DNA of 35,970 nucleotides from Methanothrix sp. (lineage in GTDB: Archaea; Halobacteriota; Methanosarcinia; Methanotrichales; Methanotrichaceae). The translations under genes were made by a program, and so were the position numbers. Numbering within the stretch: position 1 is the stretch's first letter; every line of letters begins with the position of its first letter. Below are positions 1 to 35,970 of this stretch, in pieces. Under the pieces are notes generated by a model that was not told the origin of the DNA, did no database searches, and saw nothing but the letters and a program-made list of their open reading frames with translations. Where the stretch lies: assembly GCA_018052825.1 (NCBI GenBank), contig JAGPMN010000014.1, positions 1-35,970 of the forward strand, given 5' to 3'.

Positions 1-295
1 GCTTTCAGGCGAAAAATGCCTTTGGAAGCTTATTTCGCAATTGGCCATAGAACTGTTTGGGTTGTGAAATTATATGAATAATTCAAACACTATAAAACTA
101 GGACGGACGCGAAATAATTTCAGGACTCCACACGCTCTGAGTTGCTCGATAAACTCTTCTTCTTGCATACTCCCATCAAATCATTATTGCCAAAATAATA
201 TATAATTCTTGTGGTCGAATGGATGTTGGTTGGATCACGTTATTGAGTTAAGAGCTAAACACATACCATCGCTGATTGCTCAGAAACCTTTTCCC
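1..295. other. Left-edge stretch without a convincing gene
   Basis: AT-rich compared with what follows. On the plus strand, frame 1 is open from the edge to a TAA at 79-81 and could be the last 26 codons of a gene outside the window. On the minus strand, 168-70 could encode a 32-residue peptide (starts MQEEEFIEQL) preceded by GGGAG, but the spacing to its ATG is only one base. Neither resembles a family I recognise. The TPP-protein gene ends at 296, so this stretch is also its 3' flank. Confidence 0.4.
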
Positions 296-1744
296 TCACA
301 TCTTCCACTTCTTCGCGCACATGCCCTCCGCCACCACCGCCCTCGGCCCGGGCATGGCCAGCTCCTCCCTGATCAGCGCCTCCACCTCCACTACCGGCGC
401 GGGCAGATGCAGGCGGCGCACTGGCAGTAGCGCCTGAAGAGCTGCTGTCAAATCCGGGGACGGCTGGCCGCCGGTCATGGCAGCCACATCGTTCTTGATG
501 ACAACCGCAAGCAGATCCCTCTTCTGCCAGACGGCATTGATCAGCCCCTGCAATCCTGAGTGGGCCAGGGCGAAGTCTCCCAGGAGAGCAATGCCCTTTT
601 GGGCGAAGCCCGAGGCCACAGCAGCTGCCGAGCCCAGGCCGTAGGCCATGTCCACAGAGGCAAACGGCTCCCGGCTGGCACGGATGGCGCAGCCGGCGTC
701 CCCAGCCACAGGGACGTCTACCGCAGCCAGAGCTGAGAACAGCGGGGCGAAGGGGCAGCCTTCGCATATGCCCTCATATCCCCTCTCGGCCACGCTCTCG
801 TAGACAAGCGGCCTTCTGGCTGGCCTTTCCTCAAGCCCCTCCAGGGCGGAGATGATGTCTGACCTGTTCAGCAGCCCATGTGGCAGATGGCCGGAGAGCT
901 TTCCCCGGACCCTGGGGCTCATGGCCAGATGGGATTCGATGAACGGCTCCGGCTCCTCTGCTACCAGAACCAGCCTGTGACCATCGATAAAGCGGCGTAC
1001 AAGCCTCTCCGGCAGGGGATAGGCGTAGCCGATGGTGAGAAGAGAGACACCGAGGCCCTCTGCCAGGGCGGCTGCCCTTCCTGAGGCGATGATGCCTATA
1101 TCCCCCGATATCTCCAGCCGGTTAGTGACCGAAGACTCGGCAGCCTGCCGGGCAGATGCCATCGTCATCTCCGAATGCCTCTGCTGTCTTCCTTTTGCAG
1201 TCAGCTCCCATATCTCCCTCTCAAGCCGCTGGCCCGGGGCTTTCTCGGGCCGGGGCTGTATGGGCGGGCCATGCGCTGCCAGAAGCTGGGCTGTCACCCG
1301 CACTATGACCGGAGCTCTCAGATGCTCGGAGAGGGAGAAGGCCTCCATCAGGCTGGCATGCAGGTATGCAGGATCTTTAGGATCGAGGACTGGCAGCTTC
1401 GCCAGCGGCCCAAAGTAGCGGCTGTCCATCTCAGTCTGCGAGCCCTTCGGCCCCAGGTCGTCGCCGGCGATCACAACCAGCCCCGAGCCGATGCCGTGCG
1501 TGGCTGAGATGACCAGCGGGTCGAGCAGCACATTCATGCCCATCTGCTTGACCAGCACGACAGAGCGCAGGCCTGTGGCCGAGGCTCCAAGTGCGATCTC
1601 GAGCGCCACCTTCTCGCTCACGGCGATCTGGGCCTGCAGGGCCTCCCCCAGAGCCGTCACTGGATAGCCGGGTACATATGTCCGCACTGCCGCTGCCGCG
1701 TCCCGGGCCGCCTGGGCCGCCGCCTCAACACCGCTTTCCGACAC
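296..1744 (-). CDS. IorA-like thiamine-pyrophosphate protein lacking the ferredoxin domain
   Basis: This 482-residue protein resembles the alpha subunit of indolepyruvate:ferredoxin oxidoreductase, which oxidatively decarboxylates aryl-pyruvates using TPP and ferredoxin. The N-terminal pyrimidine-type domain (about residues 24-160) has the typical EKVALEIALGAS, DPLV and DSRY blocks. The C-terminal TPP domain (about 320-470) has GICEGCPF (Cys327, Cys330) and MTGGQP. The usual GDG/GDS at the TPP site reads GDF (389-391). True IorA proteins are about 600 residues and end in a two-cluster [4Fe-4S] domain; this one stops just where that domain would begin, and no iorB is visible. The start is GTG, with GAGGCG five bases upstream. 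It lies 30 nt after the marker-11-like gene and is probably co-transcribed with it. The redox reaction is doubtful without the ferredoxin domain. Confidence 0.75.
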   Translation of the reverse strand: MSESGVEAAAQAARDAAAAVRTYVPGYPVTALGEALQAQIAVSEKVALEIALGASATGLRSVVLVKQMGMNVLLDPLVISATHGIGSGLVVIAGDDLGPKGSQTEMDSRYFGPLAKLPVLDPKDPAYLHASLMEAFSLSEHLRAPVIVRVTAQLLAAHGPPIQPRPEKAPGQRLEREIWELTAKGRQQRHSEMTMASARQAAESSVTNRLEISGDIGIIASGRAAALAEGLGVSLLTIGYAYPLPERLVRRFIDGHRLVLVAEEPEPFIESHLAMSPRVRGKLSGHLPHGLLNRSDIISALEGLEERPARRPLVYESVAERGYEGICEGCPFAPLFSALAAVDVPVAGDAGCAIRASREPFASVDMAYGLGSAAAVASGFAQKGIALLGDFALAHSGLQGLINAVWQKRDLLAVVIKNDVAAMTGGQPSPDLTAALQALLPVRRLHLPAPVVEVEALIREELAMPGPRAVVAEGMCAKKWKM

Positions 1745-1774
1745 GTTCGCCTCTTTATCAAAAGCCTCTCATTC

Positions 1775-2671
1775 TTATGCTCCCGGCACCACAGACTCAT
1801 CCGGCCGGGCACAGAATGGAAGGGCGGCAACCGCTCCGATCTGTCCGTGCCCGTTCATGAGGATCTGCACACCGCTCTCGCGGGCGGCCTCCAGGGCATC
1901 CTCAAGCTGCACCCTCTCCCTTTTGCACCTCTGACCAAAGGGGAGCAGCGAGGAGGGATCATAGCCCCGGAAGACGGCCATTCCGGTCTGAGAGGATACA
2001 GAATACTTCCTGAGCAGAGCCTTGAAATCAGAGAGCATGGCCTCACCCCTCTCCGGCAGGCATGCAAACTCCACCACTGTGGCCACGCAGTTCTGGGTCT
2101 TGGTGGGAACTGGAAATAGCTGCACCAGAGAGTGGGATATGTAGCGTGCCTCAGCCCGGTCCACCCTGGCTGCGATGTTGTGAATCAAAGTCCATGTGGC
2201 CCCATCCGATTTGGAGTCGGTGTCGTCAACTCCGATGATCATCCTCTCCCTGCGTGGAAAGACAATGGTCCCACGGCCAATCCTCCCTCCACCGCATTCG
2301 GTCACATCATATCGCAGCACATCCTCGGCTCTGGCGCGGGTGAGTGTCGCTCCCACACCGCCTCCGCCGAGGCCTGCATAGGTGATCGCGACCTCTGAGC
2401 CGTTCACAGCCACTGATTCAATCCCCGCGGACCGCCTGGAGGAGACCAGGTCTAAGTCGGCCTTTCCAGGGACTAGCTCGTATCGAAACCACTCGCCAAG
2501 GGCGCGAGAGCTTTTGACCAGCGGCCCGTGCGAGTAATGGTACCTGGCCCAGGCAGAACCCCCATAGCAGTTGGAGCGCTCAAGTAGCTCCACACGGCCG
2601 GCATTATCATCCACCACGGCATGAATTTGCTTGTAAACCACAACATACGGGTCATCTAATTCCAGTTGCAC
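1775..2671 (-). CDS. TiaS-like protein, probable methanogenesis marker protein 11
   Basis: 298 residues. The central motif GVDDTDSKSDGATW matches the ATP-binding DDTDS signature of TiaS, the archaeal enzyme that puts agmatine on C34 of tRNA-Ile2. The protein is shorter than TiaS and lacks its C-terminal OB-fold and zinc ribbon. From its motif and length I take it for methanogenesis marker protein 11, a family described as confined to methanogens and of unknown function; that assignment rests on memory. The likely start is GTG at 2671, with GGGGAA seven bases upstream. The gene begins 4 nt after truD ends and is followed after 30 nt by the IorA-like gene, so pth2-truD-this-IorA-like looks like one transcript. 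A role in nucleotide or RNA modification is inference. Confidence 0.65.
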   Translation of the reverse strand: MQLELDDPYVVVYKQIHAVVDDNAGRVELLERSNCYGGSAWARYHYSHGPLVKSSRALGEWFRYELVPGKADLDLVSSRRSAGIESVAVNGSEVAITYAGLGGGGVGATLTRARAEDVLRYDVTECGGGRIGRGTIVFPRRERMIIGVDDTDSKSDGATWTLIHNIAARVDRAEARYISHSLVQLFPVPTKTQNCVATVVEFACLPERGEAMLSDFKALLRKYSVSSQTGMAVFRGYDPSSLLPFGQRCKRERVQLEDALEAARESGVQILMNGHGQIGAVAALPFCARPDESVVPGA

Positions 2672-2675
2672 TTTG

Positions 2676-3977
2676 TCATTCCCCGGCTAGCTCACTTCGC
2701 TTCTCTTTCATATATTCTCTGAGCACAACTGTGGCATAACTTCCTTTGGGCAGGACGAACTGCATCTCTGCCCGGCCCTCTTCCACACGGATCTGCGGCT
2801 CTACTGGGCATAAGGCCGCCCTTCTCGTTCCCCGCGAGCCGAGACCGGGATTTTCCTCAATCCGGAAGCTCTCCGCAGTCATGCCCTCCTCAGCCATAAC
2901 CTGCCTCTCTATCCTGCCCTGCGCTTCCCTGCCGTCCGCCAGGGCGGTGTCATACCCGATGAGCGGGAGGGTGACATAAGCCCTGCCCCTCTCTGCCAGG
3001 CGGTTGATGGCAGCCAGGCTCTCTTCGTCGGCAGTCTGCAGCCTGCCCATGTCCGGCCGCCCGTCTTTTGAAAAGCATACCACATCTCCTGGCACAGCCT
3101 CATGCACGGGCAGGCCGGCAGCCAGGCGGCGGCTGAGGATCTTATTGAAGAGGTATGATTGGTAGGCGTGCACAAACAGGCGCTTTAGGTTCGCGGATAG
3201 GACATCGAAGCTGCGGGCATAGTCCTGCGGATGCTCGGCCAGGTAGTTCATCACGGCCAGCTCGAAGTTCAGGTATTCGGGAAAATATTTCAGGGCCTCC
3301 CTGACGTCCCTCTCTGCCCAGAGCCTCTCCCTCGCAAGCCTCGTCTGCTCCGGCTCTGCAGGAAAGGGCATGGCCAGGTAGATGAAGACTGCCTCTTCCA
3401 TCCTTCCCTTTGCCATGGCCTCGCCCACCAGGTGGGTGACCGGCCTTCTCTCCCCGAACCTCTGTAGGCCGAAGTAGTTGGGGACACCCCTCAGCCTTTT
3501 GATCTGCTCTGTGATCTGCTCCATCCTGATGGCGGGATCGGGACACGAAAGATCCCGGATGACGATCCTGAACCTGTTGCCAAGCAGGTCTCCGAGGCCC
3601 ACCGACCGGTTGGTCCTGCCCAAAACCCTTATCTTCAGGTCTGGCAGGTGCAGACAGTCCAGGGCCTGCTCATCCAGGTTCATTATGCTGATCCTCTGGC
3701 TGGTCACGGCCCTCTTGTCTTTGGTTCCGGCCCAGGCAAACCTCTTCTGGCTGATTCGAAGCTGCCGTGCCATCTCCCGGATGAGGCGGTGGGTATCCCA
3801 GTTGGTCTTCTCAACCTCCAGCACCAGATACCTGCCGCCTTCATAGGGGAGGTCCGGGAACACCTCGGAGACGACGAAATCCCCGGCTGAGCCTTTGATG
3901 GATCCTCCGCAGCCCGGAGTGTCTGTGATCAGATACTCCATGCCCACAGATCTGTCCAGATCGTCTGCAGCAATCAT
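2676..3977 (-). CDS. truD: tRNA pseudouridine(13) synthase TruD
   Basis: 433 residues, the usual length for archaeal TruD (Pus7 family), which converts U13 of certain tRNAs to pseudouridine. The catalytic motif GTKDKRAVTSQ is clear, with Asp87 as the expected nucleophile. NYFGLQRFG, typical of the family, follows further in. The central part (about 160-330) is the TRUD insertion domain. I keep the first ATG because family members carry about ten residues before the equivalent of VGMEYLITDT. It lies 5 nt downstream of pth2 and 4 nt upstream of the TiaS-like gene, so translational coupling is likely. Confidence 0.95.
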   Translation of the reverse strand: MIAADDLDRSVGMEYLITDTPGCGGSIKGSAGDFVVSEVFPDLPYEGGRYLVLEVEKTNWDTHRLIREMARQLRISQKRFAWAGTKDKRAVTSQRISIMNLDEQALDCLHLPDLKIRVLGRTNRSVGLGDLLGNRFRIVIRDLSCPDPAIRMEQITEQIKRLRGVPNYFGLQRFGERRPVTHLVGEAMAKGRMEEAVFIYLAMPFPAEPEQTRLARERLWAERDVREALKYFPEYLNFELAVMNYLAEHPQDYARSFDVLSANLKRLFVHAYQSYLFNKILSRRLAAGLPVHEAVPGDVVCFSKDGRPDMGRLQTADEESLAAINRLAERGRAYVTLPLIGYDTALADGREAQGRIERQVMAEEGMTAESFRIEENPGLGSRGTRRAALCPVEPQIRVEEGRAEMQFVLPKGSYATVVLREYMKEKRSELAGE

Positions 3978-3982
3978 ATTCT

Positions 3983-4336
3983 CTAGACAAGCTTGAGCTT
4001 GCCTGTCACCTTATCCATCAGCCTGTCGCGAGCGGGTCCAAGGCCCAGGGCGGTTATGGTTCCTGCGGGAATCTCTGTAAGGCCGGCATCGGCAACGATG
4101 GCGCTGGCAATTCCAGCCCTCTCCGCCTCCTCCCGCAGCCGGAAGAGCTCCGGCACTCCCGGCACCTTAAGAACTACCTTCTTCTGGCCCTCAGCCTTCC
4201 ATTCGGAAACAGTTGACCTGTCCATCTTCTCTGCCCTTTCCACGGCCATGACAGCGGCATGAGCCACCTGTACCGCCAGCTTTCCCGGGGAGAGCTTCAG
4301 ATCCTCTCTGATCACGATGCACTGCTTGAACTCCAT
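3983..4336 (-). CDS. pth2: Peptidyl-tRNA hydrolase, archaeal/eukaryotic type (Pth2)
   Basis: 117 residues, full length for the Pth2 family, which releases peptides from prematurely dissociated peptidyl-tRNA. The signature KLSPGKLAVQVAHAA near the N-terminus carries the conserved Lys, Gln and His. The C-terminal half has the usual TEIPAGTITALGLGPA block. It is the first gene of the minus-strand run pth2-truD-TiaS-like-IorA-like. The AT-rich 69 nt between it and dnaG probably hold its promoter. The bacterial Pth1 type is ruled out by the signature. Confidence 0.95.
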   Translation of the reverse strand: MEFKQCIVIREDLKLSPGKLAVQVAHAAVMAVERAEKMDRSTVSEWKAEGQKKVVLKVPGVPELFRLREEAERAGIASAIVADAGLTEIPAGTITALGLGPARDRLMDKVTGKLKLV

Positions 4337-4405
4337 TTAAACCTCATAATATAAATTTCAAAATAGAGATGAGAGGATCGAATAATAGACGGGAGGCGCA
4401 AATAT

Positions 4406-5719
4406 TTACGCCTCTTTGGTGAGCACTTTGACGCAAGACGGGCTCTTGGCGATATTTCCCATCTTCGCGCCTATGAGGTACTCCAGACCCTTTTCGGCGG
4501 CAATGTCCAGTATGCGCTGGGTCACCACTCCATCGAAGATCACGCCGTTCGCATCTCCATTGCCCTCCTTCAGTTCACGGGCCAGGTCCCTGACTGCGAC
4601 CTCCTTCAGGACATTTTGGTTTTTGTCCATGATGCGGGCGGATAGGGTCCCGTCGAGCTCCTCGACGTGATGCCTGAACCACTCCCTCTCCGGCTCTGGG
4701 GCGGGCTCGGTCGCGGCTGCAACTGCCTCCTCCGCAGCCTGCACGGCCGCGGGCTGAACCTCGCGGGGCACCACCCGGCGGGGGGCGATGGCCTCCGCCC
4801 TCTCTGCGATGTTTCTCACGCAGAAGGGCTTCTCCCGGATGAGGCTCTTTCTCTTGGTTGTGATCTCCCGCCTCTTCTTCGGCTGGCTCCTGATCTTGTA
4901 CTGATCGAGCACCTGTTCCACAGGGATCTTCTGGCGCAGCGCCCGGACGATCTCCTTCTGGGTCATGTCCTCAACCGATTTGCCCTCCGGAGCCCTGGCC
5001 ACGAAGTCTATGTCCGCAACCTGTAAAAGCTCCTTGATGATCAGCTCTCCGCCCCTATCGCCGTCTGTGAAGGCCGTAACGACCTTCTTGGCGCACAGGT
5101 CGGGTATGGTAGGAGGCACATTGGTTCCGCCAACGGCCACGGCGTTCTTGATGCCGTACTTGAGCAGGTTGAGCACATCTGCCCGGCCCTCCACCACCAA
5201 AATGGCATCTGATTCGAGGACATTCGGGCCGGCGGGCAGGCTGTCCTTGCCCAGATGGGTTATCTCCTCCACCCGCACCGACTGCTTGATCTCCTCGGTG
5301 ATCTCCTCTGTCTCCAGGATGTTCTCATCGAACATCTCCACCAGGATGCGCTTGGCCCTGTCTATGACATACCTTCTCTTGGAGGCGCGCACATCTTCGA
5401 TGCGGTTTACGGCAATCCTGGCGATGCAGGGGCCCACCCGGTCTATGGTCTCCAGGGCGGCGGCGAGGATCGCCGTCTCCACCTTGTCGAAGCTTGAGGG
5501 GATGGAGATGGTGCCGCTAGACTTTCCTCCGCTGGATGTGATCTGGACATCTATCCTGCCCAGTCTTCCTGATTTCTGAAGATCGCGAAGATCGAGGTCG
5601 GAGCCCAGAAGGCCCTCGGTCTGGCCGAAGATGGCTCCGACCACGTCTGGCCGCTCCACTATCCCTTCAGCCGTTATATCCGCATAAATGACATATTTAG
5701 TTGTATCAACATTTTGCAT
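4406..5719 (-). CDS. dnaG: Archaeal DnaG-type primase
   Basis: 437 residues from the chosen ATG. Archaeal DnaG is related to bacterial primase; in archaea it has also been reported as part of the exosome, and the main replicative primer is made by PriSL. The TOPRIM domain (about 168-245) shows VVEGRAD (Glu177) and TDGDRGG (Asp219, Asp221), the expected metal-binding residues. An Ala/Glu/Pro-rich linker follows at about 310-345. A GTG nine bases further upstream is in frame, but it lies inside the AGGTG that acts as ribosome-binding site for the ATG at 5719, so I start at the ATG. TATA-like sequence lies 20-40 nt upstream. Transcribed alone or with pth2 downstream. Confidence 0.95.
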
Positions 5720-6021
5720 ATATAACACCTCTTAATTTAAAATAGTCAGATAAAATTCACACCCACAGGCACAGCTAACTCTGGCCAACGGCATGCCAGT
5801 CCGCGTCCCTTTTCTGGAATTTCGACCATGCCCTTTCGCGGGCAGGCAGTGAGCATTTAATGATGGTGAATATGAGGTTCATCCAACTATTTCATCGCCC
5901 TGAAGGCATTTATTAAGGGCTTAATTATCATGTGATTGGGAAGCTCAAATATTGCTTCTTCCTTTAAATTTGTATGAAACTAGTTTAAGAACTTTGTGGT
6001 GGATATACTCTCATCAAAATT
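5720..6021. promoter_or_regulatory. 302-nt gap with the dnaG promoter
   Basis: The dnaG-proximal end has AGGTG (Shine-Dalgarno) and, on the minus strand, TTTTAAATTA and ATTTTATC about 20-40 nt before the ATG, either of which could be the TATA box. The far end (about 5940-6021) is AT-rich and takes the 3' end of nmd3. I find no open frame with a ribosome-binding site and no clear RNA structure in the middle. Confidence 0.5.
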
Positions 6022-7059
6022 TTACAATACTATAAATCCATCAGCTGTTCTTACAACCATGACCTCTTCTCCCGGCCGGACCTCCTGGCCTTTGGGGCGG
6101 GCCGCGAGAGCTGAGCGAAATGTCTCGGGGTCCATGATCTCCAGGACGTCCCTGTCTGCGGAGATCACAGTAGCCGCAACTGCATCTCCTCTGTTTCCCA
6201 GAACGGGCACCGTCTGCGAGTTCTCCTCGCTCATGGATGTGCGGCGGCCCTCCCTCAGCGTCGTAAGGAGGGTGGCCTTGCCATCGAAGCCGGAGACATA
6301 GGCCAGAGATCCCCGGAAGGATACGATGTCGCCGCGCTGCAGCCTCGGGAATCTGACAAGCAGTGTAGTGCGGAAGACGTCACAGCTGTCCTTTTTGCCC
6401 ACCAGCTTGGCAGTCTCCAGCAGCCGACCGCCGAAGCGCTCCTGAAAAGCCCTGGCCATGCGCCTGCCCAGCTGAGTTGAGCCGAGGATGATATCCAGGC
6501 CGCCTTTGACCTCTTTCATCTCCTGGATGAATGAGAGCATCTCTCCAGCCCGGTAGCCGGCGTCTGCCATATCCCCGGCCATCTTCTTGCACTCCTCCAT
6601 CTCACGGGCGGTGATGGCGCGGCCCGCATTTCCCCGCAGCTGCACAGTGGACTCGAAGTACTTTCCGGCAATGCGGCTGCAGCGATCGCAGGCCATCATT
6701 TTGACCCTCACGGCGATACTGCATTGCAGGGAAACGGGCTCGCCCTGGAAGCTGCCGGTGATGTCGATTGCAGCCAGGTAGCGTGTGGCCCCCACCTTTT
6801 TCAGGTCGACATCGATGTCCGCCCCGGCCAGATCCCTGTGCAGCCAGACGGCATCTGCGGCTGCAGAGGCCGCCATCTCTTCTTCGTCGCGGTCATCCGG
6901 TTGCAGCCACCTGCCCTTTACATGCTGCGAGCCGCAGACAGAGCAGATCACCACCTCCACTTGATCCGGGCAGCTGAAGATCTTTGTGGTCTCCAGGGCA
7001 CAGCTTTTGCACAGTCCTCCTTCTGAGGGCATGCCACACCTGGGGCAGAGGGCCTGCAT
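6022..7059 (-). CDS. nmd3: Archaeal Nmd3-like ribosome biogenesis protein
   Basis: 345 residues from ATG 7059. Eukaryotic Nmd3 is the adaptor for 60S export; the archaeal homologue has no export role and probably acts in large-subunit maturation. The N-terminus has paired zinc-binding motifs: CPRCG, CKSC, then CSVCG, and later CDRC. The core has the family's KEVKGGLDIILGS segment and RFGGRLLETAKLVG. The open frame extends 67 codons further upstream, but that part overlaps the DUF424 gene in another frame and is low-complexity Arg/Pro/Trp, so the start beginning MQALCPRCG is much better. It lies 10 nt downstream of the DUF424 gene in the same direction. Confidence 0.9.
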   Translation of the reverse strand: MQALCPRCGMPSEGGLCKSCALETTKIFSCPDQVEVVICSVCGSQHVKGRWLQPDDRDEEEMAASAAADAVWLHRDLAGADIDVDLKKVGATRYLAAIDITGSFQGEPVSLQCSIAVRVKMMACDRCSRIAGKYFESTVQLRGNAGRAITAREMEECKKMAGDMADAGYRAGEMLSFIQEMKEVKGGLDIILGSTQLGRRMARAFQERFGGRLLETAKLVGKKDSCDVFRTTLLVRFPRLQRGDIVSFRGSLAYVSGFDGKATLLTTLREGRRTSMSEENSQTVPVLGNRGDAVAATVISADRDVLEIMDPETFRSALAARPKGQEVRPGEEVMVVRTADGFIVL

Positions 7060-7069
7060 CAATTCGCTC

Positions 7070-7432
7070 CTACATCCGAACCATCTGAGCGCAGAGAATT
7101 CCCTCGATGGACAGGACATTGTCCCTCTCCACATAGCCCAGGGAGATGGCGTGCTCGACTGTCTTGCAGCCCACGAAGTTGGCCATGGTGGCCTGTGCCA
7201 GGGCCGCCTCAACTTCGGCACAGGAGGCCTTTTCACAGCCGAAAAAGTCCAGGCTGACATCTATCTTGAGACGGCCCTCTGCAAATTTCTTTCCCAAAAC
7301 CGAGCAATCGCAGACGGCGACCAGCACCTCTGCGCCCTGATGATAGCTCTTCAGGTACATCTCGCGGCCGCCGGCATCTTCGGCAGATCCTTGGCTTCTT
7401 GATCCTTCAGACATTTCATTCATATCAATCAT
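7070..7432 (-). CDS. DUF424 family protein
   Basis: Small archaeal conserved protein of about 100 residues in its core: MYLKSYHQGAEVLVAVCD, then GKKFAEG, ANFVGCKTVEHAI and a C-terminal hydrophobic block, which fits DUF424 as I remember it. No biochemical role is known to me. The first ATG gives 120 residues with an acidic 24-residue extension. A second ATG at 7360 gives the usual family N-terminus and may be the true start. The gene lies 9 nt after mcm and 10 nt before nmd3, so it is probably co-expressed with replication and ribosome genes. Confidence 0.8.
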   Translation of the reverse strand: MIDMNEMSEGSRSQGSAEDAGGREMYLKSYHQGAEVLVAVCDCSVLGKKFAEGRLKIDVSLDFFGCEKASCAEVEAALAQATMANFVGCKTVEHAISLGYVERDNVLSIEGILCAQMVRM

Positions 7433-7441
7433 TTTTTCCGG

Positions 7442-10033
7442 CTAGGGCAGCTTGAGCATGCCCGGACGTGGCTCGAAGACGTCTCCGTCTCTTCTCATGC
7501 GGTCGATGATCTCCTCCGCTTTAGATCTTTCTATGCCCAGCTCCTCCGCCCGGTCGAGAACTGCATCTCTTGGCGCAGGCCCCTGCTGCTCCCGGCTGAC
7601 ATCGCGGATGATATCCATCACGGATCTGGTCCTGTCCCTCGTGCTCTTGGTGGTGCCTGTGGCGATTATGTCGGCATCCAGAAAGCCGGTCTCCGGGTCG
7701 ACGCCCACCTTTCTCAGGCAGGCCTCCTGGATCCTGACCACGCGCCGGGCATCCTCAATGGTGACCTTCGGAGAGAGGCGCAGCCGGGCGCTGGCTTCGC
7801 CCAGGCGGATGAGCGCCTCCAGCTGCCTGGCGGTGACGGGGACGGGCTTGCTGCTGTCCTGTCCCTGGCTCCTCAGCCCCACGTAGTAGTTCAGGAAGTA
7901 ATCCCTGGCCTCGTCTGAGAGGGTGGGAAAGATGTTCTTTCGGGCATACGCCACATACTTTCGCAATAGCTCCGGCTCTATGGCCGGCTTGATCACCACC
8001 AGGGCCTCGTCGATGTCCTCCTGTGTGATATCCGGATTCCAGGAGATCTGGCTGGCCAGCTCTCCTGCGTAGTTGCTCTTCAGTATATGCTCGGCGATGG
8101 CCGAGTCCCTCTTGGTGTCCGGGTCGTCGGTCAGCACAAATATCAGGTCGAAGCGGGACATCAGGGCCGGGGTGAGGTTGATCTGGGGTGCGATGGGCTC
8201 GTACTTGTCGAAGCGGCCCAGCTTGGGATTGGCGGCGGCGAGCAGAGCACAGCGAGACTTGAGGGTGGCCATGACCCCGGCTTTGGCGACGCTTATGGTG
8301 TTGTGCAGGATGAGGCCCAGGGAGATGAATGTGTGGCTTGGCTCGACTGTGATGTCGTATACATACCTCTCGCCCTCATTGGGCACGGCCTGCACATCTG
8401 TTATCCTCAGAAATACGATCTTTTCTCCGCCCTCAGATGCCGGAGCTGTCGCAGGTGCCATCTCTCCGGCCTTAGCCTCGCAGGCGGGAATGCAGGCGGC
8501 GGCATTCTCTTCACCTGCGATGTACACAGGATGCTCTGGAGTTACAATTATCTCGCGCCCGTTTGAATACCGTATCTTAATAAAATATCCCGGAGCTGTG
8601 TGTCTGCTGACCCTATCAACATTTGCATCGAAGATGCAGTTCATGTCTGTACTTTTTATCCTTATACCCTCTTTTAAAGGGAGGATCTCGCATTCCTTGC
8701 CGGCAATCGTCTCTTCGGGCCGGGTCGCCATCAGCCTGTCCACAAGCTCGCCAATACGGGCCTTTCTGCCGTCTGAGAGCTGAATCTCTGTGGATGAGTG
8801 ATAGCTCTGCTGCTCCATGGCCTCGTGCAGTGCGCTCTTGTCTTCGCTGTTCATCTTGTCCATCTCGTCTATGGCTGCGATGCCCTTGTCGGCAAGCACC
8901 AGGGCTCCGGCCTCGATGGTCCATCGGCCGTCCCCCAGCTCGTCTTTCACTGCGGTGGCTGTGAGCCCTGCAGAGGTCGAGCTCTTGCCTGAGGTGTATA
9001 TGCCGCGGGGAGAGATCTTGGTCATGTAGCGCAGCATCTGCGACTTGGCTATGCCGGGGTCGCCCACCAGGAGGATATGGATGTCGCCCCGGATGCGGGC
9101 TCCGTCGGGAAGATGCTTTTCGAAGCCAGAGACCAGCTGCAGCGCCAGGGCCTCCTTCACATCGTCGTATCCGTAGATGGAGGGGGCGATGGAGCTTCTG
9201 ACCTTATCGTAGATCTCGGGGTCACAGGACATCTCAAGTATCAGCTTCTCCTCCTCCTGGCCTATCTCTATCTCCTCGAACTCCTGCTCCTTCATCTCCA
9301 CGGATATGCCCCGGTGGACGAGGTCGAAGTACGTGCTCTTGCCCTGTTGCGGTGATGTGCGCTGGTAGGACTTGAGAATGCCGTTGACGATCACCCGGTC
9401 TCCCGGGAAGATGCGCCCAGCCAGATCGTCCTCCAGCTCCACATCAAGGGTTTGCGGCTGCTCGCCGCCCCGCAGGTCCTCAGGGGACTCCTGCACCCGG
9501 ATCTTCTGGGCATCCACGAACCTGGACTGGGCGAGAAGCAGCTTGAAGGGGCCGCCCCTGTCGCAGGCCTGGTTCATGCACTTGAGGTTCTGGTCCTCGA
9601 ACTTGTTTCCGGTCTGCTCCTTGAAGAAGGTATAGCCGCACCTCTGGCACTGGAAGGCTGCTGAGACGATCTTGGGGCGGACTTCTGTCGCAGTTCGCAC
9701 GAGGCCGTCTATGGCCAGAAGCTTGTTTATGTGGTCGGATCGCAGCTCGCGGGTCTTGAAGTGGCGGGGCAGCTCTACAACGCGCACGTGGGCTCTGTCC
9801 AGGTAGACGTCCATAGGCAGGTCCAGCTCGAGGAGGGCAGCTTTGGCCGCATCCAGGATCTTCTCTGGATCGTCCAGCAGCTCCTCTGCGAACTCGGGAT
9901 CGTAGCGGTCCAGGTCAGGGAACCTGACGTGCAGGCTTCTCTCATCAGGATAGGAGTCGGCAAGCTCCAGCAGCTCATCCCAGTAGCGGGTGTGCAGGAA
10001 CTCCTCCCATTTGGCGACAGGATCTGCGGGCAT
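7442..10033 (-). CDS. mcm: MCM replicative DNA helicase precursor, intein-containing
   Basis: 863 residues as translated, 694 after removal of a 169-residue intein, the normal size for archaeal MCM, the ring helicase that unwinds DNA at the fork. The N-terminal domain carries a zinc site (Cys129, Cys132, Cys152, Cys157). The AAA+ core has Walker A GDPGIAKS (324-331), Walker B with DEMDK (from 389), LAAANP (sensor 1) and SRFDLIF (arginine finger). A C-terminal winged-helix region ends the protein. The intein (residues 410-578) interrupts HEAMEQQ / TISVAKAG, just after Walker B, in the most conserved part of the enzyme. There is no clear Shine-Dalgarno; the AT-rich TTTAGATA about 40-45 nt upstream may be the TATA box. 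First gene of mcm-DUF424-nmd3. Confidence 0.97.
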   Translation of the reverse strand: MPADPVAKWEEFLHTRYWDELLELADSYPDERSLHVRFPDLDRYDPEFAEELLDDPEKILDAAKAALLELDLPMDVYLDRAHVRVVELPRHFKTRELRSDHINKLLAIDGLVRTATEVRPKIVSAAFQCQRCGYTFFKEQTGNKFEDQNLKCMNQACDRGGPFKLLLAQSRFVDAQKIRVQESPEDLRGGEQPQTLDVELEDDLAGRIFPGDRVIVNGILKSYQRTSPQQGKSTYFDLVHRGISVEMKEQEFEEIEIGQEEEKLILEMSCDPEIYDKVRSSIAPSIYGYDDVKEALALQLVSGFEKHLPDGARIRGDIHILLVGDPGIAKSQMLRYMTKISPRGIYTSGKSSTSAGLTATAVKDELGDGRWTIEAGALVLADKGIAAIDEMDKMNSEDKSALHEAMEQQSYHSSTEIQLSDGRKARIGELVDRLMATRPEETIAGKECEILPLKEGIRIKSTDMNCIFDANVDRVSRHTAPGYFIKIRYSNGREIIVTPEHPVYIAGEENAAACIPACEAKAGEMAPATAPASEGGEKIVFLRITDVQAVPNEGERYVYDITVEPSHTFISLGLILHNTISVAKAGVMATLKSRCALLAAANPKLGRFDKYEPIAPQINLTPALMSRFDLIFVLTDDPDTKRDSAIAEHILKSNYAGELASQISWNPDITQEDIDEALVVIKPAIEPELLRKYVAYARKNIFPTLSDEARDYFLNYYVGLRSQGQDSSKPVPVTARQLEALIRLGEASARLRLSPKVTIEDARRVVRIQEACLRKVGVDPETGFLDADIIATGTTKSTRDRTRSVMDIIRDVSREQQGPAPRDAVLDRAEELGIERSKAEEIIDRMRRDGDVFEPRPGMLKLP
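8300..8806 (-). other. Mini-intein within MCM (169 aa, Ser1/Thr+1)
   Basis: An in-frame self-splicing element. Block A is SYHSSTEIQLSDGRKARIGEL, so the first residue is Ser rather than the usual Cys. Block B is IIVTPEHPVYIA, with the T-x-x-H pair. Block F is YVYDITVEPSHTFIS, and block G ends LILHN. The residue after the junction is Thr, a valid nucleophile. With only 169 residues there is no room for a homing endonuclease; the middle (about residues 97-128 of the intein) is an Ala/Glu-rich spacer. Pyrococcus CDC21/MCM proteins are known to carry a mini-intein of similar size, possibly at the same site. Confidence 0.93.
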
Positions 10034-10150
10034 TTACGGTTATCTGGTAAAAGGGCCAAGTATCTAAATCTATGCGGTGCGGGGCGAAAGAAATAGGGGG
10101 AGTTATGAATGATTTTATCTCTGAGGAGTGGAGAGGGCGCAGCGGGAATA

Positions 10151-10170
10151 CCCCATCCTTCAGGGTGGGG
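10151..10170. terminator. GC-rich hairpin over the HPrK-like stop codon
   Basis: CCCCATCC - TTCA - GGGTGGGG forms an 8-bp stem with one G-T pair and a 4-nt loop. The HPrK-like gene's TGA (10160-10162) lies in the loop. It could end or stabilise the sugar-phosphate transcript. Similar CCCCA-type palindromes occur at ends of IS200/IS605 elements, but no transposase lies nearby. Confidence 0.4.
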
Positions 10171-11125
10171 ATAAAATATGCCAACTCGGTTTTAATATCT
10201 CCCCGATCGCCCTCTGGCTCTCCTCCGGCGTTCCCCTGGTATTGACCTCGTGCACATGCGCCCGGGAGAGCAGCTCCCGGAAGAAGCGGCTTCTCAGATG
10301 CCGCTTGAAGCCATTGTCGACCAGCAGATGGGGATTGAAGTAGCCGCTTCTCTCCAGTATTGCCAGCGCCTCAGCTCCGTCCAGCTCCCGCACGATCTCC
10401 TCCTGCATGGGGTCGCGCTTGAGGATTATCACATCCTGCAGCGTTGTCAGCGGCAGGATCCTTCCCTTTCCCACCACCCAGCGCAGGTCCACCACCGCCC
10501 TGCCCCTGCCGTCCAGAGTGGCTTTGCCAACGAGACCGGCGAACTCCTTCCATATCTCCGCCAGGTCTGAGCGGATGTAGAAGTTCTTTTCGGAGCCGAA
10601 GGCCAGGATGTCATCCCCGAAGATCCTGCCGAAGAACCAGTCGTCTGAGACTGCACGAACCTTTGGGCTCCTGAGGAGGCCGTATGTGTGGGTTGTCTTG
10701 CCCGCCCCGGAGCCGCCCAGGATGCAGACCCCCCGGCCTTGCAGGTCCAGGCAGGCCCCGTGCACCGAGTAGATGGAGTGGTCGTCCTCCAGAATGTCTC
10801 CAGCCAGGGATAATGCCAGCGACTTTATCCAGCCGTAGTAGTCCATGTTGAATATAAAGCAGCTCCTGGAATTGGGATCGTAGAAGACGCTGTCCTCGCC
10901 CACTGCTTTATCCTCCAGGACATAGAGCCTGCCGTGAGAGCGAGTGCTCTGCGATGCGAAGTAGAAGCTCTCCTCCCAGGAGTTCTTCACAGACAGGCTG
11001 CCGGTGAGAAGCTTGATGCAGCAGCCGTATATGTCCGACTTGATCTCGTATAGCACCTGGCCGGCGTACCTCTCGATAAATTCCTCCTTTCTCTCTATGG
11101 ATATGATCTCAATCTGGTATGCCAT
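10160..11125 (-). CDS. HPr-kinase-like P-loop protein
   Basis: 321 residues from ATG 11125. Residues 121-165 (VHGACLDLQG, then GGSGAGKTT at 137-145, then AVSDDW) match the ATP-binding core of HPr kinase/phosphorylase (HprK), including its paired Asp after the P-loop. The first 120 residues do not resemble the usual HprK N-terminal domain. Bacterial HprK phosphorylates the HPr protein of the sugar phosphotransferase system; no HPr or PTS gene is visible here, so the substrate is unknown. I prefer ATG 11125, nine bases after GAGGGG, over the one at 11134 that overlaps the gpm stop as ATGA. Last gene of the PfkB-aldolase-mutase run, which suggests it senses or regulates sugar-phosphate flux; that is inference. 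Confidence 0.7.
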   Translation of the reverse strand: MAYQIEIISIERKEEFIERYAGQVLYEIKSDIYGCCIKLLTGSLSVKNSWEESFYFASQSTRSHGRLYVLEDKAVGEDSVFYDPNSRSCFIFNMDYYGWIKSLALSLAGDILEDDHSIYSVHGACLDLQGRGVCILGGSGAGKTTHTYGLLRSPKVRAVSDDWFFGRIFGDDILAFGSEKNFYIRSDLAEIWKEFAGLVGKATLDGRGRAVVDLRWVVGKGRILPLTTLQDVIILKRDPMQEEIVRELDGAEALAILERSGYFNPHLLVDNGFKRHLRSRFFRELLSRAHVHEVNTRGTPEESQRAIGEILKPSWHILSPP

Positions 11126-11130
11126 CCCTG

Positions 11131-11868
11131 TCATCCCCTCGAATTTTCTGCCCTGCTGCCGGACAGGTAGTAGCGGTCCGCGAGGCACAGTTCGCTCTTC
11201 CCCTCGCTCCCCACACTCTTCAGCTCGTAGACCAGCGGCCGGGCCGTGGCAATCTCCATCCTCTCGATGCCGGATTCCGATATGTCCTCCAGATATCTGA
11301 CGAAGGCCCGGATGCTGTTTCCGTGTGAGACCACCAGCACATCTCTCCCCTTTCTGATCTCCGGAAGGATCAGAGCCCTCCAGAAGGGCACAATCCTCTC
11401 CTCAGTGTCCTTTAGCGACTCGGACCTCGGAAGAAAGCACTCCTCCACATCCCTGTAGCGCGGGTCGAGGCCGGGGTAGCGGTCGTCATCCACTGAGACC
11501 TCCGGCGGCATCTCGTTATACCCCCTCCTCCACCTCCGCACCTGCTCAACACCGTAGACCTTCTCCACCTCGGCTTTTCTCCTGCCCTGCAGCTCCCCGT
11601 AAAAGCGCTCGTTGAGCCGCCAGCATGGCAGGGCAGGAATCCACATCAAATCCATCTCATCGAGCACAATCCACATGGTGCGAATGGCCCGCTTCAGCGA
11701 GGAGGAGAAGGCGATATCGAAGGACAGGCCGTGGCTTCGCATCAGCCGGCCGGCCATCTCCGCCTCCGCCCTGCCTCTCACAGAGAGGTCGACATCCATC
11801 CATCCGGTAAACCTGCCCTCCTCATTAAAGATGCTCTGGCCGTGTCTGAGCAAAACGAGCTTTGCCAT
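11131..11868 (-). CDS. gpmA: 2,3-bisphosphoglycerate-dependent phosphoglycerate mutase
   Basis: 245 residues, the length of bacterial GpmA, which interconverts 3- and 2-phosphoglycerate. The start LLRHGQSIFN carries the phosphorylated His. Further on are FTGWMDVDLS, LKRAIRT, LNERFYGELQG, RRGYNEMPPEV and VSHGNSIRA, all in the order seen in E. coli GpmA. Many archaea use the cofactor-independent enzyme instead, so a bacterial origin is plausible. It lies 21 nt after the aldolase gene and 5 nt before the HPrK-like gene, in one transcription unit. Confidence 0.93.
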   Translation of the reverse strand: MAKLVLLRHGQSIFNEEGRFTGWMDVDLSVRGRAEAEMAGRLMRSHGLSFDIAFSSSLKRAIRTMWIVLDEMDLMWIPALPCWRLNERFYGELQGRRKAEVEKVYGVEQVRRWRRGYNEMPPEVSVDDDRYPGLDPRYRDVEECFLPRSESLKDTEERIVPFWRALILPEIRKGRDVLVVSHGNSIRAFVRYLEDISESGIERMEIATARPLVYELKSVGSEGKSELCLADRYYLSGSRAENSRG

Positions 11869-11889
11869 TTCTCTGCTGGCTCCCCCCTT

Positions 11890-12810
11890 TTATTCCGATC
11901 TGCCGTTTCCCTGGTAGATGCTGTAGGCCTCATCGGCGCTGGCGTCCTCCACAGTCACGGCATAAATGGCATTGCAAAGGCGCACCGCCTCTAAGAGGGG
12001 CCTTTGGTGAATATTCCTGCCTGTCGCATTTCCGGCCGCCCCGCTGATGTGAATCTGGTCGTAAAGCCTCTGCAGAAATGACCTTGCGTCTGTGCTCTTC
12101 CCTCCGGCGCAGACAACTCCAGTGCGGCCGGCTGCCAGCACCGCCTCCCGGAACGCCTCTGCCGGGATGATGCCATCTTTGCTCGGATAGTTGACCTTGA
12201 CAAAGTCGCTTCCCAGCGTCGCCGCCACACCAGCCGCCCCGGCGATGAGGTGCGGGTCCTTCTCGTCCTTGACAGCTTTTCCGCGCGGGTATATCCAGAG
12301 CACAGTCACCAGGCCCGCCTGGTGTGCCTGCCAGACGATCTGCGCCGCCTGGGAGAGCATCTGTCCCTCGTGCTCCGATCCCAGGTACACAGTGTAGCCC
12401 ACCCCCAGGATATCCAGGCCGGCACTCTCCTTAAAACGCACCACCTGCCCCACATCTATCCACTGGGGGCTGTTTGGATCTGCCTGGGTGGTTTTGATAA
12501 GGTTGGTCTTGGAGTTGATCTTGACGAGATAGGGCACATCCGGATAGTCCATGCCGTATCGGGCGATGAGGCCGAGCTGGCTGGCGAAGGCCCCTATCTT
12601 CGCCCTCTCAGCGATTTTGAAGAGGTGCTCGGGATCGCCGTCTTGAGGATCTATTCCAGGGCCGAAGAAGTCGTCGTTGAGGTGCTCTGCCTTCTGGTCT
12701 CCTGCAAAGAGCATCAGCCGTCCGCTGCCTTTGGTGATCCTGGAGTAGCTGTCCACGTATTTGCGGCGGCTCTCTGCAGGCACATCCAGGGGGACTATGA
12801 CCTTTTCCAT
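11890..12810 (-). CDS. Archaeal class I fructose-bisphosphate aldolase (DhnA/DeoC type)
   Basis: 306 residues. The protein belongs to the DhnA-like aldolases that archaea use to cleave or form fructose 1,6-bisphosphate. Visible features are FAGDQKAEHLNDDF near the N-terminus, VLWIYPRGK, and GSDFVKVNYPS, whose Lys is the likely Schiff-base residue. The related aromatic-pathway enzyme (ADH synthase) is shorter and starts differently, and is less likely given the kinase and mutase next door. I choose ATG 12810, six bases after GGAG, over the ATG 12 bases upstream, where the ribosome-binding site is too close. It starts 18 nt after the PfkB gene. Confidence 0.85.
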   Translation of the reverse strand: MEKVIVPLDVPAESRRKYVDSYSRITKGSGRLMLFAGDQKAEHLNDDFFGPGIDPQDGDPEHLFKIAERAKIGAFASQLGLIARYGMDYPDVPYLVKINSKTNLIKTTQADPNSPQWIDVGQVVRFKESAGLDILGVGYTVYLGSEHEGQMLSQAAQIVWQAHQAGLVTVLWIYPRGKAVKDEKDPHLIAGAAGVAATLGSDFVKVNYPSKDGIIPAEAFREAVLAAGRTGVVCAGGKSTDARSFLQRLYDQIHISGAAGNATGRNIHQRPLLEAVRLCNAIYAVTVEDASADEAYSIYQGNGRSE

Positions 12811-12828
12811 CAATCTCTCCATATCCCT

Positions 12829-13797
12829 TCACATCGCATTTGCCTTTTCCTTTTCCTTCTCGATTACACTGCTTAAGGCAGTCACCTGCACATGGGGCAC
12901 GAGCCTGTCGAAGTCCTCCTTTTGAGCGAGAGCCGTCCCCTGATGCAGTGTGGTGGCAGTGCCGGCGGCTGCTGCATAGGCCAGGCACTGCTCCAGCTTC
13001 TTATTCTGCACCAGGCCGCTGACGAATCCTGCTACAGAAGAGTCTCCGGCACCGATGGTGCTGGCAACATCAACAGTGGGGGGCACAGCCAAAAGCTCTT
13101 TTTCCTCCGAGACCATGAGTATGCCTCTCGCCCCCATTGAGACAAGGACGATCCTGACTCCCTGCCGGTTGATCTCCCTGGCGGCGGCTGTGATCTCATC
13201 GATTCCCTTCAGCTCCCGGCCCACCAGCTCAGACAGCTCATGGATATTGGGTTTGATGATATCAGGCCGGGCGGTGATCCCGGCGCGCAGGGCTTCGCCG
13301 TCCACATCCAGGACGGCAGCGGACTCGCACCTCTTGACAATGGTTATGATCTTCCTGTAGATCTCGGGACTGACTCCTCTCGGAAGGCTGCCGCCGATGG
13401 TCACCAGATCGCCGCATGAAAGCCGCTGCAGCAGCTCTATGAACTCCATGATCTCTGAGGGATGAATCTCCGGGCCGCGGGCGTTGAAGGCCAGCTGCGC
13501 TCCCGTCTCCCTCTCGTGAATGATGATGTTTGTCCGCGTCTCCCCGGATACGTGGACGAAGTCCGTCTGTATCCCCTCGTTCAGCAGCCGTCCCTCCAGC
13601 TCCCTGCCGGCGAAGCCGCCCACAAAGCCCAGGGCGATGTTATCGATGCCCAGGTTCTTGAGAACCTTGGAGACGTCCACACTCTTGCCTCCTGCGAAGC
13701 TCCTCTCCTCTATGATGCGGTTGGAGACATCGCTCTTCACCTTTTGAACCCAGAGGGTGCGGTCCAGAGCTGGATTGAGGGTTATGGTGTAGATCAT
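12829..13797 (-). CDS. PfkB-family sugar-phosphate kinase (1-phosphofructokinase/LacC-like)
   Basis: 322 residues. The start MIYTITLNPALDRTLWV and the AGGKSVDVSKVLKNLG block are typical of the FruK/LacC/PfkB branch. GAGDSSVAGF near residue 250 carries the catalytic Asp. The substrate could be fructose 6-phosphate, fructose 1-phosphate or tagatose 6-phosphate and cannot be read from sequence alone; the aldolase next door makes fructose 6-phosphate attractive. The open frame extends seven codons upstream to a TTG, but the ATG gives the family N-terminus. First gene of the four-gene operon. This branch is mostly bacterial, so transfer is possible. Confidence 0.87.
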   Translation of the reverse strand: MIYTITLNPALDRTLWVQKVKSDVSNRIIEERSFAGGKSVDVSKVLKNLGIDNIALGFVGGFAGRELEGRLLNEGIQTDFVHVSGETRTNIIIHERETGAQLAFNARGPEIHPSEIMEFIELLQRLSCGDLVTIGGSLPRGVSPEIYRKIITIVKRCESAAVLDVDGEALRAGITARPDIIKPNIHELSELVGRELKGIDEITAAAREINRQGVRIVLVSMGARGILMVSEEKELLAVPPTVDVASTIGAGDSSVAGFVSGLVQNKKLEQCLAYAAAAGTATTLHQGTALAQKEDFDRLVPHVQVTALSSVIEKEKEKANAM

Positions 13798-13875
13798 AGA
13801 TGGCTCTATCCCTGACAACTGTAATGACCCTTTTGGCCGGCGGTCTTATTTGCCTCCATCTGCTTATCTTCTTTT

Positions 13876-14493
13876 GTGGACTTGCTCACGTGCATAAAGG
13901 CCTGGGACAGAGAGTACGCCGGCAGGGGAAGGCTCTGGGGCGGGAAGGTTGTCGGCATGCCAGCTCTGCCCGAAGGATCGAATGTTCTGGAGCTGGGCTG
14001 CGGGGACGGAAAGACCCTGGCCGGCATGCCGGATGGCTGGCTGTCATATGCCCTGGACTTCTCCCTTCCGGCGCTCCGGCTGTCTCGCAGCCTCTCCACA
14101 GCCGCTCGCCTCATCCTTGCCGACGCCTGCCGCCTGCCCTTTCTGGATAGCGTATTCGATGCCGTCTTTGCCTTTCATGTCACAGGCCACCTGCTGCTGC
14201 CCGGACGGCGCGCCCTGGCAGCCGAGGCGGCACGGGTGCTGGTCCCAGGCGGCCGCCTCTTCTTCCGGGAGTTTGCCGCCGGCGATATACGGGACGGAAA
14301 GGGCGAGCAAGTGGAGTCCGGGACGTTTCTGAGGAGAAATGGGATAGCCACCCACTTCTTCCGGGAGTGGGAGGCAGAGGAGCTTTTCTGCGATTTGCGG
14401 CCCGTATCCGTCGAGGAGTGCAGATGGAGCATGCGCATCATGGGAACTGATCTGCTGCGCTGCGAGGTGCAGGCAGTCTTTGAAAAGGATTGA
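13876..14493 (+). CDS. Class I SAM-dependent methyltransferase
   Basis: 205 residues. Motif I is VLELGCGDGKTL (37-48), followed by LILADACRLPF and FDAVFAFHVTGHLL, the standard pattern of small Rossmann-fold methyltransferases (Methyltransf_11 type). The substrate is unknown. The start is GTG at 13876; no strong ribosome-binding site is seen. The gene is divergent from the PfkB gene, with only 78 nt between them, and convergent with the secreted-protein gene, 14 nt from its end. Nothing in the neighbours points to a partner. Confidence 0.8.
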   Translation: MDLLTCIKAWDREYAGRGRLWGGKVVGMPALPEGSNVLELGCGDGKTLAGMPDGWLSYALDFSLPALRLSRSLSTAARLILADACRLPFLDSVFDAVFAFHVTGHLLLPGRRALAAEAARVLVPGGRLFFREFAAGDIRDGKGEQVESGTFLRRNGIATHFFREWEAEELFCDLRPVSVEECRWSMRIMGTDLLRCEVQAVFEKD

Positions 14494-14507
14494 GGCGTCA
14501 TTGGATC

Positions 14508-15059
14508 TCAGGAGCTGATATCGGGGAACTGGAACTGTCCGGGCACGAAGTTTGTGGCATCGGCCTCGTAGAGGTCCAGCTCCAGAATCGTGTATTCGAT
14601 CTCGTCGCCAACATCATCCGTCTCGAATATCATGGGATCGTTGTAGTGGTAATAGCCGTAAACATCATCGAACTTCCCTGCGCTGGAATTCCATCCTTTT
14701 CCGATGGTGAAGTACAGGCCGTACTCTCCATCCCTTATGCCGTCTATCTCCAGGGCATCCCTGGTCCGCAGATAAACGGCTATCCTGGGCTTATCCCACC
14801 TGTCGGTAAGAACAGCCACAGTGTCCATCGTCCAGTTGTTGTATATGACCAGCAGGCCGTATCCATCCCGTCTCATGTCGCGGATGTATGTTCCTGTTTC
14901 GGGGCGGGCCGTCTGAGCGGCATCAACCGCCTCCGGCTCTTGAGCATTGTTTTGGGAAGGCAATGTATCGTCTGTGCCGGTCTGCTCTGCAGGCTGGAAG
15001 GCCATGCCGGCTGACAGCAGCATGGCCAGGATGATGAGAGGCAGTATGTCATTTCTCAT
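14508..15059 (-). CDS. Secreted protein of unknown function
   Basis: 183 residues from ATG 15059, eight bases after GGAG. The first 20 residues (MRNDILPLIILAMLLSAGMA) are a clear signal peptide. Residues 21-55 are a Gln/Glu/Ala/Pro/Thr-rich linker. The rest is rich in Tyr, Gly and Asp with alternating hydrophobics (GYGLLVIYNN, GEYGLYFTIGKGW), which suggests a beta-sandwich domain exposed outside the cell. Two NxS/T sites are present (NWT, NSS). I do not recognise the family. It lies 45 nt downstream of the half-MFS gene on the same strand. Confidence 0.75.
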   Translation of the reverse strand: MRNDILPLIILAMLLSAGMAFQPAEQTGTDDTLPSQNNAQEPEAVDAAQTARPETGTYIRDMRRDGYGLLVIYNNWTMDTVAVLTDRWDKPRIAVYLRTRDALEIDGIRDGEYGLYFTIGKGWNSSAGKFDDVYGYYHYNDPMIFETDDVGDEIEYTILELDLYEADATNFVPGQFQFPDISS

Positions 15060-15104
15060 GAGATCTTCTCCTAGCCATGTGGCTGGCATCTCTCTATTCG
15101 TATA

Positions 15105-15734
15105 TCAGCTTTCTCGAGGATTTTGGACCATAGCAGAAGGAATGGCAAATCCGCCCGCTCCTTCCCACGGCCTGCCCTCCCTTCTCTCCAGAACTAAAAG
15201 AGCCAGGCAGCCTGCCATGCATAGTAGCCCTGCCAGAAGGAATGTGGCGTTGAAGCCCACGTGGCTGGCCACGGCCGCTCCAGCGGCACCAGTGGCAGCA
15301 GTTCCGAGACCCGTAGTGGTATGGTAGACGGACCACTGGAAGCTCTCCCTTCCCGGCTCCAGGTTGACCGACCACAGGCCCAGCCAGGTGGGATAGGCCA
15401 GGCCGCTTCCAACTCCGTAGACCAGCTCTGCCAGGTAGATATGATATATGCTGCTGGCAGACAGATATATCATGGGCACGGCTGCCATGAGCAGCGTTCC
15501 CACCATCAGCCAGCGGGCTTTTCCCGGCTGGCCGTCTACATAGTGGCCGAAGGGCAGCTGCACCAGCGACTTGGTGAGCAGGAAGAGGGCGCTCGCCATG
15601 CCGGCGGTGAGCATCGTGCCACCAGTCACGCCTCCATCGTTAATGTAAATGGCCAGTATGGGCTGAATCAGCCCAAATCCGGTCAGGACGAAAATGTCCG
15701 AGAGCAAGAGCAGCCTCATAGTGCGGTTCATCAT
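15105..15734 (-). CDS. Half-length MFS transporter-like membrane protein
   Basis: 209 residues with about six hydrophobic segments. FGHYVDGQPGKARW between segments 2 and 3 fits the MFS loop signature (G-x-x-x-D-x-x-G-x-x). Normal MFS carriers have 12 segments in about 400 residues. The stop here is clean, and the 45 nt to the next gene cannot hold the missing half. Either it is a genuine six-segment member that pairs with itself, or an ancient truncation. GGAGGTGA lies six bases before ATG 15734, so it is well translated in principle, and ATATAAAAT and TATTATAAT upstream suggest its own promoter. Confidence 0.75.
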   Translation of the reverse strand: MMNRTMRLLLLSDIFVLTGFGLIQPILAIYINDGGVTGGTMLTAGMASALFLLTKSLVQLPFGHYVDGQPGKARWLMVGTLLMAAVPMIYLSASSIYHIYLAELVYGVGSGLAYPTWLGLWSVNLEPGRESFQWSVYHTTTGLGTAATGAAGAAVASHVGFNATFLLAGLLCMAGCLALLVLERREGRPWEGAGGFAIPSAMVQNPRES

Positions 15735-15988
15735 AGCGAGTCACCTCCAAATTTTATATGATAATAATTATAATACTCTACAAAATAAGCCGTATCCAGG
15801 AATAATTTGCATTATTCATGAAGGAAAAGGATACAGCCGGAGCTATGTTAGAAGAAGGTCCGTTCTAAACCGGATTTTAATGTGATGCAGTAAACGATTG
15901 CGCTTAGCTCCATCGCTGGTTTTTCGGTCAGGCTTCTATATAAACCTATCTGCCTCTCTCCGTGCTAATCGATATCATGCAGGCGAGT

Positions 15989-17023
15989 TCATTGTTGCTT
16001 CTCGCTCTCCCAGCTCCTCGTGCCCGAAGGCTTCAGGATCTTTGCGGCGTCTCCTCGCAGCAGCATATTCGTCAGGGCTGAGAGGGAGCAGAGAGTGCCC
16101 CGCCCCTCAATCTCCTGGCCTGGGATCCTGGCCACTATGCCCCCGTCTGCAGTGATCTCGATCTCAGTGCCGATCTCGCTCAGACGGTGCAGTATGATGT
16201 TTCCCGTCGCCCCCATGGACTTTTCCATCCAGCAGTGCTTGAAGGGGCATAGATTGCAGTAGGTCTTGAAGAGCTGGGCGCTGGCCTGCCCAACGAGGCC
16301 TGCCACAATCTCAGCCTTGGCAGTGCCGTAGGCCATGCAGCATCCCCGCACCCCGCGGGCCAGTATCTCCTCTCCGCGGGCGAGTGTGACCTTCACAGCG
16401 CCGCCACGAACGACGTAGCGGTTCTCAATGCCCATCTCATACTTCTTCCTGCCTGTGTTCGGCGCATCCTTGAGGGCGGCTTTGACCCTCTCAGCCAGGA
16501 GGGGCGTCCTGGCAGCGCCGATAGCCACTGCGCATGTGGGGCAGTAGGAGGCGGGCGACTCGGCTATGATGCGGTCATCTTTATCGTGGAAGGAGGCGAC
16601 GACCCCGAGCCCACTCCTGCGTATGAGCGTCCGCCCGCCCATCTCCCGGACCGCCACCAGGGCCACGGTTGAGGCTGTGAGGACGCGACCGTAGCCCTGC
16701 AGCCGGGCGGTGAGCCGGATATCCTCTCTGCTATTGATCCCCTCCCTCTTCAGGGCCGGGACGATCTCCTGGGGCAGCAGGCCTGCCTCGATCTGGGCGG
16801 CCAGCACAGCCGGCGACCAGACCACTCCGAATCCCTCGCCGATCACCTCTCCACTGTCGTCGAAGACCCTTGCCAGTATCCCTTCAGGCTTCTCATAGGC
16901 TGCGATTCTTCCACCTGCGCTGCAGATCTCCTCGGCCACTGCATGGCAGATGCCGCAGGCCCCCTCTCTGGGGTGAACGGCTGATCTGGCACGGACGGCA
17001 ACAGTCTCCTGGAAATCGGACAT
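15989..17023 (-). CDS. Cysteine-rich protein of unknown function
   Basis: 344 residues from ATG 17023. Cysteines cluster as GACGICHAVAEEIC (near residue 20), SYCPTC (about 160), RGCC (about 245) and YCNLCPFKHCW (about 280), a pattern suited to Fe-S or zinc binding. The regions between are globular and soluble, with no signal peptide. I do not recognise the family. Codons further upstream are open but would overlap the HTH gene's promoter region. TATAAA lies 27 nt before the ATG pair at 17026/17023, which fits leaderless transcription and fixes this start. It is divergent from the HTH gene that begins the sulfur operon and shares a 110-nt promoter region with it. Confidence 0.75.
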   Translation of the reverse strand: MSDFQETVAVRARSAVHPREGACGICHAVAEEICSAGGRIAAYEKPEGILARVFDDSGEVIGEGFGVVWSPAVLAAQIEAGLLPQEIVPALKREGINSREDIRLTARLQGYGRVLTASTVALVAVREMGGRTLIRRSGLGVVASFHDKDDRIIAESPASYCPTCAVAIGAARTPLLAERVKAALKDAPNTGRKKYEMGIENRYVVRGGAVKVTLARGEEILARGVRGCCMAYGTAKAEIVAGLVGQASAQLFKTYCNLCPFKHCWMEKSMGATGNIILHRLSEIGTEIEITADGGIVARIPGQEIEGRGTLCSLSALTNMLLRGDAAKILKPSGTRSWESEKQQ

Positions 17024-17133
17024 CATTATTCGATCGATCTTTAATGATTTATAATTTGGCATTCTGAGGCCTGCATGAGGGAATAGCTTCATATGATCCC
17101 GGCCGTTCATAAGTAATACCGATTGTGATTGCC
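17024..17133. promoter_or_regulatory. Divergent promoter region between the Cys-rich gene and the sulfur operon
   Basis: On the minus strand, AATTATAAAT stands about 27 nt before the Cys-rich gene. On the plus strand, TTCATAAGTA (from 17106) stands about 28 nt before the HTH gene's ATG at 17134. Neither gene has a ribosome-binding site, so both mRNAs are probably leaderless. The HTH protein is an obvious candidate to bind here. Confidence 0.6.
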
Positions 17134-17472
17134 ATGCAGATGAAGTCGCCATGTGAGGAGATCGTTTGGGATGTGCTGCCCAGCATCAGAGCAGCCATCG
17201 CTGAGGAGCTGGTGAGAAGAGGAATATCCCAAAAGGAGGTCTCTAAGATGCTGGGCATCACGCCCCCTGCAGTGTCGCAGTACGTCTCCAAGAAGAGGGG
17301 CTACAACATCGTCTTTCGCGAGGATATCAGGCAGGCGATAGCCCGCCTTGCCGACGACCTCATCGAGCAGAGGGTCCGGGGGGGCGATCTGGTGGGCAGG
17401 ATATGTGCCGTATGCCGCATGCTCCAGGAAGACGAGAGCGCCTGCATATCAGCGAGGTGCAGGGGCAAATAG
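17134..17472 (+). CDS. HTH transcriptional regulator with a Cys-rich tail
   Basis: 112 residues from ATG 17134. RGISQKEVSKMLGITPPAVSQYVSKKRG (about 26-54) is a textbook helix-turn-helix of the archaeal XRE-like COG2522 kind. The C-terminus has CAVC, then after nine residues CISARC, a four-Cys group that could bind a metal or Fe-S cluster and act as a sensor. An in-frame GTG nine bases upstream is possible. It is the first gene of the operon with the LarE-like, desulfurase, FdhD and thiolase genes, 21 nt ahead of the LarE-like gene. Control of sulfur genes in response to cluster or metal state is inference. Confidence 0.85.
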   Translation: MQMKSPCEEIVWDVLPSIRAAIAEELVRRGISQKEVSKMLGITPPAVSQYVSKKRGYNIVFREDIRQAIARLADDLIEQRVRGGDLVGRICAVCRMLQEDESACISARCRGK

Positions 17473-17493
17473 GAGAGGGAGTGTGATCTGTTT

Positions 17494-18297
17494 ATGAGCT
17501 CTGCAGAAAAGCTTGAGGGACTGAAGCAGAGCCTCCGCGTGAAGGAGAAGCTGCTCGTATCCTTCTCCGGAGGCGTGGACAGCAGCCTCCTCGCAGCCCT
17601 GGCAGGAGGCGCTCTGGGAGATGGAGCCCTGGCAGTCGTGCTGGCCAGCGAGACCATGCCGGCAAGGGAGGTTGCTTTGGCAGAAAAGCTGGCATCAGAT
17701 CTCGGCCTGCGCTCTCGCACCCTCCGCTTTTCGATACTGCAGAGCGGGGAATTTGCCGCCAATCCCCCCCATCGCTGCTACATCTGCAGGAAGATCACCT
17801 CGGCCCTCTTGCAGAGTATAGCCGATGAGGAGGGCATAGGCTGCATCGCCGACGGAGTGAACCTCTCAGACTACCGGGACTTTCGCCCCGGAATTGCCGC
17901 CAGCGATGAGATGGGCATCTGGCACCCTTTCGTGCAGGCCTGCCTGAGCAAGGAGGACATCCGCTCCATCGCGAAGAGCATAGATCTGCCTGTCTGGAAC
18001 AGGCCCGCCTCCGCCTGTCTGGCCTCCCGAATTCCCTACGGCGAGGCCATCACAGAGGAGAAGCTGAGGATGATAGATGATGCCGAGCAGGGCCTCGCCG
18101 CCCTGGGCTTTGCCCAGATCCGGGTGCGCTGCCACGGCAGCCTGGCCAGAGTCGAGCTGCCTGAGCAGGATATGGCCCGGGCGCTACAAAGCAGGCGGGA
18201 GATCGCAGAGAGGCTCCAGGCGGCTGGATTTGACTATGCTGCCCTTGATCTGGAGGGCTATCGTGTGGGCAGTATGAATGAAGTCCTTAAATCATAA
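17494..18297 (+). CDS. larE: LarE-like ATP-dependent sulfur transferase
   Basis: 267 residues. The PP-loop FSGGVDSS (24-31) activates a substrate by adenylation. HRCYICRK (93-100) and PASACLASRIPYGEAIT are LarE hallmarks; Cys175 corresponds to the Lactobacillus LarE cysteine that is sacrificed as a sulfur donor when the nickel-pincer cofactor is made. larB and larC are not in the window, so the protein could also serve another thiolation. The start is at 17494, with an A/G-rich GGAGAGGGAG upstream. It stands 18 nt before the cysteine desulfurase gene, a natural sulfur source. Confidence 0.87.
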   Translation: MSSAEKLEGLKQSLRVKEKLLVSFSGGVDSSLLAALAGGALGDGALAVVLASETMPAREVALAEKLASDLGLRSRTLRFSILQSGEFAANPPHRCYICRKITSALLQSIADEEGIGCIADGVNLSDYRDFRPGIAASDEMGIWHPFVQACLSKEDIRSIAKSIDLPVWNRPASACLASRIPYGEAITEEKLRMIDDAEQGLAALGFAQIRVRCHGSLARVELPEQDMARALQSRREIAERLQAAGFDYAALDLEGYRVGSMNEVLKS

Positions 18298-18315
18298 GCT
18301 GTCATCTGAGGCATT

Positions 18316-19545
18316 ATGGATGTAGGTCTGGTCAGAGAGCAGTTTCCCATTTTGAAGGATATCATTTACCTGGACAGCGCCTCCACCAGCCTCACGCCGG
18401 AGCCGGTTATCGAGGCGGTTGCCGATTACTACAGAAGCTACAGAGCCAATGTGGGCAGGGGAGTGTACCGCACAGCACAGATTGCAGATCAGCGCTACCG
18501 GGAGGCGCACAGAAAGGCGGCTGCGCTGATAGGCTGTGCAGCGGCAGGCGGGGAAGGGCTGGAGCAGGGCACGGCGGTCTTTACCCGTAACGCCACCGAG
18601 TCCATAAACATGGTTGCCCGCGGCATCAGGTGGAAGAGGGGCGAGCGAATCATCACCACCCTCACCGAGCACCACTCCAATCTCCTGCCCTGGATGAGGC
18701 TCAGGGAGAGCGGCGTTGAGCTGCAGATCGTAAAACCGGATCGCAACGGTCTGCTGGATCTGGGGCAGTTCGAAAGGGCGGCTGCAAAAGGGGCCCGGCT
18801 GGTTGCAGTCAGCCATCTCTCCAATGCCCTGGGAACAGTGCAGCCGGTGGAGGAGATATCAAATATATGCCGTGACTGCGGGGCACCGCTGCTGTTGGAC
18901 GCCGCCCAGTCCGTGCCTCATATGCCCCTCAGCGTGCAGGACATCGGATGCGATTATCTCTGTTTCTCAGGGCACAAGATGCTGGGGCCCACAGGCTCAG
19001 GGGTGCTCTGGATGAGAGGCGGGGATGGAATTGAGCCGCTGCTGGCAGGGGGCGGAATGGTGGAGGATGTGGCGGAGCAGGCCGGATCGTTCTCCATCAA
19101 GCAGGGCTATGAGGGCTATGAGGCCGGCACTCCGGACATCGCCGCGGGAATCGGCCTTGGAGCTGCCATTGACTATCTGCAGCATCTGGGGCTGGAGGCT
19201 ATACACAGCCACGAGCTGGGTCTGACGAAGAGGCTTGTCTGCGGGCTGGAGGATATCAGCGGGGTCACAGTATACGGGCCTCGTGCAGATGAGGGAGGAC
19301 TGGCCAGGGGCGGCGTCGTCTCATTCAACGTAGAGGGCTTTCTGCCCCATGAGGTGGCCCTGATGCTGGATCAGGCCGCAGACATCTCAGTTCGCTCCGG
19401 GCACCACTGCTGCATTCCTCTGATGAGGCATCTTGGGCTGAAGCACGGAACAGTGCGCGCATCCCTCTACCTCTACAATACAGCAGATGAGATCGACAGG
19501 CTGCTGGCGGCAGTCGAGCAGATCGCCGGGATGGCAGGAAGATAG
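18316..19545 (+). CDS. Cysteine desulfurase, SufS/Csd-like
   Basis: 409 residues. A class V aminotransferase-fold enzyme that takes sulfur from cysteine as a persulfide. TEHHSN (117-122) and LDAAQSV contact PLP, Lys221 in CFSGHKMLGP is the PLP lysine, and SVRSGHHCC (358-366) carries the catalytic Cys, here doubled (365, 366). The C-terminal RASLYLYNTADEID block is typical of the SufS branch. A GAGG lies upstream of ATG 18316. It is central to the operon: LarE-like upstream, FdhD and a tRNA thiolase downstream. Some methanogens lack cysteine desulfurase and use sulfide directly, so its presence is informative. Confidence 0.93.
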   Translation: MDVGLVREQFPILKDIIYLDSASTSLTPEPVIEAVADYYRSYRANVGRGVYRTAQIADQRYREAHRKAAALIGCAAAGGEGLEQGTAVFTRNATESINMVARGIRWKRGERIITTLTEHHSNLLPWMRLRESGVELQIVKPDRNGLLDLGQFERAAAKGARLVAVSHLSNALGTVQPVEEISNICRDCGAPLLLDAAQSVPHMPLSVQDIGCDYLCFSGHKMLGPTGSGVLWMRGGDGIEPLLAGGGMVEDVAEQAGSFSIKQGYEGYEAGTPDIAAGIGLGAAIDYLQHLGLEAIHSHELGLTKRLVCGLEDISGVTVYGPRADEGGLARGGVVSFNVEGFLPHEVALMLDQAADISVRSGHHCCIPLMRHLGLKHGTVRASLYLYNTADEIDRLLAAVEQIAGMAGR

Positions 19546-19554
19546 GATGCGGAT

Positions 19555-20313
19555 ATGATTAAAGAGTTAAAATGCTTGAGGCTGGACGGGCCTGCTGTGC
19601 AGGAAGGGCTCTGCCCTGTGGCCGAGGAGGAGCCTCTATCCATATTCGTCAACGGGCGGCACTTTGCCACAGCCATGATAAGCCCCCAGCTCAAGAAGGA
19701 GTTCGTCGTCGGCCATCTCTTCACAGAGAGGATCATCTGCGGGCTGGATGAGATAGAGTCCCTGGAGATCGAGGGCAGTTCCGCCAGGGCCATAGTCTCC
19801 CATCCCATGCGTGCGGCTGTGCCCCGAAGGCCCATTGTGAGCGGCTGCGGAGGGGCTGCCTCATTTCTGGACGAGTCAAAGCTTCCTGTGATCTCCTCAG
19901 ATCTGAATATAGAACGGGAGCAGGCAAAAGAGGCCATGATGGCAATATCCCTTTCCGAAACGCACATCGCCACGGGTGGAGTGCATTCTGTGGGCCTCTT
20001 CGGAGATGCGGGTCCGCTTTGCATCATAGAGGACATCGGAAGGCACAATGCCCTGGACAAGGCCCTGGGATGCATCATGCTCAATTCCAGAGATCATGAC
20101 CTCTCCCGTGTCCATGCCGCATGCACTGGGCGTGTCTCCTCTGATATGGCCCTTAAGTGCGCAGTGGCCGGCATTCCCATCATCGTCTCAAGGGGAGCGA
20201 CCACCAGCCTGGCCATATCGATAGCAGAGAGGGCGGGCATATGCATCATCGGCTTTGTGCGGGGAAGGAGGCTCTCCGTCTACAGCCATTCTGAGAGGCT
20301 GAGGATTGGCTGA
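19555..20313 (+). CDS. fdhD: FdhD-like sulfur carrier for Mo/W enzymes
   Basis: 252 residues, full length. FdhD takes persulfide sulfur from a cysteine desulfurase and passes it to the molybdenum or tungsten bis-PGD cofactor of formate dehydrogenase. Family blocks are present: SGCGGAAS (loop with the sulfur-carrying Cys), EDIGRHNALDKALG, CTGRVSSDMALK and GATTSLAI. E. coli FdhD has two cysteines in its loop; here only one is seen. No formate dehydrogenase is in the window; formylmethanofuran dehydrogenase, which uses the same cofactor, is a candidate client (inference). It begins 10 nt after the desulfurase gene and overlaps the next gene by 8 nt. Confidence 0.93.
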   Translation: MIKELKCLRLDGPAVQEGLCPVAEEEPLSIFVNGRHFATAMISPQLKKEFVVGHLFTERIICGLDEIESLEIEGSSARAIVSHPMRAAVPRRPIVSGCGGAASFLDESKLPVISSDLNIEREQAKEAMMAISLSETHIATGGVHSVGLFGDAGPLCIIEDIGRHNALDKALGCIMLNSRDHDLSRVHAACTGRVSSDMALKCAVAGIPIIVSRGATTSLAISIAERAGICIIGFVRGRRLSVYSHSERLRIG

Positions 20314-21238
20314 AGGGAGCGGATCTTCGCAGGGAGGCGTGCTCTGCAGCTTTTGCAGCCGCAGGGCGGTCCTCTCCCGGAGGAGCTCTGGGCTGCACCT
20401 CTGCCGGGAGCACTTTATGCAGGACTTCGAGAGGCGGGTAGCGGAGACTGTTGAGGTAGGCGGCATGATCGAGGAGGGCGAACGCATAGCTGTGGCCTTG
20501 AGCGGAGGAAAGGACAGCACAGCTCTGCTTCTCAGCCTGCAGGGGATCCTGGATGGAAGGAACGTGGAGCTGGTAGCGGTGACTGTGGATGAGGGAATCG
20601 CCGGCTACAGGGATGACACCATCACGGCCGCCCGGCAGCTCTGCTCCCGCGTCGGAGTCGAGCAGGTTATAGTCTCCTTCCGGGAGGAGTTCGGATACGA
20701 CCTGGACGAGATGGTCGGGGGCAAGAGAGCCGCTCCATGCACCTACTGCGGCGTCTTCCGCAAAAATGCCTTAAACCGCACTGCCAAGCTCCTTCATGCC
20801 GACAGGGTGGCCACCGGCCATAACCTGGACGACGAGGCCCAGACTGTTATGATGAACTATCTCAAGGGCGACTATGAGAGGCTGATGCGCTTTCGCCCGA
20901 GTAGCGCCAGGGCCGGTCTGGTTCCGCGCATCAAGCCGCTGCGGGATATGCCTGAGAAGGAGATCGCCCTCTACTGCATGGTGAGCGGTGCCTTCTTTCC
21001 ATCAAGGGAGTGCCCCTATGCCTACCTCTCCCTGCGGGCGGATGTGAGGGAGATGATGAACCGGCTGGAGTGCCTCTTTCCCGGGGTTAAAAGATCCACT
21101 GTGGATGGATTTGAGAAAATTGTCGGGCAGGCGTCTGGCAGTGGGCCCCGTATGGGCGTATGCCGGCAGTGCGGCGAGCCCTGCGTCGAGGGGCTCTGTA
21201 AGGCCTGCGAGCTGCTGAATGGGCTGAAAAACGGCTGA
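20306..21238 (+). CDS. tRNA 2-thiouridine synthase, TtuA/NcsA/CTU1 type
   Basis: 310 residues. The N-terminal zinc motif is CSFC...HLCREHF. PP-loop ALSGGKDST follows at about residue 68. The three Fe-S cysteines of this family are in place (CTYCG and, later, SRECPYA), as is TGHNLDDEAQT. A second zinc motif, CRQCGEPC...CKAC, closes the protein. The enzyme thiolates uridine in tRNA with ATP and a [4Fe-4S] cluster; whether at U34 or U54 cannot be told. The start is TTG at 20306, seven bases after GAGAGG and overlapping fdhD; a GTG further in is an alternative. Last gene of the sulfur operon, next to its likely sulfur source. Confidence 0.88.
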   Translation: MAEGSGSSQGGVLCSFCSRRAVLSRRSSGLHLCREHFMQDFERRVAETVEVGGMIEEGERIAVALSGGKDSTALLLSLQGILDGRNVELVAVTVDEGIAGYRDDTITAARQLCSRVGVEQVIVSFREEFGYDLDEMVGGKRAAPCTYCGVFRKNALNRTAKLLHADRVATGHNLDDEAQTVMMNYLKGDYERLMRFRPSSARAGLVPRIKPLRDMPEKEIALYCMVSGAFFPSRECPYAYLSLRADVREMMNRLECLFPGVKRSTVDGFEKIVGQASGSGPRMGVCRQCGEPCVEGLCKACELLNGLKNG

Positions 21239-21250
21239 GCCGAAAAGCTT

Positions 21251-21754
21251 TCAGTAGACTGTGACCCTCTTCACTCCGTCGATCTCCATGAGCAGCTGCA
21301 CAAGGTCTCCGGGGATCTTACCCTCAGTGATCAGGGTAAGCTTGGGGCTCTCCACAAAATAGGGATCATCTGATACGGCCTGGCGGATGGACAGGCCGTT
21401 TTTGGCCACCGCCCCTGCCACCTCTCCGAGAAGGCCTGTCTTGGCTGCGTCAACAGGCGTGATCTCTATCACTCCAAGGCCCAGTATTGGGGCCACGTCT
21501 GCCAGAAATGTCATGGATCTCACATTGCGGAAGATCTTCCAGAGGGCTTCGTCCTCGCGAATGGCCTGGGCTGTGGTGTCCACCACCCTGCGGTCCACGT
21601 CGATCTCCCTGGCAATCTGAGCGTGAGGGATCTCTATTTTGCCTGAGACGACGCGAGACTCCTCGTTGATCTGAAAGCCCCTTTGCAGTATGAGACGGAT
21701 GACCTTCTCCTGAGCCGGGAACCTCCTGAACTTGTTCAAAATATCCTGCCACAT
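21251..21754 (-). CDS. ACT-domain regulator with N-terminal HTH-like domain
   Basis: 167 residues. The first 70 (AQEKVIRLILQRGF, then IPHAQIAREIDVDRRVVDTTAQAI) look like a winged helix. The rest (GVIEITPVDAAKTGLLGEVAGAVAKNGLSIRQ to the end) is an ACT domain, which binds amino acids. This matches the archaeal COG2150 group, predicted regulators of amino-acid metabolism. Its target is unknown. It is convergent with the thiolase gene, whose stop lies 12 nt away. A TATA-like CTTTTAAGTG stands about 36 nt before the ATG. Confidence 0.83.
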   Translation of the reverse strand: MWQDILNKFRRFPAQEKVIRLILQRGFQINEESRVVSGKIEIPHAQIAREIDVDRRVVDTTAQAIREDEALWKIFRNVRSMTFLADVAPILGLGVIEITPVDAAKTGLLGEVAGAVAKNGLSIRQAVSDDPYFVESPKLTLITEGKIPGDLVQLLMEIDGVKRVTVY

Positions 21755-21825
21755 GCTCTGTCCCTATGACAGTACACTTAAAAGTACAAAAGGGCTTGCT
21801 TTTTTGCATTGATAGTAGATGGAAC

Positions 21826-22926
21826 TCATGCAAACATATCGCGTGGCGGCGGACGGTACTGCTTCTTGGCACGGGCGACCGTCTCCTCAATGTGCCTTTG
21901 CGTGATGCTGCTCTCCTCCATGATGGCGTGGTGCAGCGCGGCCTTGAGCACCTTTTCTACCAGGTCTCGCCCTGAGAACCCCTCTGTGATGGAAGCGATC
22001 TCCTCCAGGCTCACATCCTCCATTGGAACGGGCATGGTGGCAGCATTCTTTTCCAGCAGAGCGAGGCGCTCCTTTTTGTCCGGCAGCTTGAACTCGATCT
22101 CCTCTTCAAAACGGGAGCGCACAGACGCGTCCAGCATCTCCATCTGGTTGGTGGCGGCGATGGTGCAGACCCCCTTTCTGTAGGAGATTCCGTCCATCTC
22201 GGTGAGCAGGGAGTTGACGATCTCAGAGACATCGCCCCTCAGATCCTGGTACCTCCTGTCGAGTGCTATGGCGTCCAGCTCATCGATAAATATTATGCAT
22301 GGTGCCATCTCCTCCGCCTTCTCGTAGAGGTTGTGGATCTGCCTGGCACCCTCTCCCACAAACTCGCCGATGAGGGTTGTCGACTTGACTGCCAGCATGG
22401 GAACGCCCGTCTCGGCTGAGAGGGCTTTTGCAATCATGGTCTTTCCGGTGCCGGGCAGGCCGTAGAACAGGATGTTCCTCGGAGCCCACCGGCCGAACCT
22501 CTCAGGCTCCTTCAGGAACCTCTCCACGATCTTGACCTTGCGTTTTGCCGTCTCCTGGCCGATGATGTCAGCAAAGGAGACGTCGTACTGCACATTATTT
22601 TTGGGCTTCTCCTTCTGCTCCACAGCCACGCGGGTCCTGGAGCCCATCAGCGAAGAGGGGGGGCTGACCTTTACCACCTGGAAGGCGTAGTCCGGATAGA
22701 GCCTGCTGTCAAACAGGTAGCCTCCGGGGACGAGCCTCTCTCCAAACCACTGCTCCCGTGCATAGCGCTCGAATAGGCTGGCATCTGAAACCTCCGGATG
22801 CTCCTGGAAGACGCTCTTCAAAGGATAGCCGGCAGGGCGGAGCAGCACAAACCTTGCACCTATGGCCTTTCGTCTCTCCGGCTTTGCCGCCTGAGCTTTG
22901 TTCTGGCTCTTCTGGATAGATCGCAC
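21826..22926 (-). CDS. AAA ATPase of the archaeal COG1223 type
   Basis: 366 residues. One AAA module (about 115-340): Walker A GLPGTGKT, Walker B CIIFIDELDAI, sensor AATNQMEML and arginine residues in SVRSRFEEE. The first 110 residues hold a divergent domain with LRPAGYPLKSVFQEHPEV and no coiled coil, unlike the proteasome-activating nucleotidase PAN. It is therefore probably the COG1223 family, whose substrates are unknown to me. The start is a GTG. ATTTAATTATC lies about 30 nt upstream with no ribosome-binding site, so the mRNA is probably leaderless. It stands alone, 71 nt from the ACT gene's start. Confidence 0.85.
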   Translation of the reverse strand: MRSIQKSQNKAQAAKPERRKAIGARFVLLRPAGYPLKSVFQEHPEVSDASLFERYAREQWFGERLVPGGYLFDSRLYPDYAFQVVKVSPPSSLMGSRTRVAVEQKEKPKNNVQYDVSFADIIGQETAKRKVKIVERFLKEPERFGRWAPRNILFYGLPGTGKTMIAKALSAETGVPMLAVKSTTLIGEFVGEGARQIHNLYEKAEEMAPCIIFIDELDAIALDRRYQDLRGDVSEIVNSLLTEMDGISYRKGVCTIAATNQMEMLDASVRSRFEEEIEFKLPDKKERLALLEKNAATMPVPMEDVSLEEIASITEGFSGRDLVEKVLKAALHHAIMEESSITQRHIEETVARAKKQYRPPPRDMFA

Positions 22927-23070
22927 AATAGCATTCTGCAGTCATTGATAATTAAATGTATTGGCCCAGGAGTCCAGACCTCAGAGGCCAGAATTCCGGC
23001 AGGGTTCCGATAGTAATTAATATTACCTCCTCCATCAGATCAGGCAAAGAATTATGTCAGGAGGATATTT

Positions 23071-23166
23071 ATGGCTGGAGGAAATGGATTAGCAATCGGT
23101 TTGATGATTATCGGATTCATAGTGATGTTTCTGGTGCCCCTCGCTTTCTTTACAAGCCTGTATTAA
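23071..23166 (+). CDS. 31-residue single-span membrane peptide
   Basis: The ATG at 23071 is preceded by a perfect GGAGG seven bases away, among the best ribosome-binding sites in the window. The 31 residues begin MAGGNGLAIG and continue as one hydrophobic helix (about 7-27), ending in SLY before a TAA. Upstream, GTAAT-TAAT-ATTAC (23013-23026), an inverted repeat, could be a TATA box or operator. A T-run terminator follows. I know of no named family. It could be a small subunit or regulator of a membrane complex, but nothing adjacent suggests which. Confidence 0.65.
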   Translation: MAGGNGLAIGLMIIGFIVMFLVPLAFFTSLY

Positions 23167-23189
23167 TGTTCCTTAGAGGAGCATAAAAG

Positions 23190-23202
23190 TTTTTTTGATT
23201 TT
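23190..23202 (+). terminator. T-run terminator after the small membrane peptide
   Basis: Seven T residues at 23190-23196 followed by GA and more T. Archaeal RNA polymerase terminates at such runs without a hairpin. It is placed 24 nt after the 31-residue gene. Confidence 0.5.
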
Positions 23203-23303
23203 CCCCATTTCGGTTCTTGCTGGATGTTTTTTTTGCCATCTCTCTTAAAAAACCAAAGCTCTTTATAGACGCTATCCTTAACTTATATACTGATAACATC
23301 GAG

Positions 23304-23981
23304 GTGCATTTGAAGGAGTTCATCATTCCCATATCAGTGATCCTGATCTTCTTCCTCTCAGCCAGCCAGGCCTCTGAGGAGAACGATTTGTGGCTTCTCC
23401 TATCCAGTTACGAGGATATCGGCATCACCACAAATGATCTGGCCTTCTTTCTCGTAACCCACGGATACAATGCCAAGCCTGCGCCAGATCAGTCCTATGT
23501 AGTTGTAACTCTCAAGGAGGGCGGGGAGGTCTATCTCACTGTCAACGGCGCCTCGGAGAGGCTTGCGGATATGTGGATGACCCCTCCCCAGGAAAAGGCC
23601 GGACCGGTTCAGGTGATCCCGAGCGACGCCGTAAGGATCAACGCATCTTACAACCGCTCAGAAGACGGCGAATTCATAAAAACCATCAGCAGATATATCA
23701 TTTTTCCCGTCACCCCCCTGGGGATGTGCTATGACGGCGCCCAAAAGCTGGAAAAAACATATTCCAGCTTCGGATATAATGTGACATTCCTCTTCGATCC
23801 GGCAGGCTTTGACTATCAGGGGCACATCTGGGTGGCAGTGGAGGATGGGAGCCGCGTAGGCGACTGGCTGGCGGTGGACAGCTACTATGGGATCATGGAC
23901 GACCCCGAGTACTATTCGGCTCCATACAGCTTCAGCGAATTTCAGTACCTTGACGCGATCAATCCCAGACTTAAGATATAA
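23304..23981 (+). CDS. Secreted transglutaminase-like protein
   Basis: 225 residues from GTG 23304. Residues 1-23 form a signal peptide (KEFIIPISVILIFFLSASQA). The C-terminal third shows a Cys-His-Asp arrangement like that of transglutaminase-like cysteine proteases: GMCYDG (Cys142), GHIWVAVED (His174) and WLAVDSYYG (Asp192). The middle has NxS/T sites. The frame runs further upstream to a TTG at 23217 but would add 29 residues ahead of the signal peptide. TTTATAG near 23263 would give a short leader; a second TTG at 23310 is another possible start. The fold assignment is from motif spacing only. Convergent with the metallo-beta-lactamase gene. Confidence 0.7.
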   Translation: MHLKEFIIPISVILIFFLSASQASEENDLWLLLSSYEDIGITTNDLAFFLVTHGYNAKPAPDQSYVVVTLKEGGEVYLTVNGASERLADMWMTPPQEKAGPVQVIPSDAVRINASYNRSEDGEFIKTISRYIIFPVTPLGMCYDGAQKLEKTYSSFGYNVTFLFDPAGFDYQGHIWVAVEDGSRVGDWLAVDSYYGIMDDPEYYSAPYSFSEFQYLDAINPRLKI

Positions 23982-23990
23982 AAAGTCTAT

Positions 23991-24734
23991 CTATATCACA
24001 ACGCTCATCATATCCCAGCCCACGATGGTAGGCGCTCCGCACAGCTCTATGACCTGCTCCGCCATCAGGTCCTCGCATCCTGCCGCCTGCGGGTAGAGAT
24101 GGGTGAGGACAATGCGCTTTACCGCCTGATCCTTTATCATCCGGCCGAGCCTTTTGGGTGTGCTGTGATTGGCGACGTCGAAGGGCTCGGGAAATGAGCA
24201 CTCGTGCACCAGCAGATCGGCTCCATCCGCCAGGGCTGCCACGCGCGGGCAGGGCTCTGTATCTCCAGAGTAGACCATAACCTTATCATCTACCTCCAGG
24301 CGGAAGGCGAGGGCTGTCACGCTATGGCGGGCCTCCTCTGCGAATATGTCAAAGCCGCTAAGGCTGATGGTGTCCATGGGTGCGATCTCCCGAATGGCCG
24401 CATCCATCTCAGCCAGATTGGGATAAAGGCTTCTGGCGGCATTGAAATATGCCTCTGTGCCCTGCGGGCCGAAGACCTGCAGAGGAGGAATGCCGGAGAG
24501 GTAGCGGGCGTTGGCCAGGGCCAGGAGATCTGAGACGTGGTCCAGGTGCAGGTGAGAGAGGAGAACTGTATCCAGTGCCTCCATGCTCGCTCCAAGCTGA
24601 TCCAGGCGGAGCATGGTGCCCGCCCCGCAGTCGAGGAGCAAAGGCCTGTCGTTTTCCACAAGGACCGCCGCCTGAGAGCGGCCGGGCTGGGGGACGCCTG
24701 TGCCCGTTCCGAGAAGGGTGACCTTCAGGCTCAT
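23991..24734 (-). CDS. Metallo-beta-lactamase fold hydrolase, RNase Z-like
   Basis: 247 residues. The start VTLLGTGTGVPQPGRSQ and SHLHLDHVSDL (the H-x-H-x-D-H metal site) are typical of the tRNase Z/arylsulfatase-like group (COG1234). YSGDTEPCP and LVHECSF give the next metal ligands, and LTHLYP the last His. It lacks the flexible arm of true tRNase Z, so a tRNA 3'-processing role is uncertain. It starts 36 nt after the CDP-alcohol transferase gene ends, on the same strand, and is probably the last gene of the Lrp-aminotransferase transcript. Confidence 0.87.
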   Translation of the reverse strand: MSLKVTLLGTGTGVPQPGRSQAAVLVENDRPLLLDCGAGTMLRLDQLGASMEALDTVLLSHLHLDHVSDLLALANARYLSGIPPLQVFGPQGTEAYFNAARSLYPNLAEMDAAIREIAPMDTISLSGFDIFAEEARHSVTALAFRLEVDDKVMVYSGDTEPCPRVAALADGADLLVHECSFPEPFDVANHSTPKRLGRMIKDQAVKRIVLTHLYPQAAGCEDLMAEQVIELCGAPTIVGWDMMSVVI

Positions 24735-24770
24735 GGAGAGGCATTGCCTTCTAATAGTAAATAACTATAT

Positions 24771-25379
24771 TCATCCACCCTCTCTCACGGCAAAGTCAAT
24801 TCTCTGCAGAGCAGTGGCATTGGCCAGCACTGCAGCTATCACTATCACCGCCATCAGCCACTCTGTGTTAAAGAGCCCCAGGAACATCCCGGCATAAAGC
24901 AGCATCAGCCTTTCAAACCTTTCCAAGAGCCCCCCCATCCTCTTCAGCCTCTCCTCTCCCTTCACCATTCCCCGGTGATCGGCATAGGCCCGTACGAATG
25001 TGGTCATGAGCGAGCCGAAGAGGAGCAGCATGAACCAGACCTCATGGGGCAGGCCGAGATACTCTCCCCGCCCCAAGTAAAGCATCAGCCCCAGATAGAG
25101 CAGCAGCTCCACATACCTGTCCACGATGCCATCGATGAATGCCCCCTTTTTGCTGGCCTGGTGTGTCACCCTGGCCACAGTGCCGTCAACGATGTCTATG
25201 AAGGCTGAGAGGGAGAAGAGCACCAGCCCCCACGCCAGGCGGCCTTCTATGAGTGCCACTATGCCCGCGAGGGCTGGCACCAGAGAGAGCATAGTCCAGG
25301 CATTGGGGGAGAGGCCAAGGACGGCAAGTCCGGCCGTCAGCCGGTCAGTCTGCTCGGATTTGAATTTGGCTTTGAGCAT
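24771..25379 (-). CDS. CDP-alcohol phosphatidyltransferase
   Basis: 202 residues, an integral membrane enzyme with about six spans. The family motif is complete: Asp62, Asp65-Gly66, Ala69-Arg70, Gly79, Asp83 and Asp87, in the exact D-x2-DG-x2-AR-x8-G-x3-D-x3-D spacing. Such enzymes join a polar alcohol to CDP-archaeol to make archaeal phospholipid head groups. Length and the GAFIDGIVDR block resemble archaetidylinositol-phosphate synthase, but other alcohols are possible. It follows the aminotransferase gene by 27 nt. Confidence 0.9.
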   Translation of the reverse strand: MLKAKFKSEQTDRLTAGLAVLGLSPNAWTMLSLVPALAGIVALIEGRLAWGLVLFSLSAFIDIVDGTVARVTHQASKKGAFIDGIVDRYVELLLYLGLMLYLGRGEYLGLPHEVWFMLLLFGSLMTTFVRAYADHRGMVKGEERLKRMGGLLERFERLMLLYAGMFLGLFNTEWLMAVIVIAAVLANATALQRIDFAVREGG

Positions 25380-25406
25380 TATGCATCCTTTTTCGAATCT
25401 CTTGCT

Positions 25407-26606
25407 TCACATCCCCGAGAGGAATGTCTCAATCCTGTCCAGGGCCTCTATCAGCTCCTCCCTGGATGTGGCATAGCTGCATCGCAGAAATCCCTCACCG
25501 CTTTCGCCGAAGGCATTGCCAGGCACCACCGCCACCTTCTGCTCCTGCAGGAGCCTCTCTGCGAAGGCCTCCGAGGATAGCCCCCAGGCCTTCACAGATG
25601 GAAAGGCGTAAAAGGCCCCCCTGGGCTCAAAGCAGTCCAGGCCGATGCGGTTGAGGCCGGAGACAAACATGCGCCTGCGAAGGTTGTACTCGTGCCTCAT
25701 CTGAAGCATCTCATGCTCGCCCCTCTGCAGTGCCTCAAGAGCCGCCACCTGGGCCATTGTGGGGGCGCATAGCATTGTATACTGATGGACCTTGGTCATG
25801 GCCCCGATCATGGCTGGGTCGCCCAGAGCATAGCCTATACGCCATCCTGTCATGGCATGGGACTTGGACAGGCCGTTGAGGATGATGGTCCTCTCCTGCA
25901 TTCCCTCAAGCTGGGCAAAGCTCGCGTGGCTGCCGGAATAGGTGAGCTGCGCATAGACCTCATCTGAGATGACCAGCAGGTCGTGCTCCACCACCACATC
26001 AGCCAGCTCCTCCAGGTCGGCCCTGGTCATTATGGCTCCGGTGGGATTGTTGGGATAGCTGAGCAGCAGGGCACGGGTCCTGTCTGTGACAGCGGAAGAG
26101 ACGTCCTCCGGCTGCAGCCGGAACTCGCTCTCCAGCCTTGTGGGCACAGCTCTCGCCAGCCCGCCTGCGAGGAGGATGTCCGGGGTGTAGGCCACGTAGC
26201 AGGGCTCCGGGACAACGGCCTCGTCTCCCGGATTGAGCGTAGCCCGGAAGGCCAGGTCCACCGCCTCGCTCACGCCGGTGGTTATCAGTATCTGCTCCGC
26301 CGGATCGTAGTCCAGGCCGAGATCCTTCTTCGCCTGATCGCAGATGGTCTCGCGCAGCTCCGGCATCCCCTTGTTGGATGTGTAGTGGGTGACCCCCGAC
26401 TCCAGGGAGTAGATGCAGGCCTCACGCACATGCCAGGGCGTGACGAAGTCGGGCTCGCCCACGCCCAGTGATATGGCCCCATCCATCTCAGTTACCAGGT
26501 CGAAGAACTTCCTGATGCCGGACGGGGGCATATCCCTGACGGTGCGGTTGAGATGCGCCTCACGGCTCCAGGCGGGCACGGATACGTTTTTTTGGCTCTG
26601 CTTCAT
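25407..26606 (-). CDS. Class I aminotransferase (aspartate-aminotransferase-like)
   Basis: 399 residues. A PLP enzyme of fold type I: GVGEPDFVTPWHV near the N-terminus, SYPNNPTGAI, and NGLSKSHAMTGWRIGY with the PLP lysine. The C-terminal FLRCSYATSREEL carries the carboxylate-binding Arg. The amino acid used cannot be read safely; aromatic or branched-chain substrates are possible. Its ATG overlaps the stop of the Lrp-type regulator gene (ATGA, 4 nt), so the two are translationally coupled and the regulator probably controls this step. Confidence 0.92.
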   Translation of the reverse strand: MKQSQKNVSVPAWSREAHLNRTVRDMPPSGIRKFFDLVTEMDGAISLGVGEPDFVTPWHVREACIYSLESGVTHYTSNKGMPELRETICDQAKKDLGLDYDPAEQILITTGVSEAVDLAFRATLNPGDEAVVPEPCYVAYTPDILLAGGLARAVPTRLESEFRLQPEDVSSAVTDRTRALLLSYPNNPTGAIMTRADLEELADVVVEHDLLVISDEVYAQLTYSGSHASFAQLEGMQERTIILNGLSKSHAMTGWRIGYALGDPAMIGAMTKVHQYTMLCAPTMAQVAALEALQRGEHEMLQMRHEYNLRRRMFVSGLNRIGLDCFEPRGAFYAFPSVKAWGLSSEAFAERLLQEQKVAVVPGNAFGESGEGFLRCSYATSREELIEALDRIETFLSGM

Positions 26607-27082
26607 GGAGTGATCACCAGTCTCTGCGGCCTGGGCTTGTCAGTAAGTATCACTCCATGCTCCTTGTAGCTTTTCAGAATGAAGTGGGTGCATGTGGACT
26701 GCACGCCTTCGAGGGGCGCAATCTTCTCGGCCACAAAATAGGCTATCTCCTTCATGGAATTTCCCCGCACGGTTACGGAGAGGTCGTGATCTCCCGAGAT
26801 GAGGCGCACCGACTCCACCTCCGAGAATCTGGCTATCCTCTCCGCCACGGCGTCGTATCCCGTCTTGCGCTGCAGGGCCACCTTCAGCTCCAGAACGGCA
26901 AAGACAACGCTCTTGTCGAGCTTCTCCCAGTTGATCAGAGTGACATACTTTCTTATGACGCCGGCATCCTCGAGCTCCTTGATCTCCCGTGCCACGTCCT
27001 CTTCTGACCTGCCTATAAGGGCCGCGATCTCGGCTGAGGTGGCTCTCGCGTTTTCAGAAAGGATCTCCAAAATCTCGCTCAT
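26603..27082 (-). CDS. Lrp/AsnC family regulator
   Basis: 159 residues. The N-terminal HTH (about 1-45: ATSAEIAALIGRSEEDVAREIKELEDAGVI) is followed by a RAM/ACT-like effector domain (about 65-145) with SGDHDLSVTVRG. Such proteins sense amino acids as octamers. It is first in the operon with the aminotransferase gene, overlapping it by 4 nt. The 113 nt upstream, shared with the divergent zinc-ribbon gene, are AT-rich and likely hold its operator. Confidence 0.93.
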   Translation of the reverse strand: MSEILEILSENARATSAEIAALIGRSEEDVAREIKELEDAGVIRKYVTLINWEKLDKSVVFAVLELKVALQRKTGYDAVAERIARFSEVESVRLISGDHDLSVTVRGNSMKEIAYFVAEKIAPLEGVQSTCTHFILKSYKEHGVILTDKPRPQRLVITP

Positions 27083-27195
27083 GAAATTCTGTATTTACCC
27101 CGCCTATTCAATTATAGGCTTTGCGCTTGCCAGGGTAGTAAGGATAATCATATACAATCGAAAGTTATTAATACTCATATTACAACTGTATAAAT

Positions 27196-27312
27196 ATGAA
27201 ACAGATGAAATGTCCAAAGTGCCATTACGGCTGGGAGACGAGGGTGAATAAGCCAAAAGCCTGCCCCAGGTGCAAAACCAGGCTGGATATAAAGAAAACA
27301 AGGAAGGCCTGA
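27196..27312 (+). CDS. 38-residue zinc-ribbon protein
   Basis: Starts MKQMKCPKCHYGWETRV and has a second pair, CPRC, giving the C-x2-C...C-x2-C of a zinc ribbon, then a basic tail (DIKKTRKA). No ribosome-binding site precedes ATG 27196. TATTAATACTC-like AT-rich DNA about 25-30 nt upstream fits a leaderless mRNA. Tiny zinc ribbons of this kind are common in archaea and may bind RNA or DNA; the function here is unknown. Confidence 0.7.
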   Translation: MKQMKCPKCHYGWETRVNKPKACPRCKTRLDIKKTRKA

Positions 27313-27407
27313 ATGAGATCTTCAGGCCGTTTTCCCGCAATTTGATGATCCTTCCTCCTTGAAAAGGGCCTGAGACTCCATCATAAAACCTCCAAAGAAA
27401 GTAGCCA

Positions 27408-27482
27408 AGCCCCGGGCGTGATTCGAACACGCGACCTATTGATTACAAGTCAATCGCTCTGGACCAGCTGAGCTACCGAGGC
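27408..27482 (-). tRNA. tRNA-Thr (anticodon TGT)
   Basis: 75 nt. The acceptor stem GCCTCGG / CCGGGGC pairs with one G-T. The D arm is GCTC...GAGC, the anticodon stem ATTGA / TCAAT encloses CTTGTAA, and the T arm is GCGTG TTCGAAT CACGC. Discriminator base T, as in archaeal tRNA-Thr. It reads ACA codons. No CCA is encoded. Its 5' end is 11 nt after the stop of the degenerate thiolase gene, so it may be co-transcribed with it. Confidence 0.95.
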
Positions 27483-27493
27483 ACCAGGCTTGG

Positions 27494-28264
27494 TTATTTT
27501 GCATCTACACTTAAAGGCTTTGCCCTCAGCCCCTTTTCCACGCCGCGTAGAAGGGAGTAGAAGGTGCCGGGATGGCGGCCCTCAAATCTGCCCAGCAGAT
27601 CCGCCGCCTCCCGGAAGAGATCCCCCCGCCGCCCGGCCCCGGCAGCAGGGTCAAAGCCGAGGCCGTGCTGCAGTGCGTACAGCCTCGCCTCTCTGCGGGG
27701 CACGCGCTGAAGCGGCTTTATCCAGGCCGGATATTTCTGACGGCTCTCGCCGGCCAAAAGGGCGCCTGTATCGCCCCGCAGATAGGAGACAAATATCCTG
27801 AGGGCTTCGTCATCCAGGCATTCGCCTGTTGCTAAAATCCCTGCCCCCATCTCAGCAGCCGCCTGCAAGAGGATCTCGCATCTTCTCTCATAGACGGAAT
27901 CACATGCAATATCGCAGTCCGGCCAGCGCAGCAGCCGGCAGTCCATCTCCAGCCGCTCAGCCACGGCCCGGGCCTGGGAGGCGCTGCAGCAGCCAGCCTC
28001 GCCCATGTCGATGATGACTGCAAATATCTCCATGTCCCTGCGGCGGGAGAAGATGCTTTTCAGTATGTGGGCCAGCGTCGCGCTCTGCCTTCCTCCATCC
28101 AGCCCCACCGCCATGCACGAGCCCCGGGAGAATAGCCCTGTCCTGCGCAGGCTCTCTCTGATCTTGCGGTGCACATCCTGAGAGAGGTGCTCGCCGCACA
28201 GGTGCATTCCAGAGTACCTCTGGTGGATGATGGCAGGCCGGTGGCATTTGTCGCATCTGGTCAT
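27494..28264 (-). CDS. Degenerate TtuA/NcsA-like PP-loop paralogue
   Basis: 256 residues. It aligns by eye with the tRNA thiolase at 20306-21238: the N-terminal zinc motif is kept (CDKC, then HLCGEHL), as are ILATGECLDDEAL and VSYLRGDTGALL. The active parts are not. SGGKDS has become DGGRQS, the CTYCG pair and the third Fe-S cysteine are gone, and the C-terminal zinc ribbon is missing. It therefore cannot be expected to bind the cluster. It may be a partner subunit, as eukaryotic Ctu2/Ncs2 is to Ctu1/Ncs6 (analogy, not shown). The frame is intact, so it is not a pseudogene. It stands between pelota (30 nt upstream) and tRNA-Thr. Confidence 0.75.
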   Translation of the reverse strand: MTRCDKCHRPAIIHQRYSGMHLCGEHLSQDVHRKIRESLRRTGLFSRGSCMAVGLDGGRQSATLAHILKSIFSRRRDMEIFAVIIDMGEAGCCSASQARAVAERLEMDCRLLRWPDCDIACDSVYERRCEILLQAAAEMGAGILATGECLDDEALRIFVSYLRGDTGALLAGESRQKYPAWIKPLQRVPRREARLYALQHGLGFDPAAGAGRRGDLFREAADLLGRFEGRHPGTFYSLLRGVEKGLRAKPLSVDAK

Positions 28265-28294
28265 CTCATGAGCCTCTTCGCTATCATGCCCTTC

Positions 28295-29332
28295 TCAGGC
28301 TATCTTGAAGCGCAGCAGAGCCGCTATCCCCCCAAGTGAGCGGAGCCGCTCTCCCGGCTCGAACTCGGAGCTGAAGATCACCACCTTTCCCCGGGCTGCT
28401 GCCACATCGCGCATGATCTCCTCAGCCGATCCCATTCTCGCAAGCTCGTCTAAGACCAGCAGGCTCTCCACAGCTCCGAAGTTTACGGCAGACTGCACCT
28501 CCTTCATGCCGTAGGCTGCCTTTCCGTCCGTGGCTATCTCCCGGAAGAGGTCTTCTATAAGCCTGGCCTCGCGGGCGATGCGGCTGGATTCCAGGACGCT
28601 TTTGACCGCCCCGCGGCGCAGCACCTCCTGAAATCCGGAGCGGCCGATGGATGATGTGTCGTCCATTGTCATCCTCCCTGCCAGATCGGGGTAGGTGGGG
28701 TCTATAACCTTCTTTAGGTCCTCTTTGGTGAATCCCGGGCCGGCCAGTATGACCTCGGCTCCGCCCCCGGCAGCCTTGTCTACGGCCGCGGCCACGTCAC
28801 GGAGAAATCCGCTCCTCGTGTCTTCGCCGCTGCCCTTGCCGCTGCCCTGGCTGATCTCCGCCGCAGTCTGCACTCCGAACTGGCGGAGGACACCGATGGT
28901 GGCCTCTCCCTCCTCGATCAGGGCGATGACCACCTTTGGACGGAGCGACTCGGCGACGGCCTCGTCTATGCGGGCCAGCATATCCGGCCTCCAGTGGTAC
29001 TTGAGTATGGAAAGGTCTGTGCCCACCTCGATATTGAGGGTGTGATATGATCCCACATCCATACCGCAGGCAATCCTTCCGTGCAGACGCAGCCAGTTGG
29101 AGTACATATGAAACTCGATGTCCTCAACCTTTACCCCCAGGCGCACCGTCTTCTTCTCCATCTTCTCCGGGCGTGCCTTGTCTGCAATGGGCGCCACCTT
29201 CCTCTGGGTCAGTGCGAAGACCAGGTCGCCCCGCGAAATCAGATGCTGCAGATGCCATAGGTCATCAAGGGACTCGGGCAGCAGGGTTATCTCCCCCTCT
29301 TCACCTCGCAGATTCTTCTTCAGGACGCGCAT
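28295..29332 (-). CDS. pelA: Pelota (Dom34 homologue), ribosome rescue factor
   Basis: 345 residues, the full length of archaeal Pelota. With aEF1A and ABCE1 it rescues stalled ribosomes. The N-terminal Sm-like domain starts MRVLKKNLRGEEGEITLLPE and includes GDLVFALTQRK. The middle domain (LAGPGFTKEDL) and C-terminal eL30-like domain (VVIFSSEFEPGERL near the end) follow in order. It lacks the GGQ of release factor eRF1, as expected. AAGGGGG lies about five bases before ATG 29332. It is divergent from the tRNA-Asn gene. Confidence 0.95.
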   Translation of the reverse strand: MRVLKKNLRGEEGEITLLPESLDDLWHLQHLISRGDLVFALTQRKVAPIADKARPEKMEKKTVRLGVKVEDIEFHMYSNWLRLHGRIACGMDVGSYHTLNIEVGTDLSILKYHWRPDMLARIDEAVAESLRPKVVIALIEEGEATIGVLRQFGVQTAAEISQGSGKGSGEDTRSGFLRDVAAAVDKAAGGGAEVILAGPGFTKEDLKKVIDPTYPDLAGRMTMDDTSSIGRSGFQEVLRRGAVKSVLESSRIAREARLIEDLFREIATDGKAAYGMKEVQSAVNFGAVESLLVLDELARMGSAEEIMRDVAAARGKVVIFSSEFEPGERLRSLGGIAALLRFKIA

Positions 29333-29389
29333 GAATACCCCCTTCTAATCAAAAAGCTTAAATCATTGTGCATCCAGGGTGGGTGTCGA

Positions 29390-29478
29390 GCCGCCATAAC
29401 TCAGTTGGTAGAGTGTCTGGCTGTTAATTGCATGGAGCAGCAACCAGAATGTCACAGGTTCGAGCCCTGTTGGCGGCG
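29390..29478 (+). tRNA. tRNA-Asn (anticodon GTT), intron-containing
   Basis: 89 nt, 73 after removing 16. Acceptor GCCGCCA / TGGCGGC is fully paired, discriminator G. The anticodon stem TCTGG / CCAGA encloses CTGTTAA, interrupted by the insert. The T arm is ACAGG TTCGAGC CCTGT. A TATA-like CTTAAAT lies about 27 nt upstream. No CCA is encoded. Confidence 0.93.
29427..29442 (+). other. tRNA-Asn intron, 16 nt
   Basis: ATTGCATGGAGCAGCA between positions 37 and 38 of the tRNA, the standard site for archaeal introns removed by the tRNA splicing endonuclease. The boundary could slip by one or two bases because both flanks carry A. The insert's TTGC and GCAA ends pair, which extends the anticodon stem as in a bulge-helix-bulge. 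Confidence 0.85.
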
Positions 29479-29488
29479 CATTCCTTTT

Positions 29489-29563
29489 GGGCCTGTAGCT
29501 TAGTCCGGTTAGAGCGCTCGGCTCATAACCGAGTGGCCGCCGGTTCAAATCCGGCCAGGCCCA
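29489..29563 (+). tRNA. tRNA with anticodon CAT, probably tRNA-Ile2
   Basis: 75 nt. Acceptor GGGCCTG / CAGGCCC is fully paired, discriminator A. Anticodon stem CTCGG / CCGAG encloses CTCATAA. T arm GCCGG TTCAAAT CCGGC. A GGGCC-type acceptor is what I expect for archaeal tRNA-Ile, whereas archaeal elongator tRNA-Met usually starts GCCGGGG and the initiator AGCGGG. So this is likely the tRNA-Ile2 whose C34 gets agmatidine from TiaS. 10 nt after tRNA-Asn, probably one transcript. Confidence 0.85.
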
Positions 29564-29593
29564 TGCTGACAGATTCGTTGCGAGGAGCCAAAA

Positions 29594-31891
29594 TCAGCTC
29601 TCTGCAATGGCTGCGCTCTGCCAGGCCATGATCTTCTTGGCGCTGATCCCCGTCTTCTCGGCAAGGCTGCCCGCCTCGGCTCCCACCAGGTCCGGCACAG
29701 TCATAATGCCGGCCAGTGTGAGCTTCTTCAGGGTCTTGGGCCCAATTCCCGGGACATTCACGAGGCCGTCGCCGCTCTCGGCTGCGGCCTTCTTGCCGGA
29801 TTGAGTGGCCGTGACCTTTCCGGCTGGCTTTTTCGCCTTCTTTGCGGCTGGCCGGGCAGCCTTCTTCTCCCCTGCGGCGGGGTCTGCCTTATCCCCGGCC
29901 TTTTTCGCCTGCCACTCCAGGAAGTTGCAGTGCGGGCAGCCCAGATCCCAGGGGCGCTTTCCCTTATTGATGATGCGAATGTGATTCATGCCGTGCTGCT
30001 CGCACACCCTGTCTGTGACCACCACGCTTCCAGATCTTGGCAGGGGCAGTGTGAAGCGGCATTGCGGATAGCCGGAGCAGCCAATGAAGCGCGAGCCTCG
30101 ATGGCCGCGCCTGATGATAAGATCTGAGGAGCACTTTTCGCATGTGCCCACGATCTTGTCCGTCCTCAGCCCGTCCCTGAGGGACTGGCCGATGCCCTCC
30201 TGATTGGATATCAGCTCGTCAAAGACGGAGGTGAGCATCACCCTGGACTCCTCTATGACATCATCCTCTCTGGCCTTCTTTTCGGATATGAGGGTCATAT
30301 CCTTCTCCAGGGTCTGGGTCATCTCCGGCTTGGTGATGGTAGGGGCGTACTTCTGCAGGGTGTCTATCACTGCGTAGGCGGTGTTGGTGGGGCGCATGGG
30401 ATTGCCCTGGACGTAGGCGCGGGCATAGAGCTTGCTGATGATGTCGTGCCTGGTGGACTTGGTTCCAAGCCCCAGCTCATCCATGAGCTTGATCAGCTTT
30501 CCCTGGCCGTAGCGGGCTGGAGGCTGTGTCTCCTTGGAGTCCACGCGGCGGCCCAGAACCTTCAGCCTCTCGCCCTTTTCGAGCCTGGGCAGTATATGCT
30601 CCTCTGTCTTGCTGTAGGGGTAGTAGTATCTCCAGCCTGCCTGGATCAACCGCGCTCCGCTGGCCCGGAAGGGCTCAGGGCCCACATCCACCTTGAGGCT
30701 GGTCGCCTCCCATATGCACTCTTCTGCAAGTGTTGCAAAGAAGCGGCGCACCACAAGCTCGTATATCCGCCACTGCTCCTCCTTGAGGGCGCTTTTGTCC
30801 ACAGGAGCCGTGGGATAAATGGGTGGATGGTCTGTGGTGGACCTCTTGCCGCGGGTGGGCTGCATCTTCCCCTGGAGGAGCAGCCTCGCCTCTTCTGAGA
30901 ATGCGCTATCCAAAAATAGGCTGGTGAGAGCCTTCAGGTCGATTGATGGCGGATAGACTGTGTTGTCCGTCCTCGGGTAGGAGATGAATCCGTTGGTGTA
31001 GAGCCATTCGGCGATGTGCATGGCATTGGCTGCAGAAAAACCGATGCTGCTGGCTGCGGCGATGAAGCTGGTGGTATCGAATGGCGCGGGAGGCTTATCG
31101 ACGCGCGGCTTTGTCTCAATGGACCTGACGATGCCAAGCGGCCCCAGCCGGGAGACTATGCCGTCAACTTCATCCTTCTTCCAGATGCGACCTTTAGCGT
31201 GCTGCACAGTGAGCTGCTTTTCCAGGTCGACATAGATCTCCCAGTAGGGCTTGGGCACAAAGGCGGAGATCTCCCGCTCTCTGTCGACTATCAGGGCCAG
31301 GGTGGGCGACTGCACCCGGCCCACCGAGAGAAACTCCTTGCCCAGCCGCCCGGATGTGAGAGAGATATATCTGGTGAGGGCTGCACCCCAGACCAGGTCG
31401 ATGATCTGCCTGGCTTCGCCTGAGGCTGCCAGCTCATAGTCTACATCTCCTCTCTTCTGGAAGGCCTTTTGTATCTCTTCCCTGACTATGGCGCTGTACC
31501 TGACTCGATCCACATGTAGATTGGGATTGACCTTCTGAACGATCTTGAGGGCCTCAACTCCGATCAGCTCCCCCTCGCGATCAAAATCCGTTGCGATTGT
31601 TATGCTGTCTGCCTCTCTTCCCAGCCTCTCCAGGGCGGAGATGATCTTCTCCTGGATGGGGCGGACCACGATCTCCGCCCGGATCAGATCCCTGCAGTCC
31701 ACCTTCTGCCAGCTGTTATATCCCGGGGGATAGTCCACTCCCACTATATGGCCGGACAGGCCCACTACCACTTTGTCGTCAAAACGAAATACTTCGACGC
31801 CTGCGATCCTCTGAGAGCGGGGCTTGCTGCCAGCCAGGATCTCGGCAATCCTCTTGGCAGCATCGTGCTTCTCGGCAATTATGAGATGCAT
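29594..31891 (-). CDS. topA: Type IA DNA topoisomerase (topoisomerase I)
   Basis: 765 residues. It relaxes negative supercoils through a 5'-phosphotyrosine. The N-terminal TOPRIM domain has TDFDREGE (101-108); GFISYPRTDNT carries catalytic Tyr305. A C4 zinc finger (CEKC, then GCSGYPQC) lies near residue 590, then a second Cys/His pair. A Lys/Ala-rich linker (about 675-710) leads to a helix-hairpin-helix (VNVPGIGPKTLKKL) at the end. No helicase domain, so it is not reverse gyrase. It is convergent with the tRNAs. TTAAAT about 30 nt before the ATG is a likely TATA box. Confidence 0.96.
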   Translation of the reverse strand: MHLIIAEKHDAAKRIAEILAGSKPRSQRIAGVEVFRFDDKVVVGLSGHIVGVDYPPGYNSWQKVDCRDLIRAEIVVRPIQEKIISALERLGREADSITIATDFDREGELIGVEALKIVQKVNPNLHVDRVRYSAIVREEIQKAFQKRGDVDYELAASGEARQIIDLVWGAALTRYISLTSGRLGKEFLSVGRVQSPTLALIVDREREISAFVPKPYWEIYVDLEKQLTVQHAKGRIWKKDEVDGIVSRLGPLGIVRSIETKPRVDKPPAPFDTTSFIAAASSIGFSAANAMHIAEWLYTNGFISYPRTDNTVYPPSIDLKALTSLFLDSAFSEEARLLLQGKMQPTRGKRSTTDHPPIYPTAPVDKSALKEEQWRIYELVVRRFFATLAEECIWEATSLKVDVGPEPFRASGARLIQAGWRYYYPYSKTEEHILPRLEKGERLKVLGRRVDSKETQPPARYGQGKLIKLMDELGLGTKSTRHDIISKLYARAYVQGNPMRPTNTAYAVIDTLQKYAPTITKPEMTQTLEKDMTLISEKKAREDDVIEESRVMLTSVFDELISNQEGIGQSLRDGLRTDKIVGTCEKCSSDLIIRRGHRGSRFIGCSGYPQCRFTLPLPRSGSVVVTDRVCEQHGMNHIRIINKGKRPWDLGCPHCNFLEWQAKKAGDKADPAAGEKKAARPAAKKAKKPAGKVTATQSGKKAAAESGDGLVNVPGIGPKTLKKLTLAGIMTVPDLVGAEAGSLAEKTGISAKKIMAWQSAAIAES

Positions 31892-32222
31892 TCCTGAAGG
31901 CCAAATATGCCACTTGATTTAAGTTTTTCCATGACAGATCTCTCTTCGGCCGATGGCCTCGGGCATAATCAAAAGACGGGAATATCTAACATGGTTATTC
32001 AAATAATTTTTGTTTGTCCGAGCTCACGTCCTTCTCAGCTAAATCGCTTTTGATCGGCCCCATCCCTCCCCGGCTTGATTCGTATCAATAATAAGTCCGC
32101 CGCTTCTACCTGTTGTGAATAATAATTTTCTGTCGCGATGGCCGCCCCAGGAAAGCCTGTTATGGTCAGGCCGGGATATATTAGCATACTGCCTTGCAAG
32201 GGATTGCACAATTATAGTGGCT

Positions 32223-32266
32223 ATATTAAATATTTTTAACTTGATAAAATATATTTTATTTAATAT
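32223..32266. repeat. AT-rich inverted repeat upstream of mcr
   Basis: ATATTAAATA (32223-32232) and its exact complement TATTTAATAT (32257-32266) are 24 nt apart, in nearly pure A/T. It could be an operator, a melted promoter element or a chromatin-binding site. It lies about 220 nt before mcrB. Confidence 0.5.
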
Positions 32267-32374
32267 GTGAAAGGCTTACAGATTCTTATAAATTAGATTG
32301 TAATAAATTCATCACGCAAAAACTTTAAGTAGCTATTAAGCATTAGAGAAAGCGGCGGGAGATTGTAACGAATT

Positions 32375-32435
32375 GTGATGGTGCTGGATATGATACCTTT
32401 TAGCTTGGGCTGTCATATCATCGCTCCGGCATCAC
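32375..32435 (+). promoter_or_regulatory. Two-helix RNA structure in the predicted mcrB leader
   Basis: GTGATG (32375-32380) pairs with CATCAC (32430-32435). After an internal loop, GATATGATA (32387-32395) pairs with TGTCATATC (32411-32419), nine pairs with one G-U, closing a 15-nt loop. The structure ends 32 nt before the mcrB Shine-Dalgarno and matches no riboswitch class I know. Confidence 0.5.
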
Positions 32436-32467
32436 CGTCGCTACAATTTTTGCTGCTAAAAAGGTAA

Positions 32468-32473
32468 AGGAGG
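32468..32473 (+). promoter_or_regulatory. mcrB ribosome-binding site
   Basis: AGGAGG nine bases before the GTG start at 32483. It decides the start: the protein then begins MSDKIDLYSDRG, as expected for McrB. Confidence 0.85.
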
Positions 32474-32482
32474 ATAAAGAAC

Positions 32483-33787
32483 GTGTCTGACAAGATAGAC
32501 CTATATAGCGACCGCGGAGTTCTTTTGAAGAGCGACGTCGACCTGAGCGCCGTCAGCCCTCTCAAGAACGCGGCCATGCAGAGACTTATTTCTCTCACAA
32601 AGCGAACTGTCGCCGTTAACCTGGCCGGCATTGAAGGCGCACTGAAGACCGGAAAGGTCGCAGGAGGCCGCAGGCAGATCAAGGGCCGCGAGCTCAACTA
32701 CGATGTTGTTGCCAACGCCGGCGCCGTTGCTGATAAGATAAAGTCCTTGCTGCAGGTAGCCCCTGGCGACGACACCAATGTTCAGGTGCTCGGCGGCGGC
32801 AAGCAGCTCCTGGTCCAGATTCCTACCGCCAGGGTCAATGCAGCCTCTGAGTTCGTGGTAGGCATGACAGGCGCAGCCGCAGCAACAACCGAGGCACTCA
32901 TCCAGCAGTTCAAGGCCGGTCTCATCGAGGCCCCCATGATCCATGCCGCTGTCTGGGGCGAGTACCCGCAGACTGTGGGCATGTCCGGCGGAAACGTTGC
33001 ATCCGTTCTCAGCATCCCCCAGAACGATGAGGGTCTGGGCTTCGCTCTGAGGAACGTAATGGCCAACCACCTGGCTGCCATCACCAAGAGGAACGCCATG
33101 AACGCCGCGGCTCTCGCATCCATTTACGAGCAGATCGGCGAGTTCGAGATGGGCAATGCCATGGGCATATTCGAGCGCCACCAGCTGCTGGGCATGGCAT
33201 ACCAGGGCCTGAACGCCAACAACATGGTATACGAGTGCGTCAAGGCTAACGGCAAGACAGGAACCATCGGCACTGTAGTCCAGAGCATTGTGGGCAAGGC
33301 CATTGAGGACAAGGTAATCAAGGCCGGAAAGAAGCTGCCCTCCGGCTACGTCATGTACGAGGCCAACGATGTATCCAAGTGGAATGCCTATGCCGCCGCC
33401 GGCGTGCTGGCTGCCACCATGGTCAACTGCGGCTCCCTCCGGGGCGCGCAGGCTGTGTCCTCGACACTGCTGTACTTCAACGATATACTTGAGAAGGAGA
33501 CTGCTCTGCCCGGATGCGACTTCGGCAGAGTAATGGGTACTGCCGTAGGCTTCTCATTCTTCAGCCACTCCATCTATGGCGGCGGCGGCCCCGGTGTATT
33601 CAACGGCAACCACGTGGTAACCAGGCACTCCAGAGGATTTGCCATACCATGCGTGGCTGCGGCAGTAGCACTGGATGCCGGCACACAGATGTTCACACCT
33701 GAGATGACATCTGGCCTGGTCGGTTCCATTTACGGAGAGATCAAGGAATTCCGTGAGCCGATCATATCGGTTGCGGAGGCTGTGTAA
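32483..33787 (+). CDS. mcrB: Methyl-coenzyme M reductase subunit beta
   Basis: 434 residues, full length. The (alpha-beta-gamma)2 enzyme releases methane from methyl-coenzyme M and coenzyme B. SIYGGGGP carries the Tyr and GNHVVTRHS the His, 12 residues apart, that correspond to active-site Tyr367 and His379 of the Methanothermobacter beta subunit. The start is GTG with a strong ribosome-binding site. First gene of the operon, 10 nt ahead of mcrD. Very regular codon use fits high expression. Confidence 0.98.
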   Translation: MSDKIDLYSDRGVLLKSDVDLSAVSPLKNAAMQRLISLTKRTVAVNLAGIEGALKTGKVAGGRRQIKGRELNYDVVANAGAVADKIKSLLQVAPGDDTNVQVLGGGKQLLVQIPTARVNAASEFVVGMTGAAAATTEALIQQFKAGLIEAPMIHAAVWGEYPQTVGMSGGNVASVLSIPQNDEGLGFALRNVMANHLAAITKRNAMNAAALASIYEQIGEFEMGNAMGIFERHQLLGMAYQGLNANNMVYECVKANGKTGTIGTVVQSIVGKAIEDKVIKAGKKLPSGYVMYEANDVSKWNAYAAAGVLAATMVNCGSLRGAQAVSSTLLYFNDILEKETALPGCDFGRVMGTAVGFSFFSHSIYGGGGPGVFNGNHVVTRHSRGFAIPCVAAAVALDAGTQMFTPEMTSGLVGSIYGEIKEFREPIISVAEAV

Positions 33788-33797
33788 AGGCGGAAGC

Positions 33798-34301
33798 ATG
33801 GTCACTCTATCAGACACGGAATCGATACAGGTAGAAATCGTCCCCAGCAGATATCTCATGCCGGCAACGGCTCAGAAGCTGCTGAATGAGATCTACGGGA
33901 ACGGGGGCATAGTCAGGATCATGATTCAAGGCCCCAACCTTCCCAGATCCGTCCCCTACGGGCCTGGCAGGGGCGCTCCAATCGATGAGAATAGAGATCT
34001 TCTCATTGAGGTCGGCGGGCAGATAATTGAGCTGACGGTTAAAGTCGGAAGGATCCGTATCGAGCTGGAGAGCGAAAAATACTTCAACGGGCTGAAGGCG
34101 GCGTGTGAGCGAGCGCTTCCCTTCTCCTTCCAGATCAGGAAAGGCAAGTTCTTCCACACCAGGCAGACGATAACCGATTATGCAAAGTTCGGGAATGTGG
34201 AGGACAAACGCTTGCTGGGGCTGATCGATCCCAAGGCCAGGAAGGAAAGGCTGGCCATATTGTCTGAAAGGAATGTGACTATTGAAGATGAGGAGAGATA
34301 A
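33798..34301 (+). CDS. mcrD: Methyl-coenzyme M reductase operon protein D
   Basis: 167 residues from ATG 33798. McrD is not part of the purified core enzyme; it is associated with its assembly or activation. Visible blocks are VEIVPSRYLMP, VRIMIQGPNLP and FHTRQTITDYAKFG, typical of the family. The frame is open 15 codons upstream, but that would overlap mcrB, so I take the ATG after the mcrB stop. It lies between mcrB and mcrG with gaps of 10 and 3 nt. Confidence 0.95.
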   Translation: MVTLSDTESIQVEIVPSRYLMPATAQKLLNEIYGNGGIVRIMIQGPNLPRSVPYGPGRGAPIDENRDLLIEVGGQIIELTVKVGRIRIELESEKYFNGLKAACERALPFSFQIRKGKFFHTRQTITDYAKFGNVEDKRLLGLIDPKARKERLAILSERNVTIEDEER

Positions 34302-34304
34302 ATT

Positions 34305-35072
34305 ATGGCATACACACCACAGTTTTATCCCGGAAGCACCTCTGTTGGCATCAACAGAAGAAAGCACATGTCCGGCAAGCTGGATAAGCTCAGAGATATT
34401 CCTGAGGCGGACGTAGTGGCAATAATGGGCCACAGGGCCCCTGGTGCCGATTACTCCAGCACTCACCCACCGCTCAAGGAGATGGGCGAGCCAGACTGCC
34501 CCATCAGGCAGATCGTAGAGCCGACCGCAGGAGCCGCTGCTGGTGACCGTGTAAGGTACTCCCAGTGGACCGATTCCATGTACTTCGCACCCTCTATTCC
34601 ATACTGGAGATCCTATTGGGGAGCCATCAACTGCAAGGGCTGCGACCCAGGCACACTGTCCGGCAGACAGATCATCGAGGCCAGGGAGAGGGATATCGAG
34701 GCCTACACCAAGGCCCAGTATGACAGCGAGATGACCGATGTCGCCCTCTGTTCCATGAGGGGCTGCACTGTGCACGGCCACTCCCTGAGGCTGGAGGAGA
34801 ATGGCATGGAGTTCGATATGCTGGCCAGGACCGAGATGGGAGCCGACGGAAACGTCTATGCCGTCAAGGATCAGGTAGGCATTCCTCTGGATAGGAAGAT
34901 CAAGCTGGGCAAGCCCATGAGCGAGGCCGAGGCCAAGAAGAGAACCACCATCTTCAGGGTAGACGGCGTTTCCATGTGCGGAAAGGTCGGAGCCAGGAAG
35001 TACGATGAAGCTGTTGAGGCTCTGCACCACATGTGGGAGCTGCGCAGCAAGTGGGGATTCAGGCCGGAGTAA
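34305..35072 (+). CDS. mcrG: Methyl-coenzyme M reductase subunit gamma
   Basis: 255 residues, full length. It starts MAYTPQFYPGSTSVGINRRKHMSG without its last few residues needed to recognise it, and includes LCSMRGCTVHGHSLRL, whose Arg corresponds to the coenzyme-M-binding gamma Arg120 of Methanothermobacter. Directly after mcrD: in Methanosarcina and Methanothermobacter mcrC stands in between, but not here. mcrA follows 14 nt later. Confidence 0.97.
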   Translation: MAYTPQFYPGSTSVGINRRKHMSGKLDKLRDIPEADVVAIMGHRAPGADYSSTHPPLKEMGEPDCPIRQIVEPTAGAAAGDRVRYSQWTDSMYFAPSIPYWRSYWGAINCKGCDPGTLSGRQIIEARERDIEAYTKAQYDSEMTDVALCSMRGCTVHGHSLRLEENGMEFDMLARTEMGADGNVYAVKDQVGIPLDRKIKLGKPMSEAEAKKRTTIFRVDGVSMCGKVGARKYDEAVEALHHMWELRSKWGFRPE

Positions 35073-35086
35073 ATGGGGTGATATAA

Positions 35087-35970
35087 ATGGCAGTCAAGCA
35101 CACCAAGAAGCTATTCATAAAGGCTCTTAACAAGAAGTTCGGAAAGGATTTCGATCTGGCAAGCCAGAAGACCGAGTACAAGAGGCTCGGACCTGAGCAG
35201 AGCGCCCGCAAGCGGGAGTTCATGGAGTACGCCAAGAAGCTCGAGGGCAAGCGCGGCATGACCGGCTACAATCCCTATGTTCACTGCGGCGGCATTCCCC
35301 TGGGCCAGAGGCAGCTCGTACCCTACAAGCTCTCCGGATCTGAGTATGTGGTAGAGGGAGACGACCTGCACTTCGTCAACAACCCGGCCATGCAGCAGAT
35401 GTGGGATGATATCAGGAGGACCATCATAGTCGGCCTGGATATGGCCCATGAGGTTCTGCAGAAGAGGCTGGGCAAGGAGGTCACACCCGAGACCATCAAC
35501 AACTACCTGGAGATCCTCAACCACGCCATGCCCGGCGCAGCCGTGGTTCAGGAGCACATGGTGGAGACCCATCCCGGCCTGGTAGACGACTGCAACGTGC
35601 GCGTCTTCACCGGCGACGATGCCCTGGCAGACGAGATCGATGACCAGTACCTCATCGACATCAACAAGATGTTCCCTGCCGATCAGGCTGAGGTCCTCAA
35701 GGCCGCTATCGGCAAGACCTCCTGGCAGGCCATCCACGTCCCGACCATCGTGGTCAGGTCCTGCGACGGCGGCACCACATCCAGGTGGAGCGCCATGCAG
35801 CTGTGCATGACCTTCATCGATGCCTACAACATGTGCGCAGGTGAGGCCGCTGTGGCCGACCTGGCCTATGCCGCCAAGCACGCAGCCGTTCTGCAGATGG
35901 CCGAGATGCTGCCAGCCAGGCGCGCCCGCGGGCCCAACAACCCCGGCGGACTGTCCTTCGGCTTCATGGC
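35087..35970 (+). CDS. mcrA: Methyl-coenzyme M reductase subunit alpha (3' end outside window)
   Basis: The first 294 residues of about 550-570; the gene runs off the right edge. It starts [14 protein letters not shown], with GGGGTGAT seven bases before the ATG. Gln155 in AAVVQEHM corresponds to the Gln that ligates nickel of F430. His265 (AAKHAA) and Arg279 (PARRARG) correspond to the methylated His257 and Arg271 of the Methanothermobacter enzyme, with identical spacing. The remaining modified residues and the C-terminal half are not visible. Confidence 0.98.

Follow-up and report, generated by a model that had tools for sequence, protein, structure and literature searches.

The locus

The window, the whole 35 970-nt stretch of Methanothrix sp. 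DNA that we analysed, carries two minus-strand genes, mmp11 first and, after a gap of 30 nt, the gene for a short TPP protein.

1775..2671, minus strand: methanogenesis marker protein 11 (Mmp11), 298 aa; TIGR03280 match, N-terminal domain plus TiaS-like TCKD/FLD
296..1744, minus strand: short IorA-like TPP protein, candidate 2-oxosuberate decarboxylase, 482 aa; open reading frame with TIGR03336 match

The original prediction, made from the sequence alone, had placed a marker 11 gene 30 nt ahead of a TPP protein, and this arrangement holds: both genes are open reading frames, and Mmp11 scores 339.6 bits against TIGR03280 methan_mark_11 (cut-off 255.8).

The short TPP protein

Against TIGR03336 (IorA) the TPP protein scores 257.5 bits, below the IorA cut-off of 650.9, and covers profile positions 7–474 of 595. 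The C-terminal ferredoxin domain falls outside the match, in agreement with the predicted lack of a [4Fe-4S] domain. The PF02775 TPP_enzyme_C domain is present, identity to the two full IorA proteins of the same genome is 30–31%, and the CxxCxxC pattern occurs in 0/27 short homologues (alignment A1). The residues of the TPP site and of the proximal cluster are as follows.

1613..1615, minus strand: E44
572..580, minus strand: G389-D390-F391, TPP/Mg motif, with F as third residue where S is expected
491..493, minus strand: N418
755..766, minus strand: C327-x2-C330, proximal [4Fe-4S] ligand pair by homology
689..691, minus strand: C352, third proximal-cluster ligand by homology
317..319, minus strand: C476, fourth proximal-cluster ligand by homology

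For comparison we used 59 proteins: 56 full IorA-type proteins, two short relatives from bacteria (L145 and L163) and L115, which turned out to be a short member itself. E44, which we take to be the expected TPP-activating Glu, is E in 59/59 of these and invariant in alignments A1, A3 and A4; N418, presumably paired with D390 of the TPP/Mg motif, is likewise found in 59/59, and is invariant in A1 and nearly so in A3. The third motif residue is S in 58 comparison proteins and Y in one; of the 20 short proteins in A3, 17 have F or Y at this position and one each has M, S and T, and the GDF noticed earlier in place of GDS is there at residues 389–391.

All four cysteines are invariant in 27/27 proteins of A1, and they recur in the comparison set (C327 in 57/59, C330 in 59/59, C352 in 59/59 and C476 in 58/59). 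Judged from these residues, the proximal-cluster ligands are kept in the TPP protein and the two distal clusters alone are gone. The original idea that the protein passes no electrons through clusters of its own was right about the distal clusters, both of which are gone, but overlooked the four kept cysteines of the proximal [4Fe-4S] cluster. The TPP residues and proximal cysteines of the OFOR superfamily are both in place, except that the cysteines are absent in the f30 copy (L179), which has lost all four and kept its linkage to aks genes (below); the cluster is therefore dispensable in f30.

The predicted structure (pLDDT 92.7) has the OFOR fold, with Z scores of 27.0–30.7 to OFOR chains; full-length alignment is reached only with one-chain PFORs, such as 1b0p (Z 27.1, 464 residues aligned). 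A phmmer search of the PDB with the TPP protein gave chance matches only. A likeness to acetolactate synthase, which took the top Foldseek rank with a TM of ~0.3 and an rmsd of ~20, was rejected; OFORs came first in a second structure comparison. PFORs (1b0p, 6cio) share the TPP-binding domain fold and align into the C-terminal region (464–470 residues aligned, Z 27–28), whereas they have about 1160–1230 residues against 482 in the TPP protein, where their CoA-binding and ferredoxin domains are presumably without counterpart.

IorA shares with the TPP protein the TPP domains, the TPP motif residues and the four proximal-cluster cysteines. Unlike IorA, the TPP protein has neither the C-terminal 2x[4Fe-4S] domain nor an IorB partner, and the short proteins mostly read GDF/GDY where IorA reads GDS and form a separate clade. 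In the tree 19/20 short proteins lie on one side of a branch with 100/100 support; all 20 are united in 31% of bootstrap trees. A protein of genome G323 (L178) was rejected as a member because it has a GDS motif and is placed with IorA-like proteins in the tree. A matching gamma subunit elsewhere in the genome, sought as the original prediction had suggested, was not found to be free: all five PF01558 domains sit with other OFORs.

Mmp11

Pfam assigns to Mmp11 the TiaS TCKD and FLD domains. The TiaS kinase domain PF22641 scores 57 bits against a cut-off of 27, with DDTD and T159 present, and the predicted structure (pLDDT 89.1) accompanies a match to TiaS 3amt with an E-value of 2.4e-9 over 152 columns.

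2213..2236, minus strand: IGVDDTDS, TiaS-like motif, residues 146–153; by alignment to 3u02 and 3au7
2195..2197, minus strand: T159, aligned with TiaS Thr18

We take IGVDDTDS to be a phosphate-binding motif; its D149, T151 and D152 are invariant among the homologues aligned, as is T159. Thr18 is autophosphorylated in TiaS. The likeness to TiaS, that is the TCKD and FLD domains, the DDTD motif and the Thr18 position, is confined to the C-terminal half of Mmp11, which differs in having an N-terminal half of its own and in lacking a full-length TiaS match (NF040849, 28 bits against a cut-off of 600).

Distribution and pairing with mmp11

Our survey covered a 256-genome phylum sample, with mcrA matches counted at a threshold of 1e-50; of Methanobacteriota it took in M. 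jannaschii, as control of the family searches. In Methanosarcinia, mmp11 lies upstream of the TPP gene on the same strand and <2 kb away in 104 of the 115 genomes for which both positions are listed. The TPP copy of Methanomicrobia is diverged, lacks some 70–90 residues of the middle domain and follows mmp11 at 950–1034 nt in 92/95 genomes. These counts draw on 150 listed TPP rows and 124 listed mmp11 rows, and mmp11 rows outside them belong to genomes without a listed TPP row. Because the pair is kept across a class, the pairing is not chance. Families f1 and f3, and f5 for the most part, have the two genes adjacent; f4 and f8 have the TPP gene away from mmp11 but still beside aksA-aksD, and mmp11 is also present in f10, where no TPP copy was found. 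The proposed co-occurrence and adjacency of the pair is thus common but not universal.

Methanomicrobia were for a time candidates for lacking the short TPP protein; this was rejected, as L115 and 96/99 genomes of the class show diverged copies. These had been missed at first because the 1e-70 cut-off hid diverged sequences, and the A3 alignment search at 1e-90 likewise returned no Methanomicrobia copies. Absences in other families are therefore not firm, including those at 1e-70/1e-90 in the mcrA-bearing f11 (ANME-1-like, we guess), f13 and g48 of f10.

Most carriers of the TPP protein in the phylum sample have mcrA. A wide spread outside methanogens, which would have spoken against a link to Mmp11, was not seen among the 256 genomes, six carriers being without an mcrA match: G311, G323, G240, G246, G319 and G334. 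G323 is the genome of the rejected L178, G240 and G246 are two incomplete f8 genomes, mcrA was likely missed in G319 and G334 (Methanomicrobia), and G311 has an aks-TPP operon without a match to mcrA or mmp11.

Linkage to aks genes

With aks families assigned by NCBIfam, the Methanomicrobia operon reads mmp11-rSAM-TPP-aksA-aksD-aksE-DUF7714-aksF. The first seven of these genes occur together in 11/11 Methanomicrobia loci read (DUF7714 has moved in L196), and aksF is present in 10 of them, locus L181 ending before it. Methanocella likewise has mmp11, the TPP gene and aks genes together. Methanocella, one further family and ANME-2-like genomes have the TPP gene right next to aksA-aksD, even with mmp11 elsewhere; counted by locus, the TPP gene lies beside aksA-aksD in f15 (4/4), f8 (2/2) and f4-like genomes (5/6), beside aksA in one of two f6-like loci, and behind aksF within the aks operon at the single f30 locus. 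Such linkage is limited to certain lineages, and the locus in the window does not show it: no aks gene was seen near the TPP gene in f3 (0/9 loci), f5 (0/6), f7 (0/2) and f35 (0/1), nor in 5/7 loci of f1. In the window's own genome aksE (YLRT), DUF7714 and aksF are adjacent at G000:C21.

The linked Aks proteins of L172 fall under the NCBIfam methanogen equivalog cut-offs (HacA 502.8/550, HacB 186.2/230, AksF2 316.1/540). HacB, the homoaconitase small subunit, reads YLRT, YLRS or YLRR in 18/18 TPP-linked copies examined, while the unlinked HacB-family copies examined in six of these genomes have FLII, FLII, YLVL, YYDE, FLTI, YLTI and LMYR; among reference structures, homoaconitase 2pkp has YLRT and IPM isomerase 3vba has YLVY. 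Genome G378 encodes a short TPP protein and gives an mcrA-like match, but YLRT occurs in 0/3 of its HacB-family copies. As to the other operon members, five cysteines are invariant in DUF7714, and the LipS2-like radical-SAM protein has three core cysteines and an invariant C-terminal CxxCxxC.

A probable role in coenzyme B synthesis

In an extract of a 2023 paper the enzymes around 2-oxooctanedioate, 7-oxoheptanoate, 7-mercaptoheptanoate and 7-mercaptoheptanoylthreonine are called unknown (PMC10384328), and coenzyme B synthesis is still so termed in a passage from 2025 (PMC12068725). Met12, a non-methanogenic Methanocellales genome, is reported in part of another paper to be without AksA-F (PMC11176372), and the portion of an ANME genome paper at hand has nothing on coenzyme B synthesis (PMC9012536). 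The phrase 'methanogenesis marker protein 11' retrieved no paper from the literature, and no title among the matches listed (mainly open literature) assigns the short TPP gene.

We propose that the short TPP protein is probably a coenzyme B enzyme decarboxylating 2-oxosuberate to 7-oxoheptanoate, with Mmp11 in the same pathway. This assignment is made because of the aks linkage, the homoaconitase signature, the loss of electron-exit parts, the kept TPP residues and the single clade. Membership of the coenzyme B pathway is strongly supported for the TPP protein, and the dedicated cofactor step of the original prediction thereby gains a cofactor, through linkage to aksA/D/E/F. Linkage by itself leaves the reaction unfixed; we infer 2-oxosuberate as substrate, an aldehyde as product, and the step of Mmp11.

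The TPP protein would be an IorA-type OFOR stripped of its distal ferredoxin domain and working without a gamma subunit, and would turn 2-oxosuberate, the last AksA/D/E/F product, into 7-oxoheptanoate by decarboxylation without oxidation. The gamma subunit is taken to carry the CoA-binding domain; with none, the TPP-bound intermediate would not be passed to CoA and would therefore be protonated and released as aldehyde. ComDE is TPP-dependent. The chemistry may resemble that of ComDE, by which sulfoacetaldehyde is made in coenzyme M synthesis: in the proposed chemistry a 2-oxo acid loses CO2 to give an aldehyde and then a thiol (PMC12068725, in part). ComDE has a different substrate, and its likeness to the TPP protein is one of proposed chemistry.

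A plain decarboxylase would have no need of a cluster, so the cysteines kept in nearly all copies count against our proposal. They fit an oxidative OFOR that makes pimeloyl-CoA from 2-oxosuberate, passes electrons from the proximal cluster to free ferredoxin and borrows the gamma subunit of IorAB, with later reduction of the acyl-CoA; IorB could come from either of the two full IorA-IorB pairs that the genome encodes. Such an enzyme is unlikely, given that a dedicated gamma subunit and both distal clusters are lacking and that the f30 copy sits in an aks operon without any of the four ligand cysteines.

The sub-cut-off Aks proteins, genomes G378 and G311, the aks-free loci and, less firmly, the mcrA-bearing lineages in which no TPP copy was found also count against our proposal. 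Instead of acting in coenzyme B synthesis, the enzyme could use a different 2-oxo acid from the neighbouring branched-chain or chain-elongation pathway, such as one on a side branch towards a pimelate-type precursor; the AksA/D/E/F homologues are leucine-pathway-like, and the G311 operon comes without an mcrA or mmp11 match. We consider this quite unlikely, as the homoaconitase signature is in the linked HacB and not in other paralogues of the same genomes, most carriers in the sample have mcrA, and Mmp11 and DUF7714 share the operon. On a narrow reading of the original prediction, Mmp11 and the TPP protein would together make up one enzyme that serves a different methanogen cofactor or modifies MCR, and the aks linkage would be incidental. 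The adjacency of the pair in f1 and f3 and in f5 for the most part, and the mmp11 of f10 without a TPP copy found, speak for this; but f4 and f8 have the TPP gene apart from mmp11 and beside aksA-aksD, Methanomicrobia and Methanocella have all genes together, and we regard it as very improbable.

Under the coenzyme B assignment, later steps may fall to Mmp11, DUF7714 and the radical-SAM protein. Mmp11 would most likely be an ATP-dependent late-step enzyme, for threonine joining or phosphorylation. Tentatively, the operon might encode the whole lower half of coenzyme B synthesis, with the TPP protein yielding 7-oxoheptanoate, DUF7714 and the radical-SAM protein carrying out or assisting thiol conversion, and Mmp11 either using ATP for activation and attaching threonine or phosphorylating the product; if so, these would be the first roles for Mmp11 and DUF7714.

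The early steps of coenzyme B synthesis (AksA/D/E/F) are known, and the linkage turns the remaining gap into named genes, with Mmp11, a widespread marker, tied to the same pathway as DUF7714. A further suggestion is that an OFOR, by losing its electron-exit parts, has been reduced to something closer to a decarboxylase.

Gene pair and cluster cysteines

Both genes of the pair lie on the minus strand, 30 nt apart:

1775-2671, minus strand: mmp11 (methanogenesis marker 11), 298 aa; TIGR03280, 339.6 bits against a cut-off of 255.8
296-1744, minus strand: short TPP protein, 482 aa; TIGR03336 (IorA), 257.5 bits against a cut-off of 650.9

The original prediction of mmp11 beside a shortened IorA-like TPP gene is borne out by a TIGR03280 score above cut-off and a TIGR03336 match spanning profile positions 7-474 of 595. 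As also predicted, the short protein has GDF in place of the GDS of IorA and lacks the C-terminal ferredoxin domain, ending where this two-cluster domain should start.

The short protein is not without clusters. C327, C330, C352 and C476 are invariant in all 27 short homologues compared (six families of the class Methanosarcinia), as are E44, D390 and N418. The four cysteines also occur in, respectively, 57, 59, 59 and 58 members of a 59-protein comparison set, which comprises 56 proteins of full IorA type, two short relatives from bacteria and the Methanoregulaceae protein L115, itself a short member. The spacing (CxxC, C, C-terminal C) matches the proximal-cluster pattern of the OFOR superfamily. 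The predicted model (pLDDT 92.7) aligns over its whole length, residues 1 to 482, with PFOR 1b0p as far as PFOR residue 1077 (Z 27.1 over 464 aligned residues); with the proximal cysteines kept, this full-length alignment indicates that only the two distal clusters are gone. The window's genome has two full-length IorA, each with IorB adjoining. A search for a matching gamma subunit elsewhere in this genome had been suggested, and none is free: all five PF01558 domains sit, by position, with other OFORs, so the short protein has no gamma partner of its own.

Two bacterial short IorA-like proteins (L145 and L163; 549 and 533 aa, trimmed ORF) lack the CxxCxxCxxxC motif, retain GDS and group with IorA in the tree.

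Two other features of the window were noted by eye:

7442-10033, minus strand: MCM helicase ORF with an apparent small intein, an in-frame insert with a His-Asn-Thr junction at its end
32483-35072, plus strand: start of an mcr operon, with McrB-, McrD- and McrG-like ORFs; mcrC not evident between them

Linkage to mmp11 and distribution

Among the matches listed from 199 genomes of the class, 115 had both gene positions, and in 104 of these the TPP gene follows mmp11 on the same strand at a distance of less than 2 kb; the gaps run from 6 to 1959 nt with a median of 51 nt, and five are longer than 300 nt. The adjacency fails mainly in one family, f4, the source of nine of the 11 exceptions. The arrangement recurs in Methanomicrobia at 950-1034 nt (92 of 95 genomes with both genes). 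In many Methanomicrobia (genomes G200, G276, G389 and others) mmp11 also forms a tandem with another Mmp11-like gene, which is diverged and scores about 145-162 bits.

In the phylum sample, 145 of 256 genomes have an mcrA match. Wide occurrence of the short protein outside methanogens had been named as evidence against the prediction; only six carriers lack an mcrA match (G311, G323, G240, G246, G319 and G334), with G240 and G246 70% and 61% complete and the gene likely missed in the Methanomicrobia G319 and G334. The short protein was not found in the mcrA-bearing families f11 (ANME-1-like, a guess) and f13 or in genus g48 of f10, a result that is not firm because the same searches missed Methanomicrobia copies; mmp11 was not matched in f13, nor in f11 except genome G264. 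In the tree a 100/100 branch sets 19 of the 20 short proteins apart; the remaining one, from G323, groups with IorA, yet all 20 come together in 31% of bootstrap trees.

Absence from Methanomicrobia was ruled out, the threshold of the first phylum search having hidden diverged copies. These were found at 11 loci (L115 and two others, then eight more) as ORFs of 375-445 aa missing some 70-90 middle-domain residues. A class-specific query found the short protein in 96 and mmp11 in 97 of 99 Methanomicrobia genomes.

Linkage to aks genes

Neighbour proteins of 42 TPP loci were clustered, and ten were scanned against NCBIfam. Homologues of the early coenzyme B genes aksA, aksD, aksE and aksF lie near the TPP gene in families f4, f6, f8, f15 and f30 and in a part of f1; their products fall in NCBIfam families for homocitrate/isopropylmalate synthase, homoaconitase large and small subunits, and homoisocitrate/isopropylmalate dehydrogenase.

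Loci with aksA near the TPP gene, by lineage
Methanomicrobia: 11/11
f15: 4/4
f8: 2/2
f4-like: 5/6
f6-like: 1/2
f30: 1/1
f1: 2/7 (3.4 and 5.3 kb off)
f3: 0/9
f5: 0/6
f7-like: 0/2
f35: 0/1
f31: 0/1

At three f15 loci (L174-L176) a single stretch holds mmp11, TPP and aks genes, bridging the two linkages. By tblastn the order at the 11 Methanomicrobia loci is mmp11, radical SAM, TPP, aksA, aksD, aksE, DUF7714, aksF, except that L181 ends before aksF and L196 has DUF7714 elsewhere. The window's own genome has aksE, DUF7714 and aksF adjacent on another contig.

The radical-SAM protein resembles LipS2, with a score of 63 bits that stays below the 270 cut-off. All 16 such proteins compared share three core cysteines and a C-terminal CxxCxxC, and the core CxxxCxxC is found by pattern in 13. 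Radical-SAM genes with the C-terminal motif also lie beside mmp11 relatives in lineages without nearby aks genes (L185, L186, L200 and L201).

Coenzyme B or leucine

In solved structures the small-subunit motif is YLRT in homoaconitase (2pkp) and YLVY in isopropylmalate isomerase (3vba). All 18 TPP-linked small subunits (HacB) examined have YLRT, YLRS or YLRR; with weak copies lacking a locus set aside, the unlinked copies examined in six of the same genomes have FLII, FLII, YLVL, YYDE, FLTI, YLTI and LMYR. In genomes with the aks genes away from the TPP gene (G019, G128, G171 and the window's own G000), or with copies read elsewhere in the genome (G053 and G118), one HacB copy is YLRT and the second is YLVI, YLTI or YLIF. 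Against a coenzyme B assignment, the TPP-linked Aks proteins among the ten scanned score below the NCBIfam methanogen equivalog cut-offs, and no YLRT copy was found in G378 or G323. We nevertheless consider it very probable that the short TPP protein belongs to the coenzyme B pathway.

Mmp11 and DUF7714

The TiaS TCKD and FLD domain matches cover the C-terminal half of Mmp11. Its model (pLDDT 89.1) resembles TiaS along some 150 residues (structure 3amt, 152 columns, E 2.4e-9); the DDTD motif is conserved, as is a threonine aligned with TiaS Thr18. TiaS uses ATP to activate a carbonyl for amine attack. With such chemistry Mmp11 might equally join 7-mercaptoheptanoate to threonine or carry out a phosphorylation.

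DUF7714 has five invariant cysteines in eight of eight proteins and resembles the XcbA family weakly (76.6 and 41.5 bits, below the cut-off of 150); XcbA is described in a passage of PMC11507031 as a functional analogue of a sulfoacetaldehyde dehydrogenase, which is once more an aldehyde-converting enzyme. TIGR03280 matched in both Methanosarcina acetivorans and Methanocaldococcus jannaschii controls, DUF7714 in the former and not the latter, so Mmp11 looks the more widespread.

Proposed reaction

Passages of PMC10384328 and PMC3087415 place 2-oxosuberate at the end of the AksA/D/E/F steps and 7-oxoheptanoate directly after it, stating the enzymes there to be unknown; a different name for the aldehyde is used in section 14.5 of the latter. 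Given this gap, a TPP enzyme inside an aks operon would most likely remove CO2 from 2-oxosuberate. Release of the product as the aldehyde (7-oxoheptanoate) is favoured because ferredoxin domain and gamma partner are both lost.

At L179 in f30 the TPP gene follows aksF immediately, and its product has none of the four ligand cysteines left. This copy thus does without the cluster, which other copies may retain for structural reasons or because they do carry out an oxidation. The L179 operon (aksA-aksD-aksE-aksF-TPP, genome G311) encodes acidic proteins in a genome without an mcrA or mmp11 match, and may make a pimelate-type aldehyde for a purpose other than coenzyme B.

In coenzyme M synthesis, according to a passage of PMC12068725, sulfoacetaldehyde comes from ComDE and the thiol from Mmp16, and Mmp16 or L-ASST may serve coenzyme B as well. 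The short TPP protein is probably a 2-oxosuberate decarboxylase, and would thus parallel ComDE in making an aldehyde.

Follow-up and report, generated by a model that had tools for sequence, protein, structure and literature searches.

The window analysed here, a stretch of 35,970 nucleotides from Methanothrix sp., encodes two paralogues of the archaeal tRNA U34 thiolase NcsA, one of which (copy A), judged by its sequence, is a genuine, catalytically dead NcsA paralogue under selection, and the other of which (copy B) is an intact NcsA-type thiolase. The prevailing view is that archaea thiolate U34 by means of one self-sufficient NcsA. In two methanogen lineages, the co-occurring paralogues have lost two motif sets reciprocally, as a division of labour within one complex predicts, and it is fairly probable, from these motifs and by analogy, that A and B make up one heteromeric thiolase in which A would act like the eukaryotic Ctu2 and B like Ctu1. 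With confidence slightly better than even, it is further proposed that obligate two-subunit archaeal U34 thiolases evolved several times by reciprocal paralogue loss, replaying the origin of Ctu1/Ctu2, such that one paralogue would keep only the face that holds tRNA or a partner and the other would keep only the chemistry.

Copy A and its locus

Copy A is an open reading frame of 256 aa with an ATG start at 27494-28264 (-), flanked upstream by pelA (Pelota/eRF1-like, 28295-29332 (-)) and downstream by tRNA-Thr(TGT) at 27408-27482 (-), which is the downstream neighbour in every Methanotrichaceae locus checked for it. A sequence-only reading of this DNA had placed a dead thiolase paralogue between pelota and tRNA-Thr, and such a gene is indeed there, although the range given for it, 27482-29332, contains copy A and also takes in pelA. 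Along the protein are arranged a LIM domain (aa 3-28), a linker helix (24-42), a degenerate PP-loop reading DGGRQS (56-61), LDDEA (150-154), an IKPL..IP..E segment (182-192), and RHPGTFYSLLR (230-240). As that reading had also noticed, the N-terminal zinc motif (C4, C7, C23, and H26) and LDDEA are retained, and the C-terminal zinc ribbon is absent. Its statement that the PP-loop is lost applies to copy A itself, where DGGRQS stands for the SGGKDS expected in an intact enzyme, but not to every orthologue; similarly, the Fe-S positions read C/V/G instead of C/C/C, so that the loss of all three cysteines was overstated, since C121 still aligns with an Fe-S cysteine, albeit with its context gone.

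The same state extends across the genus. Among the 20 Methanothrix orthologues of copy A recovered full-length, the frame stays open in all 20, as had been noticed for copy A itself, and 50 columns are invariant; the N-terminal zinc site is present in 20/20 and the C-terminal one in 0/20, the three-cysteine Fe-S set is absent from 20/20, and SGGKDS is kept in 2/20, with PP-loops such as DGGRKS, DGGRQS, and similar. Copy A matches the TtuA LIM domain PF22082 at 46 bits (cut-off 27), falls below the cut-off of the PP-loop family (22.3 vs 27), and reaches 92 bits against the NcsA profile, where copy B reaches 231 bits; the two proteins share 31% identity (BLASTP, E 1e-28). By sequence, its closest solved relative is PDB 6SCY, the U34 thiolase NcsA of Methanococcus maripaludis. 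Structure prediction of copy A alone, a check that had been suggested, returned the NcsA fold (mean pLDDT 88, pTM 0.86), for which 6SCY is again the best Foldseek match (E 1.2e-20, TM 0.87 by query). The LIM zinc domain and HUP core thereby place copy A in the NcsA/TtuA fold family, and the features that mark an active NcsA/TtuA thiolase, namely SGGKDS, three Fe-S cysteines, and both zinc sites, are not present in it as a set.

The 3' end of copy A overlaps a further element, GCAAAGCCTTTAAG, at 27510-27523 (-), which is nearly invariant and lies at a near-fixed distance ahead of tRNA-Thr throughout the family, also beside intact NcsA. The AKPLSxDxK tail that copy A carries here was considered as a conserved C-terminal peptide and ruled out, because its reading frame varies between species and the underlying DNA before tRNA-Thr is conserved in every frame; GCAAAGCCTTTAAG is therefore most likely a promoter element of tRNA-Thr. 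Elsewhere in the locus, a 90 nt tRNA called Asn at 29390-29479 adjoins tRNA-Met, and the tRNA in its place in relatives is called Asn, Leu, Ile, Tyr, or unknown; since the calls differ, it probably has an intron or a long arm misread by ARAGORN.

Origin, age and selective constraint

At the pelA/tRNA-Thr locus of sister genera, NcsA is intact and, as a rule, the sole copy, and in the tree the copy A clade (support 100/99) is nested inside the intact NcsA of Methanotrichaceae (97/86), which together identify copy A, on phylogenetic grounds, as the family's ancestral NcsA, passed on vertically and since deprived of catalysis. The same comparison bears on the earlier suggestion that copy A binds tRNA in connection with ribosome rescue and Pelota. 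Copy A does share a strand with pelA, which it follows at a distance of 30 bases; however, the order pelA-ncsA-tRNA-Thr is old in the family and is common to fully intact NcsA in sister genera, so that conservation of the pelota neighbourhood, which had been proposed as a check, reflects inherited synteny and nothing specific to Pelota, and a rescue role is scarcely credible.

Decayed A together with intact B is also found in many genomes of a second lineage within the phylum, taken as Methanomicrobiales. In the tree, copy B branches apart from the clade that the intact A copies of Methanotrichaceae form; a genus-level duplication giving rise to A and B was rejected (AU test, p 0.00017), and a single clade of all Methanotrichaceae copies was not (p 0.29). 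In a combined tree, Methanothrix B groups with Methanomicrobiales B (95/88) and the A copies of each lineage group with their own intact A, which indicates at least two, and probably more, separate decays of A. In genus g58, a clade uniting intact and decayed A has the higher likelihood, and in genus g71 a single clade of intact and decayed A is not rejected; decayed A in Methanomicrobiales is weakly supported as monophyletic (58/97), its branches being long.

Codon models with kappa fixed at 2.0 gave an omega of 0.284 for copy A, 0.119 for copy B, 0.077 for intact A, and 0.045 for Methanosarcinaceae; forcing omega=1 on copy A over the same topology lowered lnL from -11161.8 to -11494.6, at a cost of 333 units. 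Compared with pelA over the same genome pairs, copy A has about 5 times the dN and 1.5 times the dS, and is thus relaxed yet constrained. The constraint is unevenly distributed: in copy A, omega is 0.26 over LIM and linker and 0.60 over the catalytic part, and in copy B it is 0.34 (LIM and linker singly 0.35-0.38) and 0.16 (single parts 0.08-0.20), giving LIM/catalytic ratios of 0.43 [0.21-0.75] for A and 2.08 [1.31-3.55] for B, whose intervals do not overlap. Within copy A, the LIM, linker, LDDEA, IKPL, and HPGT-Y parts stand at 0.24-0.28, and the Fe-S loop, arginine loop, and third-Cys loop stand at 0.63, 0.76, and 0.86, respectively. Region values for intact A are inflated by saturation at large divergence and were recomputed at small distances.

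An omega of 0.28, the rejection of omega=1, and the presence of both copies in 12/12 Methanothrix genomes that are at least 90% complete argue that copy A is no recent pseudogene, its decay being old, genus-wide, and accompanied by purifying selection. Intact homologues, which the sequence-only reading would have taken as a sign of recent decay, do exist, yet they do not make the decay recent; nor did the high dN/dS that it named as a warning appear. For the same reasons, it is highly improbable that copy A is a pseudogene relic retained solely for the tRNA-Thr promoter in its 3' end. Its accelerated dN relative to pelA and the nearly invariant promoter-like element within it would fit such a relic, but the omega values, the 20 open frames, and the 50 invariant columns already contradict this explanation; moreover, the element covers about 14 bases of 771, and Methanomicrobiales show the same pattern.

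Reciprocal motif loss between the two copies

Copy B, at 20306-21238 (+), carries SGGKDS, CTYC with the third Cys, and the C-terminal zinc ribbon, while its LIM loop has drifted to RRSSG and its HPGTKYS segment reads FPGVKRS. It lies about 6 kb from copy A on the opposite strand, and the two are not co-transcribed in the window. Copy B closes a cluster at 17494-21238 that opens with the gene of LarE, an ATP-dependent sacrificial sulfur transferase (17494-18297 (+); TIGR00268, 301 bits, cut-off 150), and continues with a SufS-type cysteine desulfurase (18316-19545 (+); TIGR01979, 394 bits, below the cut-off of 475), a possible sulfur source beside copy B, and an FdhD/NarQ sulfurtransferase (19555-20313 (+)) whose last 8 bases are shared with the start of copy B. 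In Methanothrix, larE, the sufS-type gene, fdhD, and copy B are clustered; in other genera, larE-sufS(-fdhD) occurs with copy B not directly adjacent.

This setting, together with B branching apart from intact Methanotrichaceae A, could suggest that B took another sulfur-transfer job, with U34 thiolation abandoned or done otherwise and A decaying along with the abandoned modification of its substrate. We consider this improbable, given that B has every catalytic residue of NcsA, with the two zinc sites in place, and that its 231 bits against the NcsA profile fall within the range of intact A copies (228-253); furthermore, an abandoned A should decay throughout, yet its LIM and HPGT-Y parts are invariant.

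What each copy retains is complementary. Counted as distinct tree rows with both lineages pooled, decayed A (n=54) keeps the N-terminal zinc ligands in 54/54, QxYSG in 52/54, and HP..Y in 52/54, with SGGKDS in 2/54 and all Fe-S cysteines in 5/54; copy B (n=60) keeps SGGKDS and the Fe-S cysteines in 60/60, with HP..Y in 0/60 and QxYSG in 7/60 (the motif listing has 42 Methanomicrobiales B rows, in which a few genes stand twice or are fragmentary). Genomes with a single copy keep all motifs. The seven B copies that retain QxYSG belong to Methanotrichaceae, and reciprocity is for this reason partly weaker there. The phylogenetic profile, proposed earlier as a check against the active copy, bears the pairing out, in that decayed A is nearly always accompanied by an intact second copy: in Methanomicrobiales, decayed A occurs 38 times with B and twice without, and intact A 5 times with and 15 times without (Fisher 3e-8); in Methanotrichaceae, the figures are 19 and 5 for decayed A and 3 and 18 for intact A (Fisher 1.8e-5), both tests being uncorrected for kinship. 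Four of the five Methanotrichaceae genomes with decayed A and no B are 56-78% complete.

It is against this pattern that a free-standing role must be weighed, in which copy A would be a tRNA/RNA-binding factor (a chaperone, competitor, or sensor) outside thiolation and B would thiolate alone. Selection on the zinc LIM, linker helix, and core of A in the lack of any catalytic motif would suit such a factor, as would a genome that apparently manages with B alone (G403); such a role leaves unexplained, however, why B lost in two lineages the very signatures that A retained, and why A decay is associated with the presence of B, and we regard it as rather improbable.

Intermediate genomes suggest the order of events. 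Intact A stands alongside copy B in G026, G061, and G067; among these, the B of G026 has lost HP..Y and kept QRYS, and those of G061 and G067 have lost QxYSG and the Y. B is likewise without QxYSG and HP..Y, though A is intact, in G265, G246, G201, G319, and G382. These losses suggest that B became dependent on A first and that the catalysis of A was lost later. As for A itself, the copy in G032 retains the Fe-S cysteines but no PP-loop and little of the ribbon, that of G027 has lost the PP-loop and ribbon, and genus g78 (L362, L363, L364) carries a mini-A of 183 aa from which the PP-loop and Fe-S part are deleted. The mini-A retains QPYSG and HPGTRYA, is under strong purifying selection (omega 0.12-0.15), and is modelled at pLDDT 91 with NcsA as the best fold match. 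This range of forms, from intact A over partly decayed copies down to 183 aa, shows in what order functions can be transferred.

In the heteromeric reading, a second NcsA (copy B) would have been present first, after which A would have lost its PP-loop, [4Fe-4S] site, and C-terminal ribbon, retaining under selection the zinc LIM domain, the linker helix, the Rossmann core, and the C-terminal HPGT-Y helix; B would have retained the whole catalytic apparatus and lost the LIM QxYSG loop and the HPGT-Y signature. As NcsA forms a homodimer, one A and one B may by analogy form a heteromer, in which the LIM/HPGT-Y face of A would hold tRNA or a partner and B would adenylate and thiolate U34; the physical complex, the tRNA role of this face, and U34 as the substrate are what we infer. 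Several findings count against the heteromer. B is present and A was not found in G403 (96% complete, 2 contigs; L322, L353), and decayed A is present and B was not found in G027, G336, and G347 (>90% complete, fragmented); G027 (L018, L187, L191), whose A carries DGGKSS, has larE-sufS-fdhD, and its missing B is either an assembly gap or a real exception. A and B are not adjacent, A has lost the C-terminal domain that contacts tRNA in Ncs2 models (PMC10450187), and of the two eukaryotic subunits, tRNA binding is stated for CTU1 only (PMC4014090). Moreover, the rate covariation of A with B, with neighbours controlled, is unspecific, that with FdhD being higher, and the HPGTKYS segment is changed in some intact NcsA elsewhere (YPGRKFS).

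Comparison with Ctu2 and other known systems

NcsA works as a homodimer, and the catalytic Ctu1 of eukaryotes pairs with Ctu2, which is without the Fe-S cysteines and whose model keeps both zinc sites (PMC10067955); the Ctu2 PP-loop consensus is loosened to SGGXXS (PMC4014090). Copy A resembles Ctu2/Ncs2 in being an NcsA homologue that has no Fe-S cysteines and a degenerate PP-loop but preserves the N-terminal zinc site, and in sharing its genome with intact NcsA (12/12 in the Methanothrix set). It differs in having arisen separately within methanogens, in having lost the C-terminal ribbon and with it the second of the zinc sites retained by Ctu2, and in shrinking to 183 aa in one methanogen genus. 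No match to the CTU2 domain PF10288 was obtained with the 20 copy A sequences (E threshold 1) or in genomes G000, G004, and G012. Copy A as a Ctu2 orthologue was ruled out by this result and by its nesting in Methanotrichaceae NcsA (in a tree without eukaryotic sequences). The earlier proposal of an archaeal Ctu2/Ncs2 counterpart consequently survives as a statement about function, through the pairing with an intact copy and the reciprocal loss in a second order, but not as one about membership, A having arisen from NcsA inside Methanotrichaceae. Such a minimal counterpart would make the role of an inactive thiolase subunit testable, and the QxYSG loop and HPGT-Y helix of NcsA, which lie outside the active site, are indicated as functionally separable from catalysis.

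With M. maripaludis NcsA (PDB 6SCY), copy A shares the fold, LIM domain, core, HPGT-Y helix, and ancestral locus; archaeal NcsA is, however, a self-sufficient homodimer, and copy A is without the PP-loop, Fe-S site, and C-terminal ribbon. The m5U54 thiolase TtuA (PDB 5MKO, 3VRH, 5B4E) matches copy A in its LIM and HUP fold (Foldseek E ~1e-18 to 1e-13), but scores below NcsA by sequence, profile, and fold, and its catalytic residues are missing from copy A. Archaeal KEOPS Pcc2, a paralogue of Pcc1, similarly serves as an additional subunit of a tRNA-modifying complex, though with an unrelated fold and chemistry and with an experimentally shown role (PMC9889334). Among open-licence papers, nothing relevant was found on tRNA thiolation in Methanothrix/Methanosaeta or Methanomicrobiales. 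In other Halobacteriota, a further NcsA/TtuA-like family with SGGKDS and several CxxC pairs (L213-L215, L217-L219, L224-L226) occurs beside NcsA, intact and unrelated to the pairing of A and B.
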